From Aequorivita marisscotiae (GTDB taxonomy: Bacteria; Bacteroidota; Bacteroidia; Flavobacteriales; Flavobacteriaceae), in NCBI RefSeq assembly GCF_029814825.1, contig NZ_CP122379.1, positions 1,240,001-1,304,000 of the forward strand: a stretch of 64,000 bases of DNA. The letters run 5' to 3'. This document shows, piece after piece, positions 1-64,000 of the stretch (positions are counted from its first letter, which is position 1; each line of letters begins with the position of its first letter). Below the pieces are notes generated by a model. The model was given only the letters and a program-made list of their open reading frames with translations. It searched no databases and was not told where the DNA came from. Made by a program: the position numbers and the translations under genes.

Positions 1-1131
1 GCTATACACCGAAATATAATCTCCGTGCTGAATAAAGACCACCTTGTTTGCACCTTTTATTATTTGAATAGACATAACCTGCCCATCAAAAATAGAGCGT
101 ACCTGCTCGTTATCTGCTGTTGCTATTTCTACACCGCTGCTATTTGTAGTTACATTGGGAAATTGCGGGTGCTGATGTGTTCCAAAACTTTTTACAACCA
201 TTCCTTTTTCCACTGGCCACGGTAGTTTTCCTTTATTATTGGTAAAGTTAGCCGCAAGTGATTTTTCTTCTGCCGTTAGTGCAAATTCCTCTGTTTTAGC
301 AGGTTTGGTAATTACATTTTTAGTTGAAGTAGAAGTGCTGGCCGTACCTTTTGCTTTTTCGGCTGCCAGTGCTTTTTCGCGGGCAATTCTATTGGCCTCT
401 TCAATAGCGGCTCTAATGAGTTCATCAATTTGTTTATCTATAGCGTCTGCTTGTTTTTGCTTTGTCCTGATTTGCGAAGCAAATTTGCTTTCATCCTTTT
501 TAAGAGTAGCAACTAAAGCTTGCTGATCCTTGCGTTCTTCGGTTAATTGGGCTTTCGCCACTTCGTTTTCGGCTATTAGTTTTTGTTTCGTCTTTTTTTG
601 TGATATTAAATCGGCATTCAATTTTTGAAGTTCTTCGGTTTTTATCCGGATACCCTCTCCCTGTTTTTTTCTGAATTTTGCATATTGCTTCATATACTGA
701 ACGCGCTTGTACGCCTGCAAAAAATTTTGTGAAGATAGTAAAAACATAATGCGGCTCTGCTGGTTTTTGCTTTTGTACGACTTTTGAATCATTGCCGCAT
801 AATCTGCCTTCATTACTTTTAATTCTTCGCGAAGAGAACTTATTTTTTCAATATTACTATTTATGCTTCGGGTGAGCAAATTGGCTTGTTGATTGGTAAC
901 GCGAATTAAATTTTCTGAAGCAGCAATACGCTGGTTTAAATCTTCAACTTGCGAAAGCACAGACTTTTCTTCTTTTTTTGTTTTAAAAAGAAGTGAGTTT
1001 ATCTGTTTTATTTCCTCTAAAATGGCTTGCCGTTTTTCTTCCAGTTCCTTTTGCTTATCTACTTGTGCAGAAAGCGTTGAAACCGAAATAATGCAAACGA
1101 ATAAAAAGAGATATGTGCGTAACTGCTTCAT
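1..1131 (-). CDS. EnvC-like murein hydrolase activator, LytM/M23 domain (3' end cut by window edge)
   Basis: The frame is open from the ATG at 1131 to base 1, so 377 codons are visible and the C-terminus is missing. It starts with a signal peptide (MKQLRTYLFLFVCIISVSTLSAQ is cleaved after SAQ), then a long Lys/Glu-rich coiled coil from about residue 25 to 240, a low-complexity Ala/Lys/Thr linker, and from about residue 300 a LytM (M23) fold beginning LPWPVEKGMVVKSFG. The usual HxxxD zinc ligands are not seen: the position normally read as HxGID is SSGVEIAT, and the later HxH is replaced by SVYS. This degenerate pattern is that of EnvC, which activates cell-wall amidases rather than cutting peptidoglycan itself. 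That role is inferred from the family. The ATG directly abuts the stop codon of the upstream DUF4292 gene, so the two are probably translated from one mRNA. Confidence 0.85.
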   Translation of the reverse strand, partial: MKQLRTYLFLFVCIISVSTLSAQVDKQKELEEKRQAILEEIKQINSLLFKTKKEEKSVLSQVEDLNQRIAASENLIRVTNQQANLLTRSINSNIEKISSLREELKVMKADYAAMIQKSYKSKNQQSRIMFLLSSQNFLQAYKRVQYMKQYAKFRKKQGEGIRIKTEELQKLNADLISQKKTKQKLIAENEVAKAQLTEERKDQQALVATLKKDESKFASQIRTKQKQADAIDKQIDELIRAAIEEANRIAREKALAAEKAKGTASTSTSTKNVITKPAKTEEFALTAEEKSLAANFTNNKGKLPWPVEKGMVVKSFGTHQHPQFPNVTTNSSGVEIATADNEQVRSIFDGQVMSIQIIKGANKVVFIQHGDYISVYS

Positions 1132-1896
1132 TTAATTAAGTTGTATTTCTTCGTAATCTTGGGGTATTTCAAACGGAAAACTAACGTTTGCATTAATTTC
1201 AATTTTTCTGTAATTAATTTCAATTTTGGTTTTTGAATTTTTTTCAGAAGTATCTATTAATATAGTTGAGGGAAAAAATTGTCGTTCAATATTTTGATAA
1301 TCGCCGTAGCGAATACTTAACAGGCGTTCTGCACTGGGTTGCCCAAGTGTTTCTGATGAAATTTTGAAATTTTCTGGATTTAAAATCAACGAATGTATAA
1401 AATCTTGCGGTTGTTGTTTGGGTTGTATTTTATACTTATTCTGTGCGATTGCCACTTTATATTCCGAGGGATTTAAGGTAAAAATAGACTGTCCCAAAAG
1501 TAAATTTTGCGTTTGCTGAAAATTAATCGGCGTACCCAACCATTCGCCCAACAAGGCAAAATTACCTTCAAAATAGGTCTTTCCGATGGTTTCATAATAA
1601 CTTACACGTGTGGGTGTTATTAAAGCTTTGGCAACGGTAATTCCTAAAATTGAAGCTTTTATCCAAATATTTTTGTCTTTCTCCATCCGAAGACTAACCG
1701 TTATACTCTGCGATTTTTCCTCGGTTTCGTAAACCAATTGTGCCCGTCCGGCCAGTGTTTTAAAATCTGGAGTGGCAGCTTTGTGTGCGGCAATTACATC
1801 TTTGGCGGAGGCGCTTTCAATATTTGTAATGCTTTTGGCGCCACCACAGGAAACAAATAATAATAAAAGTATTAAATAGAAGGGTTTCAATTTCAT
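1132..1896 (-). CDS. DUF4292 family lipoprotein, LolB-like candidate
   Basis: A 254-residue protein with a lipoprotein signal (LLLLFVSCGG, Cys at about residue 17). The body matches the DUF4292 pattern common in Bacteroidota: a GRAQLVYETEEKS strand, a KDKNIWIKASILGITVAKALITP segment, and a YFEGNFALLGEWLG stretch. The alternation of beta strands, a long amphipathic helix and a G-rich turn resembles the LolA/LolB lipoprotein carrier fold, but this is inference from the look of the sequence and not from an alignment. It sits between a TPR protein (6-bp gap upstream) and the EnvC-like gene (zero-gap downstream), inside a block that also encodes a nucleotidyltransferase and a flippase. An envelope role fits this position. 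Confidence 0.8.
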   Translation of the reverse strand: MKLKPFYLILLLLFVSCGGAKSITNIESASAKDVIAAHKAATPDFKTLAGRAQLVYETEEKSQSITVSLRMEKDKNIWIKASILGITVAKALITPTRVSYYETIGKTYFEGNFALLGEWLGTPINFQQTQNLLLGQSIFTLNPSEYKVAIAQNKYKIQPKQQPQDFIHSLILNPENFKISSETLGQPSAERLLSIRYGDYQNIERQFFPSTILIDTSEKNSKTKIEINYRKIEINANVSFPFEIPQDYEEIQLN

Positions 1897-1902
1897 AAAA
1901 TA

Positions 1903-3279
1903 TTAGTTCGGCAATTTTGTTGCAGTGGCTTTTTCGGAATACATTTTTGCTTTTTCAACATTGCCTTTTGCCGTGTATGCAAATGCCAGCTGTTGGTAAA
2001 AATCGCGCTCCATTTTCGGATCTCCCAATATAAAGTCTAATCCGGTTTCTAAACTTTCAATAGCTGCATCGCTTTTGTTAAGGCCGTTGTTGGCAACGCC
2101 GTTTAATAAATATAAAAGCGCTTGGGCAGGAAAAATTTCGAGCCCTTCGGAACTTAATTTGGCTGCGGCTTCATATTTTTTAAATTCAATTTGAAATAGT
2201 AGCGTATTTCGCAATAGATTGTAATTATCTGGCGCGCGAGCAATACCTTTTTCGTATGCATTAAGCGCATCTTCTTTCCTGTTTTTTGTGGCGTAATAAT
2301 CGCCGAGTTTTTCAAAAACACGACCATTTTCAACAGAAAATTGATTTACAATTTGATTTAAGTCGGTTTCAAATGAAGGGTTTTTATCTACAAATTGAAT
2401 AAAATCGCCCAACACTTTATACTTGGTTTCCTTGTCAACTTCTTCTGAAGAAAAAATAATTTTCATTGAAGAAATGGCTTCCGAAGTATTTCCCGCATCC
2501 AAATAAAATTTATAGAGAGCCAAATGCACCAACTGCGATTTTGGATTGTTTTTTAAGAGGTTTTTAGCTGCTTCAAAAGCTTTTTCGGTATTGCCCTGTT
2601 CGCTGTAAAGAAAGATGAGGTTTAGGTATTCTTTTTCGTTTTTTGGGTTGTTATCTATTTTCTCTTCTAGGTTTTCTATTGCGCCATCGGTATTGCCAGT
2701 TGCGCGATATATTTGAGCCCGTAGCGCGTTTCGGATGTCGCTTTCGCCCCAAGCTTCGTCCAGCTCATCCAATTGTGCCAAAGCTTTGTTATATTGTTTT
2801 GTGAGCGTGTAAAGATTGGCTAGATCTTCTTTATAATCTTCGTCAAAAGTAATAAGCCGCTGTACCAACGGAATTGATTTATCGTACTCTTTCTGTTGGT
2901 GGTACAATTCGTAAAACTGCTCTAAAACATCTAGCCTGTCGCCTTGGCTCTGCAACACTTTGTTAAAATTTGCTTCGGCTTCGGCATACTGTTTTAAATA
3001 GGTGTGGTTTTTACCCATTTCAAAATACACAACAGCTTTATTTTCATCGGTTTTAGCTGCTTTTTCGGCTTTTTGTAGTGCCGTGAGCGCCAATTCATAA
3101 TTTTCAATACCTTTTTGTTTTAAAGCTTCAAAGAAATTTTCCTGAAAATCGTCGGTTACATCGCCTAATTGGTCCATCGGATTTTGGATGGAATCGTTTT
3201 TAATTTCCTGCGCACAGAGTTGCTTCGGAAGAAGAATTCCGCAGAAAAGAAGTACTATATTTAAAAATTTTAATTTCAA
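1903..3279 (-). CDS. secreted TPR-repeat protein
   Basis: 458 residues with a Sec signal peptide (KFLNIVLLFCGILLPKQLCAQ) followed by about ten tetratricopeptide repeats recognisable by the pattern of small-aromatic residues and LNP/YEKG-like turns (for example DALNAYEKGIARAPDNYNL). TPR domains are protein-protein scaffolds, and no catalytic domain is present. The only start that keeps the signal peptide is a TTG at 3277-3279; the first internal ATG would remove it. Six bases separate it from the DUF4292 gene, so it is probably co-transcribed with the envelope genes downstream. The specific partner cannot be read from the sequence. Confidence 0.8.
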   Translation of the reverse strand: MKLKFLNIVLLFCGILLPKQLCAQEIKNDSIQNPMDQLGDVTDDFQENFFEALKQKGIENYELALTALQKAEKAAKTDENKAVVYFEMGKNHTYLKQYAEAEANFNKVLQSQGDRLDVLEQFYELYHQQKEYDKSIPLVQRLITFDEDYKEDLANLYTLTKQYNKALAQLDELDEAWGESDIRNALRAQIYRATGNTDGAIENLEEKIDNNPKNEKEYLNLIFLYSEQGNTEKAFEAAKNLLKNNPKSQLVHLALYKFYLDAGNTSEAISSMKIIFSSEEVDKETKYKVLGDFIQFVDKNPSFETDLNQIVNQFSVENGRVFEKLGDYYATKNRKEDALNAYEKGIARAPDNYNLLRNTLLFQIEFKKYEAAAKLSSEGLEIFPAQALLYLLNGVANNGLNKSDAAIESLETGLDFILGDPKMERDFYQQLAFAYTAKGNVEKAKMYSEKATATKLPN

Positions 3280-3290
3280 ATTTAATGTCT

Positions 3291-3310
3291 GTTCGAGCGC
3301 AGTGGAGACT
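3291..3310. repeat. short GC-rich intergenic repeat, possible REP-like element
   Basis: In the AT-rich 81-bp gap between the nucleotidyltransferase and the TPR gene lies GTTCGAGCGCAGTGGAGAC followed by a run of seven T. It is much more GC-rich than its surroundings. From memory it resembles a short interspersed sequence of flavobacterial genomes (GTTCGAGCGCAGTCGAGAAC-like), but only one copy is seen here. Confidence 0.3.
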
Positions 3311-3360
3311 TTTTTTAATTCATTTATTTTAAAACCCTCGGCCGCGCCCGTGTATATTTA

Positions 3361-4380
3361 TTATTGTTTTAACTCTGAATAATCACCAATACTAACATTG
3401 GTGAATTTACCATCAAAAGTAGCATAATTACCAATCATTGCGTTGTTTAAAGTTGCATTCTTAATTGTTGCATGGGTTTGGATTATACTGTTTTTTATTG
3501 TGCTGTCTTCAACTACCGTTCCTGCACCAATAGAGGCGTAAGGACCCACGGTGCTATTTTTAAGTGTAACATTTTCACCGATAAAACACGGCTCGATTAT
3601 TTTTGAATTTTCATTGCGAATATTCTCCGAAATAAGCGGGCTGTTTGCTGCTGAAAGGAAACCTAACATTCGTTTATTGGTTTCTACAGTTACCTCTTTG
3701 TTGCCGCAATCCATCCATTCGTCTACCGTTCCGGTTTTAAAAATTTTACCTGCGGCCATCATCCTTTTTATACCGTCGTTAATTTGGTATTCGCCACCGT
3801 TTATTATGTTGTTGTCTAAAACGAACTGCAATTCGTTCTTAAGTTGTGCAACATCTTTAAAATAATAAATACCTATAACGGCTTGGTCGCTTACATATTC
3901 TTCTGGTTTTTCAACAAGTTCTATTATTTCATTTTTTTGGTTGAGATTTACTACGCCATAAGCTTCGGGATTTTCAACTTTTTTTGTCCAGATAACCGCG
4001 TCTGCATCTTTGTCTAAATTGAAATTGGCACGAATTAATGTATCGGCATATGCAATTACCGCTGGGCCTGAAAGCGATTCTTTAGCGCACATGATAGCGT
4101 GACCCGTTCCTTTTGGGTCAAGTTGACGATAAATTGTGGGTTTGGCTCCAAGAGATTTTGCCAGTTCTTCTAACGCTTTTATAACGTCGTCTCCAAAAAA
4201 AGCTGGATCGCCCAGAATAAATGCTATTTCGTCTATTTCTTCATCTAACACCCCGACAATATCTTCAACCAAACGATGCACAATTGGTTTTCCTGCAACT
4301 GGAATTAATGGTTTAGGGACTGTTAGTGAATGTGGGCGAAGGCGACTTCCGCGGCCTGCCATTGGTACTATTATTTTCAT
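3361..4380 (-). CDS. NDP-sugar nucleotidyltransferase (glucose-1-phosphate thymidylyl/uridylyltransferase-like)
   Basis: 339 residues. Residues 1-30 carry the nucleotide-binding signature MAGRGSRLRPHSLTVPKPL followed by VAGKPIVHRLVEDI, and TGHAIMCAKESLSGPAVIAYADT gives the sugar-nucleotide pocket. The last 100 residues are a left-handed beta-helix of hexapeptide repeats (CFIGENVTLKNSTVGPYASI and following). This architecture makes an NDP-sugar from a sugar-1-phosphate and an NTP in the cytoplasm, for surface polysaccharide or precursor supply. The exact sugar cannot be decided. The gene lies between dut and a TPR envelope gene, with the flippase two genes upstream. A small stem-loop (4388-4401) sits seven bases before its ATG. 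Confidence 0.85.
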   Translation of the reverse strand: MKIIVPMAGRGSRLRPHSLTVPKPLIPVAGKPIVHRLVEDIVGVLDEEIDEIAFILGDPAFFGDDVIKALEELAKSLGAKPTIYRQLDPKGTGHAIMCAKESLSGPAVIAYADTLIRANFNLDKDADAVIWTKKVENPEAYGVVNLNQKNEIIELVEKPEEYVSDQAVIGIYYFKDVAQLKNELQFVLDNNIINGGEYQINDGIKRMMAAGKIFKTGTVDEWMDCGNKEVTVETNKRMLGFLSAANSPLISENIRNENSKIIEPCFIGENVTLKNSTVGPYASIGAGTVVEDSTIKNSIIQTHATIKNATLNNAMIGNYATFDGKFTNVSIGDYSELKQ

Positions 4381-4387
4381 ATGTATG

Positions 4388-4401
4388 CCCGCGATGGCGG
4401 G
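4388..4401 (-). other. GC stem-loop just upstream of a start codon
   Basis: CCCGC and GCGGG enclose a 4-base loop and end seven bases before the ATG of the nucleotidyltransferase. On the plus strand it is followed by six T, but the genes here run on the minus strand, so it is not their terminator. It could act on translation of the downstream gene or be part of a dispersed repeat. Confidence 0.35.
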
Positions 4402-4461
4402 AATTTTTTAAAGTTGATAATTTATTTTATAGCGGTGCACTATTGTATTGCGACGCTGTTA

Positions 4462-4950
4462 TTATTTTGTTCCAGTACTTCCAAAACCGCCCGTACCTCG
4501 CGAAGTATTGCTTAATTCTTCCACTTCTTCCCAAACGGCGCGTTCGTGTTTTGCGATTACTAATTGGGCGATGCGCTCGCCGTGCTCAATGGTAAAATCT
4601 TCGTTGGAAAGATTTACTAAAATTACTCCAATTTCGCCGCGATAATCGGCATCAATTGTTCCGGGAGAATTTAATACCGTTATTCCCTTTGTGGCTGCGA
4701 GCCCACTTCGAGGCCGAACTTGCGCTTCAAAACCAATAGGTAATTCTATAAAAAGTCCGGTTTTTACTATGGCGCGCTGTAATGGTTTTAAGGTTGAAGG
4801 TTGGTCTACATTTGCACGCAAATCCATTCCGGCCGAAGCAATAGTTTCATACGATGGCAACGGATGGTTAGATTTATTGATGATTTTTATGCCGGTAGGT
4901 ACGCATTGCTGAACCTTATTCGCTGAGGGCATATCTTCATTTATATTCAT
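4462..4950 (-). CDS. dut: dUTP diphosphatase
   Basis: 162 residues containing all five trimeric dUTPase motifs in order: [37 protein letters not shown] with the catalytic Asp and Tyr, GERIAQLVI, and the glycine-rich C-terminal [10 protein letters not shown] that closes over the substrate. The enzyme hydrolyses dUTP to dUMP and pyrophosphate, keeping uracil out of DNA and feeding thymidylate synthesis. The core begins at [11 protein letters not shown], about residue 21, so the first 20 residues are an extension; the ATG at residue 7 is an alternative start. It lies 45 bp downstream of the flippase gene in the same direction and 81 bp upstream of the nucleotidyltransferase. Confidence 0.95.
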
Positions 4951-4995
4951 ATATACAATTTAAAAAGGCCTGGCTGCCCGAGACCGAGATTTTGA

Positions 4996-6450
4996 TTACT
5001 TTTTAATAATTTTTAAAAAATCATTTTTTTCGGAATAATACATAATAGCTGTAAATACTAATAACAACGCTGTTCCGAGATAAATATTTCCGTTGAAAAT
5101 GTAAAAGGAAATACCGGAAAAGCCAACTGCCAACAATAGATAGCTGCTTATTTTTTTTACGTCGTAGGGCACATCGTAGTACTTCCGGCCGTAAAGATAC
5201 GAAAGCACCATCATACTGCCATAGGCGGCGAGTGTTGCAATGGCAGAGCCCATATAACCAATTATTGGAATTAAAATATAATTGAGCACGAGAGTTACTG
5301 CTGCTGCAAAAATAGAGATATATGCGCCGTATTTTGTACGATCTGTAACCTTGTACCAAACCGAGAGATTGTGATAAATTCCTAAAAACAAGTTGGCCAA
5401 TAAAATGAGCGGTACAATCTTTAATGCTTCCCAATATTGACTATTTGGAATTAAAATGCGTTTAAAAACATCAATATAAACTACTACCACCAATAAAATA
5501 AAACACCCAAAAAAGGTAAAATATTTTGTGATGGTTGCATACGTAGTTTTTGCGTTACTTTCTTTTGAATGATTAAAAAAGAAAGGTTCTATCCCCAGTC
5601 TAAAAGCCATTACGAAAAGGGTCATAAACATGCCGAGTTTATAACAGGCGGAATAAAGCCCCACCTGTATTTCGGCAATATTTTCGGGCAATAAATATTT
5701 TAAGAGAATCCGGTCAAAGGCTTCATTTATACTAAAAGCAATACCCGCAAATAGCACGGGCAGGGCATAACGCATCATTTGTTTCCAAATAACACGATTG
5801 AAGCCCAAACCAATTTTTACATAGAGCGGAAGTAATACCAAAAGTGTTACCGCACTTGCTATTAAATTGGCAATAAAAACGTAAGCCACCTTATTTTCGG
5901 GAAACCATAGGGCGTTCCAATAGCTGCTATTAGCAGCTAGTTTGGGAAGTATTAAGAGGAAAAATATATTAAAAGCAAGGTTTATTGCCACGTTAAAAAT
6001 TTTAATTGCGGCATATCGAGTAGGTTTTTCATTTACGCGAAACCAGGCAAAAGGCAGCACCACCAAAGCATCTAACGCCAAGATTATTAACCCATAGGTA
6101 ACGAACTCGGGTTTAAATTCAGAAATTTCTGCAATACTATTTCTTAATAACAGGGTAATTCCCAAAAAGAGTAATGTAGAAACCGTTAGCGAGGTAAGGG
6201 TAGTGGATTGTACAATTTTTTGCTGGGAGGTGTGTTTGGTAATAAATCTAAAAAAGGCGGTTTCCATTCCGTAGCTAAGAAGCACATTTCCCAAAATAAG
6301 AAAAGCCATTACGGTAGAATAAATTCCGTATTCTTCGGGCAATAGCACTTTTACATATAGCGGAACAAGAATAACCGTAAGCAAACGCGGGAGTACGGTG
6401 GCCAGCCCATAAATAAAAGTTTGCTTAAAAAGTTTTTTGAAAACGCTCAA
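4996..6450 (-). CDS. polysaccharide flippase of the MOP/MATE superfamily (Wzx-like)
   Basis: 484 residues, almost entirely hydrophobic, with about 14 predicted transmembrane helices, starting KLFKQTFIYGLATVLPRLLTVILVPLYVKVL, the N-terminal pattern of oligosaccharide flippases. The family moves undecaprenyl-linked sugar units across the inner membrane, supplying O-antigen, capsule or exopolysaccharide. The nearby NDP-sugar nucleotidyltransferase supports a polysaccharide role, but no glycosyltransferase or polymerase is adjacent, so a lone flippase with an unknown cargo is the safest reading. The family also includes the lipid II flippase MurJ, but the lengths and the absence of cell-wall genes favour Wzx. 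Confidence 0.85.
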   Translation of the reverse strand: MSVFKKLFKQTFIYGLATVLPRLLTVILVPLYVKVLLPEEYGIYSTVMAFLILGNVLLSYGMETAFFRFITKHTSQQKIVQSTTLTSLTVSTLLFLGITLLLRNSIAEISEFKPEFVTYGLIILALDALVVLPFAWFRVNEKPTRYAAIKIFNVAINLAFNIFFLLILPKLAANSSYWNALWFPENKVAYVFIANLIASAVTLLVLLPLYVKIGLGFNRVIWKQMMRYALPVLFAGIAFSINEAFDRILLKYLLPENIAEIQVGLYSACYKLGMFMTLFVMAFRLGIEPFFFNHSKESNAKTTYATITKYFTFFGCFILLVVVVYIDVFKRILIPNSQYWEALKIVPLILLANLFLGIYHNLSVWYKVTDRTKYGAYISIFAAAVTLVLNYILIPIIGYMGSAIATLAAYGSMMVLSYLYGRKYYDVPYDVKKISSYLLLAVGFSGISFYIFNGNIYLGTALLLVFTAIMYYSEKNDFLKIIKK

Positions 6451-6518
6451 TTGGGTGAAGTTTTATAGCATAAAAGTATTGAAAATATTGGGCAATCAGG
6501 TAATTATGATTGGGCTTA

Positions 6519-6914
6519 TCAATTAAAAAGTTCGCCAATTTCCCGTGGAATTTTTGTAGGTCTAAAAGTTTTTCCGTCTAAAAAGCACCACAGTGTTTTT
6601 GCTTCTACGATTATTTTACCATCTGCTGGGCGAATTATTTTATAATGCCGTTCGCTTTTAACGCCTTCATAACTGTCTATCCAGGTTTGGGTTTCCAATT
6701 CTTCGCCTAAAAATGAAGGGTTTCTGTACGAAATAAAATGATTTAAAACTACCCACACATTTTCTTTGCGTTGTTCTTCGGTAGTTTTTGAAATCCAATG
6801 TTCTTCTGCGGTATCTAAACACCATTGAAGATATGTTACATTATTTACATGGTTTAACTCGTCTATAGCCGAAGCCGGTACGATAAAGCGATGTTTATAA
6901 ACAGAAGTTTTCAA
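6519..6914 (-). CDS. acyl-CoA thioesterase, hotdog fold (4HBT)
   Basis: 131 residues with the 4-hydroxybenzoyl-CoA thioesterase signature: AIDELNHVNNVTYLQWCLDTAEEHW, where the HVNN-Y segment and the Asp-type catalytic position are typical, then RNPSFLGEELETQTWI and ending in strands that form the hotdog. Such enzymes hydrolyse acyl-CoA or acyl-ACP thioesters in the cytoplasm; the substrate is not readable. The start codon overlaps the last four bases of mgtE, which indicates translational coupling. Confidence 0.85.
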   Translation of the reverse strand: MKTSVYKHRFIVPASAIDELNHVNNVTYLQWCLDTAEEHWISKTTEEQRKENVWVVLNHFISYRNPSFLGEELETQTWIDSYEGVKSERHYKIIRPADGKIIVEAKTLWCFLDGKTFRPTKIPREIGELFN

Positions 6915-8266
6915 AATCCTAAAATCATTTTTGCAATTAAAAAATAGGTAAGTATTCCGAAAATATCGTTGCTAGTTGTAATAAACGGACCGGTTGCTAC
7001 TGCGGGATCAATACCTCTTTTGTCTAAGATAATTGGTATAAAAGTACCAATGAGTGCAGCCAAAAGTATAACTGAAATAAGCGCTGCTCCAATGCTAATG
7101 GATTCTAAATAACTTGTGTGAAATATAAAATGACTTATAAAAAGAACAATCATTGCGATTGAAAGACCATTAATTAACGCCAGCCCAGACTCCTTAAAAA
7201 GACGGGCAATTATATTGCCTTTTAAAGTATTGTTTGCCAAACCTTGAACTACAATGGCGCTGGATTGTACCCCTACATTTCCGGCAGTTGCCTGAATAAG
7301 TGGAACAAAAATCAAAATTCGCGGAAAGCTCTCCAATATTTCCTGAAACCCAGAAATAATACTCGCAGCGCCCAAGCCGCCAAACATACCAATTAACAAC
7401 CAAGGCAAACGGGCACGGGTTTGTTTAAAAATACCATCGTCTGCCTCCACATCTTTTGTAATACCCGCAGCCATTTGGTAATCTTTCTCGGCTTCTTCTT
7501 TTATAAAATCTACTATATCGTCAATAGTAATTCGTCCTACTAGAATGCCATCTTCATCAACAACGGGGAGAGCTTCCAAATCGTATTTCTGCATAATACG
7601 CGCTACATCTTCGGCTTCGGTGTGCACGTTTACATAATCTACTTTTGGAATATAAACTTCGCTAATATGTGCACGTCCGGGGGCGGTAAGTAAATCTTTT
7701 AACGAAAGCCTTCCTTTTAGTTTTCCGTGTTTGTCGGTAACGTAAATAGAGTGAACGCGCGTAACGTTTTCGGCTTGCCGGCGCATTTCGCGTACACAGC
7801 CAGCGACGGTCCAACTTTCTTTTACTCGCACAAGTTCTTTTGCCATTAAACCACCCGCAGTATCTTCATCATAACGCAAAAGATCTACAATATCTGCGGC
7901 GTGTACTTCGTCTTCTATGTGCCCAATTACTTGTTTTTGAACATCGTCATCCAATTCTGCAATAATATCTGCAGCGTCATCGGTGTCCATTTCATCTAGC
8001 TCATCGGCTATTTCGGAAGGGGTAAGCTTGTCTAGAATTCGCTCTCTAAAATCGTCGTCTAGCTCTATTAAAACTTCACTGGTTACTTCGCTGTCCAGCA
8101 GTTTTACAATATATGTGGCCTCTTCAGTATTGAGTTCGTGCAGCAGTTCGGCAATATCAGCAAAGTGAAATTCTTCTAAAAGCGCTGTTAGTGCAGGGCC
8201 ATCGTTATTTTCAATGAGCTGTTCAACCTGCTCGATAAATTCATCTGTCAGTTGAAATTGCATCAT
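6911..8266 (-). CDS. mgtE: magnesium transporter MgtE
   Basis: 451 residues with the complete MgtE layout: an acidic N domain of helical repeats (residues 1-130, [21 protein letters not shown]), a pair of CBS domains (about 135-250, with [24 protein letters not shown] and [24 protein letters not shown]), a plug helix, and five transmembrane helices (from about 280) with [16 protein letters not shown] and the C-terminal [10 protein letters not shown] pore motif. It is a Mg2+-gated Mg2+ channel of the inner membrane. Its first codons overlap the end of rsmA by 26 bp and its end overlaps the thioesterase start, so rsmA, mgtE and the thioesterase form one operon. No magnesium riboswitch is visible. 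Confidence 0.95.
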
Positions 8267-9074
8267 TTTCTAGTTTTTGGGTGAGTGCTATAAATTGCGA
8301 TACGGAAAGCTGTTCCGGACGTTGGCCAAAGATAGTATCTTCTTTTATTTTATCTGAAAGATTAAAAGATTTTAAACTATTGCGAAGGGTTTTTCTACGT
8401 TGTTGGAAGGCAGTTTTTACAACTTTATAAAGCATTTTTTCGTTGCAAGCAAGGGTAAAGTTTTCTTTGCGTTTAAGCCTAAGTACGCCGCTATCTACTT
8501 TTGGCGGTGGATTAAAAACTGTAGGAGGAACGGTAAAGAGATATTCTGCTTCATAAAAGGCTTGTGTTAAAACTGAAAGTATGCCATAGGCTTTGCTGCC
8601 TTCTTTTTCGCAAATGCGCTGTGCTACTTCTTTTTGAAACATTCCTGTAAATTCTGGGATTTGTGCTTTCCATTCCAACATTTTAAAAACAATTTGTGTT
8701 GAAATATTATATGGAAAATTACCCGTAATACCGAATTGTTCCGCTCCAAAAAGTTGCGAAAGATCATATTTCAAAAAATCTGCTTCAATAACTTTTAAAT
8801 TCTTGTTGGGATAATTTTTATTTAAGAAAACGATAGATTCGGTGTCGAGATCCATTGCAATTACCGCCACATCCTTTTCAACTAAATACTTGGTAAGCAC
8901 ACCCATTCCGGGGCCAATCTCCAGCACATTTTTGTAACCTTGAAGCGAGAGTGTGTCGCCAATTTTTTTGGCTATTGCTTCATCCTTCAAAAAATGTTGG
9001 CCAAGGTGTTTTTTAGCGCGTACCGTTTCTGAATTTGAATTTTCTCTGGCTTTGTCTCGGTTTTCCTTTTTCAT
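8241..9074 (-). CDS. rsmA: 16S rRNA dimethyladenosine transferase
   Basis: 277 residues. [18 protein letters not shown] at residue 21 is the conserved N-terminal signature, [15 protein letters not shown] the S-adenosylmethionine-binding motif I, and GNFPYNIST the catalytic motif IV (usually NLPY). The C-terminal helices contain [14 protein letters not shown] and [13 protein letters not shown]. The enzyme (also called KsgA) dimethylates two adjacent adenosines near the 3' end of 16S rRNA during 30S maturation. The first 18 residues are a charged extension ([15 protein letters not shown]) before the family core. Confidence 0.95.
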
Positions 9075-9142
9075 TAAAAAATTTGCAAAGTTTTTTCGGA
9101 TTTGTACACAAGGGTATTTGCAACGTACGGAGGGTACCTTGG

Positions 9143-9472
9143 CTATTGATTAAAAATTTCGTTGTGGGCTTCGCCAATAACTTCGAGCTCGGTTCGGAAG
9201 GCTACAAATTTTCCTTCAAAAGGATTGCTTTGCGCGCGGAGCTTATCGGCATTTTCGGAATAATATTTTTCGAGCGTTTCTTTACTATCTGTGGTGTATT
9301 GCACGGAATAGGTTGTGCCGCCCATTTCTTCTTCTATAACTACGCGCGTTAGTAAGGCTTTTTTAAATTTTCCGGTGGCTAGCATAGCGGGAATGTGTAC
9401 TGTTTTCATCCAGTTAAGCCAAGTGTCGTGTATGGCTTGATCTACATTTATCGTTACATTATAGATGTACAT
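9143..9472 (-). CDS. DUF4286 family protein
   Basis: 109 residues beginning [22 protein letters not shown] and containing [11 protein letters not shown] and [14 protein letters not shown], the pattern of the DUF4286 family of Bacteroidota. It has no signal peptide and the fold looks like a ferredoxin-like dimeric alpha-beta barrel, as in small monooxygenase-like proteins; function is unknown. It sits between rsmA and a TPR protein in the same direction with short gaps, so it may be part of the same transcript. Confidence 0.75.
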
Positions 9473-9554
9473 ATTTTGTAAAATTTAAAATTTTGTGTGC
9501 AAAATTACAAATAAAAGGAAACCTAGTGGGTTTAAAAATCTTTAGTGTTAGGCT

Positions 9555-11336
9555 TTAATTTATAGCATCGCCGCGCAAAGAACGATACTTTTTCCGCGCT
9601 TCAACAAAATAAATGCTATCTGCGTAGTTAAAGATTATAGCTTCGTATTGCGCTTTTGCTTTTTGCGGTTGGTTTAGTTTTTCTTCGTAAATCTGGGCGA
9701 GTCTATAATGGGCATTGTCTGCTAGGATATCGTCGCTATAAAATTCGGTAATTTTTAAATAGTTGCTTTCGGCTTTGGTGTATTCGTGAAGTTTTTCATA
9801 AACCAGCCCCTGTTTATAGAGTGCTTCGTCTTCAATTTTTTCGCCTTTATGATTGGTTAAAATATCATCCAAAACAGCAATGGCTTCGGTGTTTCTGTCT
9901 TGAAAAGCCAGCAGATCGGCACGGGCGTATTTTTTAAGTGCGGTTTGTGTGGAGTCTTCCAGTGAGTTATCGCGAATTAATAAACTGAGTTCCATAGCGT
10001 CGTTGGCAATTAATTGCGAAGTAGATTTTTTTAGGACATCTAATTGTACCTGTGCCCATTCAAAATCGCCTTTAAAATAACTGGTGCGTGCAACTTTAAA
10101 ACGGGCTTCTTGTGCCAAAACGTCGTTCTGTACTTTTTTCTGGATTTGAGAATAATAAATAAGGGCTTCGTTAAACTTTTCATCGAAGACCAAAATATCT
10201 GCGAGCGCCATTTTTACGTGAGCTTCCTGATAGGGCGTTAGATTTTGCTTTGCCAGCGATTTTAAATTTTCGATTGCCAATTCTTTATTATTTGCCTGAA
10301 AGGCTAAAAATTGATTGTAATCTACTTGTAATGAATAGGTTTCGCGATTGCGGCCGAATTCGTCTAAAAGGTTTTTAAATTTATTTGCTACCTCAGGATA
10401 TTGCTCGGCTGTGGCGGTTTTCACCTCCATTTTCATAAGAATTTGATTGCCTTGCAATTTACTTTGTGGCGTAAACGAATTTTCAATAATGTAGTTTACT
10501 ATTTCCCTGCCGGCCTCGTAATCTTCATCGGCGATAGCTATATAGGCTAGGTTTGTAATTCCGCTGAGATTGTCGCCTAGGCGTTTGTAAATTGCTTTTT
10601 CTTGTGTAAAAGCTTTTTTATATTCTTTTTGTTGAATAAATAACCAGCTTAACAATTGGTTGTAAAGAACATCCGGATTTTGCTGCAACCGTTGCAAAAG
10701 TATTTTTTTTAGCAATAAATTTGCTTCGTTATTTGGATCTTCGGTGGTATAAAGACTGAAATATCGCTGCGCATTTCCCTTATATGAATTGTTTTTTTCT
10801 ACCAGCCCCAAATAGCTATCGAACATTTTTTCCAATTTGCCCTGCTCGCCATAAATTTGCGCCAGTTGCATGTTAAAATCTAGTTTGTCGCTTAGCGCCA
10901 TTGCTTTTTCGTAAGCGGTTACTGCTTCGTCCAACAGGCTGTATTTTTGAAATGTGTTGCCAATAATGTAGGAGAAATTTGGGTTTTCGTCAATTATTTC
11001 GATGGCTTTGTTATAACTTAAAGTAGCCAGTTCGGTTTTGTTTTGAAGGGTGTAATTGTGGCCTAACTCTACGAATAGCTGCGGAAAGTTTCGTCCGCTG
11101 CCCAATTTTTCCTTAATAAGTTGCTCGGCTTCTGTAAAATTTTCGAGCTGTTGATTGCTCTGTACCACACCCATAAAATAATCGAGTCGGTATGGATTTT
11201 CCTTGTTCAGTTTTTCATAAATACGCAATGATTTTTCGAACTCTCCTTGTTCGAAATAATTTTTTGCCAAAGCATCGCTCTGTGAAAAGCTTGCCGTAGC
11301 GGTAAAAAAGAGTACTATACATAGAATTCTGCGCAT
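9555..11336 (-). CDS. secreted protein with many tetratricopeptide repeats
   Basis: 593 residues from the chosen ATG at 11336, which begins a good signal peptide (MRRILCIVLFFTATASFSQ); a longer frame starting at 11423 puts 29 unrelated residues before it and is rejected. The mature part is almost all TPR-like helical hairpins, including ALAKNYFEQGEFEKSLRIYEKL and, near the C-terminus, DILADNAHYRLAQIYEEKL, which resembles the tail repeats of YbgF/BamD-type proteins. A periplasmic scaffold role is likely. It is the first gene of the minus-strand block that continues to the window start. Confidence 0.8.
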   Translation of the reverse strand: MRRILCIVLFFTATASFSQSDALAKNYFEQGEFEKSLRIYEKLNKENPYRLDYFMGVVQSNQQLENFTEAEQLIKEKLGSGRNFPQLFVELGHNYTLQNKTELATLSYNKAIEIIDENPNFSYIIGNTFQKYSLLDEAVTAYEKAMALSDKLDFNMQLAQIYGEQGKLEKMFDSYLGLVEKNNSYKGNAQRYFSLYTTEDPNNEANLLLKKILLQRLQQNPDVLYNQLLSWLFIQQKEYKKAFTQEKAIYKRLGDNLSGITNLAYIAIADEDYEAGREIVNYIIENSFTPQSKLQGNQILMKMEVKTATAEQYPEVANKFKNLLDEFGRNRETYSLQVDYNQFLAFQANNKELAIENLKSLAKQNLTPYQEAHVKMALADILVFDEKFNEALIYYSQIQKKVQNDVLAQEARFKVARTSYFKGDFEWAQVQLDVLKKSTSQLIANDAMELSLLIRDNSLEDSTQTALKKYARADLLAFQDRNTEAIAVLDDILTNHKGEKIEDEALYKQGLVYEKLHEYTKAESNYLKITEFYSDDILADNAHYRLAQIYEEKLNQPQKAKAQYEAIIFNYADSIYFVEARKKYRSLRGDAIN

Positions 11337-11455
11337 GCCGTAAATATACGTAAATAGCCCGATAGCTAAAGGTAACTTGTAAAAATTATCAAAAACAAAG
11401 CCACGAATGCAATAGGTGTGCAATCTTATTTTGTTGGCATCCTAGTAAAAGAAAA

Positions 11456-11588
11456 GAGGCTGTATAAAGCTTAAGATTTGTATAATTTTGCTTGCTTGAG
11501 TGCCACCAAAAAAAATTGGTTTGCAATATCTTGCCGTTGAGGCTTTCGCTGAAACAAGCTTTAAATCTTACATTTTAAACAGCCTTTG
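11456..11588. repeat. MITE-like inverted repeat
   Basis: Within the 271-bp gap between the TPR gene and the next lipoprotein, AGAGGCTGTATAAA at the left and its imperfect complement TTTAAACAGCCTTTG at the right bound a 130-bp AT-rich segment. The homology of the two ends continues inward over about 24 bases (TAAGATTT recurs in both arms, with one small shift). GGCTGT-type ends are typical of several insertion-sequence families, so this may be a non-autonomous remnant with no coding capacity. No target duplication is clear. It could also be a long bidirectional hairpin. Confidence 0.4.
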
Positions 11589-11607
11589 TGCAGTGGGAAA
11601 TATTATT

Positions 11608-12210
11608 TTAACCTAGTTCTTCTAAATCTAATTCGTCAATGGCATCCCAAGTTTCGTCTATATCCATATTGGTGCCTTTTGCTTCTAGGTAAAAACGGTT
11701 TCCTTCCATAAGTTGGATGGTGCTTCTATTGTTGCCAGTACGATATTCTTCAATGGCTTTTTTGCCATTTTTGGTAACAGTACGTCGGGAGCCGTGCTCG
11801 TCTTCTTCTTCAAAATCTTGAGACATGACCATTCGCATACCCATTGTTGCTGCTGCTCCTACTTGTCCTGCACCATCAATTATATTTATTGAAAACTTTT
11901 TCGATTTGTCTTCGTTAGCGTATGTAGCTTCAATAGACGAGATATTCATCATTCCTGCTTGGCCAGCTTTATAGCTTATGCGTTTCATTCCGTTTACCTC
12001 TTCTGGCATCCAAGATTTTAATTCTTCATTGGTAAGTGGAGTAATGTCCTGCAGTTCTTTTATATCATCCTGCATATTGGTCATTTCTTTTACCGCATTT
12101 GTAGTGTTGGAAACAGCATCTTTCGTTTCCTTGATTTTCTTGCTCACTGGATTGTCTTTACAGCTCGCAAAAGCTGCAAGAACCAATAGGGCTAATACAT
12201 ACTTCTTCAT
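11608..12210 (-). CDS. uncharacterised lipoprotein
   Basis: 200 residues with a lipoprotein signal (KYVLALLVLAAFASCKDN, Cys at residue 17) and then a Lys/Thr/Asn-rich stretch (KIKETKDAVSNTTNAVKEMTNMQDDI) that may be a short coiled-coil tether. The remainder (EELKSWMPEEVNGMKRISYKAG, SSIEATYANEDKSKKFSINIIDGAG, NNRSTIQLMEGNRFYLEAKG) is a single alpha-beta domain without catalytic motifs. It was not recognised beyond its appearance as a conserved flavobacterial lipoprotein. It stands alone between two oppositely placed spacers and has no operon partner. Confidence 0.7.
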   Translation of the reverse strand: MKKYVLALLVLAAFASCKDNPVSKKIKETKDAVSNTTNAVKEMTNMQDDIKELQDITPLTNEELKSWMPEEVNGMKRISYKAGQAGMMNISSIEATYANEDKSKKFSINIIDGAGQVGAAATMGMRMVMSQDFEEEDEHGSRRTVTKNGKKAIEEYRTGNNRSTIQLMEGNRFYLEAKGTNMDIDETWDAIDELDLEELG

Positions 12211-12299
12211 ATTTGAAAATTTTAGTTAGTAAATAAATTTAATTAAAATACTAAGGTAATCAATATGAATAAGATAAGACAATTTAAAGTGAAAGAAGG

Positions 12300-12878
12300 C
12301 TACATTTCCGAAGCTACTTTTTCTAATTGGGTGTACCAATTTTCGCCAAATTTTCGGATAAGGGCTGTTTTTACAAATTTGTAAACCGGTACTTTTAGTT
12401 CTTTTCCCAGAGTACAGGCGTCGTCGCAAATTGGCCAGCGATGATAGTTAACTGCCGAAAACTCGCTGTATTCCTGTACGCGCACTGGGTATAAATGGCA
12501 AGAAATTGGTTTTATAAATCCTGGAGCTATGGAGTCAATTGCGCCAGCATTATGGGCGTCTTCAATGCCACAGCTTGCAATACCACGTTCGTTAAAGGTT
12601 ACGTAGGCACATTCTTTTCCATCTACCAAGGGAGTTTCTAATTCGCCTTGTGTGGTTTTAATGTGAGTGCCTTGTTTTTCAATTGCCTCAATGCCTTCTG
12701 GCCGTAGAAATGGTTTTACTTTCGGGTAAATTTCTTTAAGAATAGACACCTCTTTTGGGGTGATGGGGGCGCCTGCTTCGCCCTCAATACAGCACGCACC
12801 TTTGCACGCATGGAGGTTGCACACAAAATCTTTTTCGATTATATCTTCAGAAACGATCGTTTTTCCCAGTTGAAACAT
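12300..12878 (-). CDS. DUF3109 family cysteine-rich protein
   Basis: 192 residues starting MFQLGKTIVSEDIIEKDFVCNLHACKGACCIEGEAGAPI, the conserved start of the family. Eight or more Cys residues (CNLHACKGACC, KECAY, ASCGIED, SCHLYPVR, ICDDACTLGK) look like a metal or Fe-S cluster site, which is not proven. The longer frame to 12959 would start upstream of the promoter: a perfect TATCTTTG -7 element lies at 12883-12890, only four bases before the ATG at 12878, so the mRNA should be leaderless. Function unknown. Confidence 0.85.
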   Translation of the reverse strand: MFQLGKTIVSEDIIEKDFVCNLHACKGACCIEGEAGAPITPKEVSILKEIYPKVKPFLRPEGIEAIEKQGTHIKTTQGELETPLVDGKECAYVTFNERGIASCGIEDAHNAGAIDSIAPGFIKPISCHLYPVRVQEYSEFSAVNYHRWPICDDACTLGKELKVPVYKFVKTALIRKFGENWYTQLEKVASEM

Positions 12879-12882
12879 GCGG

Positions 12883-12890
12883 CAAAGATA
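12883..12890 (-). promoter_or_regulatory. -7 element for the DUF3109 gene
   Basis: TATCTTTG on the minus strand matches the Bacteroidota consensus TAnnTTTG exactly. Four bases (CCGC) separate it from the ATG, so transcription would begin at or beside the start codon. Confidence 0.65.
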
Positions 12891-12969
12891 GTTGTTTTGT
12901 AATTTGGGCATAGTAAAATTTATGCTTTTATTAACCACATAAAATTCTGTGGCAACCAATTATATTTTA

Positions 12970-12977
12970 TAATTTTG
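12970..12977 (+). promoter_or_regulatory. -7 element for marC
   Basis: TAATTTTG matches TAnnTTTG and lies 19 bases before the ATG of the MarC gene. It is divergent to the DUF3109 promoter, 80 bp away. Confidence 0.55.
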
Positions 12978-12996
12978 CCGCCTCAAAAAAAAGGGT

Positions 12997-13581
12997 ATGA
13001 CTTTAAATTTCAAAGAAATAGCAACGGCCACAATGGTGCTTTTTGCAGTAATAGATATTGTAGGAAGTATTCCTATTATTATTGGGTTGCGTGAAAAGGC
13101 TGGCCATATTAATTCTGGCAAAGCCTCTATTATAGCAGCAGTAGTGATGATTGTCTTTCTTTTTTTAGGAGAAAGTATTTTAAATCTCATTGGAGTAAAC
13201 GTAAATGAATTTGCCGTAGCAGGTTCGTTGATACTTTTCTTTATTGCTTTGGAAATGATTTTGGGCGTTACCCTTTTTAAAGAAGGCGATACGAGCCCTG
13301 ATTTGGCTTCTATTTTTCCATTGGCTTTTCCGCTGTTGGCCGGTCCGGGAAGTTTAACTACGCTACTGTCCTTACGTGCCGAATATCAGCTTCAAAATAT
13401 AATTGTTGCTATAATTGTAAATATTATAGTAATATATGTGGTTTTAAAAACTTCGGGGAAATTGCAGCGTTTTTTAGGAAAAAATGGAATTGCAGTAATT
13501 CAAAAAATATTTGGTGTAATTTTGCTTGCAATTGCTGTGAAGCTATTCACCTCAAACATTCAAGAATTATTTAACCATTGA
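12997..13581 (+). CDS. MarC family integral membrane protein
   Basis: 194 residues with six hydrophobic segments. The opening FKEIATATMVLFAVIDIVGSIPIIIGL and the central ASIFPLAFPLLAGPGSLTTLLSL are the two halves of the MarC/UPF0056 signature. The family was named from the mar locus but its role remains unsettled; transport is assumed because of the topology. A -7 element precedes it. A 65-residue membrane protein follows four bases after its stop and is probably co-transcribed. Confidence 0.85.
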   Translation: MTLNFKEIATATMVLFAVIDIVGSIPIIIGLREKAGHINSGKASIIAAVVMIVFLFLGESILNLIGVNVNEFAVAGSLILFFIALEMILGVTLFKEGDTSPDLASIFPLAFPLLAGPGSLTTLLSLRAEYQLQNIIVAIIVNIIVIYVVLKTSGKLQRFLGKNGIAVIQKIFGVILLAIAVKLFTSNIQELFNH

Positions 13582-13585
13582 TATT

Positions 13586-13783
13586 ATGAAAACTGTAATT
13601 TATATAATGATTGCCCTCGCTGCAATATTGGTTGTATTTAACGCTACCAAATTAAACTTTGAAAACCTGCTAAATGGCGACAGCGGCGTTGCTTTCATCT
13701 GTATATTAGCGGGGTTTTGTGCAATATTACTATTAACTATTCTGCTTATTTCCAAAAGAATTGCAGCGCAGACCAAAAAGTAA
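13586..13783 (+). CDS. small two-helix membrane protein
   Basis: 65 residues: a first helix (VIYIMIALAAILVVFNATKL), a short loop with NFENLLNGDSGVAF, and a second helix (FICILAGFCAILLLTILLIS) ending in Lys/Arg. The start lies four bases after marC. No family was recognised. It converges on the S41 protease gene, with a five-base gap between the stop codons. Confidence 0.6.
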   Translation: MKTVIYIMIALAAILVVFNATKLNFENLLNGDSGVAFICILAGFCAILLLTILLISKRIAAQTKK

Positions 13784-13788
13784 GGATT

Positions 13789-15414
13789 TTAGTTATTGCC
13801 GATAGCATTATTGGCCTCCAGTTCTAGAACTTTTAGAATCATGGGATCGTTTTCGTTTAATATAATCTCGTAAGCATTGGGGCCGAATAGCTGTTGGGCG
13901 ATATTGGCTTTTAGGGTTCTTCTTAATTCTTCGGTGTAATTTGAAAGATCTATTTGCGCTTCATTAAACTTGGCATATTCTATAAATTCTTCTGAAAGGC
14001 TCTTATCAATTTTATAGTTTTTTCTAAAGTCTTCAAAATTCATATCTTTAAATAGGGCTCGGTTTTTTTCGAGATATTCAAATATAAAATAGCTCATAAA
14101 TCCGCTTCGCGAAACGTATTGAAGTGTTTCGTTTTCTACACTCGTGTCTTTCGCCACAAATACGTCTGGAATTATTCCGCCGCCACCGTAAACCACTTTT
14201 CCTTTGGGCGTGGTGTATTTTAATGAGTCTGCTACTTTTATGCTATCTGCGTGTAATAATTCGCCGTTGCGATAGCGTTTTTCGTACTCATTGTAATAGG
14301 TGTCGTTCCCATTACCGTATGGGCGCTGGATAGAACGGCCGGTGGGAGTGTAATACCTGGCAATGGTAAGGCGGACCGCACTGCCATCTCCGAGCGACAT
14401 TTCGCGCTGCACCAGACCTTTTCCGAACGAACGACGGCCAATTATTGTGCCTTTATCGTTGTCCTGCAGTGCGCCAGCTACAATTTCGCTTGCCGAAGCT
14501 GAGTTTTCATTAATTAGCACATAGAGTTTTCCGTGTTCAAAATCGCCGCGGCGCGTGGCATAGGTTTTATTTATTTCGCCACTTTTGTTTTTTGTGATTA
14601 ACACGAGTTTGTTGTTTTCTAAAAACTCATCAACAATACGTTCGGCAGTAGAAATATAACCACCCGGATTATCGCGAAGGTCTAAAACCAATTTAGTGGC
14701 TCCTTGGTCTTTTAATTTTTCGAGGGCCGATTCAAACTCCCTAAACGTAGTTTCTGAGAAGCGATTTATTTTTATGTAGCCCAATTCTTCTTCAATCATA
14801 TACGAAGCGTCAACACTTACCAGAGGCACCTGCTTTCTTCGCACTTTAAATTCTAAGGTTTTGTTTTCGCTCGGTCTATAAACATCTAGTGCAACTTTAC
14901 TGTTTATTTCGCCTTTTAAATAATTGGAAATGCTGTCGCGCTGCACCAATTCGCCGAAAAGTTTTTTACCGTCGGCATAAATTATTCTGTCGCCACCTTT
15001 TATTCCGGCTTGCTCTGCGGGACCACCTTCAATAGTGCGAATAACGGCAATGGAATCTTTATAAATATAAAAACTTACGCCTATACCAATAAAGGCGCCG
15101 CGCATGTCGTCTGCACTGTGTTGATATTCTTTTTTGGGAATATAAACCGAATGGGGGTCTAAGTTGGAAAGGATTCCGTAAACGGTTACATCTACAATAC
15201 TGTCTGTGTTTACTTTATCTACGTATTCATAATCTATATAGTCTATAAGCCTATTGAGCTTATCTTTTTTGGAACTGGTCGCAAAAATTTTTTCGGTATT
15301 GTCATTAAAATTTAGCTTCGAACCAATAAAAACGCCTATGGCCAGAGCCAATCCAATCCACAGCGGCAAGTATTTTTTTTGCTTGTTAAGTGTTGTCGAA
15401 GTTTTATTTTTCAT
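13789..15414 (-). CDS. C-terminal processing peptidase, S41 family
   Basis: 541 residues: an N-terminal membrane anchor (about 14-33), a helical cap, a PDZ domain at about 100-190 (GAFIGIGVSFYIYKDSIAVI, GGPAEQAGIKGGDRI), and the S41 protease core. LVLDLRDNPGGYI leads to NENSASASEIVAGALQD with the probable catalytic Ser at about residue 307 and GRRSFGKGLVQ with Lys at about 332, 25 residues apart as in CtpA. These proteases cut C-terminal tails of periplasmic proteins. The start codon shares one base with the stop of the dCMP deaminase gene, so the two are translationally coupled. Confidence 0.9.
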   Translation of the reverse strand: MKNKTSTTLNKQKKYLPLWIGLALAIGVFIGSKLNFNDNTEKIFATSSKKDKLNRLIDYIDYEYVDKVNTDSIVDVTVYGILSNLDPHSVYIPKKEYQHSADDMRGAFIGIGVSFYIYKDSIAVIRTIEGGPAEQAGIKGGDRIIYADGKKLFGELVQRDSISNYLKGEINSKVALDVYRPSENKTLEFKVRRKQVPLVSVDASYMIEEELGYIKINRFSETTFREFESALEKLKDQGATKLVLDLRDNPGGYISTAERIVDEFLENNKLVLITKNKSGEINKTYATRRGDFEHGKLYVLINENSASASEIVAGALQDNDKGTIIGRRSFGKGLVQREMSLGDGSAVRLTIARYYTPTGRSIQRPYGNGNDTYYNEYEKRYRNGELLHADSIKVADSLKYTTPKGKVVYGGGGIIPDVFVAKDTSVENETLQYVSRSGFMSYFIFEYLEKNRALFKDMNFEDFRKNYKIDKSLSEEFIEYAKFNEAQIDLSNYTEELRRTLKANIAQQLFGPNAYEIILNENDPMILKVLELEANNAIGNN

Positions 15415-15848
15415 TATACCGATTCCAAATCTGAAATATGCTGCACGCTCACTCCTGCTTTTTCAAGAAAAGCGATTCCAGAGTTGTCTTTATATTCATT
15501 GAGGTAAACCATTCTCTTTATACCTGCTTGGTGAATTAATTTGCTACACTCCTTACAAGGCGACATTGTAATATATAATGTGGCGCCTTGGCAGGCCTGT
15601 GTGCTGGAGGCTACTTTTAGTATTGCATTTGCTTCGGCGTGTAGCACATACCACTTTGTGTATCCTTGATCGTCTTCACAAATGTTTTCAAAACCTGTAG
15701 GGGTGCCGTTGTACCCGTCGCTTATTATCATTTTATCTTTTACAATAAGCGCGCCAACCTGTTTTCTTTTACAATAGGAGAGTTTGCTCCATTCTTGGGC
15801 CATCCGTAGATAGGCAATATCGTATTTGCGTTGTTTGCTGTCCTTCAT
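15414..15848 (-). CDS. dCMP/cytidine deaminase family protein (ComEB-like)
   Basis: 144 residues with the zinc deaminase motifs HAEANAILKVA and PCKECSKLIHQAG, plus the N-terminal SYCKRKQVGALIVKDKMIISDGYNGTP of deoxycytidylate deaminases. It converts dCMP to dUMP, the thymidylate precursor, and its product pathway meets that of dUTPase encoded elsewhere in the window. Its last base overlaps the protease start. No clear -7 element was seen upstream. Confidence 0.88.
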   Translation of the reverse strand: MKDSKQRKYDIAYLRMAQEWSKLSYCKRKQVGALIVKDKMIISDGYNGTPTGFENICEDDQGYTKWYVLHAEANAILKVASSTQACQGATLYITMSPCKECSKLIHQAGIKRMVYLNEYKDNSGIAFLEKAGVSVQHISDLESV

Positions 15849-16012
15849 ACTTTTAAATAGACAACGAAATTACTTTGAAGTTACGCCACTGCCAAAAAAA
15901 ATGTTGTTAACTTCTTGCCAAAGAAAAAACTTGCTTGTAGTTGTACCAGTTTTTGCAAAGGAAGATATTTTTAAAATCGAAGCCTATTGGTGTTATTATG
16001 AGCTGTTACAGT

Positions 16013-16591
16013 TTAAAAAATCCAATTATTGATGAGCATTGGTATAACCATTCCTATTACCAATGAAGAAACTACCAAAACCCAATCTCTTTTGTTGAAA
16101 CGGAATATAGTTTGAAAGATAAAAGCAATAATTAAAAAAACGATAACAACTATAATTTGGGCAGTTTCAATACCGAGGGCAAATTCCAGTAATGGTAGCA
16201 ATTCCCTGCCGCTGTCTAATGCGGTAAAGAAAGAGGCAAATCCCAAACCGTGAATGATTCCGAAGAAAATAGTAACAATGTAGAGCATGCCAATTTTTTC
16301 GAACTTTTTCTCCTTTCCCGCGGTAAAAAGGTTAAATAGCGCCGTAACCAAAATAGTTACGGGTATTAAAAACTCAATTACCTTTCCCGAAACACTCACT
16401 ACATTATAGGCTGCCAAAAGCAGCGATAGCGTGTGCCCAATGGTAAACATGGTAACTAAAATTAGTAATTTTTTCCACGAAGAGAAATTATAGGCAGCGC
16501 ATAAAACTATTAAAAATAGAATATGATCGTAGGCTTTCCAATCCAATACATGGTGCAGGCCAAGATTAAAATACAACCAGAAATCAGTCAT
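16013..16591 (-). CDS. HupE/UreJ-type membrane protein
   Basis: 192 residues from the ATG at 16591. About seven hydrophobic helices; the first part MTDFWLYFNLGLHHVLDWKAYDHILFLIVL and FTIGHTLSLLLA carry the paired His/Asp motifs (LGxxHxxxxxDHxLF, GHxxxL) of the HupE/UreJ family, which is linked to nickel or cobalt transport. A longer frame to 16648 is rejected because a perfect -7 element at 16618-16625 lies inside it. The gene has no urease or hydrogenase neighbours, so the metal is unknown. Confidence 0.82.
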   Translation of the reverse strand: MTDFWLYFNLGLHHVLDWKAYDHILFLIVLCAAYNFSSWKKLLILVTMFTIGHTLSLLLAAYNVVSVSGKVIEFLIPVTILVTALFNLFTAGKEKKFEKIGMLYIVTIFFGIIHGLGFASFFTALDSGRELLPLLEFALGIETAQIIVVIVFLIIAFIFQTIFRFNKRDWVLVVSSLVIGMVIPMLINNWIF

Positions 16592-16617
16592 GAAGGGGAG
16601 TAGTTTGTAAAGTTTGT

Positions 16618-16625
16618 CAAATATA
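16618..16625 (-). promoter_or_regulatory. -7 element for the HupE-like gene
   Basis: TATATTTG on the minus strand, 26 bases upstream of the ATG at 16591, supports the shorter start. Confidence 0.6.
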
Positions 16626-16954
16626 CATTTTTGTGGGGAAGATATCAATGAATTTGGCCAAGGATCGAAAACTTTGCCAATGAGGTGGTTTTTAATTATT
16701 TCTAAAATAGTTGTTTAAATATTTTAAAAAATTGGCATGTTAATTATATAGCGTAAATAACACATAATTAGATATTTAAAAGCGTTGTTCAAAAAAATAA
16801 TTACAAAAAAGATGTCATGTGTTTTTCATTTTTATTTTGAAGTATTATTGTCATTTTGCTTCATCTTTAACAGCTAATTTATCAACATCATAGAAACGGT
16901 ATTAAATAAATTAAAAAGCCAATTATTTGCTTAGTATTGGGGCATTTAAATCCC

Positions 16955-16985
16955 TTTGCACGGGTAAAGTTGTTTAATATATTTG
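16955..16985 (+). promoter_or_regulatory. promoter of the GLUG-repeat gene (TTTG-N19-TATATTTG)
   Basis: TTTG at 16955-16958 and TATATTTG at 16978-16985 are separated by 19 bases, the canonical Bacteroidota sigma factor layout. The ATG follows 20 bases later. Confidence 0.75.
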
Positions 16986-17005
16986 CGGAAAATCTCTAAA
17001 ACATA

Positions 17006-18385
17006 ATGATGAAAAAATTACAAATCTATTTAGTATTGCTTTTGGTATCTGTAACGATGACTCAAGCACAAACTTTCCCCACAACATCTTGGAGCGATCT
17101 TGCCGACACAAGTTGGTACGATGCCGGCCAAGACGAATTTACCCTCTCAACTGCCGAAACCTTGGCTGGCCTGGCACAATTGGTTGCCGATGGCAATTCA
17201 TTTGCAGGTAAAACTATTTTAATTGGAGGCGATATAGACCTCGATGGCAATTTATGGAGCCCTATAGGTGTAGAATTCAATATTCCTTTTTCAGGTACTG
17301 TGAATGGTAACGATTACGTAATAAGCAATTTATGGGTAAATATGCCTACAACTGGAATGGCGGGTCTTTTTGGTCATACCGAGAGCGCTTCTTTTTCAAA
17401 CTTGCATCTAGACACTGCCAATGTTATTGGCGATGATAATACAGGTGCTTTAATAGCAAACCTTTATAATAACGGTTCTATTGAAAACTGTAGCGCTATA
17501 AATGTAGATGTTACCGGACAATATACAACTGGCGGATTGGTTGGTGGATTTTTAACCAACTCTACTATTACTAAAAGTCACGCAATTGGTAATGTAACTG
17601 GTTTCGCACAAGTAGGAGGTTTAGCCGGTACAGGTTGGGACAATGTAACTGTTGCTGAATGTTATTCTGAAGGTACCGTAACTGCCGATGCATTGACAGG
17701 TGGATTAATTGGTTCTTTTCCATTTGCTTTTGCAGGCGAAAGTGTTGTAGACAATAGCTATTCTCGTGCTAATGTTGTTTCATTAATGGACCGTGCAGGG
17801 GGGTTAATTGGTAATGGAGACAATGCGTTACTTATTAAAAATTCATATGCTACCGGTACGGTAACTGCTCCTGATAGTGCTGGTGCTGTTATAGGTTTAT
17901 GGGGAATGATTAATGCCGAAAACTTATATTTCGATACCGAAACTTCAGGAATGACCGAAGGTGTAGGTGTTGTTCAAGGGCCTCCGGTTACTCCAGATAT
18001 TACAGCTTTAACAACTGCCGAAATGAAATCTACCGAAACTGTAGATTTACTAAACGCAGGTTCAACCGAGGCACCTTGGTCTATAGATTCAAGCGTTAAT
18101 GATGGTTACCCGGTTTTAAATTTTGTACTAGGAGTAGAAAACAACTCTTTTGATGCTACTGCGGTAAAAGTTTATCCAACTATTTTTGACACTACTTTTT
18201 CGGTTGCTTCTACTTTGGGATTGCAATCTTATAGTATATACAGCTACACCGGCGCACTAATTTCTAAAGGAATTTTAAGCAATACAGTTTCAACAGTAAA
18301 TGCAGCTAACCTTTCGGCTGGAGCTTATATTTTGAAAATTAATACTGCCGAAGGAACGATTACAAAGAAGATTATTAAGAAATAA
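17006..18385 (+). CDS. GLUG-repeat surface protein with T9SS sorting domain
   Basis: 459 residues: signal peptide (MKKLQIYLVLLLVSVTMTQAQ), then a region of beta-structured repeats with several G-(L/I)-(V/I/A)-G segments (TGGLVGGFLTNSTI, VGGLAGTGWDNVTV, TGGLIGSFPF, AGGLIGNGDNALL), the GLUG motif found in adhesins and IgA-protease-like proteins, and C-terminally about 80 residues with VKVYPTIFD, the type A T9SS sorting signature, ending in ITKKIIKK. It is exported across the outer membrane and probably anchored at the surface or released. The ligand is unknown. It is followed by a strong terminator. Confidence 0.85.
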   Translation: MMKKLQIYLVLLLVSVTMTQAQTFPTTSWSDLADTSWYDAGQDEFTLSTAETLAGLAQLVADGNSFAGKTILIGGDIDLDGNLWSPIGVEFNIPFSGTVNGNDYVISNLWVNMPTTGMAGLFGHTESASFSNLHLDTANVIGDDNTGALIANLYNNGSIENCSAINVDVTGQYTTGGLVGGFLTNSTITKSHAIGNVTGFAQVGGLAGTGWDNVTVAECYSEGTVTADALTGGLIGSFPFAFAGESVVDNSYSRANVVSLMDRAGGLIGNGDNALLIKNSYATGTVTAPDSAGAVIGLWGMINAENLYFDTETSGMTEGVGVVQGPPVTPDITALTTAEMKSTETVDLLNAGSTEAPWSIDSSVNDGYPVLNFVLGVENNSFDATAVKVYPTIFDTTFSVASTLGLQSYSIYSYTGALISKGILSNTVSTVNAANLSAGAYILKINTAEGTITKKIIKK

Positions 18386-18418
18386 ATTTTCTAAAAACCT
18401 TAAGTAAACAGTGTAAAA

Positions 18419-18448
18419 AATCCTCAGAAAATCTCTGGGGATTTTTTT
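18419..18448 (+). terminator. rho-independent terminator of the GLUG-repeat gene
   Basis: AATCCTCAGA pairs with CTCTGGGGATT through one G-U pair around an AAT loop, followed by seven T. Confidence 0.8.
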
Positions 18449-18495
18449 ATGGCGAAGATTTTGTACCTTTAATTGAGTTTCTAAAGAATTCGATT

Positions 18496-19206
18496 ATGAA
18501 GAAATTTACAATATTATTAGTTACACTTATATTGGCATTTCAAAGCTTTGGTCAAGATCCCGATCCTGAACTTTTTAAAACGTGGCAGCTTTATAGTATT
18601 ATTCCAGATTTTGGCCATCCGGCAATTATTTCAGAAATAGACCCTCCCATTAGACCGTATTTAACGGTAAATTACAATCTTTCGTTCGAAGGTTTTGGAG
18701 CTTGTAATTCCTTTTCGGGAAACTTCATTCTTATGGGCAATTCTGAGGAATTGAGACCCATTAATTACACGCAGACCACGGAAACCTGTGAACACCAGAT
18801 ATGGAACGACTTTGAATTTTATTACTTCGATTTTTTTTCAACTGAAGATGATTACTGGTACAATATTTTTATTGACTCATCAGATGGCTTACAGCATATG
18901 CATTATACAAATAATCCTTTTGGTTTAGTGCTGGACTTTATTGCTGGAGAACCACTATCCATTCAAGGCTATAATTCCGAAAAATTCAAACTCTATCCAA
19001 ACCCAGCTACCGATCGGCTGTTTATAAAATCCGAAGACGCTCAAATTATAAAAACAATAGTTTATTCCATATCAGGGAAAAGAATTTTAGAAGGCGAACC
19101 AATTGAAGGCGCTCTAGATATTACTTCACTAGCAAAAGGAATGTATTTTCTTGAATTAACAACTTCCGAAGGTCATAGAAGCGTAGTAAAGTTTATAAAA
19201 AAATAA
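18496..19206 (+). CDS. small secreted protein with META-like domain and T9SS sorting domain
   Basis: 236 residues with a signal peptide (KFTILLVTLILAFQSFGQ). The mature part holds FEGFGACNSFSGNFILMGNS, which matches the GxGxCNxFSGxY core of META/HslJ-type domains, and a Cys in TETCEH that could pair with it. The last 75 residues (KLYPNPATDRLFIKS to VVKFIKK) are a clear T9SS type A sorting domain. It is a secreted or surface protein of unknown role. The META assignment rests on the motif only. Confidence 0.75.
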   Translation: MKKFTILLVTLILAFQSFGQDPDPELFKTWQLYSIIPDFGHPAIISEIDPPIRPYLTVNYNLSFEGFGACNSFSGNFILMGNSEELRPINYTQTTETCEHQIWNDFEFYYFDFFSTEDDYWYNIFIDSSDGLQHMHYTNNPFGLVLDFIAGEPLSIQGYNSEKFKLYPNPATDRLFIKSEDAQIIKTIVYSISGKRILEGEPIEGALDITSLAKGMYFLELTTSEGHRSVVKFIKK

Positions 19207-19250
19207 AGCCCGAACATTTCAGTTTAGGTTTTCCTTTATACCCGAGGCAT
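19202..19250. terminator. terminator-like hairpin, left flank of hicAB, similar to the right flank
   Basis: Directly after the stop of the T9SS gene, AGCCCGAAC and GTTTAGGTTTT form an imperfect stem around a CATTTCA loop, followed by CCTTT. The sequence is similar over some 30 bases to 20028-20060 on the other side of hicAB, and is continued by ACCCGAGG where the right copy has ACTCGAGG from the tRNA 3' end. Confidence 0.5.
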
Positions 19251-19331
19251 CAGGGAAAACTATGCTGTTTTCTTAATTATTTCAATTATACGAAGAAAAT
19301 CGAAAACCAAAATAATATAGCAATTTTGCCA

Positions 19332-19349
19332 TATAACATATTTGTTATA
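19332..19349. promoter_or_regulatory. palindrome upstream of hicA, candidate HicB operator
   Basis: TATAACA-TATT-TGTTATA is a perfect 7-bp inverted repeat with a 4-base spacer ending 10 bases before the hicA ATG, overlapping where the promoter should be. HicB antitoxins with a C-terminal HTH repress their own operon, so this is the natural operator. Confidence 0.6.
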
Positions 19350-19359
19350 CATTTACTTT

Positions 19360-19545
19360 ATGAAATCCAGCTCATTGATAACGATGATTGAAAAAGATGG
19401 TTGGTATATCGTTAGGACAAAAGGTAGCCATCATCATTTCAAACATCCAGTGAAAAAAGGATTGGTTACTATTCCACATCCAAAAAAGGATGTACCTCCA
19501 GGAACAGTAAATTCAATATTAAAACAGGCGGGGCTTAAAGACTAA
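19360..19545 (+). CDS. hicA: HicA-family mRNA interferase toxin
   Basis: 61 residues from the ATG at 19360; a TTG six codons upstream would lie inside the palindrome and is rejected. The double-stranded-RNA-binding-like fold is recognisable by ITMIEKDGWYIVRTKGSHHHFKHP with the catalytic His in GSHHHF (about residue 24) and the terminal VPPGTVNSILKQAGL. HicA toxins cleave mRNA and tmRNA and are neutralised by HicB. The antitoxin gene follows after 46 bases. All key residues look intact, so the toxin is probably active. Confidence 0.88.
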   Translation: MKSSSLITMIEKDGWYIVRTKGSHHHFKHPVKKGLVTIPHPKKDVPPGTVNSILKQAGLKD

Positions 19546-19591
19546 GTTTATTATAGCGTTGAGAAAAAAGTAGAAATAGAAACCTTGAATT

Positions 19592-19999
19592 ATGGTAAAA
19601 GTGAAAATTTATGTCGAAAAGGCGCAGGATGGGACCTATTGGGGTACAACAGAAAATTTGGAAGGCATAGTTTCCGTTTATGGGAATTCACTTTCTGAAT
19701 TAAAAATGGATCTGCAAAAAGTTTTTGATGAACATTTGGAAGTTGCGCGAGAATTAGAAGAAGACTGGGTTGCCAAGTATGAAAACGGAGTAGAATTTGA
19801 GTATAAAATGGATTTGGAGGGTTTTTTCAATCTTATACCAGAGGTAAAGATTGGCTCAATTGCCGAAAAAGCAAAAATCAATTCTTCGTTGCTTCGTCAA
19901 TACAAAACGGGAAAAGCTAACGCCTCTGAAGACCAAACTAAAAAAATAGAAAAAGCAATACACGAACTTGGGCAGGAATTGCTTTCGGTTTCATTTTAA
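19592..19999 (+). CDS. hicB: HicB-family antitoxin with C-terminal HTH
   Basis: 135 residues. Residues 1-75 form the HicB partial RNase H-like fold (VKIYVEKAQDGTYWGTTENLEGIVSVYGNSLSELKMDL), and the C-terminal half (IAEKAKINSSLLRQYKTGKANASEDQTKKIEKAIHELGQEL) looks like an XRE-type helix-turn-helix that binds the operator. It blocks HicA and represses the operon. Gene order toxin-antitoxin is the standard hicAB order. The pair is flanked by similar terminator-like sequences and followed by the tRNA array, which hints that it arrived as a unit. Confidence 0.85.
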   Translation: MVKVKIYVEKAQDGTYWGTTENLEGIVSVYGNSLSELKMDLQKVFDEHLEVARELEEDWVAKYENGVEFEYKMDLEGFFNLIPEVKIGSIAEKAKINSSLLRQYKTGKANASEDQTKKIEKAIHELGQELLSVSF

Positions 20000-20027
20000 G
20001 GCATATAGTAATTAATAGTAAAAAAAT

Positions 20028-20057
20028 AAAGCTCCAACATTTCTGTTAAGGCTTTTT
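20028..20057 (-). terminator. terminator after the outermost tRNA-like copy
   Basis: On the minus strand AAAGCCTTAACA pairs with TGTTGGAGCTTT (two G-U pairs, one mismatch) around GAAA and is followed by ATTTTTTT. On the plus strand it also lies just after hicB, so it may serve both directions. Confidence 0.6.
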
Positions 20058-20058
20058 G

Positions 20059-20129
20059 TACTCGAGGTGGCCCCGAATCCTCGGGGGAACCCGCTTGTTG
20101 AAAGAACTGAATTTTGAGCCCAGGGCGTC
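20059..20129 (-). pseudogene. decayed 3' fragment of tRNA-Leu, distal copy
   Basis: Read on the minus strand, the segment starts at GACGCCCTGGG and runs to CACCTCGAGTA, matching the real tRNA-Leu at 20291-20372 from the D-loop onward. The anticodon loop CTCAAAA still carries CAA, but the acceptor 5' strand and the D-arm are gone, and the T-arm has gained CCCCGAGGATTCGGGG, a self-complementary hairpin in place of the normal T-loop. It cannot fold as a working tRNA. It is nearly identical to the next copy. Confidence 0.75.
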
Positions 20130-20137
20130 ACACATAA

Positions 20138-20168
20138 AAAAACCCCCCAACAAAAATTGTTAGGGGAT
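20138..20168 (-). terminator. terminator between the two tRNA-like copies
   Basis: On the minus strand CCCCTAACAA pairs with TTGTTGGGGG around a T-rich loop, followed by seven T. It is an almost exact duplicate of the terminator at 20257-20287. Confidence 0.75.
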
Positions 20169-20172
20169 TTTG

Positions 20173-20247
20173 TACTCGAGGTGGCCCCGAATCCTCGGGG
20201 GAACCCACTTGTTGAAAGAACTGGATTTTGAGCCCAGGGCGTCTATC
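20173..20247 (-). pseudogene. decayed 3' fragment of tRNA-Leu, proximal copy
   Basis: Same structure as the fragment at 20059-20129, with about 97 percent identity over the shared repeat unit (differences are three substitutions and a four-base indel). It extends four bases further into the D-loop (GATAGACGCC, compared with GGTAGACGCG in the real gene). It carries the same altered T-arm hairpin, so the alteration came before the last duplication. Confidence 0.75.
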
Positions 20248-20256
20248 ACACATAAA

Positions 20257-20287
20257 AAAATCCCCCAACAAAAATTGTTAGGGGATT
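20257..20287 (-). terminator. terminator of tRNA-Leu(CAA)
   Basis: On the minus strand AATCCCCTAACAA pairs with TTGTTGGGGGATT (one G-U pair) around a short T-rich loop and is followed by TTTTTTT, immediately after the tRNA 3' end. Confidence 0.85.
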
Positions 20288-20290
20288 TTG

Positions 20291-20372
20291 TACTCGAGGT
20301 GGGAATCGAACCCACACTCCCGAAAGAACTGGATTTTGAATCCAGCGCGTCTACCAATTCCGCCACTCGAGC
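20291..20372 (-). tRNA. tRNA-Leu (anticodon CAA)
   Basis: The minus strand folds as a class II tRNA: acceptor GCTCGAG pairs with CTCGAGT, D-arm GCGGAATTGGTAGACGC, anticodon stem CTGGA/TCCAG with loop TTCAAAA giving anticodon CAA, a long variable arm TTCTTTCGGGAGT, and T-arm GTGGGTTCGATTCCCAC. The first acceptor pair is G-U. CCA is not encoded. A strong terminator follows. Two truncated copies of its 3' part lie downstream. Confidence 0.93.
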
Positions 20373-20458
20373 AAACGGGAGGCAAAAATAAACAAATAAT
20401 TGGAAATTACTTGAAAATTTATAAGGCTATTTTTTTAAATATCGCTAACTATTATTTT

Positions 20459-20466
20459 TACCTTTG
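20459..20466 (+). promoter_or_regulatory. -7 element for prs
   Basis: TACCTTTG matches TAnnTTTG; the ATG is 28 bases downstream. No matching TTTG was seen at the -33 distance. Confidence 0.55.
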
Positions 20467-20494
20467 TAGCCTATTCAAACAAAACCAAAAACAA

Positions 20495-21433
20495 ATGCCA
20501 TCTCTCGCACCAGACCCAAAGATTTTTGCCTGTAAACAAAGTGAAGCCTTAGCAAAAGATATTGCTGATGCCTTCGGAATTCCCTTGGGAAAAGTAATAA
20601 CTTCCCATTATAGCGATGGCGAGTTTCAACCTTCTTTTGAAGAATCTGTCCGGGGAAGCCGCGTTTTTCTCATTGGCTCAACTTTTCCAAATAGCGACCA
20701 TTTAATGGAGCTACTGTTAATGATTGATGCCGCGAAAAGGGCTTCCGCCCGCCATATTACAGCTGTATTGCCATATTTTGGATGGGCTAGACAGGACAGA
20801 AAAGATAAGCCTCGGGTACCTATTGCTGCAAAATTGGTGGCAAAAATGCTGGAAACGGCAGGCGCAACACGTATAATTACAATGGATTTGCACGCAGATC
20901 AAATTCAAGGGTTTTTTGAAAAACCTGTGGATCATCTTTTTGCTTCCACGATCTTTTTGCCGTATTTACGCAGTCTAAATCTTGAGAATCTTACCATCGC
21001 TTCGCCAGATATGGGCGGTTCAAAACGCGCGTATGCTTATTCAAAATTTTTGGAAAGCGATGTTGTTATTTGCTATAAGCAGCGAGAAAAAGCGAACGTT
21101 ATTTCGCATATGGAACTAATTGGCGACGTAAAAGGAAAAAACGTCGTGTTGGTAGATGATATGGTTGATACCGCCGGAACCCTTACTACGGCAGCAGATT
21201 TAATGATAGAGCGTGGCGCCTTAAGTGTTCGTGCAGTTTGTACACATCCACTACTTTCCGGAAATGCTTATGAGCGCATAGAAAAATCGCAAATGTTAGA
21301 ACTTATTGTTTCAGATTCAATTCCTACAAAACCCAGTAAAAAAATTCGGGTAATTAGCTGCGCAAACTTGTTTGCCGATGTTATGCTGAGCGTTAACGCC
21401 AATAAGTCTATTAGCGGGAAGTTTTTAATGTAG
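20495..21433 (+). CDS. prs: ribose-phosphate pyrophosphokinase
   Basis: 312 residues from ATG 20495 (MPSLAPDPKIFACKQSEALA). The family motifs are present: SDGEFQPSFEESVRG with the phosphate site, YFGWARQDRKDKPRVPIAAKLVA, the ATP/ribose loop, and the PRPP-binding VVLVDDMVDTAGTLTTAADLM. The enzyme makes PRPP from ribose-5-phosphate and ATP for nucleotide, histidine and tryptophan synthesis. A longer frame back to 20288 runs through the tRNA gene and is rejected. Followed after 121 bp by rplY. Confidence 0.95.
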   Translation: MPSLAPDPKIFACKQSEALAKDIADAFGIPLGKVITSHYSDGEFQPSFEESVRGSRVFLIGSTFPNSDHLMELLLMIDAAKRASARHITAVLPYFGWARQDRKDKPRVPIAAKLVAKMLETAGATRIITMDLHADQIQGFFEKPVDHLFASTIFLPYLRSLNLENLTIASPDMGGSKRAYAYSKFLESDVVICYKQREKANVISHMELIGDVKGKNVVLVDDMVDTAGTLTTAADLMIERGALSVRAVCTHPLLSGNAYERIEKSQMLELIVSDSIPTKPSKKIRVISCANLFADVMLSVNANKSISGKFLM

Positions 21434-21488
21434 ATTTATTTCAAAATAAAAAATCAATTTTCCTAAACCGATAATCCAAAATAAAATT

Positions 21489-21496
21489 TATCTTTG
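21489..21496 (+). promoter_or_regulatory. -7 element for rplY
   Basis: TATCTTTG matches TAnnTTTG exactly. Transcription would begin around 21501, inside the hairpin that follows. Confidence 0.6.
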
Positions 21497-21497
21497 C

Positions 21498-21531
21498 ACT
21501 CCCTAAAAAACAGCTTTTTAGGGAGTTTTTT
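21498..21531 (+). terminator. perfect 12-bp hairpin with T-tract between prs and rplY
   Basis: ACTCCCTAAAAA and TTTTTAGGGAGT are perfectly complementary around ACAGC and followed by six T, an intrinsic terminator. It terminates prs but also starts right at the end of the rplY -7 element, so an mRNA from that promoter would start within the stem. It may be the prs terminator or a leader element for rplY. Confidence 0.8.
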
Positions 21532-21554
21532 AATAAATAAACAATTCAAACAAA

Positions 21555-22202
21555 ATGAAATCTATTACAATTAAAGGATCACAAAGAGAAAGCGTGGGCA
21601 AAAAGGCAACGAAGGCCCTACGTAATGCTGGAATGGTTCCTTGCGTAGTTTACGGAGGGGATGAGCCAATTAGTTTTTCAGCAGAAGAAATTGCATTTAA
21701 AGACTTGGTTTACACTCCAGATGTACACACAGTTGTAATTAACCTTGGCGGCACAAAAGTAAATGCCATTCTTCAGGATATTCAATTCCATCCAGTTACT
21801 GATCGTATTCTTCACATTGATTTTTACCAAATTTTTGATGATAAAGAAGTAACAATGGAAATTCCTGTACGTACTACAGGTAATTCCCGTGGTGTTCGTA
21901 ACGGTGGTACTTTGCGTATAGTTACGCGTAAACTTCGCGTAAAGGCATTGCCAGAAAACCTTCCAGACTTTATTGAGGTAGATATTACCGAAATGAAAAT
22001 TGGTAATAAAAAGTACACCAAGTCTGTGGAAAGCGACAAATTTAAAATCATGCACCCAGAAAATACAGTTATCTGTCAGGTTAGAACTTCACGTACCGCT
22101 ATTGTGGACGAAGTTGATGAAGATGCTGAAACAGCTGAAGGCGCAGAAGGAGAAGAAGTTCCAGCTACAGAAACAGATGATGTTGCTGCAGTAAAAGAAT
22201 AA
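21555..22202 (+). CDS. rplY: 50S ribosomal protein L25 (Ctc-type)
   Basis: 215 residues. The N-terminal 90 are the L25 5S-rRNA-binding domain ([32 protein letters not shown]), the following 100 the Ctc beta domain ([32 protein letters not shown]), then a very acidic tail ([19 protein letters not shown]). The length is that of the long bacterial L25 form. It binds 5S rRNA in the large subunit. Its gene stands between prs and pth, a common bacterial order, and is followed by its own terminator. Confidence 0.95.
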
Positions 22203-22224
22203 TTTCTTTTTAAAGATAAGTATA

Positions 22225-22257
22225 AAGCATCCTGTTAATTCAGGGTGCTTTTTTTAT
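22225..22257 (+). terminator. terminator of rplY
   Basis: AAGCATCCTG pairs with CAGGGTGCTT through one G-U pair around TTAATT and is followed by a T-tract. Confidence 0.85.
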
Positions 22258-22280
22258 TTTTACCGAAGATTCAACGTAAT

Positions 22281-22916
22281 ATGTTTTCATTTTTTAATAA
22301 GCTGTTTTCTGCAAAAACGGTCAAGGTTATTTCAGAAGAAAAAGATCCAATGAAAAAATTTCTTATAGTAGGACTTGGAAATATAGGTCCAAAATATGCG
22401 AATACCCGTCATAATATTGGTTTTAAAATTCTAGATTTTTATGCCGAACAAAACTCACTTACGTGGCAAACAGCCAAATTGGGTGATGTTACTTCGCATA
22501 AAGTAAAGGGCAGAACTTTTATTTTTCTCAAACCCAGTACGTATATGAATTTAAGCGGAAAGGCTGTAAATTACTGGCTGGAAAAAGAAAAAATTCCGTT
22601 GGAAAATTTACTTGTAATTACAGACGATTTAAATTTGTCTTTCGGTACAATTCGAATAAAAACTAAAGGTAGCGATGGTGGTCACAATGGGTTAAAGGAT
22701 ATACAAAATACCCTGCAAACCACAAATTACAATAGATTCCGATTTGGAATAAGCGACGCTTTTTCAAAAGGACGGCAAGTAGATTACGTCTTGGGTGAGT
22801 GGGAAATGGAGGAAGAAAAAAACATGCCCGAACGTTTAAAAATATCTTGTAATATTATTGAATCTTTCGCGCTTGCGGGAATGAACATTACTATGAATAC
22901 ATTTAACGGTAAATAA
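22281..22916 (+). CDS. pth: peptidyl-tRNA hydrolase
   Basis: 211 residues from ATG 22281; an earlier in-frame TTG lies inside the rplY terminator. The enzyme core starts at MKKFLIVGLGNIGPKYANTRHNIGF, with the catalytic His in TRHN, then KPSTYMNLSGKAVNYW, ITDDLNLSFGTIRIKTKGSDGGHNGLKDI, all signatures of bacterial Pth. It recycles peptidyl-tRNAs released from stalled ribosomes. The first 23 residues (FSFFNKLFSAKTVK) are an N-terminal extension; the internal ATG at 22350 gives the minimal enzyme. Two bases separate it from the next gene. Confidence 0.93.
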   Translation: MFSFFNKLFSAKTVKVISEEKDPMKKFLIVGLGNIGPKYANTRHNIGFKILDFYAEQNSLTWQTAKLGDVTSHKVKGRTFIFLKPSTYMNLSGKAVNYWLEKEKIPLENLLVITDDLNLSFGTIRIKTKGSDGGHNGLKDIQNTLQTTNYNRFRFGISDAFSKGRQVDYVLGEWEMEEEKNMPERLKISCNIIESFALAGMNITMNTFNGK

Positions 22917-22918
22917 TT

Positions 22919-23851
22919 TTGAAGAAATTTTCGGCAGCTTCCACCTATAAAAATGACCGCCAAAGTGTGGTTACCATTGGCGCTTTTGACGGGGTCCATA
23001 TTGGCCATAACGCTATTTTAAAACGACTTGTAGCAACTGCCAAAAATGAAAATCTGGATGCTACCGTGCTCACATTTTTTCCGCACCCGCGAATGGTATT
23101 ACAGCAAAATTTAAATATCAAACTGCTAAACACTATTGAAGAACGCACGCAACTGCTAGAAAATACGGGGTTAAATAATTTAGTAATACATCCGTTTACG
23201 CATGCATTTTCGCGGTTAACAGCTCTGGAATATGTACGCGATATTTTAGTGAATAGCTTAAAGGCGAAAATAATAATTATTGGTTATGACCATCGTTTTG
23301 GCAGAAATAGAAATGCCGATATTGAAGATTTAAAAGAATACGGAAAAACGTATAATTTTGAAGTAGTAGAAATCTCGGCAAAGGAAATTGACGATGTAGC
23401 GGTTAGTTCCACAAAAATTAGAAGGGCTTTAGACCACGGCGACATTGAAACAGCTAATACCTATTTGGGTTATAATTTTATGATTACTGGCGAAGTAATT
23501 AAAGGAAAGGCCATAGGCCGAACCATAAACTATCCTACGGCAAATTTAAAATTGGCCGAAAAGTACAAATTGGTTCCAAAAAACGGCGTTTATATAATAC
23601 AATCAATAATTGATGGTACGAGGTATTTTGGAATTACAAGTATAGGTACAAACCCAACCGTTGGCGGAAAGGAGAAAACTATTGAAACACATTTTCTCGA
23701 TTTTAACCAAGATTTATACGGAACCCAAATTACTATTGAATTTTTAAAATTTATTCGCGACGAAGCAACTTTTGATTCTTTGGAATTGCTTCGACAGGAA
23801 ATTTTAAAAGATGAAAATTTCGCAAAAGCATATTTAAAGCAACGTGAATAA
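22919..23851 (+). CDS. ribF: bifunctional riboflavin kinase/FAD synthetase
   Basis: 310 residues starting at TTG 22919, since no ATG is available before the conserved GAFDGVHIGHNAILKRL. Residues 1-180 are the FAD synthetase (nucleotidyltransferase, GxFDGxHxGH and the ISSTKIR-like VSSTKIRRAL), and 190-305 the riboflavin kinase (KAIGRTINYPTANLKL). It converts riboflavin to FMN and then FAD. Start two bases after pth and an eight-base overlap with the HTTM gene suggest one operon. Confidence 0.93.
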   Translation: MKKFSAASTYKNDRQSVVTIGAFDGVHIGHNAILKRLVATAKNENLDATVLTFFPHPRMVLQQNLNIKLLNTIEERTQLLENTGLNNLVIHPFTHAFSRLTALEYVRDILVNSLKAKIIIIGYDHRFGRNRNADIEDLKEYGKTYNFEVVEISAKEIDDVAVSSTKIRRALDHGDIETANTYLGYNFMITGEVIKGKAIGRTINYPTANLKLAEKYKLVPKNGVYIIQSIIDGTRYFGITSIGTNPTVGGKEKTIETHFLDFNQDLYGTQITIEFLKFIRDEATFDSLELLRQEILKDENFAKAYLKQRE

Positions 23852-25178
23852 ATTTCTGTTTAGGCAAATAGACAATATAGGGCTTGTTCTTTTTAGGGCG
23901 GTATTTGGCTTTTTGATTGCTACAGAGGCTTTTGGTGCAATTTTTACGGGCTGGTTACGCCGCACCCTCGTAGAGCCACCCTTTACTTTTAATTTTATAG
24001 GTTTCGACTTTTTGCAGTATTTGCAAGGAGATTTTATGTACTATTATTTTGTGGTCATGGGCATCTTTGGCATTTTTGTGATGCTTGGATACAAATATCG
24101 CTTTAGCATGATTGCGTATGCTATTATGTGGACTGCCGTGTATTTAATGCAGAAATCTAGCTACAACAATCATTATTATTTAATGATGTTACTGTGTTGG
24201 ATTATGGCTCTGTTACCGGCCAATCGCTGGTTTTCCTTGGATGCTAAAATAAATCCCGAACTCAAAAATCCGGCTATGCCCCGATGGGTGCTTTTGGTGT
24301 TAATTTTTCAGGTTTGGATTGTTTACACGTACGCCTCGGTGGCAAAATTTTATCCAGATTGGCTCGACGCCTCTATGGCGGCACTATTAATGGAAGGCCG
24401 CAAACACTATTGGTTAATTGGCAGTTTGCTACAGGAAAACTGGGTGCATTGGGCCATTGCCTATACGGGTATTTTATTCGATTTGTTAATTGTGCCCTTA
24501 ATGCTTTGGAAGCGCACTCGCGTAATTGGTTTTGTGATTTCCGTATTTTTTCATTTGTTTAATTCTATTGTTTTTCAAATTGGCATTTTTCCATATATGT
24601 CAATCGCCTTTGCGCTTTTTTTCTTTTCTCCACAAATTCTTCAAAAACGCTTTCTTCCAAAGAAAGAACTTTATATTGGCAACGATGTGGTTGTTCCGAA
24701 GTATAAAAATTTACTCCTTGGAGCGTTTTCAATTTATTTTGCATTTCAACTGGCACTTCCACTGCGGCATTGGTTTTTTAAAGACGATGTGCTATGGACC
24801 GAAGAAGGCCACCGTTTAAGTTGGCGAATGATGCTCCGTGCAAAAAGCGGTTCGTTAACGGTTTATGTTGCCGACAAAAAAGACGGCGCAAAAGAATTTT
24901 ACAATTACAGTGTATTATTAGGTCGCAAGCAACAAGGTTCCGTTGCTACTAAGCCAGATATTATGTGGCAGCTCGCACAAAAAATTAAAGCCATTGAAGC
25001 AGAAAAAGGTCGTGATGTTGCTGTTTACATGGAAGCAAAGGTGCGGGTTAACCGCGGAAAATTCTATCCTTTTACCAATCCTGAAATAGATCTGGCAGCC
25101 GAGAAGTGGCATCCCTTTAAACACAGCGAGTGGATCTTGCCATCGCCCAAAGATTTGCACCGCCCTTTAAAAGATTAA
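23844..25178 (+). CDS. HTTM domain membrane protein (gamma-carboxylase-like)
   Basis: 444 residues from a GTG at 23844, eight bases inside ribF. It has about six transmembrane segments in the first 280 residues (including a conserved YNNHYYLMMLLCWIMALLP and YASVAKFYPDWL), then a soluble tail of about 160 residues. The hydrophobic part is the HTTM (horizontally transferred transmembrane) domain, which in animals is fused to vitamin K-dependent gamma-glutamyl carboxylase. A carboxylation function here is speculative. It lies between ribF and serS, and no vitamin K pathway gene is near. Confidence 0.8.
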   Translation: MNKFLFRQIDNIGLVLFRAVFGFLIATEAFGAIFTGWLRRTLVEPPFTFNFIGFDFLQYLQGDFMYYYFVVMGIFGIFVMLGYKYRFSMIAYAIMWTAVYLMQKSSYNNHYYLMMLLCWIMALLPANRWFSLDAKINPELKNPAMPRWVLLVLIFQVWIVYTYASVAKFYPDWLDASMAALLMEGRKHYWLIGSLLQENWVHWAIAYTGILFDLLIVPLMLWKRTRVIGFVISVFFHLFNSIVFQIGIFPYMSIAFALFFFSPQILQKRFLPKKELYIGNDVVVPKYKNLLLGAFSIYFAFQLALPLRHWFFKDDVLWTEEGHRLSWRMMLRAKSGSLTVYVADKKDGAKEFYNYSVLLGRKQQGSVATKPDIMWQLAQKIKAIEAEKGRDVAVYMEAKVRVNRGKFYPFTNPEIDLAAEKWHPFKHSEWILPSPKDLHRPLKD

Positions 25179-25198
25179 TTTAAAGTTGAATTAAAATT

Positions 25199-25636
25199 TT
25201 ATTTGGCTTGTATTGAAAATTTATCGGTGGGCTTATCTTTTTTGTTGAAATAAATTTTTACTTCGCGCTTGCCAAATTGTTTTGCAGCCTGTTCATCCAG
25301 CCCCATAAAAATATCTATTTTCCTTCGCCAGCGACCATTCATCTTATCTTTTACAATATAGATGCCTTCCAATCCCTCAATTTGTATTTCCTCGTTGTGG
25401 TCTAGCCCCATCGCAATTAAGTCTCGCGATACAGCAACGGATTTTATACCATCTTCCAATAAATCGCCCCAAGCAGCTCTGCGGCTATTCCCCTTTTTAG
25501 TTTGATGTTCTACTGCATTGTAGGCCGTTGCGGTAACGGTTAAGGACGTCATTTCTTTTTGAGACTTTTTATTGGTTTGACATCCAATTATCAGAAATAT
25601 TGAAAAAATTATAAATATGTGTCTAAATCTCAACAT
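25199..25636 (-). CDS. lipoprotein with 3D domain
   Basis: 145 residues from ATG 25636. Lipoprotein signal (RHIFIIFSIFLIIGCQTN). The mature domain reads TVTATAYNAVEHQTKKGNSRRAA, IKSVAVSRDLIAMGLDHNEEIQIEGLEGIYIVKDKMNGRWRRKIDIFMG and AAKQFGKREVKIYF, the 3D domain (three conserved Asp) found in MltA and YabE-type proteins. The family is tied to peptidoglycan cutting, but a stand-alone 3D lipoprotein need not be active. It converges on the HTTM gene and is separated by a 20-bp gap. Confidence 0.75.
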   Translation of the reverse strand: MLRFRHIFIIFSIFLIIGCQTNKKSQKEMTSLTVTATAYNAVEHQTKKGNSRRAAWGDLLEDGIKSVAVSRDLIAMGLDHNEEIQIEGLEGIYIVKDKMNGRWRRKIDIFMGLDEQAAKQFGKREVKIYFNKKDKPTDKFSIQAK

Positions 25637-25799
25637 ATTAATAAGATACAAAAATTTTAGCACAAGGGAAAGGGCTAGCGATGCTAATTGCTATACTGAT
25701 AGTTAAAAATTGTTTGATTATGACAGTATTCCGGCAGTGGAAACTTAAAACCTGTGTGTCCTTTTTTTGTAACTTAGCGGCTTCAAAAAAATTAAGCAA

Positions 25800-27071
25800 A
25801 TGCTACAAGTAACCGACATCCGTGAAAACAAAGAAAAATACAGTAAAGCCTTAGCCAAACGCGGCATAAACGCTGATTCTACTTTGGAAGAAGTTTTAAA
25901 AGCAGATGAAGAACGTCGCGCTTCTCAGGCACAATTAGATGAAGTTTTGGCGCAGAGCAATTCCTATTCAAAGGAAATTGGGAAACTTTTTAAATCCGGA
26001 GAAGTTCAAAAAGCAAACGAGTTAAAGGAAAAAACAGTTGAATTAAAAGAAGCATCTAAACAACTAAATGAGCAAATGCTTGCTGCTGCCGACAAATTGC
26101 AGCAATTGCTTTACACACTTCCTAACATTCCGAATGATTTGGTGCCTGCCGGAACCGACGAAAATGATAATGAGGAAGTTTTAAAAGTTGGTGAAATTCC
26201 CAAACTTATTGATGGCGCTATGCCGCATTGGGAGCTAGCTAAAAAATACGACCTCATAGATTTTGAATTAGGTGTAAAGGTTACGGGAGCTGGATTTCCG
26301 GTTTATAAAGGAAAAGGCGCAAGATTGCAACGCGCACTTATTACGTATTTTTTAGATAAAAATATCTCCGCTGGCTATACCGAATTTCAGGTGCCACTTT
26401 TGGTAAATGAAGCTTCGGGTTACGGAACAGGACAATTGCCTGATAAAGAAGGGCAAATGTACCATGTGGGAGTTGATGATCTTTACTTGATTCCAACTGC
26501 TGAGGTTCCTATTACAAATATGTTTCGGGGCGAATTGTTAAACAACGCCGATCTGCCTATTACTTGCACCGGATACACACCCTGTTTTAGAAGAGAAGCT
26601 GGTAGTTATGGCGCGCATGTTCGCGGACTTAACCGTTTGCATCAATTTGACAAAGTGGAAATAGTTCGTATTGAGCATCCCGAAAATTCTTACAAAGCGC
26701 TGGACGGCATGGTAGAACATGTTAAAGATATTTTAGGCGAATTAAAATTGCCGTACCGAATTCTGCGTCTTTGCGGGGGCGATTTAGGTTTTACTTCGGC
26801 GTTAACCTATGATTTTGAAGTGTTTTCAACAGCGCAGGATCGTTGGTTGGAAATTTCTTCAGTATCAAATTTTGAGACTTTTCAAGCCAATCGGTTAAAA
26901 CTTCGCTTTAAAGATACAGACGGGAAAAATAAACTTGTGCACACCTTAAACGGAAGTGCCTTAGCACTACCAAGAGTTTTAGCGGGAATATTGGAAAACT
27001 ACCAAACTGCAGACGGTATTAAAGTGCCGGAAGTGTTGGTGCCCTATTGCGGCTTCGATTTTATAGACTAA
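25800..27071 (+). CDS. serS: seryl-tRNA synthetase
   Basis: 423 residues of class II SerRS: an N-terminal long coiled-coil arm (about 25-105) that binds the tRNA extra arm, then motif 1 around YTEFQVPLLVNEASGYGTGQLP, motif 2 TPCFRREAGSYGAHVRGLNRLHQFDKVE and motif 3 in the C-terminal NGSALALPRVLAGILENYQ. It charges serine onto tRNA-Ser. A TTTG/TAACTTAG pair lies at 25766-25777 as a weak promoter candidate. The gene is followed by a strong bidirectional terminator. Confidence 0.96.
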   Translation: MLQVTDIRENKEKYSKALAKRGINADSTLEEVLKADEERRASQAQLDEVLAQSNSYSKEIGKLFKSGEVQKANELKEKTVELKEASKQLNEQMLAAADKLQQLLYTLPNIPNDLVPAGTDENDNEEVLKVGEIPKLIDGAMPHWELAKKYDLIDFELGVKVTGAGFPVYKGKGARLQRALITYFLDKNISAGYTEFQVPLLVNEASGYGTGQLPDKEGQMYHVGVDDLYLIPTAEVPITNMFRGELLNNADLPITCTGYTPCFRREAGSYGAHVRGLNRLHQFDKVEIVRIEHPENSYKALDGMVEHVKDILGELKLPYRILRLCGGDLGFTSALTYDFEVFSTAQDRWLEISSVSNFETFQANRLKLRFKDTDGKNKLVHTLNGSALALPRVLAGILENYQTADGIKVPEVLVPYCGFDFID

Positions 27072-27113
27072 TTTATTTACCGTGTATTTGCGGTTTAATT
27101 TCACTTAAAATAA

Positions 27114-27146
27114 AAACCCCAAAGATTTTTAAGATCTTTGGGGTTT
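27114..27146. terminator. bidirectional terminator between serS and the PiT gene
   Basis: AAACCCCAAAGAT and ATCTTTGGGGTTT are a perfect 13-bp inverted repeat around a seven-base loop, with A/T runs on both sides, placed where two convergent genes end. Confidence 0.88.
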
Positions 27147-27173
27147 GTCGTTTACAGCGGGTTTGGGTTTTTA

Positions 27174-29417
27174 CTATTTCTTTTTATAACTGTTGTAATA
27201 TTCCTCCATTAAACTCATCAACGCTTTCACTAAATCTTTAGTTTCCAACAACAGGCTAAAATACAATGTGGTATTTTTAGGACTGGATTCTTCGGTTCGC
27301 GTACGGGCTATTTGCTTTTCAATTTTATTGGAAAGGCTTTCAAAGATTTCATCCTTATTTTCAATTACACTTCCAATTCGTTCAAATTCTTTTTTATTGA
27401 ATATGTCTTCAATTTCATTAAGGAATTGTTCCAAGTGCCTGTCTATTTCCTGTAAATCTTTAATTTGATTAAATCGAAGTGCCTTGTGATTGTTGTTTAC
27501 ATGCTTATAACTAGCTTTTGAAATAAATTCCAACGATTGCACTACATCTGTTAAATACCCCAGAATTACAATGTAGAAGTTGCTTCCGCGAACACTGGTA
27601 TCATCAAGATTTTTAATAAAATAGAAAATATTATCGCGCAGTTCTTCAACTTCATCGTTCAGTTTTTTAACTCCTTTTTTGCTCTTTTTTAATTTTTTGG
27701 TATCCTGTTTTGCAAGACCACGGAGCATGTCGGTATATATTTTATTTGATCGTGAAACTACATTGCTAATATTTTCAGCACTTTCCTGAATAATACCTTG
27801 TACGGTTTTACTTTCGGTTTTCTTTAAACCGCTTTTATCCATTTTTAGCTTAACTTTATTTTTATGCGAAACATAATTTCTAACCAATAATAAAATTGCT
27901 AACAATAAAAGCACAGCTATCATTGCGCCTCTTCCTATGTAAATTAAATAGGTTAGAGTACCGGCAGCTGCAAAGGCTACAAAAGCTGTAAAGAACCATC
28001 CGCCAATTACATTAAGTACGCCCGCCACTCTGTAAACGGCACTTTCCCGGCCCCAAGCTCTATCGGCTAAAGACGTACCCATGGCTACCATAAACGTAAC
28101 ATATGTGGTAGAAAGCGGCAATTTCATAGAAGTTGCCGAAGCAATTAATATACCTGCTACTACGAGGTTTATGGAAGCTCTAATCATATCAAAAGCGGGT
28201 AGCTCGTATGTTTTGTGTTTTGGAAGATCAATAACCGGCTTTTCAAAACGTTTGTCTATTTTCTCTTGGAGCGATTTTGGAAGAACAAACTCAAAATACG
28301 TTGCTACTTGTGTGCTGGATTTTACCAGAAAACGAGACAGCATATTTGGGCTGAACTTTTCGTGGCCTTCGCCTTGACGCGCTAAATCTATTTCTGTATC
28401 AGACACGGTTCTTGCTTTTTTAGAAAACCACAATGTAAGTACCATAATAGCTCCTGCTGCAAAGAGTAAGTAGGGCTCGGCGGGCACTGCGTTTTCGAGG
28501 CTAGCCATACTGTATTGGGTTGCGGCAACACCAGAGGCAGACCAGTCTATATAACTGTGATAGGCTGCCATTGGCACACCTATAAAATTCACCAAGTCGT
28601 TTCCGGCAAAGGCCAGTGCCAAACTAAAACTTCCCACTGCAATTACTATTATTAAAATGCTCTTTTTAAAGATCATCATAAACAATTGCGAAAATATTGT
28701 CCACACAACAAAACTACTTCCTACTAAAAATAAGGTGTTGTTATCTACAATTCCCTTAAAGCTACCGTAGAATGGGGTGCCTTTTAATCCTTTCATGAAT
28801 ATGAAATAACTTATTGCAGTAAGCGCAAGCCCGCCAAAAATAGCGCCGAAATATTTCATCTTTTGCTCAATATGAAAGGTGAAAATAAGTCGGGACAGAT
28901 ATTGTACAATGGCCCCAATTGTAAAGGCGATGACGACCGAGAGAATAATTCCTATAATAATTTCAACTGCTTTTTCGGTATTTATATATTTAGTTAGTGC
29001 CGAAAATGTTTCGCCATCGGTGTGGCTAATTTTTATTAATGCCATAATTACGGCGGCACCTAAAAGTTCAAAAACTATAGATACAGTAGTAGAAGTAGGT
29101 AAGCCAATAGTATTGAAAAAGTCAAGCAGTAAGATATCGGTTATCATTACCGCCATAAAAATTATCATAATTTCATCGAAGTAAAATTCGCTGGGAACAA
29201 AGATGCCCTTTCGGGCTACCTCCATCATTCCGCTGGAAAAAACGGCTCCTATAAAAATACCCAAACTGGCAATAATCATGATGTATTTGTAAGGGATTGC
29301 TTTGGAGCCTACCGCAGAGTTTAGGAAATTTACTGCGTCGTTGCTAACGCCCACAACCAAATCTGCTATGGCCAAGGCCACCAGTGCAACTATCATTAAT
29401 AAATATAGATTTTCCAT
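27174..29417 (-). CDS. PiT-family phosphate transporter fused to DUF47/PhoU-like domain
   Basis: 747 residues. Residues 1-515 hold about 12 transmembrane helices with the duplicated PiT signature (SNDAVNFLNSAVGSKAI at the start and AGNDLVNFIGVPMAAYHS, plus SATSMKLPLSTTYVTFMVAMG later). Residues 545-747 are a soluble helical domain (IIQESAENISNVVSRSNKIYTDML) like DUF47, a PhoU-like partner that is a separate gene next to pit in many bacteria and is fused here. The protein takes up phosphate with a cation across the inner membrane. It lies 79 bp downstream of the porin, with its own -7-like element and an 11-bp-phased repeat box. Confidence 0.9.
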   Translation of the reverse strand: MENLYLLMIVALVALAIADLVVGVSNDAVNFLNSAVGSKAIPYKYIMIIASLGIFIGAVFSSGMMEVARKGIFVPSEFYFDEIMIIFMAVMITDILLLDFFNTIGLPTSTTVSIVFELLGAAVIMALIKISHTDGETFSALTKYINTEKAVEIIIGIILSVVIAFTIGAIVQYLSRLIFTFHIEQKMKYFGAIFGGLALTAISYFIFMKGLKGTPFYGSFKGIVDNNTLFLVGSSFVVWTIFSQLFMMIFKKSILIIVIAVGSFSLALAFAGNDLVNFIGVPMAAYHSYIDWSASGVAATQYSMASLENAVPAEPYLLFAAGAIMVLTLWFSKKARTVSDTEIDLARQGEGHEKFSPNMLSRFLVKSSTQVATYFEFVLPKSLQEKIDKRFEKPVIDLPKHKTYELPAFDMIRASINLVVAGILIASATSMKLPLSTTYVTFMVAMGTSLADRAWGRESAVYRVAGVLNVIGGWFFTAFVAFAAAGTLTYLIYIGRGAMIAVLLLLAILLLVRNYVSHKNKVKLKMDKSGLKKTESKTVQGIIQESAENISNVVSRSNKIYTDMLRGLAKQDTKKLKKSKKGVKKLNDEVEELRDNIFYFIKNLDDTSVRGSNFYIVILGYLTDVVQSLEFISKASYKHVNNNHKALRFNQIKDLQEIDRHLEQFLNEIEDIFNKKEFERIGSVIENKDEIFESLSNKIEKQIARTRTEESSPKNTTLYFSLLLETKDLVKALMSLMEEYYNSYKKK

Positions 29418-29465
29418 TTTAATTTTAAATTAAGTTGGTGCAAATTTCCTACATAAAATAGGATT

Positions 29466-29483
29466 TAATGTTACCAAATTGTT
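29466..29483 (-). promoter_or_regulatory. Pho-box-like direct repeat upstream of the PiT gene
   Basis: On the minus strand AACAATT-TGGT-AACATTA: two 7-mers spaced by four bases. A TTTGCACC promoter end (29437-29444) starts exactly 21 bases downstream, as for the porin gene. The geometry is that of PhoB/PhoP boxes. Confidence 0.55.
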
Positions 29484-29496
29484 ATCTGTAATTAGC

Positions 29497-30696
29497 TTAA
29501 AAATGAAGGTCGAAACCCAATCGATATTCTATAAAATCGCGGTTACTTCCTTCGGTTGCATACGTTAAATCTGTTTGTATTTTTAAATTGTGATTTACAA
29601 TATATTTAGACCCACCAATTGTGTAAAAATTATGAGTTTCATTTAACGATAACGTCGTAGAAGGTTTGATGGTTGTAAATCTTCCAGCTATTTCCCATTT
29701 GGAAGGAAAAACATAACCACCTTGAAAATTTATACCTTCTCCTGTATACACCTCGTAGTCGGTAGTTGAGCCATCGCTATTTGTGGCAATTGGATTTTTG
29801 GCATCGCGATAACTGTATTCACCCATTAGTGAAAATCCGTTGTATTTAAACAATGCATCTACCAAAACAGTACTTATATTAGTCTTGTAAAACCCAAGGT
29901 CGTTGCGCATGTAACTACCTTGGTTACTCCGTGTTTTTACTGCGTCTACATTTAAATCGTAGGTAGCGCCAATAGATAGCTTTGGTTTTTCTTCGCGATA
30001 GAGGTCGCCGCCCATATAATCACCTTTTTTTGTGAATGCTCCAAAAGGCAAAACCTCAACTCGGCCAGTATATTCTATCCCGCCAAGGTTTCCTGTAATT
30101 ACATTTCTACCTTCGCCTTGCGAAACTGCAAATGCCTCTCTAATAATGAAGTTATTGAAGGGTTGAAATTCATGACGCAGTTGAAGTCCTATTTCTCTAC
30201 CCAAGTTAAATACTTTTGAAAGTTTTGAGCGATCAACAAATTGTAATTTGGCCGATGAGGTAGCATCTTCACGATTACCGGGTAGTTTGGTTTGTCCTGC
30301 CCAAAGTTCTACATTATTGTAAACTTCCCACATGACTACTGCGTCATAAATGATGCGAGGTGCATTGCCAGTAAATTCTGAAGCCCCTGCTATGTCTGAA
30401 TTGGAAAGCCCAATTTGCAATTTATAGCGAAGTTTTGGCGAGTAGGCAAAGCCGCTAAATTTTAACCGTGCTTTGCGGATTAAAAAATCGTGTTCTGGTT
30501 TGCCAAATTTATCACCTTCGTAATCCCAGGTAGAGATAGTTCGAAATTGAATTCGCGGGGCAAACTTTACACTAAATGTACTGTCTTTTCCTACAAATTT
30601 GAGCATTCCATCTCCAAATTTTGGGGCGCTAATTTGAGCTTGAGATACGCAAACAACGAACAATAAGCTAATTACGAATGTAGCTTTTGATAACAT
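29497..30696 (-). CDS. OprO/OprP-type phosphate porin
   Basis: 399 residues with a signal peptide (KATFVISLLFVVCVSQAQ), then strands with alternating hydrophobic residues and a conserved N-terminal stretch PKFGDGMLKFVGKDSTFSVKFAPRIQFR, ending DFIEYRLGFDLHF with the terminal Phe of outer-membrane barrels. The phosphate-selective porin family of Pseudomonas OprP is the best match; polyphosphate or phosphate is the expected solute. It is immediately upstream of the PiT transporter in the same direction, which supports a phosphate role. A Pho-box-like repeat lies upstream. Confidence 0.85.
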   Translation of the reverse strand: MLSKATFVISLLFVVCVSQAQISAPKFGDGMLKFVGKDSTFSVKFAPRIQFRTISTWDYEGDKFGKPEHDFLIRKARLKFSGFAYSPKLRYKLQIGLSNSDIAGASEFTGNAPRIIYDAVVMWEVYNNVELWAGQTKLPGNREDATSSAKLQFVDRSKLSKVFNLGREIGLQLRHEFQPFNNFIIREAFAVSQGEGRNVITGNLGGIEYTGRVEVLPFGAFTKKGDYMGGDLYREEKPKLSIGATYDLNVDAVKTRSNQGSYMRNDLGFYKTNISTVLVDALFKYNGFSLMGEYSYRDAKNPIATNSDGSTTDYEVYTGEGINFQGGYVFPSKWEIAGRFTTIKPSTTLSLNETHNFYTIGGSKYIVNHNLKIQTDLTYATEGSNRDFIEYRLGFDLHF

Positions 30697-30751
30697 TGAA
30701 TAAATCGTTTATAGTTTTTGTCGGTGCAAAGAACTTAATTTAACTGCAATT

Positions 30752-30769
30752 TAATGTTTCCGTAATGTT
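30752..30769 (-). promoter_or_regulatory. Pho-box-like direct repeat upstream of the porin gene
   Basis: On the minus strand AACATTA-CGGA-AACATTA, identical 7-mers with a four-base spacer. TTTGCACC (30723-30730) begins 21 bases downstream, the same spacing as at the PiT gene. Confidence 0.62.
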
Positions 30770-30801
30770 AAGCGTGTCTATATTTCGAATTTTATTTTAT
30801 A

Positions 30802-30832
30802 TGAAAAAAGGCTGTCCAGATTGAACAGCCTT
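30802..30832 (-). terminator. intrinsic terminator hairpin in front of the porin gene
   Basis: AAGGCTGT and ACAGCCTT form a perfect 8-bp stem around a nine-base loop. On the minus strand it is followed by six T. No annotated gene ends here, so it may stop a short RNA transcribed from upstream of the porin. Confidence 0.55.
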
Positions 30833-31013
30833 GTTTGAAAATCTAGTCGACAAAAACTAAACGATTTCAAAAATACCCTATAAAAATAGGCTTTTACAAA
30901 TAAAATAAATGTATTTCGGGTGTATATGAAGCGAAGTTTATCAAATCATTAAATTGAAAATTTTTTTAAACGCCATTAATTTCAAACAACTAAAAATCAA
31001 GTAGTTATAGCTT

Positions 31014-31053
31014 TAATGTTAAGTTAATGTTTCTAAATTGTTTCTTATGTGTT
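31014..31053 (+). promoter_or_regulatory. four-fold 11-bp-phased repeat upstream of the small secreted protein
   Basis: TAATGTT, TAATGTT, AATTGTT and ATGTGTT start at 31014, 31025, 31036 and 31047, exactly 11 bp apart, with TGTT common to all. It resembles two adjacent Pho boxes but read in the opposite orientation relative to the downstream gene compared with the other units. Confidence 0.6.
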
Positions 31054-31060
31054 AATTCTT

Positions 31061-31068
31061 TAAATTTG
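31061..31068 (+). promoter_or_regulatory. -7 element for the small secreted protein
   Basis: TAAATTTG is a perfect TAnnTTTG; its TTTG begins 11 bases after the last repeat of the box and 30 bases before the ATG. Confidence 0.65.
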
Positions 31069-31097
31069 ATTGTTATAAATAGTAAAAATTCAACCCT

Positions 31098-31433
31098 ATG
31101 AAAAAGATAATCAGTTTATTACTTGTTGTATTTATATCAACTGTTGTGGTTGCTCAAAATAAAAATGAATATGTAATTCACGGTAATTTAATAAAGGCTA
31201 CAATTTACAACCAAGATGGAAGTTTGGCACAAACTGGCTATTACACGAAGGATAACAAACCTACGGGCCAATGGATAAGCTACGACTTGCAAGGTAATAA
31301 AACAGCAGTTGCAACTTATAAAGATGGGGAAAAAGTGGGAACATGGTTTTTTTATCAAGATGATATTTTACAAGAAGTTTCGTTTGTAGCCTCGCGAATT
31401 GCAAAGGTTACCACCCTTAAAATTGAAAACTAA
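31098..31433 (+). CDS. small secreted MORN/YwqK-like protein
   Basis: 111 residues with a signal peptide (KKIISLLLVVFISTVVVAQ). The mature part has three successive strand pairs of the pattern Y-x-G-x-x-x-G-x-W-x-x-Y (AQTGYYTKDNKPTGQWISYD, ATYKDGEKVGTWFFYQD), which match MORN-like repeats of the YwqK family. Such proteins are sometimes automatically named toxin-antitoxin component or nicotinate-nucleotide adenylyltransferase, with no support here. It is divergent from the porin, and the large repeat box upstream suggests joint control with the phosphate genes. Confidence 0.7.
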   Translation: MKKIISLLLVVFISTVVVAQNKNEYVIHGNLIKATIYNQDGSLAQTGYYTKDNKPTGQWISYDLQGNKTAVATYKDGEKVGTWFFYQDDILQEVSFVASRIAKVTTLKIEN

Positions 31434-31470
31434 TTTTAAATTTTCTTATTTTAAGAATGCTATAAACAAA

Positions 31471-31500
31471 AAAAGGTCTCTAATTTTAGAGACCCTTTTT
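31471..31500. terminator. bidirectional terminator between the small secreted protein and the beta-helix lipoprotein
   Basis: GGTCTCT and AGAGACC form a perfect 7-bp stem around AATTTT, extended by A/T runs on both sides, where two genes converge. Confidence 0.85.
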
Positions 31501-31522
31501 GTTAACGTAGACTACGTTAGTA

Positions 31523-32536
31523 TTAGTTGCTAATCCAATTCCATCCAGTAATATCTACTTGAGTACCGTTAAACACATCGTCTTCTGGCGAAGTTAATGG
31601 TGTGTTATCTACAATTACATTTTCAATCGGGCCATCATCTTTCATATCTACATTTTTAGAGTATCCACTTAAATGGATATTTGTAAAAGTTGCACCAGAT
31701 TGTTTTTTAAACTGAAGCGCCGTTCCGTCAACAGTTGAAACCGCTGTAAAGTTTATAACTTTTGGGTTGCCGTTGTCGCCATCGGCTTCAATAGCTGTTG
31801 AAAATGGTTTGGTGTGGCTTACATACGTATTGGTAATGGTGCCATTCCAGCCTTCTGTCCAGTCTACTGAGTCATCTTCGTTGTTTTCAAAGTAAAGGTT
31901 TGATGCCGAAACAGTTCCGCCAAAAAACTCAATTCCGTCATCGGCACCATCAATAACGGCAACATTCGAGATTGAAGTTCCCGAACCTACCGCGTAAAGG
32001 GTAAGCCCGTTGTATTGCGATTCTGAATTTATTTGAGCACCCGCGCCACGAATAATTAAGTAGTTAATACTTCCCGAGTTATCGGTGTCATCAGTACCGC
32101 CGTAAATTAGGCCGCCTACTTCGGCGGTTACATTTACGCCTTCGGTGGTTGTTGCTTTTCCGCAAAGTAATAATCCGCCCCAGTCACCAGCTGAGTTGCC
32201 TTCTGAGCGCATAATAACAGGGTTTGAAGAAGTGCCTTGAATATCAATCTTTCCTCCTTGTTCTACGGCAATATATCGGTCTGTTCCATTTTGAGAAACT
32301 ATTACAGTTCCTGCGGGAATGGTAAGTTTAACACCAGATTTTACCAAATACGGTCCAGTAACCGAATATTGAAGGTTTGCATCCAAAATTCTATCAGATG
32401 TTAAAGCGCCATTAAGTTCGGTGTTTTCTACCGGCTCTTCTTCAATTGGAGTAAAGTCGTCATCACTGCTACATCCTACAAAGAATATCGCGTTTATTGC
32501 GGCAAGTGTAATTGCAAATTTCTTAAAGTTTTTCAT
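31523..32536 (-). CDS. surface lipoprotein with right-handed beta-helix
   Basis: 337 residues with a lipoprotein signal (FAITLAAINAIFFVGCSSDDD; the SDDD/acidic stretch after Cys is typical of surface export in Bacteroidota). The mature part is repeated short strands with Asn/Gly/Ser turns (SVTGPYLVKSGVKLTIPAGTVIV, GTSISNVAVIDGADDGIEFFGGTVSASNLYFENNEDDSVDWTEGW), a pattern of parallel beta-helix proteins of the pectin-lyase-like fold. No catalytic triad was seen. It follows the TonB receptor after 33 bp, the place of a partner surface lipoprotein, and the pair may bind and import one ligand. Confidence 0.72.
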   Translation of the reverse strand: MKNFKKFAITLAAINAIFFVGCSSDDDFTPIEEEPVENTELNGALTSDRILDANLQYSVTGPYLVKSGVKLTIPAGTVIVSQNGTDRYIAVEQGGKIDIQGTSSNPVIMRSEGNSAGDWGGLLLCGKATTTEGVNVTAEVGGLIYGGTDDTDNSGSINYLIIRGAGAQINSESQYNGLTLYAVGSGTSISNVAVIDGADDGIEFFGGTVSASNLYFENNEDDSVDWTEGWNGTITNTYVSHTKPFSTAIEADGDNGNPKVINFTAVSTVDGTALQFKKQSGATFTNIHLSGYSKNVDMKDDGPIENVIVDNTPLTSPEDDVFNGTQVDITGWNWISN

Positions 32537-32569
32537 TTTTTGGTTTTAATTTAAATTAGACATTTGTTG

Positions 32570-35344
32570 TTAAAAAGTATAGTTGATATTTAAGCCTAAG
32601 CGCGTACCACGGGTGTAAGAGAGAACCGTTTCTTTAGTTTCAATATTTGTAGTACTCGGTTTTATTAGTTGGGTTCTTTTTATTTGGGGGTTTAAAATAT
32701 TTTTTCCTGAAACACCTATTTTTAAATTTTTGGTTAGTTTTTTCTTCAGAATTAAATCGAGGGTTACAACGCCATTTTCCACGATGGCATCGTTGTAATT
32801 TACATCGCCAGACGATTGGAACTCGGGGGCGCCCAAGGCGTAAATTCTATCGGAGGCATAATTGGCAGAAAGTGTTGCCTCAAAGGGATTGTTTGTATTG
32901 GTATTAAAATTTAAAGCTCCGTTTACTATCCAATCTGAAGCTCCTTGTAGGCCGGTTTCAGTTAATCCTTTGTACCGAAATGTTCTTACAAAATTACCTG
33001 CGTTGTCATACACTTCTTTTAAATCTTGTTTATGCCACATTCTTGAAGCATTTACATTTAGTTTTAAATTTGGTTGTTCGTCGCCCGAAATTAAATTTAT
33101 ACGGCTTTCAACTTCAAAACCGTACACAGTTGCTTCATCGCCTGCATTGAAATATGAAAATACTCCTGCCGAACCTCTGTCTTGCACTTTATTAATAGGG
33201 TCTTCAATTAACTTGTAAAATCCGGTAAGTGACAGCAATTGATCGCGCGAAGGAAAAAACTCCCACTTTAAATCGAAGTTTCTGTTTAAGGAAGCCTCAA
33301 TATTTGGGTTTCCACGGGTAACTTGCCCAACTGGCGAAACATATTCAAAAGGAGCAATTTCTTTAAATTCGGGAAGTGTAGTTGTATAGCTATTAGCAAA
33401 ACGGATGCTGTGCTTTTCGCTCAAATTGTATTTTATATTAAACGATGGAAATATTCGGTTGTAATCTTTTGATACATCACCAATGCGTCCTGCGTAGTTA
33501 TTTACATCCCAATTCACAAAAATATTATCGGTCTGAAATCGCAATCCGGCTTGTAAGGTGAAGTTGCCACGAACACCCGTAAAATTGGCATAACCCGCAG
33601 TGCTATTTAATTCACCGCGATAAAAATCGGGCGACAGCGAGTTTCGTTTTAAAAGTCCATTGTTGAAGTTTTGTGACGTAAAAATTTCTGAAATATCATC
33701 AATCGATGAAGGGTTTACAGCGTTGGTGATGGTTTCTTCTACCCCAAAAAATTGCGAACCAAAATCGCGGCTTTTATTTCTGTGAGTAGCTCCTGCATTA
33801 ATATAAAATTGATCTTTTTCTTGGTCAATAATTTTAAATACACCATTTAAGCGCGCATTGTATTCAATACCTTCAATTTTTTGAACACTTTTGCGCTGTT
33901 GAAAACCACCGGTGCGTCCAAGTTGGACAATTTGATCGTTAAAATTAACTTCGTTTCTAATACGGTTAGGCTCGTCTGCGCTTAAATAATTGTAGCCAGC
34001 GGCCCACTGCACTTCATTTTTTTCACCAAAGTTGTGCTCACCACTAAGTTGCGTTACAGAGAGCAAAGTCTTCTTTAAATTTTGGTCTCGAATAAATTGT
34101 GATAGGCCTTCTTCGGGATCGGTTTCTTCGTAAATTACGGCTTCGCCAGCGCGGCCACCCTCAAAAACTTCGTCTTCAATCTTATTAATTAATAGTGAGT
34201 TGAACTTTAAATTGTTGTTGTCATTTGCTCTAAACCTAAGGTGAAATAAGCCAGAAGTTGCTACTTCTTTTTTCCAATTTATTGCATCGGGAATCATGTC
34301 GTCTAAATAGTTTGAGCGGTATTGGGCAAAGGCGCCTTTGCTATATTCAAAGTTTTCAGACTGCCCTGCAGTAAATAAAAGGCTAAGCTTATCGCCAAGC
34401 CGCTTCCCAACACTTAAAGAAAACGATTTGTTTATAGGGAAATCTTCAATTTGTGGGTTCCAGCTTTGTGCTACAATAGCCCTACTTGTAGCAGTATTTT
34501 TGTTGTAAAAACCAAATGAAACATCTCGGTAATTTGGCGATACTTTAAAATTGTTAAATACACCATTGCTTGTAACATTGGTATTTATTGAAGTGCTTGC
34601 GCTGGCCGATAAAAGTGAGCGTTTTGAAAGTTGTTTAGTATTTATATCAATATTTCCCGAAGCTTGATCTGCCGATAGTTTTGGCGAGGTAGTTTTACTT
34701 ATATCAATACTTTCAATTAAACGGGTAGGAAAAAGGTTGAGATTTATGTTTTTTCTTTCAATATTATCTGAAGGAATAGGAAGACCGTTTAAAGTGGTGG
34801 ATAAATACCTATCCCCTAGGCCGCGTACAAAAACATCGCCATTACCGTCGGTTTTTGAAACACCCGAAATTTTGGTTGTGGCACCAGCAGCATTTGAAAC
34901 TCCTAGTTTAGACAATTGTTCGGCGCCAATACTTTCTATAATAGTTGTAGCTTTCTTTTGCTCAAGCAATAATGCTACTTCACTTTCTCTACGTACCTGC
35001 GTTTTAATTATTACTTCATCGAGGGCAGCGGCACTCGCTTTCATGGGTACATCTATATTAGTAACATTGTTTGCAGTAACTTCTACATGGGGGATTTCAA
35101 CCGTTTCGTATCCCACATAGCTAAATACTAAGTTGTAAATTCCGGGTTTTAAATTCCCAATTTTATATAAGCCGTCAAAATCTGAAGTTACGCCTATTGT
35201 AGTTCCTTTAATAAAAACGTTTGCAAAAGGTAGTGGTTCATTATTGTATTGCGTATCGGTAAGTTTTCCCGCAATTGTTCCATTTTGCTGCGCAAAGGTT
35301 ATTGCGGTAACAAAGTAAAAAGTTAGTTTTAAAATTGTTTTCAT
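32570..35344 (-). CDS. TonB-dependent receptor
   Basis: 924 residues: signal peptide (KTILKLTFYFVTAITFAQ), a CarboxypepD_reg-like Ig domain (about 22-105, GTIAGKLTDTQYNNEPLPFANVFIKG), a plug (about 120-240, with VFVRGLGDRYLSTTLNGLPIPS) and a barrel of about 22 strands ending LGLNINYTF. No SusD-like gene follows, so this is not a SusC/SusD pair; the partner is the beta-helix lipoprotein. It takes a ligand across the outer membrane using TonB energy. The Pho-box-like repeat upstream suggests a phosphorus-containing ligand, which is inference. Confidence 0.88.
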   Translation of the reverse strand: MKTILKLTFYFVTAITFAQQNGTIAGKLTDTQYNNEPLPFANVFIKGTTIGVTSDFDGLYKIGNLKPGIYNLVFSYVGYETVEIPHVEVTANNVTNIDVPMKASAAALDEVIIKTQVRRESEVALLLEQKKATTIIESIGAEQLSKLGVSNAAGATTKISGVSKTDGNGDVFVRGLGDRYLSTTLNGLPIPSDNIERKNINLNLFPTRLIESIDISKTTSPKLSADQASGNIDINTKQLSKRSLLSASASTSINTNVTSNGVFNNFKVSPNYRDVSFGFYNKNTATSRAIVAQSWNPQIEDFPINKSFSLSVGKRLGDKLSLLFTAGQSENFEYSKGAFAQYRSNYLDDMIPDAINWKKEVATSGLFHLRFRANDNNNLKFNSLLINKIEDEVFEGGRAGEAVIYEETDPEEGLSQFIRDQNLKKTLLSVTQLSGEHNFGEKNEVQWAAGYNYLSADEPNRIRNEVNFNDQIVQLGRTGGFQQRKSVQKIEGIEYNARLNGVFKIIDQEKDQFYINAGATHRNKSRDFGSQFFGVEETITNAVNPSSIDDISEIFTSQNFNNGLLKRNSLSPDFYRGELNSTAGYANFTGVRGNFTLQAGLRFQTDNIFVNWDVNNYAGRIGDVSKDYNRIFPSFNIKYNLSEKHSIRFANSYTTTLPEFKEIAPFEYVSPVGQVTRGNPNIEASLNRNFDLKWEFFPSRDQLLSLTGFYKLIEDPINKVQDRGSAGVFSYFNAGDEATVYGFEVESRINLISGDEQPNLKLNVNASRMWHKQDLKEVYDNAGNFVRTFRYKGLTETGLQGASDWIVNGALNFNTNTNNPFEATLSANYASDRIYALGAPEFQSSGDVNYNDAIVENGVVTLDLILKKKLTKNLKIGVSGKNILNPQIKRTQLIKPSTTNIETKETVLSYTRGTRLGLNINYTF

Positions 35345-35382
35345 TTTTGTCGTTTGATTTGTTGGTGCAAAGAAACCAGGCG

Positions 35383-35400
35383 TGTGTAAAAATTGTGTTA
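35383..35400 (-). promoter_or_regulatory. Pho-box-like direct repeat upstream of the TonB receptor
   Basis: On the minus strand TAACACA-ATTT-TTACACA, two near-identical 7-mers with a four-base spacer. TTTGCACC (35364-35371) begins 11 bases downstream, one helical turn less than at the porin and PiT genes. Confidence 0.5.
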
Positions 35401-35418
35401 ATTGGCCATTACCAATTA
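35399..35418. promoter_or_regulatory. inverted repeat between the TonB receptor and dgt
   Basis: TAATTGG and CCAATTA flank a six-base centre. It overlaps the end of the Pho-like box by two bases and lies in the only control region shared by the two divergent genes, so it may be a second operator. Confidence 0.35.
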
Positions 35419-35517
35419 GTCAAGTTAGGGTTAGCTATATGTTAAGTCAATTGAAAAAAAATGATTGAATTGCCTCCTGAAAATAGTATCTTGCCTACCA
35501 AATTTTTACATATTATG

Positions 35518-36849
35518 ATGCAATGGGAACAGCTGCTTTCACTAAAAAAGCAGGGAGATAAAAACAAAAGACTTAGGATTGAAGAAGACGAAACTCGGTT
35601 GGGGTTTGAGGTAGACTACGACCGTGTAATTTTTTCGGCGGCATTCCGAAGTTTACAGGACAAGACGCAGGTTATTCCATTGTCTAAAACCTCCTTTGTA
35701 CATACGCGCTTAACCCATAGTTTGGAAGTATCGGTCGTAGGCCGCTCTTTGGGCCGAACGGTGGGTAAAGCAATTTTAAAAAAGCATCCCCAATTGCAAA
35801 ATGTGCACGGGTTTCAATTTAACGATTTTGGAGCCATTGTTGCGGCGGCGGCGCTTGCACATGATATAGGCAACCCTCCTTTTGGACACAGTGGTGAAAA
35901 AGCAATTGGCGATTACTTTTTAAACGGAAACGGCAAACGTTTTAAAGATAAACTCACCGAAAAACAATATCAGGATTTAGTTGCTTTTGAAGGCAATGCC
36001 AATGGATTTAAAATTTTAACGCAGTCTAAAAATGGAGTGGAAGGAGGTCTTCGGCTTACTTTTGCCACGTTGGGCGCATTTATGAAATACCCAAAACAAT
36101 CGTTGCCTCACAAACCCACCACACACGTTGCCGATAAAAAATTTGGCGTTTTTCAAAGCGACACTACTTTCTTTGAGGAAGTAGTTTCAGACTTAGGACT
36201 TTTAAATCAAGGAAACGGTAGGTATTCACGCCATCCGTTAACGTACTTGGTCGAAGCTGCCGATGATATTTGCTACACCTTAATAGATTTTGAAGACGGA
36301 ATAAACCTGGGGCTAATAGATGAAGACATTGCCTTGGAATATTTAATAAACTTAGTACGCGCTACATTAAAGAAAGATGTTTATTCGGCGTTAAAAACAT
36401 CGCAGGATAGATTGGCCTATTTGCGAGCGCTAGCCATAAACACTTTAATTTCAGAAGCTGCGGAAATTTTTATTGATAATGAAGAAGAAATTTTAAAAGG
36501 CACTTTTTCTGAAGCGTTACTCGACAAAAGTAAGTACAAAGTGCAAATTGCCGATATTATAAAAATTAGCATTGAAAAAGTGTACCAAAGCGCCGAAGTT
36601 ACCGAAAAGGAAATTGCTGGCTACAATATATTAACGACCCTGTTGGAAAATTTTACAACAGCATTTGAAAATCTGAGCAATAATAGCGAACGACAATACG
36701 ATTTACTTTTACTTCGAACAATAGATTTTCAAGTAGATACTTCGGTTTCTGTGTATAATTACTTAATGGAATGTTGCAATTATATTTCGCGATTAACGGA
36801 TGGCAATGCGCTTCAAATTTTTCAGAAAATAAAAGGAGAGATGCACTAA
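35518..36849 (+). CDS. dgt: dGTP triphosphohydrolase
   Basis: 443 residues from ATG 35518 (MQWEQLLSLKKQGDKNKRLRIEEDETRLGF); M19 is adjacent and the earlier frame start at 35461 adds an unrelated 19 residues. HD-domain motifs: H in FVHTRLTHSLEVSVVGRSLG, the HD pair in ALAHDIGNPPFGHSGEKAI, and the Asp in VEAADDICYTLIDFEDG. It hydrolyses dGTP to deoxyguanosine and triphosphate. It is divergent from the TonB receptor. Confidence 0.92.
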   Translation: MQWEQLLSLKKQGDKNKRLRIEEDETRLGFEVDYDRVIFSAAFRSLQDKTQVIPLSKTSFVHTRLTHSLEVSVVGRSLGRTVGKAILKKHPQLQNVHGFQFNDFGAIVAAAALAHDIGNPPFGHSGEKAIGDYFLNGNGKRFKDKLTEKQYQDLVAFEGNANGFKILTQSKNGVEGGLRLTFATLGAFMKYPKQSLPHKPTTHVADKKFGVFQSDTTFFEEVVSDLGLLNQGNGRYSRHPLTYLVEAADDICYTLIDFEDGINLGLIDEDIALEYLINLVRATLKKDVYSALKTSQDRLAYLRALAINTLISEAAEIFIDNEEEILKGTFSEALLDKSKYKVQIADIIKISIEKVYQSAEVTEKEIAGYNILTTLLENFTTAFENLSNNSERQYDLLLLRTIDFQVDTSVSVYNYLMECCNYISRLTDGNALQIFQKIKGEMH

Positions 36850-37011
36850 GTATCTCTTTAGACCGATGTTAAATGTTAAATAGTGCCGATTGGGCTGATA
36901 TATTGGCAATTTATGATATTTTTAGCATTCCTTTTATTTGAGGGAATTTTAACAACATTTCTAGAAAGATTATTTCTAAACTAAAACCACCTAAAATTTA
37001 ATTTAAAGCTT

Positions 37012-39615
37012 ATGAAAAAAGTTCTTTACTTACTTATCATTTTTGTTGTAAATGTAACCTATGCGCAGGATTACAACAATTTGGTAAAAACGTACCTTCA
37101 GCAAAATCGATCGATGCATTCGCTACAACCGCAGGATATTGCGGATGTAACAATTGCTTCGCAGAGTTTTTCAAAAAATATGCAGGCGCATAATGTATAT
37201 GTAGAACAGCGCCACCAAGGAATAAAAGTTTTTAATTCTACCTCTCCTTTTGTAATTAAGGATGGAGCGGTTTACAGTGCTAAAGTTTCTTTTATCGAAA
37301 ATATTTCGGCAAAAGTAAATAGTACTACTCCTTCTATTTCTGCGGTGAACGCGATAGCTAAAGCCGCCACTGCTTTGGGTTTACAGAGTCCTACAAATTT
37401 AAATTTGCTAGAAACTGTTTCAGACCACAGCTACATTTTCTCTAATGGATCAATTTCTTTGGAAAATATTCCTGTTGAATTGGTGTATCAAAAAATGGAA
37501 GAATCTGGCACTTTAAAGCTAGCTTGGGATCTAAGTATTTCTTTATTAGATGCTTCGCATTACTACAGCGTACGCATTGATGCTATGACTGGCGAATTGT
37601 TAGAAACAATGGACTGGGTTGTAAGTTGTAATTTTGGATCGGAAGCGCATTCACACACAAGTACCAGAAGCATATTAGAAGGTACCAAAAGTGAAGCCAG
37701 CATGCCTATTACTACTTTGGCTAATGCAACGTATCGCGTTTTTCCATTGCCACAATTAGGGCCGCACAATGGCGCAGACCAACTAATTAACGACCCTTCA
37801 GATGCGGTTGCCTCTCCTTACGGATGGCACGATATAGACGGCGTTGCTGGAGAAGAATTTACTTACACTCGTGGTAACAATGTAATTGCTCAGGAAGATA
37901 AAAATGGTAACAACGGATCTGGTGCAAGAGCAGAAGGTGGGCCAACCCTTACTTTTGATTTTCCTTTTAATCTTCCTCAACACCCGAATGCATTTACCGA
38001 TGGTGCAATAACCAATTTATTCTATATGAATAATATGATGCACGATGTTATGTACCACTACGGTTTTGATGAAGCAAGCGGTAATTTCCAGGTAAATAAC
38101 TATACCGGTGCCCCAGGTGCAGGCGATTATGTTTTTGCAGATGCACAAGATGGAAGCGGAATTAATAACGCAAACTTTGGAACTCCTCCAGACGGTGGTG
38201 CACCAAGAATGCAGATGTATTTATGGAGCGCTCCGGGTACTGTATTAGGTACGTTTTTAACAGTAAACAATGGGCCATTGGCTGGACAGTATTACGCCAT
38301 GGATTCTAACTTTGCGCCACCACTTACAACCACACCAATAACTGCAGATCTTGTAGTTGTAGAGGATGATAACTCTGGACCTTCAACCGATGCAAATGAC
38401 GGATGTGATAATATTACGAATGGTGGAGCAATAACAGGAAAAATAGCTGTTATTAGAAGAGGTGAATGTAACTTTACCGTAAAGGTGCTCAATGCACAAA
38501 ACGAAGGTGCCATAGCGGTAATTATCGTTAACGATGTTCCGACAGATCCTATTGTAATGGGCGGTAATGGTACACAAATTACAATTCCTGCTCTTATGAT
38601 TTACAAAACAGATGGAGAAGCACTTATTGCTTCGCTTTTAAACGGAGATACAATAAACGCTACGTTGGTTGATGATGGATCGGGTACCGATAACTTTCAA
38701 CGCGATGGCGATTTAGATAATGGTATTGTTGCTCACGAATATGGACACGGTGTTTCTAACCGTTTAACGGGTGGCCGTTTATCTGCCGGTTGTCTTCAGA
38801 ATCAAGAACAAATGGGTGAAGGATGGAGCGATTATCTAGGTTTTATTTTAACAATGAAACCTGGCGATACCAGATTTGACGCACGTGGAACGGGAACCTA
38901 TGCACTGGGACAAGGTGTTGCGGGTATGGGATTAAGAACAAAGCCATACAGTTCAGACTTTGCGGTAAACGATTTTACCTATGACGATATTAAAACACAA
39001 TCTGTTCCTCACGGTGTTGGTTCGGTTTGGGCCACAATGTTGTGGGATTTAACTTGGGACTTGATAGATGAACACGGTTTTGATGCCGATCTTTACAACG
39101 GAACAGGCGGAAACAATATATCTATGCAACTTATACTTGACGGTATGAAATTGCAACCATGTAGTCCAGGTTTTATAGACGGTCGTGATGCTATCCTTGA
39201 AGCAGATTTAATTGCTAATGGCGGTGCTAACAGATGTATTATTTGGAGAGCCTTTGCAAAAAGAGGTCTTGGTTTAAGTGCTACGCAAGGAAGCTCTAAT
39301 AGTAGAGCCGACGGTACTGAAGCATTTGATGTGCCGGTAGATTGTATCTTGGGTACTTCTGATAACGGAACCTTAGAAAACAACTTTATAGTTTATCCAA
39401 ACCCATCAAATGGTGAGATTACTATTAAGTCTCGTATAGATGTAGGCGAAACAACTGTTTCTATCTTTGATATGAATGGAAGAAAAGTGTTTACACAGCA
39501 ACTTGAACTTCACACTTCTGCTAATGTAAATGCAAGCCAGTTGAATGCCGGTATTTACTTAATGCAAATTTCAAGTGGAGATCGTTCACAGACAACTAAA
39601 TTAATTATCAACTAA
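37012..39615 (+). CDS. M36 fungalysin-type metallopeptidase with PA domain and T9SS sorting domain
   Basis: 867 residues: signal peptide (KKVLYLLIIFVVNVTYAQ), FTP/propeptide region (about 20-200, IADVTIASQSFSKNMQAHNVYVEQ), the first half of the M36 catalytic region, a protease-associated PA insert (about 440-560, CNFTVKVLNAQNEGAIAVIIVND), then the catalytic zinc site VAHEYGHGVSNRL at residues 575-587 with the third ligand Glu in GEGWSDYLG at 603. The C-terminal 80 residues (FIVYPNPSNGEITIKS) are a T9SS type A sorting domain. A secreted protease of large size, probably for protein degradation outside the cell. Confidence 0.92.
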   Translation: MKKVLYLLIIFVVNVTYAQDYNNLVKTYLQQNRSMHSLQPQDIADVTIASQSFSKNMQAHNVYVEQRHQGIKVFNSTSPFVIKDGAVYSAKVSFIENISAKVNSTTPSISAVNAIAKAATALGLQSPTNLNLLETVSDHSYIFSNGSISLENIPVELVYQKMEESGTLKLAWDLSISLLDASHYYSVRIDAMTGELLETMDWVVSCNFGSEAHSHTSTRSILEGTKSEASMPITTLANATYRVFPLPQLGPHNGADQLINDPSDAVASPYGWHDIDGVAGEEFTYTRGNNVIAQEDKNGNNGSGARAEGGPTLTFDFPFNLPQHPNAFTDGAITNLFYMNNMMHDVMYHYGFDEASGNFQVNNYTGAPGAGDYVFADAQDGSGINNANFGTPPDGGAPRMQMYLWSAPGTVLGTFLTVNNGPLAGQYYAMDSNFAPPLTTTPITADLVVVEDDNSGPSTDANDGCDNITNGGAITGKIAVIRRGECNFTVKVLNAQNEGAIAVIIVNDVPTDPIVMGGNGTQITIPALMIYKTDGEALIASLLNGDTINATLVDDGSGTDNFQRDGDLDNGIVAHEYGHGVSNRLTGGRLSAGCLQNQEQMGEGWSDYLGFILTMKPGDTRFDARGTGTYALGQGVAGMGLRTKPYSSDFAVNDFTYDDIKTQSVPHGVGSVWATMLWDLTWDLIDEHGFDADLYNGTGGNNISMQLILDGMKLQPCSPGFIDGRDAILEADLIANGGANRCIIWRAFAKRGLGLSATQGSSNSRADGTEAFDVPVDCILGTSDNGTLENNFIVYPNPSNGEITIKSRIDVGETTVSIFDMNGRKVFTQQLELHTSANVNASQLNAGIYLMQISSGDRSQTTKLIIN

Positions 39616-39636
39616 TTATTAGTTAGTTAATAAAAA

Positions 39637-39668
39637 GAAAAGAGGTTCGAAAGAGCCTCTTTTTTTTA
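39637..39668. terminator. terminator between the M36 protease gene and dxs
   Basis: AAAGAGGTTC and GAGCCTCTTT pair around GAAA (one G-U) and are followed by eight T on the plus strand; the reverse strand has an A-rich run that also suits dxs. Confidence 0.8.
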
Positions 39669-41444
39669 TATATACTTTTTGAGAGTTTTGTGTATTTTTT
39701 CTGAAGAAATACCCGAAAGGTCTTGTAGCTCTGCAACCGAACCGTGTTCCGGAAAAACATCCGGAATTCCTAAAATTTCTATTGGGTTTTTATAGTTATG
39801 TTTTGAAGCAAAAGTTACAATCGTAGTTCCTAAACCGCCAAGAATAGTACCATCTTCAATAGTAAGGATTGTTTTATATTGTTTGAAAATTTTATGAAGC
39901 AAGTTTTCGTCCAATGGTTTTAAAAACCGAATATCAACTAGGCCAATTTTATTTTGTTGTGAAGATGGGAGCATATCTATTGCACGCACAACATTGTTTG
40001 CCATAGTACCTATGCTCAAAACTACAATATCACTGCCTTCTCGTAGCACCGTTGCAAGTCCTATTTCAATTTTATTAAATGGTTTTTTCCAGTTTAGAAT
40101 AGTTCCTTTGCCGCGAGGATATCGTATAAATATAGGTAGTTTCAACCCGTTTTGTGCGGTAAACATTATATTCCGCAATTCAATTTCGTTGCGGGGCGCA
40201 AAAATGATGAGGTTCGGAATACAATTTAAATATGCCAAATCGAATATTCCATGGTGGGTGGCACCATCTTCACCTACAATTCCAGCTCTATCCAAGCAGA
40301 AAATTACCGGAATTTTTTGTAAACATACATCGTGAATTACTTGGTCGTAGGCACGTTGTAAAAAGGTAGAATAAATATTGCAAAATACTGAAAAACCTTG
40401 CGTAGCTAAACCCGCTGCAAAGGTTACGGCATGTTGTTCTGCTATTCCTACGTCAAAGGCGCGTTTCGGAAATGCATCCATCATAAATTTTAATGAACTT
40501 CCCGTTGGCATTGCTGGTGTTATACCTATGATTTTTTCATTTTCCGACGCCAGTTCCACCAAAGTTTTTCCAAAAACATCTTGGAATTTTGGCGGCTCCA
40601 TTTGCTTGCTTTTTGGTGCCAAATCGCCAGTAAGCGCGTCAAATTTACCGGGCGCGTGATACACTACTTGGTTTTCTTCGGCTTGCCGTAGCCCTTTTCC
40701 CTTCGTAGTAATTAAATGAAGCACTTTTGGACCCGAAACCGCTTTTAATCTTTCCAGTTCGGAAATTATTAAATTTAAATTGTGGCCATCTATGGGTCCG
40801 GTATAATTAAAATTTAAGGCTTCAAATATATTGTCGGCATCTTTTGCTCCCTTGCCTTTCACCTTGGTAAAATATTCCTTTAACGCACCTACGCTGGGAT
40901 CTATGCCAATAGCGTTATCGTTTAATATTACCAAAAGATTTGTATCGGTAACCCCTGCGTGGTTTAAGGCTTCAAAAGCCATGCCGCTAGCAATCGAGGC
41001 ATCGCCAACAACGGCAATATGCTGTCGGGTATTTTCGCCGTTTAATCGCGAGGCAATTGCCATTCCCAAGGCTGCCGAAATTGCAGTACTACTATGCCCT
41101 ACGCCAAAAGTATCATAATTACTTTCGGCTCTTTTTGGGAAACCGCTAATACCTCCCAACTGCCTATTGGTGTGGAAAATTTCTTTTCTGCCTGTTAAAA
41201 TTTTATGTCCGTAAGCTTGGTGGCCAACATCCCACACCAAAACATCATCGGGCGTGTTAAACACATAGTGAAGTGCAATAGTAAGTTCCACAACACCAAG
41301 ACTTGCGCCTAAGTGGCCTTCTTTTGTAGCAATAATATTTATGATAAATTCACGTAGCTCTTTGGCTAACTGTGGTAAATTTTCCTTCGGAATTTTTCGC
41401 AGATCTTTTGGAAAATTAATGGTATTTAATATGTTTTTTCGCAC
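39666..41444 (-). CDS. dxs: 1-deoxy-D-xylulose-5-phosphate synthase
   Basis: 592 residues starting at GTG 41444. The thiamine diphosphate site is GDASIASGMAFEALNHAGVTDTNLLVILNDN, and the activating Glu lies in FDVGIAEQHAVTFAAGLA; the transketolase-like C-terminal domain follows. DXS joins pyruvate and glyceraldehyde-3-phosphate in the first step of the MEP pathway to isoprenoids; the polyprenyl synthetase at 53376 uses its products. TATCTTTA lies four bases upstream of the GTG, consistent with a leaderless mRNA. Confidence 0.95.
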   Translation of the reverse strand: MRKNILNTINFPKDLRKIPKENLPQLAKELREFIINIIATKEGHLGASLGVVELTIALHYVFNTPDDVLVWDVGHQAYGHKILTGRKEIFHTNRQLGGISGFPKRAESNYDTFGVGHSSTAISAALGMAIASRLNGENTRQHIAVVGDASIASGMAFEALNHAGVTDTNLLVILNDNAIGIDPSVGALKEYFTKVKGKGAKDADNIFEALNFNYTGPIDGHNLNLIISELERLKAVSGPKVLHLITTKGKGLRQAEENQVVYHAPGKFDALTGDLAPKSKQMEPPKFQDVFGKTLVELASENEKIIGITPAMPTGSSLKFMMDAFPKRAFDVGIAEQHAVTFAAGLATQGFSVFCNIYSTFLQRAYDQVIHDVCLQKIPVIFCLDRAGIVGEDGATHHGIFDLAYLNCIPNLIIFAPRNEIELRNIMFTAQNGLKLPIFIRYPRGKGTILNWKKPFNKIEIGLATVLREGSDIVVLSIGTMANNVVRAIDMLPSSQQNKIGLVDIRFLKPLDENLLHKIFKQYKTILTIEDGTILGGLGTTIVTFASKHNYKNPIEILGIPDVFPEHGSVAELQDLSGISSEKIHKTLKKYI

Positions 41445-41448
41445 GCTG

Positions 41449-41456
41449 TAAAGATA
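41449..41456 (-). promoter_or_regulatory. -7-like element for dxs
   Basis: TATCTTTA on the minus strand matches TAnnTTTG in all but the last base and lies four bases before the GTG. Confidence 0.45.
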
Positions 41457-41545
41457 CAGTTTATGGGAATTTGTTAATTGATGAATTCGTTAATTTGTTA
41501 ATTCGTAATTTCGTTTTTTATAAAGCCGATTTAAAAACTGAAATC

Positions 41546-41998
41546 TTGAGTATAATAGATCCCTTAGACGACACTTATTTTATGAAACGCGCCTTGCAAG
41601 AAGCTGAAATGGCCTATGAAAAAGACGAAATTCCTATCGGGGCGGTAATTGTAATAAACAATCAGATTATTGCCCGTTCGCATAACCTAACCGAAACTTT
41701 AAATGATGTAACCGCCCACGCCGAAATGCAAGCTATAACTGCAGCGGCAAATTACTTGGGAGGTAAGTATTTACTAGATTGCACGCTTTATGTAACAATT
41801 GAGCCCTGCCAAATGTGTGCAGGAGCTTTGTTTTGGAGCCAAATTTCGAAAATTGTGTATGGGGCTAGGGATGAACAGCGGGGATGTATAGCATTAAATA
41901 CGAGGCTACATCCAAAAACTGTAATGACGGGAGGAGTTTTGGCTGCGGAATCTTCGCAGTTGTTAAAGCAATTTTTTATAGAAAAAAGATCTAAATAA
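41546..41998 (+). CDS. tadA: tRNA-specific adenosine deaminase
   Basis: 150 residues if started at TTG 41546. The zinc motifs are HAEMQAI and PCQMCAGALFWSQI, and the tail RHxxL-like VLAAESSQLLKQFF is typical of TadA, which makes inosine at tRNA wobble position 34. The family normally has HEYWMxxAL before the core, seen here as DDTYFMKRALQEAE, so the ATG at 41582 would remove part of the conserved start. The TTG at 41546 is the best choice; a frame from 41471 is longer but lacks homology. Confidence 0.9.
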   Translation: MSIIDPLDDTYFMKRALQEAEMAYEKDEIPIGAVIVINNQIIARSHNLTETLNDVTAHAEMQAITAAANYLGGKYLLDCTLYVTIEPCQMCAGALFWSQISKIVYGARDEQRGCIALNTRLHPKTVMTGGVLAAESSQLLKQFFIEKRSK

Positions 41999-42031
41999 GT
42001 GTTACAAGCTATCGTGCTTTAGTACCAACAA

Positions 42032-42063
42032 AAAAGCCCTCCAGAAAATGAAAGGCTTTTTAC
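42032..42063. terminator. terminator between tadA and the cold-shock gene
   Basis: AAAAAGCC and GGCTTTTT form an 8-bp stem around a 15-base loop, between two convergent genes. Confidence 0.65.
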
Positions 42064-42080
42064 AAATCTTTAGTTATTCC

Positions 42081-42278
42081 TTAATCGTGAATAACGCGAA
42101 CTTGAGCCGCAACAGTTCCTTTTCGACCTTCTTCTTCAACATATTCTACTTTGTCGCCTTCGTTTAGCGCTTCACCATTTAAGCCGGTTACGTGTACAAA
42201 AATGTCTTTTCCAGTTTCATCGTTAGTGATAAAACCATAGCCTTTAGATTCGTTAAAAAATTTTACTGTTCCTTCCAT
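42081..42278 (-). CDS. cold-shock domain protein
   Basis: 65 residues from ATG 42278. MEGTVKFFNESKGYGFITND and DIFVHVTGLNGEALNEGDKVEYVEEEGRKGTVAAQV carry the RNP1 (KGYGFI) and RNP2 (DIFVHV) motifs of the CspA fold, a single-strand nucleic acid chaperone. The longer frame to 42311 runs into the promoter and is rejected. Its control region has a perfect -7 element and a long perfect inverted repeat. Confidence 0.93.
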   Translation of the reverse strand: MEGTVKFFNESKGYGFITNDETGKDIFVHVTGLNGEALNEGDKVEYVEEEGRKGTVAAQVRVIHD

Positions 42279-42308
42279 TTTAAATAAAAAATAATTATTG
42301 ATTAAGTA

Positions 42309-42316
42309 CAAATGTA
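42309..42316 (-). promoter_or_regulatory. -7 element for the cold-shock gene
   Basis: TACATTTG on the minus strand matches TAnnTTTG; start codon about 30 bases downstream. Confidence 0.6.
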
Positions 42317-42317
42317 T

Positions 42318-42355
42318 AATTTTTTGATTTTAAGTGTTAACGAAATCAAAAAATT
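42318..42355 (-). promoter_or_regulatory. perfect 13-bp inverted repeat upstream of the cold-shock promoter
   Basis: AATTTTTTGATTT and AAATCAAAAAATT are exact complements with a 12-base centre (TAAGTGTTAACG), right next to the -7 element. It lies 18 bases after the stop of the upstream membrane protein, so it may be that gene's terminator, although a T-tract is missing, or an operator. Confidence 0.45.
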
Positions 42356-42373
42356 TTGAAACATACAATGCAT

Positions 42374-42619
42374 TTATATCTTTTTATCTTTTTGATAATC
42401 CTGCATTTTTTTTATATTTTCTTTGGTAAGCATATAGTCTTTAACACTTCTATTTTTCCATCTGTGGTAAATAAATAGTGGCATTAATAAAAAAAATCCG
42501 GCCATTAAACTAAGTCCGATAATTAAATTTCCAGTGGCCTCGTCATTCAATTTAATATAAAAGCCAGTGCCTAGACCAATGAGTACAGCAAAAAATAATA
42601 CGATAAGAATGTATTTCAT
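42374..42619 (-). CDS. small two-helix membrane protein
   Basis: 81 residues: helix one KYILIVLFFAVLIGLGTGFYI, helix two LIIGLSLMAGFFLLMPLFIY, then a charged cytoplasmic tail (HRWKNRSVKDYMLTKENIKKMQDYQKDKKI). No family was recognised. It begins 19 bp downstream of the ClC gene and is probably co-transcribed with it. Confidence 0.65.
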   Translation of the reverse strand: MKYILIVLFFAVLIGLGTGFYIKLNDEATGNLIIGLSLMAGFFLLMPLFIYHRWKNRSVKDYMLTKENIKKMQDYQKDKKI

Positions 42620-42638
42620 AGAAGAATGGTTTTCAAAA

Positions 42639-44435
42639 TTATTTAGTTGAAAAATCTATTAGTTTTCGGCGATAAGCGGTAAGTAATTTCGATTTTGAAA
42701 CGAAACCGTAATATTTTCCGTCATTTATAACCGGTAGGTTCCAGGCTCCCGTGTCTTGAAATTTTTTCATTACCTCGGTCATTTTATCTTTGTGCAAATC
42801 TATTACTCCTGGTGGATTGTGCATTAATTCGCGCGCACTTATTTTGTCGTATAACTTTTGATCGAACATAATGGGCCGCAGATCGTCCAGCAGAATTATA
42901 CCTTCCAATGTATTGGAATCTTTACTGAGTACCGGAAAGAGATTTCTTTTAGATTTAACCACCGCTTGATGTACCATTTCGCCAAGGGTCATTTTGGGAT
43001 AAATAACTATAAAATCGCGCTCTATAACTGTTTCAATATCCATTAAGGTTAGCACTGCATGATCTTTGTCGTGGGTAATAAGATCTCCTTTTCGTCCGAG
43101 TTCCATTGTATAAACGGAATGTGGAATAAAAAATTTTGTCAGTGAAAATGAAATGGCAGCCGTAACCATTAGCGGGATAAACAGTTCGTACCCACCGGTA
43201 ACTTCGGCAATTAAAAATATAGCTGTTAATGGTGCATGAAGAACCCCAGCCATTAGCCCCGTCATTCCAACTAACGTAAAATTACTTTCTGAAACGGGAT
43301 TATTCAATAGGCCGATATTATTGAGAATTTTCGCAAAACAATTCCCCATAATACTTCCCATAAATAGCGTTGGTGCAAAAATACCCCCAACACCTCCTGC
43401 GCCAAAAGTTAAGGCACTTGCTATAATTTTAAACACAACCAATCCTGCTAACAACAAAATAACCACCCAAATACTGGAAAGATCTAAATTGAAAAAATTG
43501 TTTTCCAGTGCAGCATTTGGGTTTCCTTGTACCAAATTGTTTATTATATCGAAACCTTCGCCATACAATGGAGGAATAAAATAGACCAGAATGCCAAGGC
43601 CAATCCCACCAATTAACAATCGCTTAATAGGCGATGCTATTTTTTCGAAAAAATCCTGAATTTTCGAATACATCTTCGTGTAGTAAATAGACACCATAGA
43701 AGCGACCAATCCCAGTAATATGTAAAACGGAATATCGTTAATTGTAAATTTTTCGGTAATATTAAACGGCAACAAAACGTCTGATCCTAAAAAGAAATAC
43801 GAAGTAGTAATTGCCGAAACCGATGCCAAAAGAAGAGGCACCATAGAAATTAGGGTGAGGTCCAAGCTAAATACTTCCACGGCAAAAATAATAGCAGCGA
43901 TAGGAGCCTTAAAAATAGCAGACATAGCTCCCGCACCCGCGCAGCCAATTAATAGTGTCCGGGTAGGTTGGTTCATATGGAAAAACCTCGCTAGGTTGGA
44001 GCTAATTGCAGCACCTGTGGCCACTGTTGGGCCTTCAAGACCAACAGAACCTCCAAAACCTACCGTAATGGGCGCGGTAATTAAACTTCCAAACATTTGA
44101 AATGGCCGCATAAATCCTTTGCGTTTTGAAATAGCATATAGAGTTGACGGAATTCCATGGCTTACTTTATGGCGAATAATATAGCGCATTGCCAAATATG
44201 CCAATGTAAGTCCGATAAGCGGAAAAATAAAATAGAATGCTGTCTGATAATGAGCAATAAGCTTTCCCTGCAATAAATTTTGAATCAGGTGGGTTAGGTT
44301 TTTTAAGATTACCGCTCCAATACCTGCCAGAAGTCCAACAGCAATAGCTAGAATAAAAACAAACTGCTTATGCGGTATGTGTTTAATCCTCCAGATTAAA
44401 AACCGGGTTAGTACGTTGCGTTTTTGCGTTGGCAT
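42639..44435 (-). CDS. ClC-type chloride channel/antiporter with CBS domains
   Basis: 598 residues from ATG 44435, about 12 transmembrane helices and then two CBS domains. The selectivity motifs are present: GFGGSVGLEGPTVATGA (GSGIP-like and GREGP-like), GAGGVGGIFAPTLFMGS (GxFxP), and a C-terminal CBS pair (IVIYPKMTLGEMVHQAVVK, DKMTEVMKKFQDTGAWNLPVINDGKYYG). GREGP is replaced by GLEGP. The longer frame to 44462 starts in the loop of the aspS terminator and was rejected; MPTQKRNVLTRFLIWRIKHI fits the family start. Confidence 0.88.
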   Translation of the reverse strand: MPTQKRNVLTRFLIWRIKHIPHKQFVFILAIAVGLLAGIGAVILKNLTHLIQNLLQGKLIAHYQTAFYFIFPLIGLTLAYLAMRYIIRHKVSHGIPSTLYAISKRKGFMRPFQMFGSLITAPITVGFGGSVGLEGPTVATGAAISSNLARFFHMNQPTRTLLIGCAGAGAMSAIFKAPIAAIIFAVEVFSLDLTLISMVPLLLASVSAITTSYFFLGSDVLLPFNITEKFTINDIPFYILLGLVASMVSIYYTKMYSKIQDFFEKIASPIKRLLIGGIGLGILVYFIPPLYGEGFDIINNLVQGNPNAALENNFFNLDLSSIWVVILLLAGLVVFKIIASALTFGAGGVGGIFAPTLFMGSIMGNCFAKILNNIGLLNNPVSESNFTLVGMTGLMAGVLHAPLTAIFLIAEVTGGYELFIPLMVTAAISFSLTKFFIPHSVYTMELGRKGDLITHDKDHAVLTLMDIETVIERDFIVIYPKMTLGEMVHQAVVKSKRNLFPVLSKDSNTLEGIILLDDLRPIMFDQKLYDKISARELMHNPPGVIDLHKDKMTEVMKKFQDTGAWNLPVINDGKYYGFVSKSKLLTAYRRKLIDFSTK

Positions 44436-44448
44436 CCCTAAAGCTATC

Positions 44449-44474
44449 AAAAAATCCTGCATTTGCAGGATTTT
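44449..44474 (-). terminator. terminator of aspS
   Basis: AAAATCCTGC and GCAGGATTTT form a perfect 10-bp stem around ATTT with a six-T run on the minus strand, four bases after the aspS stop codon. Confidence 0.85.
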
Positions 44475-44477
44475 TAT

Positions 44478-46232
44478 TTAAGATTTTATTTCAACTTTTA
44501 AATGAAGTTCTTCAAGTTGTTTTTTATCAATGGGCGCGGGTGCATCAATCATTACATCGCGGCCCGCATTGTTTTTTGGGAAGGCGATAAAGTCGCGAAT
44601 GGTTTCCTGCCCACCTAAAATTGCAACCAACCTGTCTAAACCAAAAGCAATTCCGCCGTGTGGTGGCGCACCGTATTGAAAGGCATCCATTAAAAAGCCG
44701 AATTGAGCTTTCGCTTCTTCTGGAGTAAATCCTAAATAATCGAACATCAGCGCTTGTGTTTTTCTATCGTGAATTCTAATTGAACCACCGCCAATTTCGT
44801 TTCCGTTTAGTACTAAATCGTATGCATTAGCCTTAACTTCACCGGGATTGGTGTCTAAAAGTTCCAATTGCCCAGGTTTTGGAGAGGTGAAAGGGTGGTG
44901 CATTGCGTGGTAGCGATTTGTATCCTCATCCCATTCCAGCAATGGGAAATCTACTACCCAAAGTGGTGCAAATTCGTCGCTTTTTCTCAGACCGAGTTCT
45001 TCGGCTAAATGCATTCTCAATGCGCTTAATTGCGTACGAACTTTATTTTTATCTCCAGAAAGTACACAAACCAAATCGCCAGGTTTAGCTCCTGTAATTT
45101 CAGCCCATTTTGCCAAATCTTCCTGATCGTAAAATTTATCTACCGAAGATTTATAACTTCCGTCATCGTTACAACGTGAATAAACCATTCCTAAAGCGCC
45201 AATCTGCGGACGTTTAATCCAGTCTATTAATTTGTCTATTTCTTTTCTTGTAAAAGTGTTTCCACCGGGAACAGCAATTCCTACTACTAATTCTGCTTGA
45301 TTGAAAACATTAAAATCTTTGTGCTTTGCCACGGCGTTTAACTCGCCAAATTCCATCCCAAAGCGTATATCCGGTTTGTCGTTTCCGTATTTCGCCATGG
45401 CTTCGTCGTACGTCATTCTAGGGAATTCCGAAATTTCTACGCCGTTTATTTCTTTTAAAAGATGTTTTGTTAACCCTTCAAACGCATTTAGAATATCTTC
45501 TTGCTCCACGAACGCCATTTCGCAATCTATCTGCGTAAATTCTGGCTGTCTGTCTGCGCGGAGATCTTCGTCGCGGAAACATTTCACTATTTGGAAATAT
45601 TTATCCAAACCGCCAACCATTAGCAATTGCTTAAAAGTTTGGGGCGACTGTGGTAAGGCATAAAACTGACCTTCATTCATTCGTGAAGGCACCACAAAAT
45701 CACGTGCTCCTTCGGGAGTAGATTTTATTAAATACGGCGTTTCCACTTCAACAAAACCTTCATTTGCCAAATAATTGCGTACGGCAATGGCAACTTTTGA
45801 GCGGAATATTAAATTTTTGCGCACCGGCTTTCTGCGAATGTCGAGGTAGCGATATTTCATTCGTAAATCTTCGCCGCCATCGGTCTCATCTTCTATGGTG
45901 AAGGGTGGAGTTTGAGACTCATTCAGAATATTTAATTCGGAAACTAAAATTTCCACATCGCCGGTAGGTATGTTTGGGTTTTTAGATTCGCGCTCAATAA
46001 CGGTTCCCTTTACTTGAATTACGAACTCACGACCTAATTTTGTGGCTTTTTCAATTACTTCTTTTGAAGTTCTTTCTTCGTCAAAAATAAGTTGGGTGAT
46101 GCCATAGCGGTCGCGAAGGTCAACCCACACCATAAAACCTTTGTCGCGGGTTTTTTGTACCCATCCCGCAAGGGTTACTTCTTTGTTGATATCTGCCGCG
46201 CGAAGCTGGCCGTTGTTGTGCGTTCTGTACAT
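44478..46232 (-). CDS. aspS: aspartyl-tRNA synthetase
   Basis: 584 residues of the bacterial type: an N-terminal OB-fold anticodon domain (residues 1-110, [26 protein letters not shown]), class II motif 2 ([21 protein letters not shown]), the bacterial GAD insert (about 285-420), and motif 3 [16 protein letters not shown] near the end. It charges aspartate, or aspartate and asparagine in a non-discriminating form, which cannot be told apart here. It is followed by its own terminator. Confidence 0.96.
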
Positions 46233-46467
46233 TTTATTCTGAAAAAAATTGAGAGGGCAAATTTAGTAAGTATTAAATGAATTGTTGTGGTTTTGCAGCG
46301 ATTATTATTTTAGAGCACGGGTTGCCACGAATACGCGAATATTTTTAAAAGAAAAGCCTGAAAGTTTTTTTAATTGTTACGATTAATGGTGTTTTTTATC
46401 GTGTGGATTATTCTTTTTACTTCAAATCTGCCATTTTCATTTTTAAAACTTTACAACAAAAAACAAA

Positions 46468-46504
46468 AAAATCCCTTTGTGCATTACTGATACAAAGGGA
46501 TTTT
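46468..46504 (-). terminator. terminator of the RND efflux operon
   Basis: AAAATCCCTTTGT and ACAAAGGGATTTT form a perfect 13-bp stem around an 11-base loop, with an A/T run following on the minus strand, 19 bases after the RND stop codon. Confidence 0.88.
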
Positions 46505-46522
46505 ATATAGATGAAATGTTTA

Positions 46523-49500
46523 TTACGCTATGCGGTTATTATAGGTAGCATCTTTTGCTCTTTGTTTTTTTAACTCTTTTAGCCTTCGTTTTTTGTAAAA
46601 CCTTATTTTGGCGCGGTTAACCAGATAAAACATTACCGGGACCACAATTAAAGTTAGGAATGTGGCGAATATTAAACCGAAGATTACCGTCCACGCGAGT
46701 GGCCCCCAGAAAATAACGTTGTCTCCGCCAATGTAAATATTCGGACTGTAATCTGTAAATAACCCGAAGAAATCTATATTAAACCCAATTGCTAAGGGAA
46801 TAAGACCCAAAACAGTTGTAATTGCCGTTAACAAAACAGGGCGCAAACGTGACTTTCCTCCTGCAACTATTAATTGAAAATACTGGCGTTTGGTGAGCAT
46901 TTGGTCTTCATCCATTTGTAGATCAAACATTTTACGGTCAATGAGAATTTGGGTGTAATCAATAAGAACAATCGCGTTATTAACTACAATTCCAGCAAGT
47001 GAAATAATACCCATCATAGTCATAATTACCACGAAATCCATTTGAAAAACTACCAGACCAAGAAATACTCCGGCCAAACTTAAAATAACCGATGTTAAGA
47101 TAATCATTGGTTTTGAGAGGCTATTAAATTGTGCTACCAGGATAAGCAAAATGCCGCCCATAGCATAAAATAGTGCCAATAAGAGAAAGCCCATATTATC
47201 TGCTTGCTCTTCTTGTTCGCCAGTAAATACAAGATTTATATCTTTTGGCAGATCATAATTTTGCAATTCAACCTTAAGATCATTTACAATTTCGGTAGCA
47301 TTATAGCCTCCAATAACGTTTGAATATACGGTTATGGTTCGTTTTAAGTCTTTTCGTTTAATTGAGCTGAAAGAGGCAGTATTGTTTTTTGTAACCATTG
47401 CCGATATGGGTATCTGCACAATTTTCCCTTGGTTATTTCTAAAGGTTATAGGTTGGTTAAAAAGGGCACTTTCATCGTAACGAGATTTGTCTGAAAGCCG
47501 AACATTTATTTCGTAATCGTCGTCGCCATCTTTATAGGTTGAAGCTTCTTCGCCAAAAATAGCACGACGAAGGGTTAAGCCAATCTGCCCTGTAGAAATA
47601 CCCAATTGTCCTGCTTTTTCGCGGTTAACGGTAACATCCATTTCCGGTTTACTTTTGTTAACGTCTATTTTTAATTCTTCAATTCCGCTTATGCCTAAGC
47701 CTTCAATATAAGACCGAAGGTTTTCGGCTTCGCGAAGCATTTCTTCATAATTTTCGCCAATCAATTCAATATTAATAGGGTAGCCTACGGGTGGTCCGGC
47801 AGCGTCCTTTTCTACAATAATTGAAGCCCCTGGAAAACCTTTTACCGCCTCCCGAACTTCTTCTAAAACGTCACTACTTTTTACGCCACGACGCAACTGA
47901 TAATCGCGCATGGAGAGAGTTATCTTTCCTTTTTGCGGCATTTCATTGCTTTGGCCTCCATCGGTCTGTGGGTTTCCGGCCCCTTGACCCACCTGCGAAA
48001 TAGCAGATTCTACCATATAATTATAGCCATCGTCTTCATATTTGGCAATGGCGTCAAAAACACGTTGTTCAACGCGTTTGGTGAGCTCGTTGGTTTTTTC
48101 AATATCGGTACCCTGTGGATATTCTATGTAGGTGATAATCTGATTGGGTTCGTTTTCGGGGAAGAAAAGTACTTTGGGTTGTACTAAATACACCAAAATA
48201 AAAGACAGAAATAATAAAATAACCGTGCCGAAGAAAAACACATAGGCTTTTTTTCCGCGCAAGGCGTATTTTAGAATTTTTTCATAGAAATTCTCTAGTT
48301 TTTTCAGTGCTTTGTATTGAAAATAATCTACGGCTCCAACCAAAAAATATTTATAAACCCAGAGCATAATGGCGGTGAGTATTGCTAAATTTCCAAAACC
48401 GCGGAATGCAGCAACATCTATTGCAAAACCAGCAATTACAAGCAATATACCAACCCCTAGCAGTATTAAACTCCAACGGATAAGTTTCTTTTTTGTCATG
48501 GGTTCTTCTTCAGTTTTCATAAAAACCGAAGTAAGCATAGAGTTAATGATCAGTGCCACAAAAAGCGAAGACGAAAGCACTACCGAGAGGGTAATGGGAA
48601 AGTATATCATAAATTTCCCGATGGTACCTGGCCAAAGACCAAGTGGGAAAAATGCGGCCAAGGTAGTTGCGGTTGAAGCAATAATGGGCCAAGCAATTTC
48701 GCCCATTCCTTGTTTGGCAGCTTTTCGTGGCGATAGGCCTTCACTCATTAATGTATAAACGTTTTCTACTACTACAATTCCGTTGTCCACAAGCATTCCC
48801 AGCCCCATAACGAGCCCAAAGAGAACCATTGTATTTAGCGTAAAGCCCAAAGCCGATAGAATAACCAGCGACATTAACATGGATAGCGGAATGGCGAAAC
48901 CTACAAATAATGCATTTCTAAAGCCCAGGAAAAACATTAGCACCAACACTACTAAAATTACTCCGAATATTATGTTGTTTACCAAATCGTTTACTTGGTT
49001 TTCGGTTTTAATAGATTGATCGTTGGTTAGCGTAATGTCGAGGCTTTTTGGCAAGTAATTTTCCTGTTCTTCGGCTACAATTTTTTTAATTTGTTCTACA
49101 GCCTCGATCATGTTTTTTCCCGCCCGTTTTTTTACATCGAGCATTACTACAGGTTCCCCGTACTCGCGTGCATAGGTAGTAGGGTCTTTTTCTTGAAATT
49201 TTATATCGGCTATATCTTTTAGGAAAATAATTCCGTCATCTTTTTTAACCACCACATCTTCGAGCTCTTTCGGATTTTTAATTTCGCCGGTAATACGAAT
49301 GTTTTTCTGAACGCCATTGGTGATAATATTTCCGCCAGAAATGGTGCTGTTTTCTCCCTTTATTGCATTTATAATATTGTCGAAACTAACTTGCGAAGCC
49401 GTCATTTTATAAATATCTACGGCAACTTCAACTTCTTTTTCCTCGGCACCGCGAATGGTGGCCTCTTTTATTTGGGGGAGTAATTCAATTTTATCTTGAA

Positions 49501-50020
49501 GATATTCGGCGTAGTCTTTTAACTGTTGTACAGGATAATCGCCTGTAAGGTTAATATTTAAAATAGGCATTTCTTCCGAAAAATTTAAGTCGAAAACGTT
49601 GGGTTCTACCTTTCCGCCATTGGTTAGGGTAGGCCAAGTAGTTTCGGCTTTTACAAGATCTACCTTGTCTTTAACCAATTGTTTTGCTACTGGAATATCT
49701 ACAGACTCTTCAAATTCAACAATAATAATAGAATAATCCTGAAGGGTAGTTGAGGTAATTTCCTTTACACCGCCTACGTCTTTAAATTCTTCTTCTAAAG
49801 GCTCGGTGATAAATTTTTCAACATCTTCTGCGGAGTTTCCGGGGTTTACAGAAGAAACGTAAATTTTGGTTTCGATAATTTCTGGAAAAGCCTCGCGCGG
49901 CATGGTGTAATAGGCAATGGCACCCAGAAATAAAACAATGGCCATTACTACATAAACGGTCATTTTATTGTCGATGGCCCAAGACGAAATACTAAATTCT
50001 TTATACGGGTTTTTGCTCAT
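46523..50020 (-). CDS. RND efflux permease (AcrB/HAE1-type)
   Basis: 1165 residues, 12 transmembrane helices in two halves with large periplasmic loops. FVGFAIPLSMLMSLVIL and GLGMLVDNGIVVVENVY in the first half and GIISLAGIVVNNAIVLIDY in the second are the RND motifs, with the Asp proton relay in the LVDNG segment. It is a proton-driven exporter of drugs, dyes or other hydrophobic compounds, with the adaptor and TolC. Third gene of the tetR-tolC-MFP-RND operon, 14 bp after the adaptor gene. Substrate unknown. Confidence 0.93.
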   Translation of the reverse strand: MSKNPYKEFSISSWAIDNKMTVYVVMAIVLFLGAIAYYTMPREAFPEIIETKIYVSSVNPGNSAEDVEKFITEPLEEEFKDVGGVKEITSTTLQDYSIIIVEFEESVDIPVAKQLVKDKVDLVKAETTWPTLTNGGKVEPNVFDLNFSEEMPILNINLTGDYPVQQLKDYAEYLQDKIELLPQIKEATIRGAEEKEVEVAVDIYKMTASQVSFDNIINAIKGENSTISGGNIITNGVQKNIRITGEIKNPKELEDVVVKKDDGIIFLKDIADIKFQEKDPTTYAREYGEPVVMLDVKKRAGKNMIEAVEQIKKIVAEEQENYLPKSLDITLTNDQSIKTENQVNDLVNNIIFGVILVVLVLMFFLGFRNALFVGFAIPLSMLMSLVILSALGFTLNTMVLFGLVMGLGMLVDNGIVVVENVYTLMSEGLSPRKAAKQGMGEIAWPIIASTATTLAAFFPLGLWPGTIGKFMIYFPITLSVVLSSSLFVALIINSMLTSVFMKTEEEPMTKKKLIRWSLILLGVGILLVIAGFAIDVAAFRGFGNLAILTAIMLWVYKYFLVGAVDYFQYKALKKLENFYEKILKYALRGKKAYVFFFGTVILLFLSFILVYLVQPKVLFFPENEPNQIITYIEYPQGTDIEKTNELTKRVEQRVFDAIAKYEDDGYNYMVESAISQVGQGAGNPQTDGGQSNEMPQKGKITLSMRDYQLRRGVKSSDVLEEVREAVKGFPGASIIVEKDAAGPPVGYPINIELIGENYEEMLREAENLRSYIEGLGISGIEELKIDVNKSKPEMDVTVNREKAGQLGISTGQIGLTLRRAIFGEEASTYKDGDDDYEINVRLSDKSRYDESALFNQPITFRNNQGKIVQIPISAMVTKNNTASFSSIKRKDLKRTITVYSNVIGGYNATEIVNDLKVELQNYDLPKDINLVFTGEQEEQADNMGFLLLALFYAMGGILLILVAQFNSLSKPMIILTSVILSLAGVFLGLVVFQMDFVVIMTMMGIISLAGIVVNNAIVLIDYTQILIDRKMFDLQMDEDQMLTKRQYFQLIVAGGKSRLRPVLLTAITTVLGLIPLAIGFNIDFFGLFTDYSPNIYIGGDNVIFWGPLAWTVIFGLIFATFLTLIVVPVMFYLVNRAKIRFYKKRRLKELKKQRAKDATYNNRIA

Positions 50021-50034
50021 GATGCAAAGGTTTC

Positions 50035-51195
50035 TTAGTTTTTAATGGTTACTTTCTGGCCATCGCGAAGGGTTTTTGCGCCTTCTTTAATAATGGTATC
50101 GCCTTTTTTAAGTCCCGATTTTACCTCTGTGTGGTTTTCATAAGAAAGTCCGGTTTCTAGCAATACACGTTTTGCAACCCCCACAGTATCATTTATAGGT
50201 TGGTATAAAAATGCTATGGTTTCGCCAGCCGCATTTTCCTGCAAAATATTCTCTGGAACGGTTATGGCGTTTTCTGCGCTGTAATCATTCACTTTTACTA
50301 CTGCAATGAGGTTTGGTTTTACTAACCCGTCTTTATTCGGGATTTCAACCTGAATTTCAAAACTTCTGTTGTTGGGATTAATGTAGTTGCTCACTTGGCT
50401 AACGGTGCCTTCAAACTCGGCATTTATTGAAGCTAATTTTACTTTTACCTGCGTTCCTTTTTTTATGTTTTTTAAATAGGTTTCCGGAATGGCGGCCTTT
50501 ACATACATATTGTTCAAATTCACCAAGCGAATAATGGGACTTTGACCGGGAATTACTACTTGCCCCTGATCTGAAATAATTTCATCTACAATGCCGCTAA
50601 ATGGCGCTGTAATTATTGTTTTTCCCAACTGAGAACGCAATTGGTTGGTTACATTTTTTGCAGCTTCATAATTGGTTTTTGCTTGTAGAAATTGAATTTC
50701 GGAACCTATTTTCTGTTCCCAAAGTCGCTGTTGGCGTTCAAAAGTGGTTTTTGCCAAGGCCAATTGTGCTTCTTGTTGGGCCACTTGACTTGAAAGCCCT
50801 CCGTCATCAATTTTGGCAAGACGCTGCCCTTTTGTTACATTTTGGCCTTCCTTCACATATATGTTTGTGAGCACTCCAGAATATTCTGCATTTAGCACTA
50901 CATTTTGGTCTGTAGCTACGTTTCCTTGTACTTCTACGTAGTGTTTAAAAATAGTATCTTTTATAACCTCGGCAGTTATTAGTGCAGGACGCTCTTTCTT
51001 TTCGTGGGTTTCTATATATTCATTCAGCTTGTCAATTTCACTTTTTAGTTCGCGTTGCTGCTTATTCAGTTCGGTTCTTTTGGCCTTTACGGCCGAAAGA
51101 TTGCCAGAGTCAATCACGGCATCTACCGATTTCTTGTCATTGCCGCAAGAAGCAAAGATGGCGATTATTAGTAGTGATAGAAGTGCTTTTTTCAT
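50035..51195 (-). CDS. RND efflux periplasmic adaptor lipoprotein
   Basis: 386 residues with a lipoprotein signal (KKALLSLLIIAIFASCGND, Cys at 17), a coiled-coil hairpin (residues 25-65 and 140-200) and lipoyl-like and beta-barrel domains (LTNIYVKEGQNVTKGQRLAKIDDGG, FSGIVDEIISDQGQVVIPGQSPIIRLVNL). This is the AcrA/MexA membrane fusion class. It bridges the permease and TolC. Confidence 0.92.
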   Translation of the reverse strand: MKKALLSLLIIAIFASCGNDKKSVDAVIDSGNLSAVKAKRTELNKQQRELKSEIDKLNEYIETHEKKERPALITAEVIKDTIFKHYVEVQGNVATDQNVVLNAEYSGVLTNIYVKEGQNVTKGQRLAKIDDGGLSSQVAQQEAQLALAKTTFERQQRLWEQKIGSEIQFLQAKTNYEAAKNVTNQLRSQLGKTIITAPFSGIVDEIISDQGQVVIPGQSPIIRLVNLNNMYVKAAIPETYLKNIKKGTQVKVKLASINAEFEGTVSQVSNYINPNNRSFEIQVEIPNKDGLVKPNLIAVVKVNDYSAENAITVPENILQENAAGETIAFLYQPINDTVGVAKRVLLETGLSYENHTEVKSGLKKGDTIIKEGAKTLRDGQKVTIKN

Positions 51196-51233
51196 TAGTT
51201 TGAATTTTCGCTTTAAGTTGAATTTTAAAAGTT

Positions 51234-52613
51234 TTAGTACTGTTTTTTAATAGTTTCTGAATCTATACGAAGCTGCGGAATATTTAAAACAGTTTCAAGA
51301 TTTGCTTTTTCGTTTATCACTTGCAACATAGATTGAAAATATTGTTGTTGGGCCGTGTATAACTGTGTCTGGGCTTGGCGCAAATCGAAACTGGCACCTA
51401 ATCCTTCTGTAAACTTAATTTGGTTTTTGTTTTCAATACGCACTGCCAAGGCGAGATTTTTCTTGGAGTTTTTATAATTTTCAATCGCGAATTGATAATT
51501 GCTTCTGGCTGAGGTGAGATCTAATTTTATTTGTTGTTTGCTCTGTTCAAAATCGGTTTTTGCTTGCTCTAAAGCAATTTTGGCGCGTTGGGTGCTGGCG
51601 CTGCGCATTCCGCTACTAAAAATGGGAATGTTTAAACTTACTCCCAAAACCGAAGATTGATACCATTTTTGGTCGCCGTTAAAAAAACTAAAATCGTTGC
51701 TATTGGCGGAAGTACCATAATTTACAAAGGCCGAAAGTCGGGGCAGATATTTACTTTTTTCAAGACGCATTTCAAAAAATCGCTGTTCGGTAAGATTATA
51801 CGCAATTTTATAATCTACATTGTCTTCAATATTTAAAGAGGCATCTAATAGCGCTAGGCTAATGTTGTTATCTGCAAGTTCATCCAAACTGTCGGTTAAA
51901 ATTACCGGGGCAAATACGTCAATTCCTAAAGCGAGATTAAACATTTGCTTTGCAATTTTCTGACTACGACGGGCATTGCTTAGCTGGGTTTCAATATCGA
52001 GTAGTGTAATTTCGAGCTGTTCAACATTTTCTTCTTCTGTTAAACCATTTTCAAAAATTTTTCTAGTTTCAAATAGGTTGTCTTCAAGATTTGTTTTGTT
52101 TTTTTCGAAAATGGCCACTAATTCCTGAGCTAAGAGCACACTTCCGTAGGCGTTAATTACGCCCTTTCTTACTTCGAGCCGGGTTTTTTCGTTTGCGTTT
52201 TCAGAAAATCTCAAAAATGCTTTTGCTGCCTTTAAACCCACCAGATAACTTCCGTCAAAAATAAGTTGGTTTAGAGTAGCTACGGCATTTGCATTTTGTT
52301 TTGTTCCGAAGGTTACCGGCGTAAAAGTACCGGGTTCGCCGCCGCCAAACTCGCCGGGAATTAAGGTTACGGGCTGTTTTAAATTATTTTGATAGCTAAC
52401 AGTACCGTCTATTTGTGGGAGCCCTTGTGCCGTGGTTTCCCACTTTTGCTTAATGGCCTTGGCAATATCGCGTCGTGCATTAATTGAGGTGTAATTACTA
52501 TCTAGCGCAAAGGTAATGGCTTCTTGTAAACTAAAACTGTAGTCTTTATTTTGCTGCGAAAAGCCTAAAGAAAAAGTAAGTACAAAACTGAAAAATAAAA
52601 GTTTTTTAGTCAT
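51234..52613 (-). CDS. TolC-family outer-membrane channel
   Basis: 459 residues with a signal peptide (KKLLFFSFVLTFSLGFSQ) and the TolC pattern of two repeats of long helical coiled coils (about 150-230 and 330-430) around beta strands; LNIPIFSSGMRSASTQRAKIALEQAK is the characteristic second-repeat entry. It is the outer-membrane exit duct for the RND pump. An eight-base overlap with tetR and the shared strand indicate one operon. Confidence 0.92.
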   Translation of the reverse strand: MTKKLLFFSFVLTFSLGFSQQNKDYSFSLQEAITFALDSNYTSINARRDIAKAIKQKWETTAQGLPQIDGTVSYQNNLKQPVTLIPGEFGGGEPGTFTPVTFGTKQNANAVATLNQLIFDGSYLVGLKAAKAFLRFSENANEKTRLEVRKGVINAYGSVLLAQELVAIFEKNKTNLEDNLFETRKIFENGLTEEENVEQLEITLLDIETQLSNARRSQKIAKQMFNLALGIDVFAPVILTDSLDELADNNISLALLDASLNIEDNVDYKIAYNLTEQRFFEMRLEKSKYLPRLSAFVNYGTSANSNDFSFFNGDQKWYQSSVLGVSLNIPIFSSGMRSASTQRAKIALEQAKTDFEQSKQQIKLDLTSARSNYQFAIENYKNSKKNLALAVRIENKNQIKFTEGLGASFDLRQAQTQLYTAQQQYFQSMLQVINEKANLETVLNIPQLRIDSETIKKQY

Positions 52614-53217
52614 TGGTTTGATGCGCTTTAATGAATTTATTTAGTGTGTTGAATCCTTCAGATGTTACAATTCCTCTTAAATGATATTCGAGATATTCTT
52701 CGTTGGCGAATTTGATCGAAAATTTTTCGAGAGGAAAAAGGTTTTGATCTTTTATACCGTGAATGCCCAAAAAATACAATCTCGCTATAAATTCAATATT
52801 AATATTGCTTCGATAAAGGCCTTGTTCTATACCTCTGCGAAGATTATTTCGGGTGTATTCCATCATTTTTTCGAAATGGTTTGCCTTAAGGTTTCCACTT
52901 ATTTCGGGATAATATTTTTGTAATTGAAATTGGGGAGAGGAGTGGTCGTTATCAATTTTGTACATTACAAACTTCTTTATTTCAAAAAGTTCTATAATCG
53001 GATTTTGGTTTTGTGAACGAATTTCGTCTATCCCATCAGTAATGCCGTGCATGACAGTGCAAGTACATTCCTTTACAAGAGCTGTTTTGTTTTTAAAATG
53101 CGTGTAAATGGTTTTTTTTGAAATTGCCATTTCGTTGGCAATATCGTCCATTGTAACACTTTTAAAACCAAGTTTTAGAAAAAGCTCAGTTGCTTTTTCA
53201 ATAATTTTATTCTTCAT
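52606..53217 (-). CDS. TetR-family repressor of the efflux operon
   Basis: 203 residues from ATG 53217. The N-terminal HTH (KIIEKATELFLKLGFKSVTMDDIANEMAISKKTIYTHFKNKTALV) is the TetR fingerprint; the remainder is the ligand-binding domain. A TTG farther upstream lies inside the -7 element and is rejected. It most likely represses itself and the pump genes by binding the inverted repeat at 53241-53268, and is released when the pump substrate binds. Confidence 0.92.
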   Translation of the reverse strand: MKNKIIEKATELFLKLGFKSVTMDDIANEMAISKKTIYTHFKNKTALVKECTCTVMHGITDGIDEIRSQNQNPIIELFEIKKFVMYKIDNDHSSPQFQLQKYYPEISGNLKANHFEKMMEYTRNNLRRGIEQGLYRSNINIEFIARLYFLGIHGIKDQNLFPLEKFSIKFANEEYLEYHLRGIVTSEGFNTLNKFIKAHQTND

Positions 53218-53226
53218 AATCGGGTG

Positions 53227-53234
53227 CAAAGGTA
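53227..53234 (-). promoter_or_regulatory. -7 element of the tetR-efflux operon
   Basis: TACCTTTG on the minus strand matches TAnnTTTG, with TTG about 20 bases upstream. Only nine bases separate it from the start codon. Confidence 0.7.
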
Positions 53235-53240
53235 GGTTGT

Positions 53241-53268
53241 GGAAACTCTAAAAACAATTATAGTTTCC
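53241..53268. promoter_or_regulatory. TetR operator candidate
   Basis: GGAAACT and AGTTTCC form a perfect 7-bp inverted repeat with a 14-base centre covering the -33 region of the operon promoter; a bound repressor would block RNA polymerase. The two-half-site layout suits a TetR dimer. Confidence 0.65.
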
Positions 53269-53375
53269 TTAGTTTTATTTTATTAACAGAAACTTAACAG
53301 GCCTGCTAATTTTCCACATAAATTGTGGGCATTCGCTTAGCTTGTTTTACTTTAGCCAAAATTTATTTTTAACGC

Positions 53376-54350
53376 ATGGAAATTTTAAAAAAATATAATA
53401 CGGCGCTTCATTCCCATCTTAAAAATGCAGTTCCCGAAAAGGGGCCACGCCAACTTTACGACCCTATAGCCTATATACTTGCGCTGGGTGGAAAGCGAAT
53501 TAGGCCGGCGTTAACATTAATGGTGTGCGATTTTTTTGGCACCGACTTTAAAAAAGCGATAAGCGCTGCGTTGGCTGTAGAATTGTTTCATAATTTTTCG
53601 CTAATTCACGATGATATTATGGACAATGCTCCATTGCGAAGAGGTGAACAAACGGTACACGAAAGATGGGATGTGAACACCGCCATTCTTTCTGGCGATG
53701 CTATGCTAATTTTAGCATACCGATTTTTTGAAAACTACGAACCTAAAATGTTTCACGAATTGGCAAAACTCTTTAGCGAAACTGCCTTGCAGGTTTGCGA
53801 AGGGCAGCAGCACGATATGGATTTTGAAACCCGGGATGACGTATCCTTGGTGGAATATATAAAAATGATAGACCATAAAACGGCTGTTTTGTTGGGGGCG
53901 GCGATGAAAATGGGTGCTATCGTGGCCGAAGTTTCGGAAACCGATAAAGATAAAATTTATGAATTTGGTAGAAATTTGGGTATAGCTTTTCAACTGCAGG
54001 ACGATTATTTGGATGTATTTGGAAATCCAGAAACCTTCGGAAAACAGGTGGGTGGCGATATTATTTCGAATAAAAAAACATTTTTGTATTTAATGGCCGT
54101 TGGGGAAGGTTCTACAACGCAATCGGAAGAATTGGAACATCTTTACAGCATAAATCCGAAAGATCCAACTGATAAAATAAATACCGTAAAAGAACTGTTT
54201 TTGGCCTCTGGCGCTGCCGAAGCAACACAAGCCGAAATAGAAAAATATAGTCAATTAGCGTATTCGCTTTTAGATACAATTAATATTTCGGCAGATAAAA
54301 AAGAAATACTTCACGAATTTGGAAGAGATTTAATGAAACGGAAGGTTTAA
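53376..54350 (+). CDS. polyprenyl synthetase (isoprenyl diphosphate synthase)
   Basis: 324 residues with both aspartate-rich motifs: FSLIHDDIMDNAPLRRGEQTVHERW (first DDxxD with the chain-length region) and FQLQDDYLDVFGN (second). GGKRIRPALTLMVCDFFG holds the basic residues for IPP binding. It elongates DMAPP/FPP by isopentenyl units to farnesyl, geranylgeranyl or longer chains; the length before the first DDxxD suggests a geranylgeranyl or octaprenyl-type enzyme, but this cannot be decided. Its stop overlaps the end of the opposite gene. Confidence 0.88.
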   Translation: MEILKKYNTALHSHLKNAVPEKGPRQLYDPIAYILALGGKRIRPALTLMVCDFFGTDFKKAISAALAVELFHNFSLIHDDIMDNAPLRRGEQTVHERWDVNTAILSGDAMLILAYRFFENYEPKMFHELAKLFSETALQVCEGQQHDMDFETRDDVSLVEYIKMIDHKTAVLLGAAMKMGAIVAEVSETDKDKIYEFGRNLGIAFQLQDDYLDVFGNPETFGKQVGGDIISNKKTFLYLMAVGEGSTTQSEELEHLYSINPKDPTDKINTVKELFLASGAAEATQAEIEKYSQLAYSLLDTINISADKKEILHEFGRDLMKRKV

Positions 54351-54880
54351 AAATACACACGTACAAATGGCGCAAAAGCACTTGCGTAAATGCTTTCATC
54401 TGCATCAAAAAGCACATCGTACCGCACGCCAATTGTAAAGTTATTACTTCTAAAACCAGCGCCAAGAAATAGGGCGGGATACCAGTAATTGGTTGTTACG
54501 TCTGGGCTGCCCAAATATTTATAGGTTCGGTTTACATTTAATTCTTCAAATTCTGCCGAGAGTTGAATTTCGGGAATTACATTATAGAGAGCCAATATGC
54601 TTCCTCCTAAAATTGTTGCATTGTTATTGTTTTTTAAACTGGCATAGGTGCCATTTAGCGCCACGCCGGCAGCAAATTGATCGTTAAATTCATAAATAGC
54701 ACTCGGAGCAAGTGTTCCGCTAAAAAAACCGTCGCCGAAACTAAGCCCAATTCCGCCTCCAAAACGTACGTGTTGCCAAAAATCACTTTTATTGTTCTGG
54801 CTAAAAATGGAGGAGGTTCCAAAAAGTAAAAATATTATAAAACATAAACTTCCATTGCACCAAAATTTGGACTTTCGCAT
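54347..54880 (-). CDS. outer-membrane beta-barrel protein
   Basis: 177 residues with a signal peptide (MRKSKFWCNGSLCFIIFLLFGTSSIFSQ), then repeated amphipathic strands with Gly-rich turns (HVRFGGGIGLSFGDGFFSGTLAPSAIYEF, LSAEFEELNVNRTYKY) and a C-terminal aromatic ending FVRVYF. The eight-strand barrel class (OmpA/OmpX-like) is likely. It has no known role. Proteins of this family next to sucA are sometimes misnamed alpha-ketoglutarate decarboxylase. The stop codon overlaps the stop of the polyprenyl synthetase gene. Confidence 0.72.
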   Translation of the reverse strand: MRKSKFWCNGSLCFIIFLLFGTSSIFSQNNKSDFWQHVRFGGGIGLSFGDGFFSGTLAPSAIYEFNDQFAAGVALNGTYASLKNNNNATILGGSILALYNVIPEIQLSAEFEELNVNRTYKYLGSPDVTTNYWYPALFLGAGFRSNNFTIGVRYDVLFDADESIYASAFAPFVRVYF

Positions 54881-54948
54881 TATGAATACTTTAAGATTTT
54901 CTAGCTATAAATATATAAAATCAAGTCGGGTAGTTTGTGTAATTGTTG

Positions 54949-54956
54949 TATTTTTG
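54949..54956 (+). promoter_or_regulatory. -7 element for sucA
   Basis: TATTTTTG matches TAnnTTTG; the ATG is 37 bases downstream. The -33 region is unclear. Confidence 0.5.
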
Positions 54957-54993
54957 TACCGTTTTATCAAAACGACTCATTTGTACATTTATC

Positions 54994-57765
54994 ATGGATA
55001 AATTTTCTTTCTTAAACGCGATTCACCCAACACAAATCGCAGAACTCTACGAAAAATATTTACAGTACCCAGACAGTGTTGAGCCAAGTTGGCGAGCATT
55101 TTTTCAAGGGTTCGATTTCGGTTCTGAAAATAGTGCACACGAATTTTTTGGCACTACCGAACCGGCAGAAACGCCTGAATACGATGTTGGCGCCATCTGC
55201 GCAGATGTAATTAAGGAATTTCAGGTTGTGAAATTAATTGATGGGTATAGAACCCGAGGGCACCTTTTTACAAAAACGAATCCAGTTAGAGATCGCAGAA
55301 AGTATACACCTACTTTAGCTATAGAAAATTTTGGGCTTTCGCAGCACGATTTAAAAGCAACATTTAGGGCGGGTGAAATATTGGGCATTGGCGATACTAC
55401 ACTCGAAGATATTATAAAACATCTTGAAAGTATTTATTGCGATTCTATCGGAATTGAATACATGTATATTCGTAAACCGAACGAAATCCAGTGGATTCAG
55501 CAAAAATTGAATGTACATGATAATCAGCCTAATTTTACTAACGAACATAAAAAGCACATTCTAAAAAAACTTAATGAAGCCGTAGCTTTTGAGAGTTTTC
55601 TTCATACAAAATACGTTGGTCAAAAACGATTTTCACTAGAAGGTGGCGAAAGTTTAATTCCAGCATTAGACACCTTAATTGAAAGTGCCGCCGAAAAAGG
55701 TGTAGAGGAGTTTGTAATGGGAATGGCTCACCGTGGACGTTTAAGTACCCTGACTAATATTTTTGGCAAAAGCGCTAAGGACATCTTTAGCGAATTTGAT
55801 GGGAAGGACTATGCACAGGATATTTTTGACGGCGATGTAAAATATCATTTAGGTTGGACCTCAAAACGCAAAACCGAATCTGGAAGAGAAATTAATTTAA
55901 ACATTGCTCCAAACCCTTCACACTTGGAAACAGTAGGGGCAGTGGTTGAAGGTATTACGCGCGCAAAACAAGACGACCATCATAAAGACAATCCAAATAA
56001 GGTTTTACCAATAATCGTACACGGAGATGCCGCAATTGCCGGTCAAGGAATTGTATATGAAATTGTGCAAATGGCACAGCTAGACGGCTATAAAACCCAA
56101 GGAACCATTCATATAGTAGTGAACAATCAAATTGGTTTTACTACCAATTACCTAGATGCGCGTTCTTCCATTTACTGCACAGATGTGGGTAAAGTTACGC
56201 TTTCACCTATTCTTCATGTAAATGCCGATGATGTAGAGGCTGTTGTGCATGCAATGATTTTTGCCCTAGATTTTAGAATGGAATTTGGTCGCGATGTTTT
56301 TATCGACTTGTTAGGTTATAGAAAATATGGCCACAACGAGGGAGACGAACCGCGATTTACGCAGCCAAAACTTTACAAAGCCATAGCCAAGCACGATAAC
56401 CCAAGTAAAATCTATGCCCAAAAATTAATTAAAGAAGGGGTAATTGACGAGGGTTACATAGACAAGCTGGAGCAAGAATACAAAGATAAATTAGAAGAAA
56501 ATCTAGAAGATTCCAGAAAGGAAGATAAAACTTCTATAACTCCATTTATGCAAGACGAATGGGAAGGCTATAATTATGCCGAAGAGGATAAAATGATGCA
56601 ACCGGTTGATACTACTTTCAACTTAAAAAAGCTGGATAAAATAGCCGAAGCAATAACAAAATTGCCTGAGGATAAAAAGTTTCTCAGAAAAATTACCAGA
56701 CTCGTTGAAGCAAGACGCACCATGTATTTTGAAGACAATAAGCTAGATTGGGCTATGGGCGAGCTTCTTGCATATGGGTCGTTACTCAACGAAGGGCACG
56801 ATGTACGCATGAGTGGGCAGGATGTTGAACGGGGAACCTTTTCGCATCGCCACGCGGTTATTAAAGTAGAAGAAAGTGAAGAAGAAATTGTTCTGCTAAA
56901 TCATTTACAGGGCGATCAAGGCGAGTTTTATATTTTTAACTCGCTACTGTCAGAATACGGAGTGGTTGGTTTTGATTATGGCTATGCTATGGCCAGTCCA
57001 AATTCGCTTACCATTTGGGAAGCACAATTTGGCGATTTTAGCAATGGTGCCCAGATAATGATAGACCAATATATTTCGGCAGCAGAGGATAAATGGAAAT
57101 TGCAAAACGGATTGGTAATGCTTTTACCACATGGATATGAAGGTCAGGGAGCGGAACATTCTTCGGCCAGAATGGAACGTTATCTGCAATTATGTGCTAC
57201 AGACAATATGTTTGTAACCAATGTAACTACTCCCGCAAACTTATTTCATCTTTTAAGAAGACAGTTAAAAACAGACTACCGAAAACCATTAATTGTTTTT
57301 ACACCTAAAAGTTTGCTGCGCCATCCAAAGGTTGTTTCAACTAAGGAAGAATTTGCAAATGGTAATTTCCAATTGTTAATTGACGATACGGAGGCAAAAG
57401 TGGCAAAGGTAAAATCGTTGGTTTTTGTTTCAGGAAAATTTTATTACGATTTACTTGAAAAAAGAGAGGAACTTAAACGAGATGACGTGGCTTTGGTACG
57501 TGTGGAACAATTATTTCCGTTGCCAATAGATGCCATGAAGAAGATTCTCAAAAAATACAAAAATGCCGACGATATAGTTTGGGCACAGGAAGAACCAAGA
57601 AATATGGGCGCCTATTCGCATATTATTATGCATTTTGAAGAAGCCAGAAACTTTAGAGTTTGCAGCAGAAAAATGTATGCAGCTCCGGCCGCTGGTAGTA
57701 CGGTTAGATCAAAAGCGCGTCATGCCAAAGTAATTGAAAACGTTTTTGATAAAAATATGGATTAG
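54994..57765 (+). CDS. sucA: 2-oxoglutarate dehydrogenase E1 component
   Basis: 923 residues from ATG 54994 (MDKFSFLNAIHPTQIAELYEKYLQYPDSV). The thiamine diphosphate site is IIVHGDAAIAGQGIVYEIVQMAQLDGY and the N-terminal region that binds E2 contains the family PTQIAELYEKYLQ. E1 decarboxylates 2-oxoglutarate and transfers the succinyl group to the lipoyl domain of E2. A longer frame to 54943 starts before the -7 element and is rejected. odhB follows after 81 bp. Confidence 0.95.
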   Translation: MDKFSFLNAIHPTQIAELYEKYLQYPDSVEPSWRAFFQGFDFGSENSAHEFFGTTEPAETPEYDVGAICADVIKEFQVVKLIDGYRTRGHLFTKTNPVRDRRKYTPTLAIENFGLSQHDLKATFRAGEILGIGDTTLEDIIKHLESIYCDSIGIEYMYIRKPNEIQWIQQKLNVHDNQPNFTNEHKKHILKKLNEAVAFESFLHTKYVGQKRFSLEGGESLIPALDTLIESAAEKGVEEFVMGMAHRGRLSTLTNIFGKSAKDIFSEFDGKDYAQDIFDGDVKYHLGWTSKRKTESGREINLNIAPNPSHLETVGAVVEGITRAKQDDHHKDNPNKVLPIIVHGDAAIAGQGIVYEIVQMAQLDGYKTQGTIHIVVNNQIGFTTNYLDARSSIYCTDVGKVTLSPILHVNADDVEAVVHAMIFALDFRMEFGRDVFIDLLGYRKYGHNEGDEPRFTQPKLYKAIAKHDNPSKIYAQKLIKEGVIDEGYIDKLEQEYKDKLEENLEDSRKEDKTSITPFMQDEWEGYNYAEEDKMMQPVDTTFNLKKLDKIAEAITKLPEDKKFLRKITRLVEARRTMYFEDNKLDWAMGELLAYGSLLNEGHDVRMSGQDVERGTFSHRHAVIKVEESEEEIVLLNHLQGDQGEFYIFNSLLSEYGVVGFDYGYAMASPNSLTIWEAQFGDFSNGAQIMIDQYISAAEDKWKLQNGLVMLLPHGYEGQGAEHSSARMERYLQLCATDNMFVTNVTTPANLFHLLRRQLKTDYRKPLIVFTPKSLLRHPKVVSTKEEFANGNFQLLIDDTEAKVAKVKSLVFVSGKFYYDLLEKREELKRDDVALVRVEQLFPLPIDAMKKILKKYKNADDIVWAQEEPRNMGAYSHIIMHFEEARNFRVCSRKMYAAPAAGSTVRSKARHAKVIENVFDKNMD

Positions 57766-57846
57766 TTTTTCTAAAATTTTAGTAGAAAAACAAAATAACT
57801 TAAATTAGAAAATTGTAAACCTAGGTTTATATTAAATAACAATAAT

Positions 57847-59118
57847 ATGGCATTAGAAATGAAAGTCCCATCTCCGGGAGAATCTATCACCGAAGTAGAA
57901 ATAGCATCTTGGCTAGTAAAAGACGGCGATTATGTTGAAAAAGATCAGGCAATTGCCGAAGTAGATAGCGATAAAGCTACATTAGAACTTCCAGCAGAAG
58001 CCAGTGGTATTATTACGCTAAAGGCCGAAGAGGGAGATTTAGTTGCCGTTGGCGAAGTAGTATGCTTGATAGACACAGATGCCGAGAAACCAGGTGACAA
58101 TAAAAAGGAAGCTACTGATGAAAAGAAAGCAGAAGCTCCAAAAGAAAAAGAAGAAACTGCCTCTAAGAAAGCAGACTCTAAAATAGAAACACCGTCTAAA
58201 CCCTCTACTCCCAACCAGGAGCAAGATAAAAAAACGTATGCCTCTGGCACGCCATCGCCGGCGGCCAAGAAAATTCTCAGCGAAAAGAATATTTCGGCAA
58301 AAGATGTAAAAGGCTCGGGGCGCGATGGTCGAATAACCAAAGACGACGCGAGCAAAGCTGCAGCGCCATCTATGGGAACCCCTGGAACAGGTAGTCGTGG
58401 CAGCGAGCGTAAAAGACTCTCTATGCTTCGAAGAAAAGTTGCAGAACGTTTGGTTTCGGCCAAAAATGAAACTGCCATGCTTACTACGTTTAACGAAGTA
58501 GATATGACGGCAATCTTTGAATTGCGAAGCCAATACAAAGAACAATTTAAAGAAAAGCACGGAGTAGGACTTGGTTTTATGTCGTTTTTTACACTGGCCG
58601 TGGTGCGAGCACTGGAACTATATCCAGATGTAAACTCTATGATTGATGGCGATGATATGATTACCTACGATTTTAAAGATATTTCTATCGCCGTTTCTGG
58701 GCCCAAAGGATTGATGGTGCCCGTAATTAGAAATGCAGAAAATTTAAGTTTTAGAGGTGTTGAAAACGAAGTGAAAAGACTTGCCATTAGAGCACGAGAT
58801 GGACAGATTACTGTAGATGAAATGACGGGTGGAACATTTACCATTTCTAACGGAGGTGTTTTTGGAAGCATGCTTTCAACCCCAATTATTAATCCGCCGC
58901 AATCTGCAATTTTAGGAATGCACAACATTGTTGAGCGCGCAATTGTTCGCGATGGGGGTATTGTAGTGGCGCCTGTAATGTATGTTGCACTTTCTTATGA
59001 CCATAGAATTATTGACGGTCGCGAATCTGTAGGTTTCTTGGTAGCGATAAAAGAGGCACTGGAAAGTCCCGAAGAATTATTGATGGACAACGACGTTAAA
59101 CACGCGCTGGAATTATAA
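57847..59118 (+). CDS. odhB: dihydrolipoamide succinyltransferase (E2 of 2-oxoglutarate dehydrogenase)
   Basis: 423 residues: lipoyl domain (1-80, with the lipoylated Lys in VDSDKATLELPAE), a long Lys/Glu/Pro/Ala-rich linker, the E1/E3-binding domain (about 135-170, SPAAKKILSEKNISAKDVKGSGRDGRITKDD), and the catalytic domain (190-423) with YDHRIIDGRESVGFLVAIKEALE near the end carrying the active His and Asp. It is the core of the complex. A strong terminator follows. Confidence 0.95.
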   Translation: MALEMKVPSPGESITEVEIASWLVKDGDYVEKDQAIAEVDSDKATLELPAEASGIITLKAEEGDLVAVGEVVCLIDTDAEKPGDNKKEATDEKKAEAPKEKEETASKKADSKIETPSKPSTPNQEQDKKTYASGTPSPAAKKILSEKNISAKDVKGSGRDGRITKDDASKAAAPSMGTPGTGSRGSERKRLSMLRRKVAERLVSAKNETAMLTTFNEVDMTAIFELRSQYKEQFKEKHGVGLGFMSFFTLAVVRALELYPDVNSMIDGDDMITYDFKDISIAVSGPKGLMVPVIRNAENLSFRGVENEVKRLAIRARDGQITVDEMTGGTFTISNGGVFGSMLSTPIINPPQSAILGMHNIVERAIVRDGGIVVAPVMYVALSYDHRIIDGRESVGFLVAIKEALESPEELLMDNDVKHALEL

Positions 59119-59137
59119 CTTAATTAAATACTATAAA

Positions 59138-59165
59138 AAAATCCGGCCTGTAGAGCCGGATTTTT
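59138..59165 (+). terminator. terminator of odhB
   Basis: AAATCCGGC and GCCGGATTT are a perfect 9-bp stem around CTGTAGA, followed by a T-tract. Confidence 0.9.
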
Positions 59166-59188
59166 GCTGGTTAGCTAGTATTCAATTT

Positions 59189-59332
59189 TCAATTAAAGAG
59201 AATTGTATTAATTAAGTTTAGTAATAAAATTAAAACAATCGAAACAATTAACACTGTTACTGCAGGTTTCTTACCAATGAATAAGGTACGGTTGTTACCT
59301 CTTCTATTTTCTGTATATATTGAATCCTTCAT
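59189..59332 (-). CDS. 47-residue single-helix membrane protein
   Basis: An uninterrupted frame from ATG to TGA on the minus strand between odhB and the response regulator gene. The protein begins MKDSIYTENRRGNNRTLFIG, followed by a basic short segment and one membrane helix (VTVLIVSIVLILLLNLI) ending NTILFN. The positively charged N-terminus suggests N-in orientation. It has no known family. The frame is real-looking (ordinary codon use, helix-length hydrophobic stretch) but short, so it may be spurious. Confidence 0.5.
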   Translation of the reverse strand: MKDSIYTENRRGNNRTLFIGKKPAVTVLIVSIVLILLLNLINTILFN

Positions 59333-59409
59333 AGTGTAAATATCCATTATTTAGTAGAAAGATAAAATACGTGTTAACACGTAATTTTTTGATTTGTGGA
59401 TATTTGGTT

Positions 59410-60048
59410 CTAAAGTAGCTTGTCGTGATGTTCCTTTGCCCAAATAAGCAAGCTATTGGTTTTTGGTTCAATTTTAAGTTTTGTAATTATATTACTTCGG
59501 TGTTTTTCTACCGTTCGGTACGAAATAAAGAGTTGTGAAGCAATTTCCTTATTTGTTTTATCCTGAGCTATTAATTTTAAAATCTTTTTTTCGGAAGGTG
59601 TAAGTGTGTCTAGCTCGCTAACCTCTACGGGCACAACACCAATGAGTTCCTTTATTCTATCGCTGAAAAAGGGCGCGCCATCTTTTACGGTTTTTATACA
59701 ATTTTCTATTTCTTCCAAAGCAAATTCTTTTAAGATATATCCAAAAATATTTAGCTCCTTTGCTTTTTGATACAACTCCTTTTCTTTATGAAGTGTAATT
59801 AACACAATTTTAGTTTCAATTTGGGCGCCTTTGCATTGCTTGGCAATTTCCAGCCCAGACATAAATGGCATCTGAATATCTAAAATGGCGATGTCCGGAT
59901 TTTTTTGGGTTATAAGGTTGTACGCCTCCCTTCCGTCGCTACCGCTTCCTAGAAGATTATATCCTTTTTCAATTAAAAAATCGCTTAATCCTTTTAATAA
60001 AAGGGGATGGTCGTCTGCGATAATAATAGATGGTTTTGTGTTGCTCAT
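59410..60048 (-). CDS. LuxR-type response regulator (NarL/FixJ family)
   Basis: 212 residues: receiver domain (1-125) with the acidic pair ADDHPLLL, the phosphoacceptor Asp57 in LDIQMPFMSG, and Lys in LITLHKEKE; then a LuxR HTH (about 150-212, LTPSEKKILKLIAQDKTNKEIASQLFISYRTVEKHRSNII). It is a transcription regulator. It overlaps the histidine kinase by four bases (ATGA), so they form a pair. Confidence 0.93.
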   Translation of the reverse strand: MSNTKPSIIIADDHPLLLKGLSDFLIEKGYNLLGSGSDGREAYNLITQKNPDIAILDIQMPFMSGLEIAKQCKGAQIETKIVLITLHKEKELYQKAKELNIFGYILKEFALEEIENCIKTVKDGAPFFSDRIKELIGVVPVEVSELDTLTPSEKKILKLIAQDKTNKEIASQLFISYRTVEKHRSNIITKLKIEPKTNSLLIWAKEHHDKLL

Positions 60049-62054
60049 AATGGAAATTGAAATTCTAGTACGGTGCCGGAGTCTTTTTTGGTTGTTACTT
60101 TCATCTGTCCGTTTAAAAACTTGGTGCGCTCAAATAGCGTTTTTAACCCAATAGATTTATCGTCTTGATGTTTTTCGGCAAAATCAAAACCAACTCCGTT
60201 GTCGCGTATAGAAATTATAATAGTGTTTGTGAATTTTTTTACTGAAACCTTGCCTGCTTCGGCTTTTGAATGCTTTAAAATATTGCTCAAGCTTTCCTGG
60301 ATTATTCTATAAAGATTTACTTCGTCTTCTTTATTAAATAGGTTGTCTATGTTATCTATTTCGGCAGAAATAAACAAGTCTGAATTTTCATCAATAAAAT
60401 TTATATTGTATTCAATAGCTTTGGTAATTCCCAACTCTTGAAGTTGAAAGGGATGCAAATCGCGCGATATGGCGCGTACTTCATCAATAGCGTTATTTAC
60501 CATTTGTTTGGTTTCTGTATCGCCACTTGAAGTGAGCCTATTTTTAATTACCAATAATTGTTGGCCAATACCATCGTGAAGATCTTTTGAAATTCTTCTA
60601 CGCTCACGTTCTTGCGAGATAAGTAATTCTTGGCTAAATTTTTCTTGAAGTATCTTATTGTTTTTTAAATACTTTTGGTTTCTATAAAGTAATATAAGCC
60701 CAAAACTTAGGAGTGTGGCAATACCGCCAAAAAGCATTGCTTTTTTAAAACTTTCGTTGTCTTTTTCGAGCAGTTTTATATCTGTAGATTTTGCTACAAG
60801 TTTTTTTTCTTTCTTTTCGGTTTCGTAAAGTGTTTGGTAATACGCGAGTGCGTTTGCGGTGGTTCGGTTGTAGATAGAATCTTTTAAGGCTTTGGTTGTT
60901 TTAAGATGTTCAAGGCTATTTTTATAGTCGCCCGTGTCTTGGTAGATTTCAGATAGAAGGGAATGGGTTAGCATAATTTCATCTTCAATTCCGAGCTTTT
61001 CGGCAACCTTCAGTTTTCTTTTTGTAAGCGCCAAGGCTTCTTCGTATTCTCCTATGGTTTGAAGGTATTTTGCTTTGCCGCTCAAATAGTTAAGTTCAGC
61101 AACCGAATTTCCTGAAACATTAAAATCTAAGGCTTCCAGCTTTTTATAGTATTCTTGGGCATGGTACAATAGATTTTGGTCGCAATAATATTCAATGATT
61201 CTTGAAATTATACCTATATACGTAGCTTTGTTTGAATTTTTATGATCAAATTTTGCTTCGGCCAAAAGCAGTGTTTTATATTCCAGACTGCTTTGGCCCA
61301 TTTCTTTATAGTCCAAAGCTTGGTTGTAATGTTCGTTGGCTAGAAATTCATTTAGATTTAAACGTATCATTTTTTCAATAAGGGCATTGCGTTCTGCTTT
61401 GGCCTTTTCGTAAAAACCGTTCATACTAAACATATTAATAATGCCTTGCTGGGCATATACCATATATTTGTATTCTTTTTTTTCTTCGTACATGGTATAT
61501 GCTTTGGTAAAATCTGCACTCGCAAGTACAAATTTTCCCATTTGTGAATAGGCTTGACCCCTAAATAAATAGGTGTCTGCAATATTTAAATAATTAGTTG
61601 AAGAAAAATTTTCGAGCGCCAGATTATAATCATTAACTGCTTCTTTAAGGTTTAGTTTTGTGTTGGCACTGCCGCGTTTTAGATATAATCCACCCAATAA
61701 AAGGCTGTCTTTTATTTTGTATTTACGAGCTAAAACACTGTTTATAACAGTGATGGCATTTAACGGATCGTTAGCAAAATTGGTTAGCGGATACTGTAAG
61801 TTCATTGCTTTTTTTGCCGCCAGCTCAACCTTATCCATCGCTAAGGCTAACTCTATATATTGGCGACTGTAATTTATAAAAGCTTCTGTATTAGTAGAAA
61901 ATGTACGCTTTAATAGGCTGTCTAACGCAGTTAATTTTTGTGTATGGCTTTTTGTGGTTTTTACTACAGTTTCATAATGCGAAATATCTTGTGCGAACCC
62001 AGGGTTTAAAAACAGCGGGAAACTGAGGAACAAGAGGATTATTTTTTTCAGCAC
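60045..62054 (-). CDS. TPR-domain sensor histidine kinase (HisKA_3 type)
   Basis: 669 residues: signal peptide (KKIILLFLSFPLFLNPGFAQ), about seven TPR-like repeats in the periplasm (25-400), a single membrane helix (440-457), a coiled coil, HisKA_3 with phosphoacceptor His493 in SKDLHDGIGQQL, and a HATPase domain with NALKHS-type N box (IIQESLSNILKHSKAEA) and GVGF G box. It is the NarX/DesK type. The TPR sensor is a Bacteroidota trait; the signal is unknown. Confidence 0.93.
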   Translation of the reverse strand: MLKKIILLFLSFPLFLNPGFAQDISHYETVVKTTKSHTQKLTALDSLLKRTFSTNTEAFINYSRQYIELALAMDKVELAAKKAMNLQYPLTNFANDPLNAITVINSVLARKYKIKDSLLLGGLYLKRGSANTKLNLKEAVNDYNLALENFSSTNYLNIADTYLFRGQAYSQMGKFVLASADFTKAYTMYEEKKEYKYMVYAQQGIINMFSMNGFYEKAKAERNALIEKMIRLNLNEFLANEHYNQALDYKEMGQSSLEYKTLLLAEAKFDHKNSNKATYIGIISRIIEYYCDQNLLYHAQEYYKKLEALDFNVSGNSVAELNYLSGKAKYLQTIGEYEEALALTKRKLKVAEKLGIEDEIMLTHSLLSEIYQDTGDYKNSLEHLKTTKALKDSIYNRTTANALAYYQTLYETEKKEKKLVAKSTDIKLLEKDNESFKKAMLFGGIATLLSFGLILLYRNQKYLKNNKILQEKFSQELLISQERERRRISKDLHDGIGQQLLVIKNRLTSSGDTETKQMVNNAIDEVRAISRDLHPFQLQELGITKAIEYNINFIDENSDLFISAEIDNIDNLFNKEDEVNLYRIIQESLSNILKHSKAEAGKVSVKKFTNTIIISIRDNGVGFDFAEKHQDDKSIGLKTLFERTKFLNGQMKVTTKKDSGTVLEFQFPL

Positions 62055-62115
62055 AATTGAGTTGTTTCAGAGGAAGTTAAAAGTACTCAATTTATAGCAA
62101 ACATTTGCATTACAA

Positions 62116-62559
62116 CTAATTCTTCTGTTTTACATAAAAACAATTTCGGCCATAATCTATAACAGCACGGTGCTCTTTTAAAAAATCTGCGCCAATGATC
62201 CCGTGAATTGCATTTTCATTTGCTTGCAATAGAGCTTCATTTACATGGGAAAGGTCAAATAGAACGAAATCCATCTTATTAACATGCCATTTTTTAATAG
62301 TGAAGGAGTTGCCACGCGAAAACATAGTTTCCATGTTTGTAGCGCCGGCGCCAGCGGCTTTTATAAGGCTGTCCTCGCTTATAAGTAAAAAATGCGCAGC
62401 GTTGTTTATACCCACACAACTGGTGCTTGCGCCGGTATCTAAAATAAAATGGCCCAATACTCCGTTAATTTTTGCAGAAAATAAATAATGTCCCGTGGCA
62501 AGCTTTTTTAAAGGAACGCGATAAAACCCTTTGGTTTCAATAAATTTGCGTAATTGCAT
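62116..62559 (-). CDS. retropepsin-like aspartic protease
   Basis: 147 residues from ATG 62559. ILDTGASTSCVG is the active-site DTGAS motif of clan AA, and the flap region and a second IIGADFLKEHRAVIDYG strand fit a single-domain retropepsin that works as a homodimer. There is no signal peptide; the earlier frame adds 22 residues across the promoter and is rejected. Substrate unknown. It is divergent from tatD with only 50 bp between the two start codons. Confidence 0.85.
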   Translation of the reverse strand: MQLRKFIETKGFYRVPLKKLATGHYLFSAKINGVLGHFILDTGASTSCVGINNAAHFLLISEDSLIKAAGAGATNMETMFSRGNSFTIKKWHVNKMDFVLFDLSHVNEALLQANENAIHGIIGADFLKEHRAVIDYGRNCFYVKQKN

Positions 62560-62573
62560 CAATTTTTTTTGTG

Positions 62574-62581
62574 TAAAGATA
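62574..62581 (-). promoter_or_regulatory. -7-like element for the retropepsin gene
   Basis: TATCTTTA on the minus strand matches TAnnTTTG but for the last base, 14 bases upstream of the ATG. Confidence 0.45.
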
Positions 62582-62596
62582 GCAAACAAAAATATG

Positions 62597-62604
62597 TAGC
62601 TTTG
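62597..62604 (+). promoter_or_regulatory. -7 element for tatD
   Basis: TAGCTTTG matches TAnnTTTG, and the ATG follows after five bases, so the transcript is leaderless or nearly so. Confidence 0.6.
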
Positions 62605-62609
62605 CACAT

Positions 62610-63374
62610 ATGTTAACAGATACACACACCCATTTGTACAGTGATGCGTTTGCCAGCGACCGGCCTAAAATGATGCAACGCGCTTTTGATGCCGGAATAA
62701 AACGGTTTTTTATTCCCGCTATAGATTCTGGTTATACGGAAGCTATGTATGCTCTTGAGAAAGAATATCCCGACCGAGTTTTTTTAATGATGGGATTGCA
62801 TCCTACTTCGGTAAAGGAAAATTTTAAAGAGGAATTGGCACACGTTGAAGAGCAGTTTAAAAAACGAAATTTTTACGCCGTTGGCGAAATTGGCATTGAT
62901 CTTTATTGGGACACTTCTACGTTGGAATTTCAAAAGCAAGCGTTTAAATGGCAAATTCAATTGGCGAAAAAATACAAATTGCCTATCGTTATCCATTGTC
63001 GTGATGCGTTTGATGAAATTTTTGAAGTTTTGGAAACCGAAAAAAGTGATGATCTTTTTGGAATATTCCACTGTTTCACCGGAACTTATGAGCAGGCCGT
63101 AAAGGCTATTTCCTATAATATGAAATTGGGCATTGGTGGCGTGGTTACTTTCAAGAACGGAAAGATTGATAAATTTTTAAATGAAATTCCTTTAAAACAT
63201 ATCGTTTTGGAAACCGATTCGCCCTATCTTGCTCCGGCGCCCTTTCGCGGTAAGCGCAACGAGAGTAGCTATTTAGCGTTTGTCTGTAAAAAGCTTTCGG
63301 AGATTTATGGAGTTTCTGAAGAAGAAATAGCGCAGATTACGACTCAGAACTCCAAAGCGGTGTTTAAAATTTAA
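62610..63374 (+). CDS. tatD: TatD-family metal-dependent hydrolase
   Basis: 254 residues of the TatD fold: DTHTHLYSDAF (first HxH metal pair), GEIGIDLYWDTSTLEFQKQAFKWQIQLAKKYKLPIVIHCRDA (third and fourth ligands) and VLETDSPYLAPAPFRGKRNES (final Asp). The TatD family is a 3'-5' exonuclease or DNase in DNA and RNA quality control; its name does not imply Tat secretion. All ligands are present. Confidence 0.9.
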   Translation: MLTDTHTHLYSDAFASDRPKMMQRAFDAGIKRFFIPAIDSGYTEAMYALEKEYPDRVFLMMGLHPTSVKENFKEELAHVEEQFKKRNFYAVGEIGIDLYWDTSTLEFQKQAFKWQIQLAKKYKLPIVIHCRDAFDEIFEVLETEKSDDLFGIFHCFTGTYEQAVKAISYNMKLGIGGVVTFKNGKIDKFLNEIPLKHIVLETDSPYLAPAPFRGKRNESSYLAFVCKKLSEIYGVSEEEIAQITTQNSKAVFKI

Positions 63375-63457
63375 ATACTAAAGAAAAGGTGCCACATTCC
63401 AAAAATGCTGAACTTTACGATTTGGGGTTTTAGCACTTGAAATTCTATTAATATACT

Positions 63458-64000
63458 ATGCATGCCAATATGAAAACGCAACCAAACATACTCCTTATAT
63501 ATACCGGCGGAACAATCGGGATGATTAAAGATTTTGAAACCGGCGCATTGCGTAATTTCAATTTTGATGAATTGCTCAATCATATTCCCGAATTAAAACT
63601 TTTAGATTGTAACATTACAACCACCTCATTTCCAGAACCAATTGATAGCTCTAATATGAGCCCCAAATATTGGGTGGATATTGCAACTCTAATTGAAGAA
63701 AATTACGAAAAGATGGATGGCTTTGTGGTGCTTCACGGTAGTGATACGATGAGCTACACGGCATCTGCCTTGAGTTTTATGTTGGAAAATTTGGGCAAGC
63801 CGGTTGTTTTTACTGGCTCACAATTGCCAATTGGAGATCTGCGAACAGATGCAAAGGAAAATTTAATTACCTCTATTCAGATTGCTTCATTACAGGAAAA
63901 GGGCGTTTCAAAAATTGCTGAGGTTTGTTTGTATTTTGAATATAAATTATACCGCGCCAACCGGACCACTAAAATTAACGCGGAACATTTTGAAGCTTTC
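63458..64000 (+). CDS. ansA: type I L-asparaginase (3' end cut by window edge)
   Basis: 181 codons visible from ATG 63458, or 177 from ATG 63470. LLIYTGGTIGMIKDF holds the first catalytic Thr and VVLHGSDTMSYTASALSFM the second Thr-Asp pair, followed by GSQLPIGDLRTDAKENLI. Type I asparaginases are cytoplasmic and hydrolyse asparagine to aspartate and ammonia. The C-terminus is beyond the window. The second ATG (MKTQPNILLIYTGG) gives the family's usual start. Confidence 0.9.
   Translation, partial: MHANMKTQPNILLIYTGGTIGMIKDFETGALRNFNFDELLNHIPELKLLDCNITTTSFPEPIDSSNMSPKYWVDIATLIEENYEKMDGFVVLHGSDTMSYTASALSFMLENLGKPVVFTGSQLPIGDLRTDAKENLITSIQIASLQEKGVSKIAEVCLYFEYKLYRANRTTKINAEHFEAF

Follow-up and report, generated by a model that had tools for sequence, protein, structure and literature searches.

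The PhoB and PhoP boxes of E. coli and Bacillus are direct repeats with an 11-bp period, and the Bacillus PhoP half-site is TTAACA-like. The locus described here, from Aequorivita marisscotiae (Flavobacteriaceae), is alike in period and half-site but differs in carrying two to six half-sites at fixed steps before the -7 element TTTG. The small RNAs MicF and MicC are short, structured molecules that repress porins by seed pairing with the leader. By its description, the small RNA at this locus is set apart from them: it belongs to another phylum, is encoded beside its target and would pair with almost the whole of a very short putative leader. To our knowledge, Bacteroidota have few small RNAs whose targets are established.

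In Salmonella, STnc1860 is a small RNA linked to the PhoB regulon that, unlike the one here, is co-transcribed with pst (PMC5001712), and candidate small RNAs of S. meliloti have predicted PhoB sites (PMC2573895); the accessible text of these two reports gives no porin target for either. According to the available part of PMC9723704, Rfp18 of F. psychrophilum is a conserved, structured flavobacterial small RNA, for which a deletion mutant exists, and pairs through its third stem-loop with metalloprotease mRNAs; our small RNA is set apart from it by description. Searches of open PMC papers listed none on a Pho-linked small RNA of Bacteroidota. The F. johnsoniae PUSIV/phoBR cluster consists, by locus number, of oprP, phoR, phoB, a TonB receptor and an FII lipoprotein, an order resembling the porin, lipoprotein and TonB receptor found here, with the same set of Pfam domains in the receptor (PMC8115612, accessible text). 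The main text of that paper uses "motif" and "small RNA" 0 times and gives OprP (Fjoh_0542) as not induced by Pi depletion (-1.3, p 0.25).

The window, meaning the whole 64,000-nucleotide stretch that we analyzed, carries on its minus strand a 747-aa PiT-type phosphate transporter (27174..29417; PF01384, 2.5e-29) and a 399-aa porin of the phosphate-selective O/P family (Porin_O_P; 29497..30696; PF07396, 1.4e-13), which a profile search identified as the single PF07396 match in the whole genome. The same strand encodes a 924-aa TonB-dependent receptor (32570..35344; CarbopepD_reg_2, Plug, OMP_b-brl_3) and, 3' of it, a lipoprotein (31523..32536) that the original prediction described as a beta-helix and that has no Pfam match at 0.001. 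A MORN-like small secreted protein is encoded on the plus strand (31098..31433; weak PF07661 match, 0.0018, below cut-off).

The original prediction reported direct repeats at four control regions, and each is present at its position, all of them reading on the minus strand: AACAATT-TGGT-AACATTA before PiT (29483-29466), AACATTA-CGGA-AACATTA before the porin (30769-30752), TAACACA-ATTT-TTACACA before the TonB receptor (35400-35383) and, at 31053-31014, what are really four ACA repeats in 11-bp steps. The spacing to TTTGCACC is likewise as it claimed, 21 nt at the porin and PiT and 11 nt at the TonB receptor. The repeat proposed for the receptor exists, but the 7-mer chosen begins one base before the AACATTA register; the common register puts the gap at 10 nt, exactly one 11-bp step from 21. 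Read in this way, the PiT box (29466..29485, minus strand) comprises two 11-bp phased half-sites with gaps of 32 and 21 nt to the -7 TTTG (29444-29441), and the half-sites of the porin box (30752..30771, minus strand) have the same gaps to their TTTG (30730-30727). The TonB-receptor box (35382..35445, minus strand) has six tandem 11-bp half-sites, the last one 10 nt from TTTG (35371-35368).

The case for these putative boxes is positional and comparative. The relaxed pattern [AT][TA]ACA-N6-[AT][TA]ACA has seven minus-strand matches in three intergenic pieces totaling 596 bp, where 500 shuffles average 0.16 and reach 2 at most. Across both strands of the whole window, the strict repeat occurs 5 times against a shuffle mean of 0.7 (maximum 3 in 100); the relaxed form, at 11 against 5.6 (maximum 12), shows no enrichment at this scale. 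In the entire genome, searches by consensus pattern alone likewise gave no clear excess over backward controls (5 versus 3 and 23 versus 29). The PiT box is found in all 22 genus loci where PiT was located (25 searched), and mean half-site peaks fall 21 and 32 nt from TTTG at 43 named PiT loci of relatives. Before the porin, the half-site score averaged over 74 loci has its maxima at 10, 21 and 32 nt. The six-half-site TonB array is visible by eye in 19 of 28 upstream stretches inspected, the remaining nine being one internal fragment and eight stretches from more distant paralogues. In three relatives (G001, G015, G018), the porin is followed by pstS; at pst promoters not behind the porin, those of L251 and L252, pstS is not preceded by any convincing box. 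The sole box match of L252 sits inside the pstS gene.

A predicted small RNA gene, and the pairing of its product with the leader of the porin, escaped the earlier reading. This gene of about 90 nt (30804..30893, minus strand; both ends placed from the sequence) is divergent from the MORN-like gene and is laid out as a 5' hairpin, a seed hairpin and an intrinsic terminator (30804..30832, minus strand), with a fold z of -5.5 for 30801-30895. Its core, AAATCGTTTAGTTTTTGTCGACTAGATTTTC (30837..30867, minus strand), is near-invariant: it holds 22 contiguous invariant columns among 25 genus sequences and takes 13 of the 14 invariant columns among 68 family sequences. Of the 28 genus genomes, 25 match the 404-bp intergenic stretch, the present genome among them. 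Compensatory changes occur in 7 of 22 consensus pairs in the genus (two in the 5' hairpin, five in the terminator) and, across the 68 family sequences, in 9 of 13 pairs, every one of them part of the terminator; in neither alignment does the seed hairpin have any, its pairs hardly varying. Single-sequence folding is modestly better than that of shuffles (mean z -1.2, 84 loci).

Degenerate half-sites (30922..30952, minus strand) lie 43, 32 and 21 nt 5' of the small RNA's -7 TTTG (30900-30897). They are weak in this genome, but the family average is clear, with peaks at 21, 32 and 43 nt (65 loci), and the porin, PiT and small RNA promoters have the half-site register in common. Scored singly at p 0.05, half-sites are detected at 13/60 and 10/23 small RNA loci and at 46/51 and 22/23 porin loci. 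Judged by sequence, the small RNA has an independent promoter and an intrinsic terminator. A search of 26800-36000 against Rfam (E up to 1) returned nothing on the small RNA; its two hits, both weak, were to mir-971 and lie at 27093-27168. The gene appears to be undescribed so far. We also considered a small peptide rather than an RNA and rejected it, as the window's small RNA lacks any ATG.

The genuine core is present in at least 43 of 299 Flavobacteriaceae genomes, and a narrow pattern has no match in 319 genomes from 15 other families. The RNA model R1 matched 56 of the 299 at E <= 1e-3; because 19 of 32 inspected matches lacked the core and resembled plain terminators, we count 43, namely 30 genomes with loci L082-L111 (L090 having a variant core) and 13 further ones. 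The figure is a lower bound, since G185 was missed by R1 and matched by the narrow pattern. Carrier genera include Aequorivita, Christiangramia, Zhouia and Ulvibacter. Within Flavobacterium, the core pattern occurs in two Flavobacterium sp. MAGs and in no named species; it gave no F. psychrophilum match in a searched set that may not include that species. G022 lacks the small RNA, the porin and the MORN-like gene in an otherwise preserved locus.

The short leader of the porin contains a target site complementary to the small RNA core, CGACAAAAACTATAAACGATTT (30702..30723, minus strand), beside the putative transcription start. The seed hairpin pairs with this leader at a predicted -23.3 kcal/mol, ranking first of 54 leaders in the window; whole-RNA duplex energies are not discriminating (porin sixth and TonB receptor fifth of 54). 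After filters, 85 distinct loci remained; in 74 of them the gene that follows carries the complementary site in its leader, and all 73 next-gene proteins scanned match Porin_O_P (L106, with a short frame, was left out). The own-pair complementarity sum is 996, against a permuted mean of 909 and maximum of 948, with none of 5000 permutations as high. For the base that follows GACAAAAACT, T in the small RNA faces A in the target in 50 cases and A faces T in 19, with three mismatches and two cases of indel or wobble; the covarying base is broken in L049, L143 and L085. On a tree of 71 porins, six small-RNA and nine target changes were placed, four on shared branches (P 1.2e-4). The complementarity to the predicted mRNA leader is conserved and co-varying. 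In L031 the small RNA is intact and the target degenerate; G041 carries the small RNA, and its three porin matches all lack the site.

We propose that a PhoB-type response regulator would bind tandem, TTAACA-like 11-bp direct repeats at fixed helical steps (10/21/32/43 nt) before the Bacteroidota -7 element TTTG, activating the ~90-nt small RNA along with the OprP-like porin, PiT (in some relatives pst instead) and the TonB receptor-lipoprotein pair. The seed 5'-AAAUCGUUUAGUUUUUGUCG-3', in the loop and arm of the second small RNA hairpin, would act in trans by pairing with the leader of the porin mRNA, CGACAAAAACUA..AACGAUUU, which probably begins at the transcription start and ends a few bases short of the AUG, and pairing there would most likely block ribosome entry and reduce porin synthesis. 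With both induced together and the small RNA lowering the porin, the porin level would be damped in a proposed incoherent feed-forward loop. The box register, the anatomy of the predicted gene, the co-varying complementarity and the pairing without adjacency come from comparison, and we infer the identity of the regulator as PhoB, its activating role, whether the small RNA represses or activates, the feed-forward scheme and both transcription starts. We consider it likely that a PhoB-type regulon includes a small RNA repressing porin translation, and we lean, by less, towards a new Flavobacteriaceae small RNA family that is co-activated with the porin, pairs with nearly its whole leader and forms an incoherent feed-forward loop in the Pho regulon.

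The sign could also be the opposite, with the small RNA activating the porin by stabilizing its 5' end or keeping it unfolded, in a coherent loop for phosphate uptake. The box type and register shared by the small RNA and the porin would suit this, as would the span of the pairing over the putative mRNA 5' end, where decay protection is possible. But the pairing extends to a few bases from the AUG, where pairing usually blocks initiation, and we regard activation as unlikely.

That PiT, the porin and the TonB receptor with its lipoprotein form one predicted phosphate-type (PhoB/PhoP-like direct-repeat) regulon is well supported, with 11-bp half-sites lying 5' of the promoters, ahead of genes for phosphate uptake (PiT and an OprP-type porin). 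To this extent the phosphate regulon originally predicted holds; the MORN-like gene drops out of it because of the orientation of its box. The receptor-lipoprotein pair had been called uncharacterised as well, a label that does not wholly fit such a pair: the F. johnsoniae TonB receptor Fjoh_0545, with the same Pfam set, and the IPR011050 lipoprotein Fjoh_0546 of the phoBR cluster, together a pair of comparable kind, are both strongly induced by Pi depletion in the accessible text of PMC8115612.

The regulator of the boxes would presumably be PhoB. With 213 bits, the best PhoB-like candidate falls short of the TIGR02154 cut-off, which is 296; a 347-aa frame downstream of its gene is its putative kinase. 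The PhoB homologue of this genome is encoded at C1:697408-698061. No PF12849 match exceeds the cut-off in this genome. Another OmpR-family regulator recognizing TTAACA-like repeats might instead act at the boxes in response to a different signal. None of the four full-length OmpR-type regulators in the genome reaches the PhoB cut-off, which agrees with this possibility, as do the lack of clear genome-wide enrichment of the consensus patterns and the non-induction of OprP in F. johnsoniae. Against it stand the identity of the marked genes (PiT, an OprO/P porin and, in relatives, pstS), a Na/Pi cotransporter near another relative's locus (L119) and the Pi induction of a similar receptor-lipoprotein pair in F. 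johnsoniae (PMC8115612, accessible text), so that a regulator other than PhoB seems to us quite improbable.

In the adjacent cases listed, core and target lie in tandem 118-165 nt apart, an arrangement that would also fit a cis-acting element, leader or attenuator, within the porin transcript rather than a separate RNA, with the complementarity as an alternative structure. However, the terminator and a promoter for the porin, complete with box and TTTG, stand between core and target, and the target need not adjoin: five genomes keep the site (G104, L109/G127, L137, L142, L176). Among the 11 loci without an adjacent exact site, L109 (G127), L137 and L142 keep it, and L176 keeps it in a weaker form, with the porin about 0.9-3.4 kb away; L229 preserves it via a G-U change. 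Opposite-strand open frames intervene in L137, L142, L176 and G127 (L173), and in G104, which stands outside the 85 loci, small RNA and porin are not adjacent. A cis leader is therefore very improbable, and since the pairing persists without adjacency, the small RNA should act in trans.

A possible but doubtful second target is the TonB receptor, whose start codon is overlapped by a putative CGACAAAAA site (35344..35352, minus strand). This site is conserved in the genus and ranks second of 54 window leaders yet near background; it is absent from four receptors read outside the genus, and G022 retains it though lacking the small RNA. The genome holds 87 CGACAAAAA sites, against 149 for the backward control. 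Among those read (75 and the last loci), three more lie <=60 nt before an open frame, porin and TonB receptor excluded.

The array assigned to the plus-strand MORN-like gene has four 11-bp half-sites (31014..31055), adjoins the gene's -7 TAAATTTG (31061-31068) and actually reads on the minus strand, mainly the gene's non-coding strand; its function is uncertain. We rejected activation of this gene, its stronger half-sites being reversed relative to its promoter. Under a strict rule, the gene was found in 32 of 80 loci and TTTG in 29, and visual inspection showed a similar divergent protein at 13 of the 23 named loci. That all four genes are box-activated and the conserved stretch is extended promoter DNA only is the least credible reading, since, although the box adjoins the MORN-like promoter and one weaker sense-strand half-site peak falls 32 nt from it, the stronger half-sites point backward, L043 keeps the box though the MORN-like start is not visible in the alignment, and promoter DNA leaves the terminator and seed-target covariation unexplained.

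The seed-target covariation spans many genera, which makes the pair directly testable in isolates of Aequorivita, Christiangramia, Zhouia and Ulvibacter. The positional rule of half-sites 10/21/32/43 nt from TTTG may serve to find Pho-type promoters in this group. The proposed small RNA would link phosphate uptake with post-transcriptional regulation in a large, mostly marine group of bacteria.

In the genome that holds the window, a single contig of 3.45 Mb, the locus comprises a PiT transporter, a Porin_O_P protein, a MORN-like protein, a lipoprotein and a TonB receptor. Elsewhere in the window (23844-25178), a protein with HTTM and a vitamin K-dependent gamma-carboxylase-like lumenal domain (PF05090, PF22777) is encoded in a bacterial host. 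The porin and MORN-like genes diverge, and the stretch between them holds a minus-strand terminator that serves neither. The 404-bp intergenic stretch is matched in 25 of 28 genomes of the genus, and its alignment reveals a near-invariant core (30837-30867) together with the terminator. We predict here a small RNA gene of ~90 nt (minus strand, ~30893-30804), with a fold z of -5.5 and compensatory changes at 7 of 22 consensus pairs, none of them in the seed hairpin. Rfam gave no match at this stretch. An RNA model of the small RNA, R1, found relatives across Flavobacteriaceae, and the real core occurs in at least 43 of 299 genomes, the weaker R1 matches having been read individually. The core pattern matched 65 stretches of the named genome collection; they carry the names of genera that we take to belong to Flavobacteriaceae, the labels Flavobacteriaceae or Flavobacterium sp. 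or, in two cases, Bacteroidetes bacterium. A narrower pattern was present in 4 of 76 Flavobacteriaceae genomes and in none of 319 genomes that represent 15 further families of the order; the control patterns had no hits. At 78 of 84 loci the core falls within a hairpin of 7 or more pairs in the minimum-energy fold, with a mean z of only -1.2. Comparison among relatives establishes this predicted small RNA gene.

The reverse complement of the core is found in the porin leader, where it reads CGACAAAAACTA-TA-AACGATTT in the window. After filters and duplicate removal, 85 distinct loci were retained; in 74 of them the leader of the following gene contains the target site, and all 73 of the next-gene proteins scanned match Porin_O_P (L106 was left out for its short frame). 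The two partners co-vary: complementarity scores of each small RNA with its own target total 996, versus a mean of 909 and a maximum of 948 in 5000 permutations. At the position following GACAAAAACT, small RNA and target are complementary in 69 of the 74 loci; three loci show a mismatch there, and two a shift or a wobble pair. On the porin tree (71 taxa, 140 branches), with 6 and 9 changes on the two sides, four branches carry changes on both (P = 1.2e-4). When the 54 leaders of the window are ranked by pairing energy with the seed hairpin, that of the porin comes first (-23.3 versus -14.4 for the second); the best of 500 shuffled seeds reached -17.5. These comparisons show a predicted pairing of the small RNA with the porin leader.

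The other 11 loci lack a site in the next leader. In three (L109 in genome G127, L137 and L142), the site has been retained at a porin that lies some 0.9-3.4 kb distant, and L176 keeps it more weakly at a porin within that range. L229 retains pairing through a G-U change, and the site of L031 is degenerate. L110 (G041) has no site on the small RNA's strand across 19 kb, nor at its three porin matches; in L123, L133, L163 and L170, the sequence examined ends before the target region. Outside the 85, G104 (L107) keeps the site at a non-adjacent porin. Across relatives, the predicted pairing is thus seen to persist without adjacency. A different porin subtype (FKWDNGFKL) occupies the porin position in L031 (G025) and L254 (G015), the small RNA being intact beside the degenerate site of the former. 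Downstream of the small RNA, on the opposite strand, L142, L163, L173 and L176 have a ~209-aa frame that is presumably carbonic-anhydrase-like; in L176 the opposite strand also carries what we take for a SulP-like transporter. The G022 locus itself lacks the small RNA, the porin and the MORN-like gene and retains the receptor, a lipoprotein and PiT. The receptor leader AAATCAAACGACAAAAATG hardly varies in the genus, L194 and L196 having a GG variant of it, and it is kept in this locus (L203).

The original prediction of a Pho-type regulon rested on direct repeats at 29466-29483, 30752-30769, 31014-31053 and 35383-35400. We confirmed these repeats, all on the minus strand, and their distances to TTTGCACC. 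A relaxed repeat pattern occurs 7 times in three intergenic pieces (shuffle mean 0.16, maximum 2 in 500). The boxes are strongly conserved. That of PiT is present at each of the 22 genus loci (of 25 searched) in which PiT was identified. Of 28 stretches read upstream of TonB receptors, 19 have six half-sites (TTAACA-like units), and eleven of these 19 precede a receptor of only 38-39% identity. Genome-wide, consensus box patterns gave counts at or near control level. A small weight matrix then served to score half-sites as a function of their distance to the -7 TTTG. A matrix built from PiT and TonB sites alone peaked at 10, 21 and 32 nt in 74 porin promoters (mean scores 3.6, 4.5 and 2.1; elsewhere -2.6 to -13.6); one built from TonB sites alone peaked at 21 and 32 nt in 43 PiT promoters of named loci (4.0 and 2.5; elsewhere -2.3 to -14.4). 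The TonB box occupies position 10 in this common register, so the steps differ by 11 bp. At the porin, the best pair with 11-bp spacing scored 11.8 for loci outside the set L029-L053 and 12.2 for those within it, versus at most 5.2 at other spacings from 7 to 15; p ≤ 0.05 against shuffles is reached at 46 of 51 and at 22 of 23 loci. Comparison of promoters establishes this putative box architecture.

Upstream of the small RNA -7, half-site scores peak at 21, 32 and 43 nt (1.4, -0.9 and 0.1 versus -3.5 to -13; 65 loci), the register of PiT and porin; 20 of the 85 loci lack a -7 by the rule used, and a few -7 calls may be misplaced. Most single loci are not significant (13/60 and 10/23 are), and the half-sites are degenerate in the window genome, so that probable co-regulation with porin and PiT is supported for the family and less so for this strain. 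The MORN-like promoter TAAATTTG adjoins a four-repeat array of opposite orientation. In 29 loci, mean scores peak at 0, 9, 31 and 42 nt on its non-coding strand, with a weaker sense-strand peak at 32 nt. Repression through the array is possible, by analogy with the comparable repression of Bacillus tag promoters.

The targeted porin of G001, G015 and G018 has pstS (PF12849) after it, and then two frames that we take for pstC and pstA. Porin-pstS stands in place of porin-PiT in L253, L254 and L255, an exchange of phosphate uptake systems that leaves the small RNA and the porin position ahead of them the same. Five of the 28 genomes of the genus, the window genome not among them, have PF12849 matches above the cut-off. 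A ~750-aa PiT frame directly follows the porin in 13 of 23 named loci, most others ending with the sequence examined; in L119 a Na/Pi cotransporter (PF02690) follows, and L139 and L160 have frames resembling it by eye. The closest PhoB-like regulator in the window genome falls under the PhoB cut-off, and is followed by a 347-aa frame, presumably its kinase.

Our literature search, which covered open PMC papers, found no Pho-linked Bacteroidota sRNA; sRNAs are described in F. psychrophilum (PMC9723704). Work on F. johnsoniae reports that Pi depletion strongly induces a comparable TonB receptor and lipoprotein and does not induce OprP (PMC8115612). In Bacteroides fragilis, PhoB binds the pst promoter, and the accessible part of that text gives no box consensus (PMC3547664). 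We propose that PhoB would be the regulator at the boxes, and that such a PhoB-type regulator would activate the marked promoters. The small RNA would repress porin translation and may damp the porin level.
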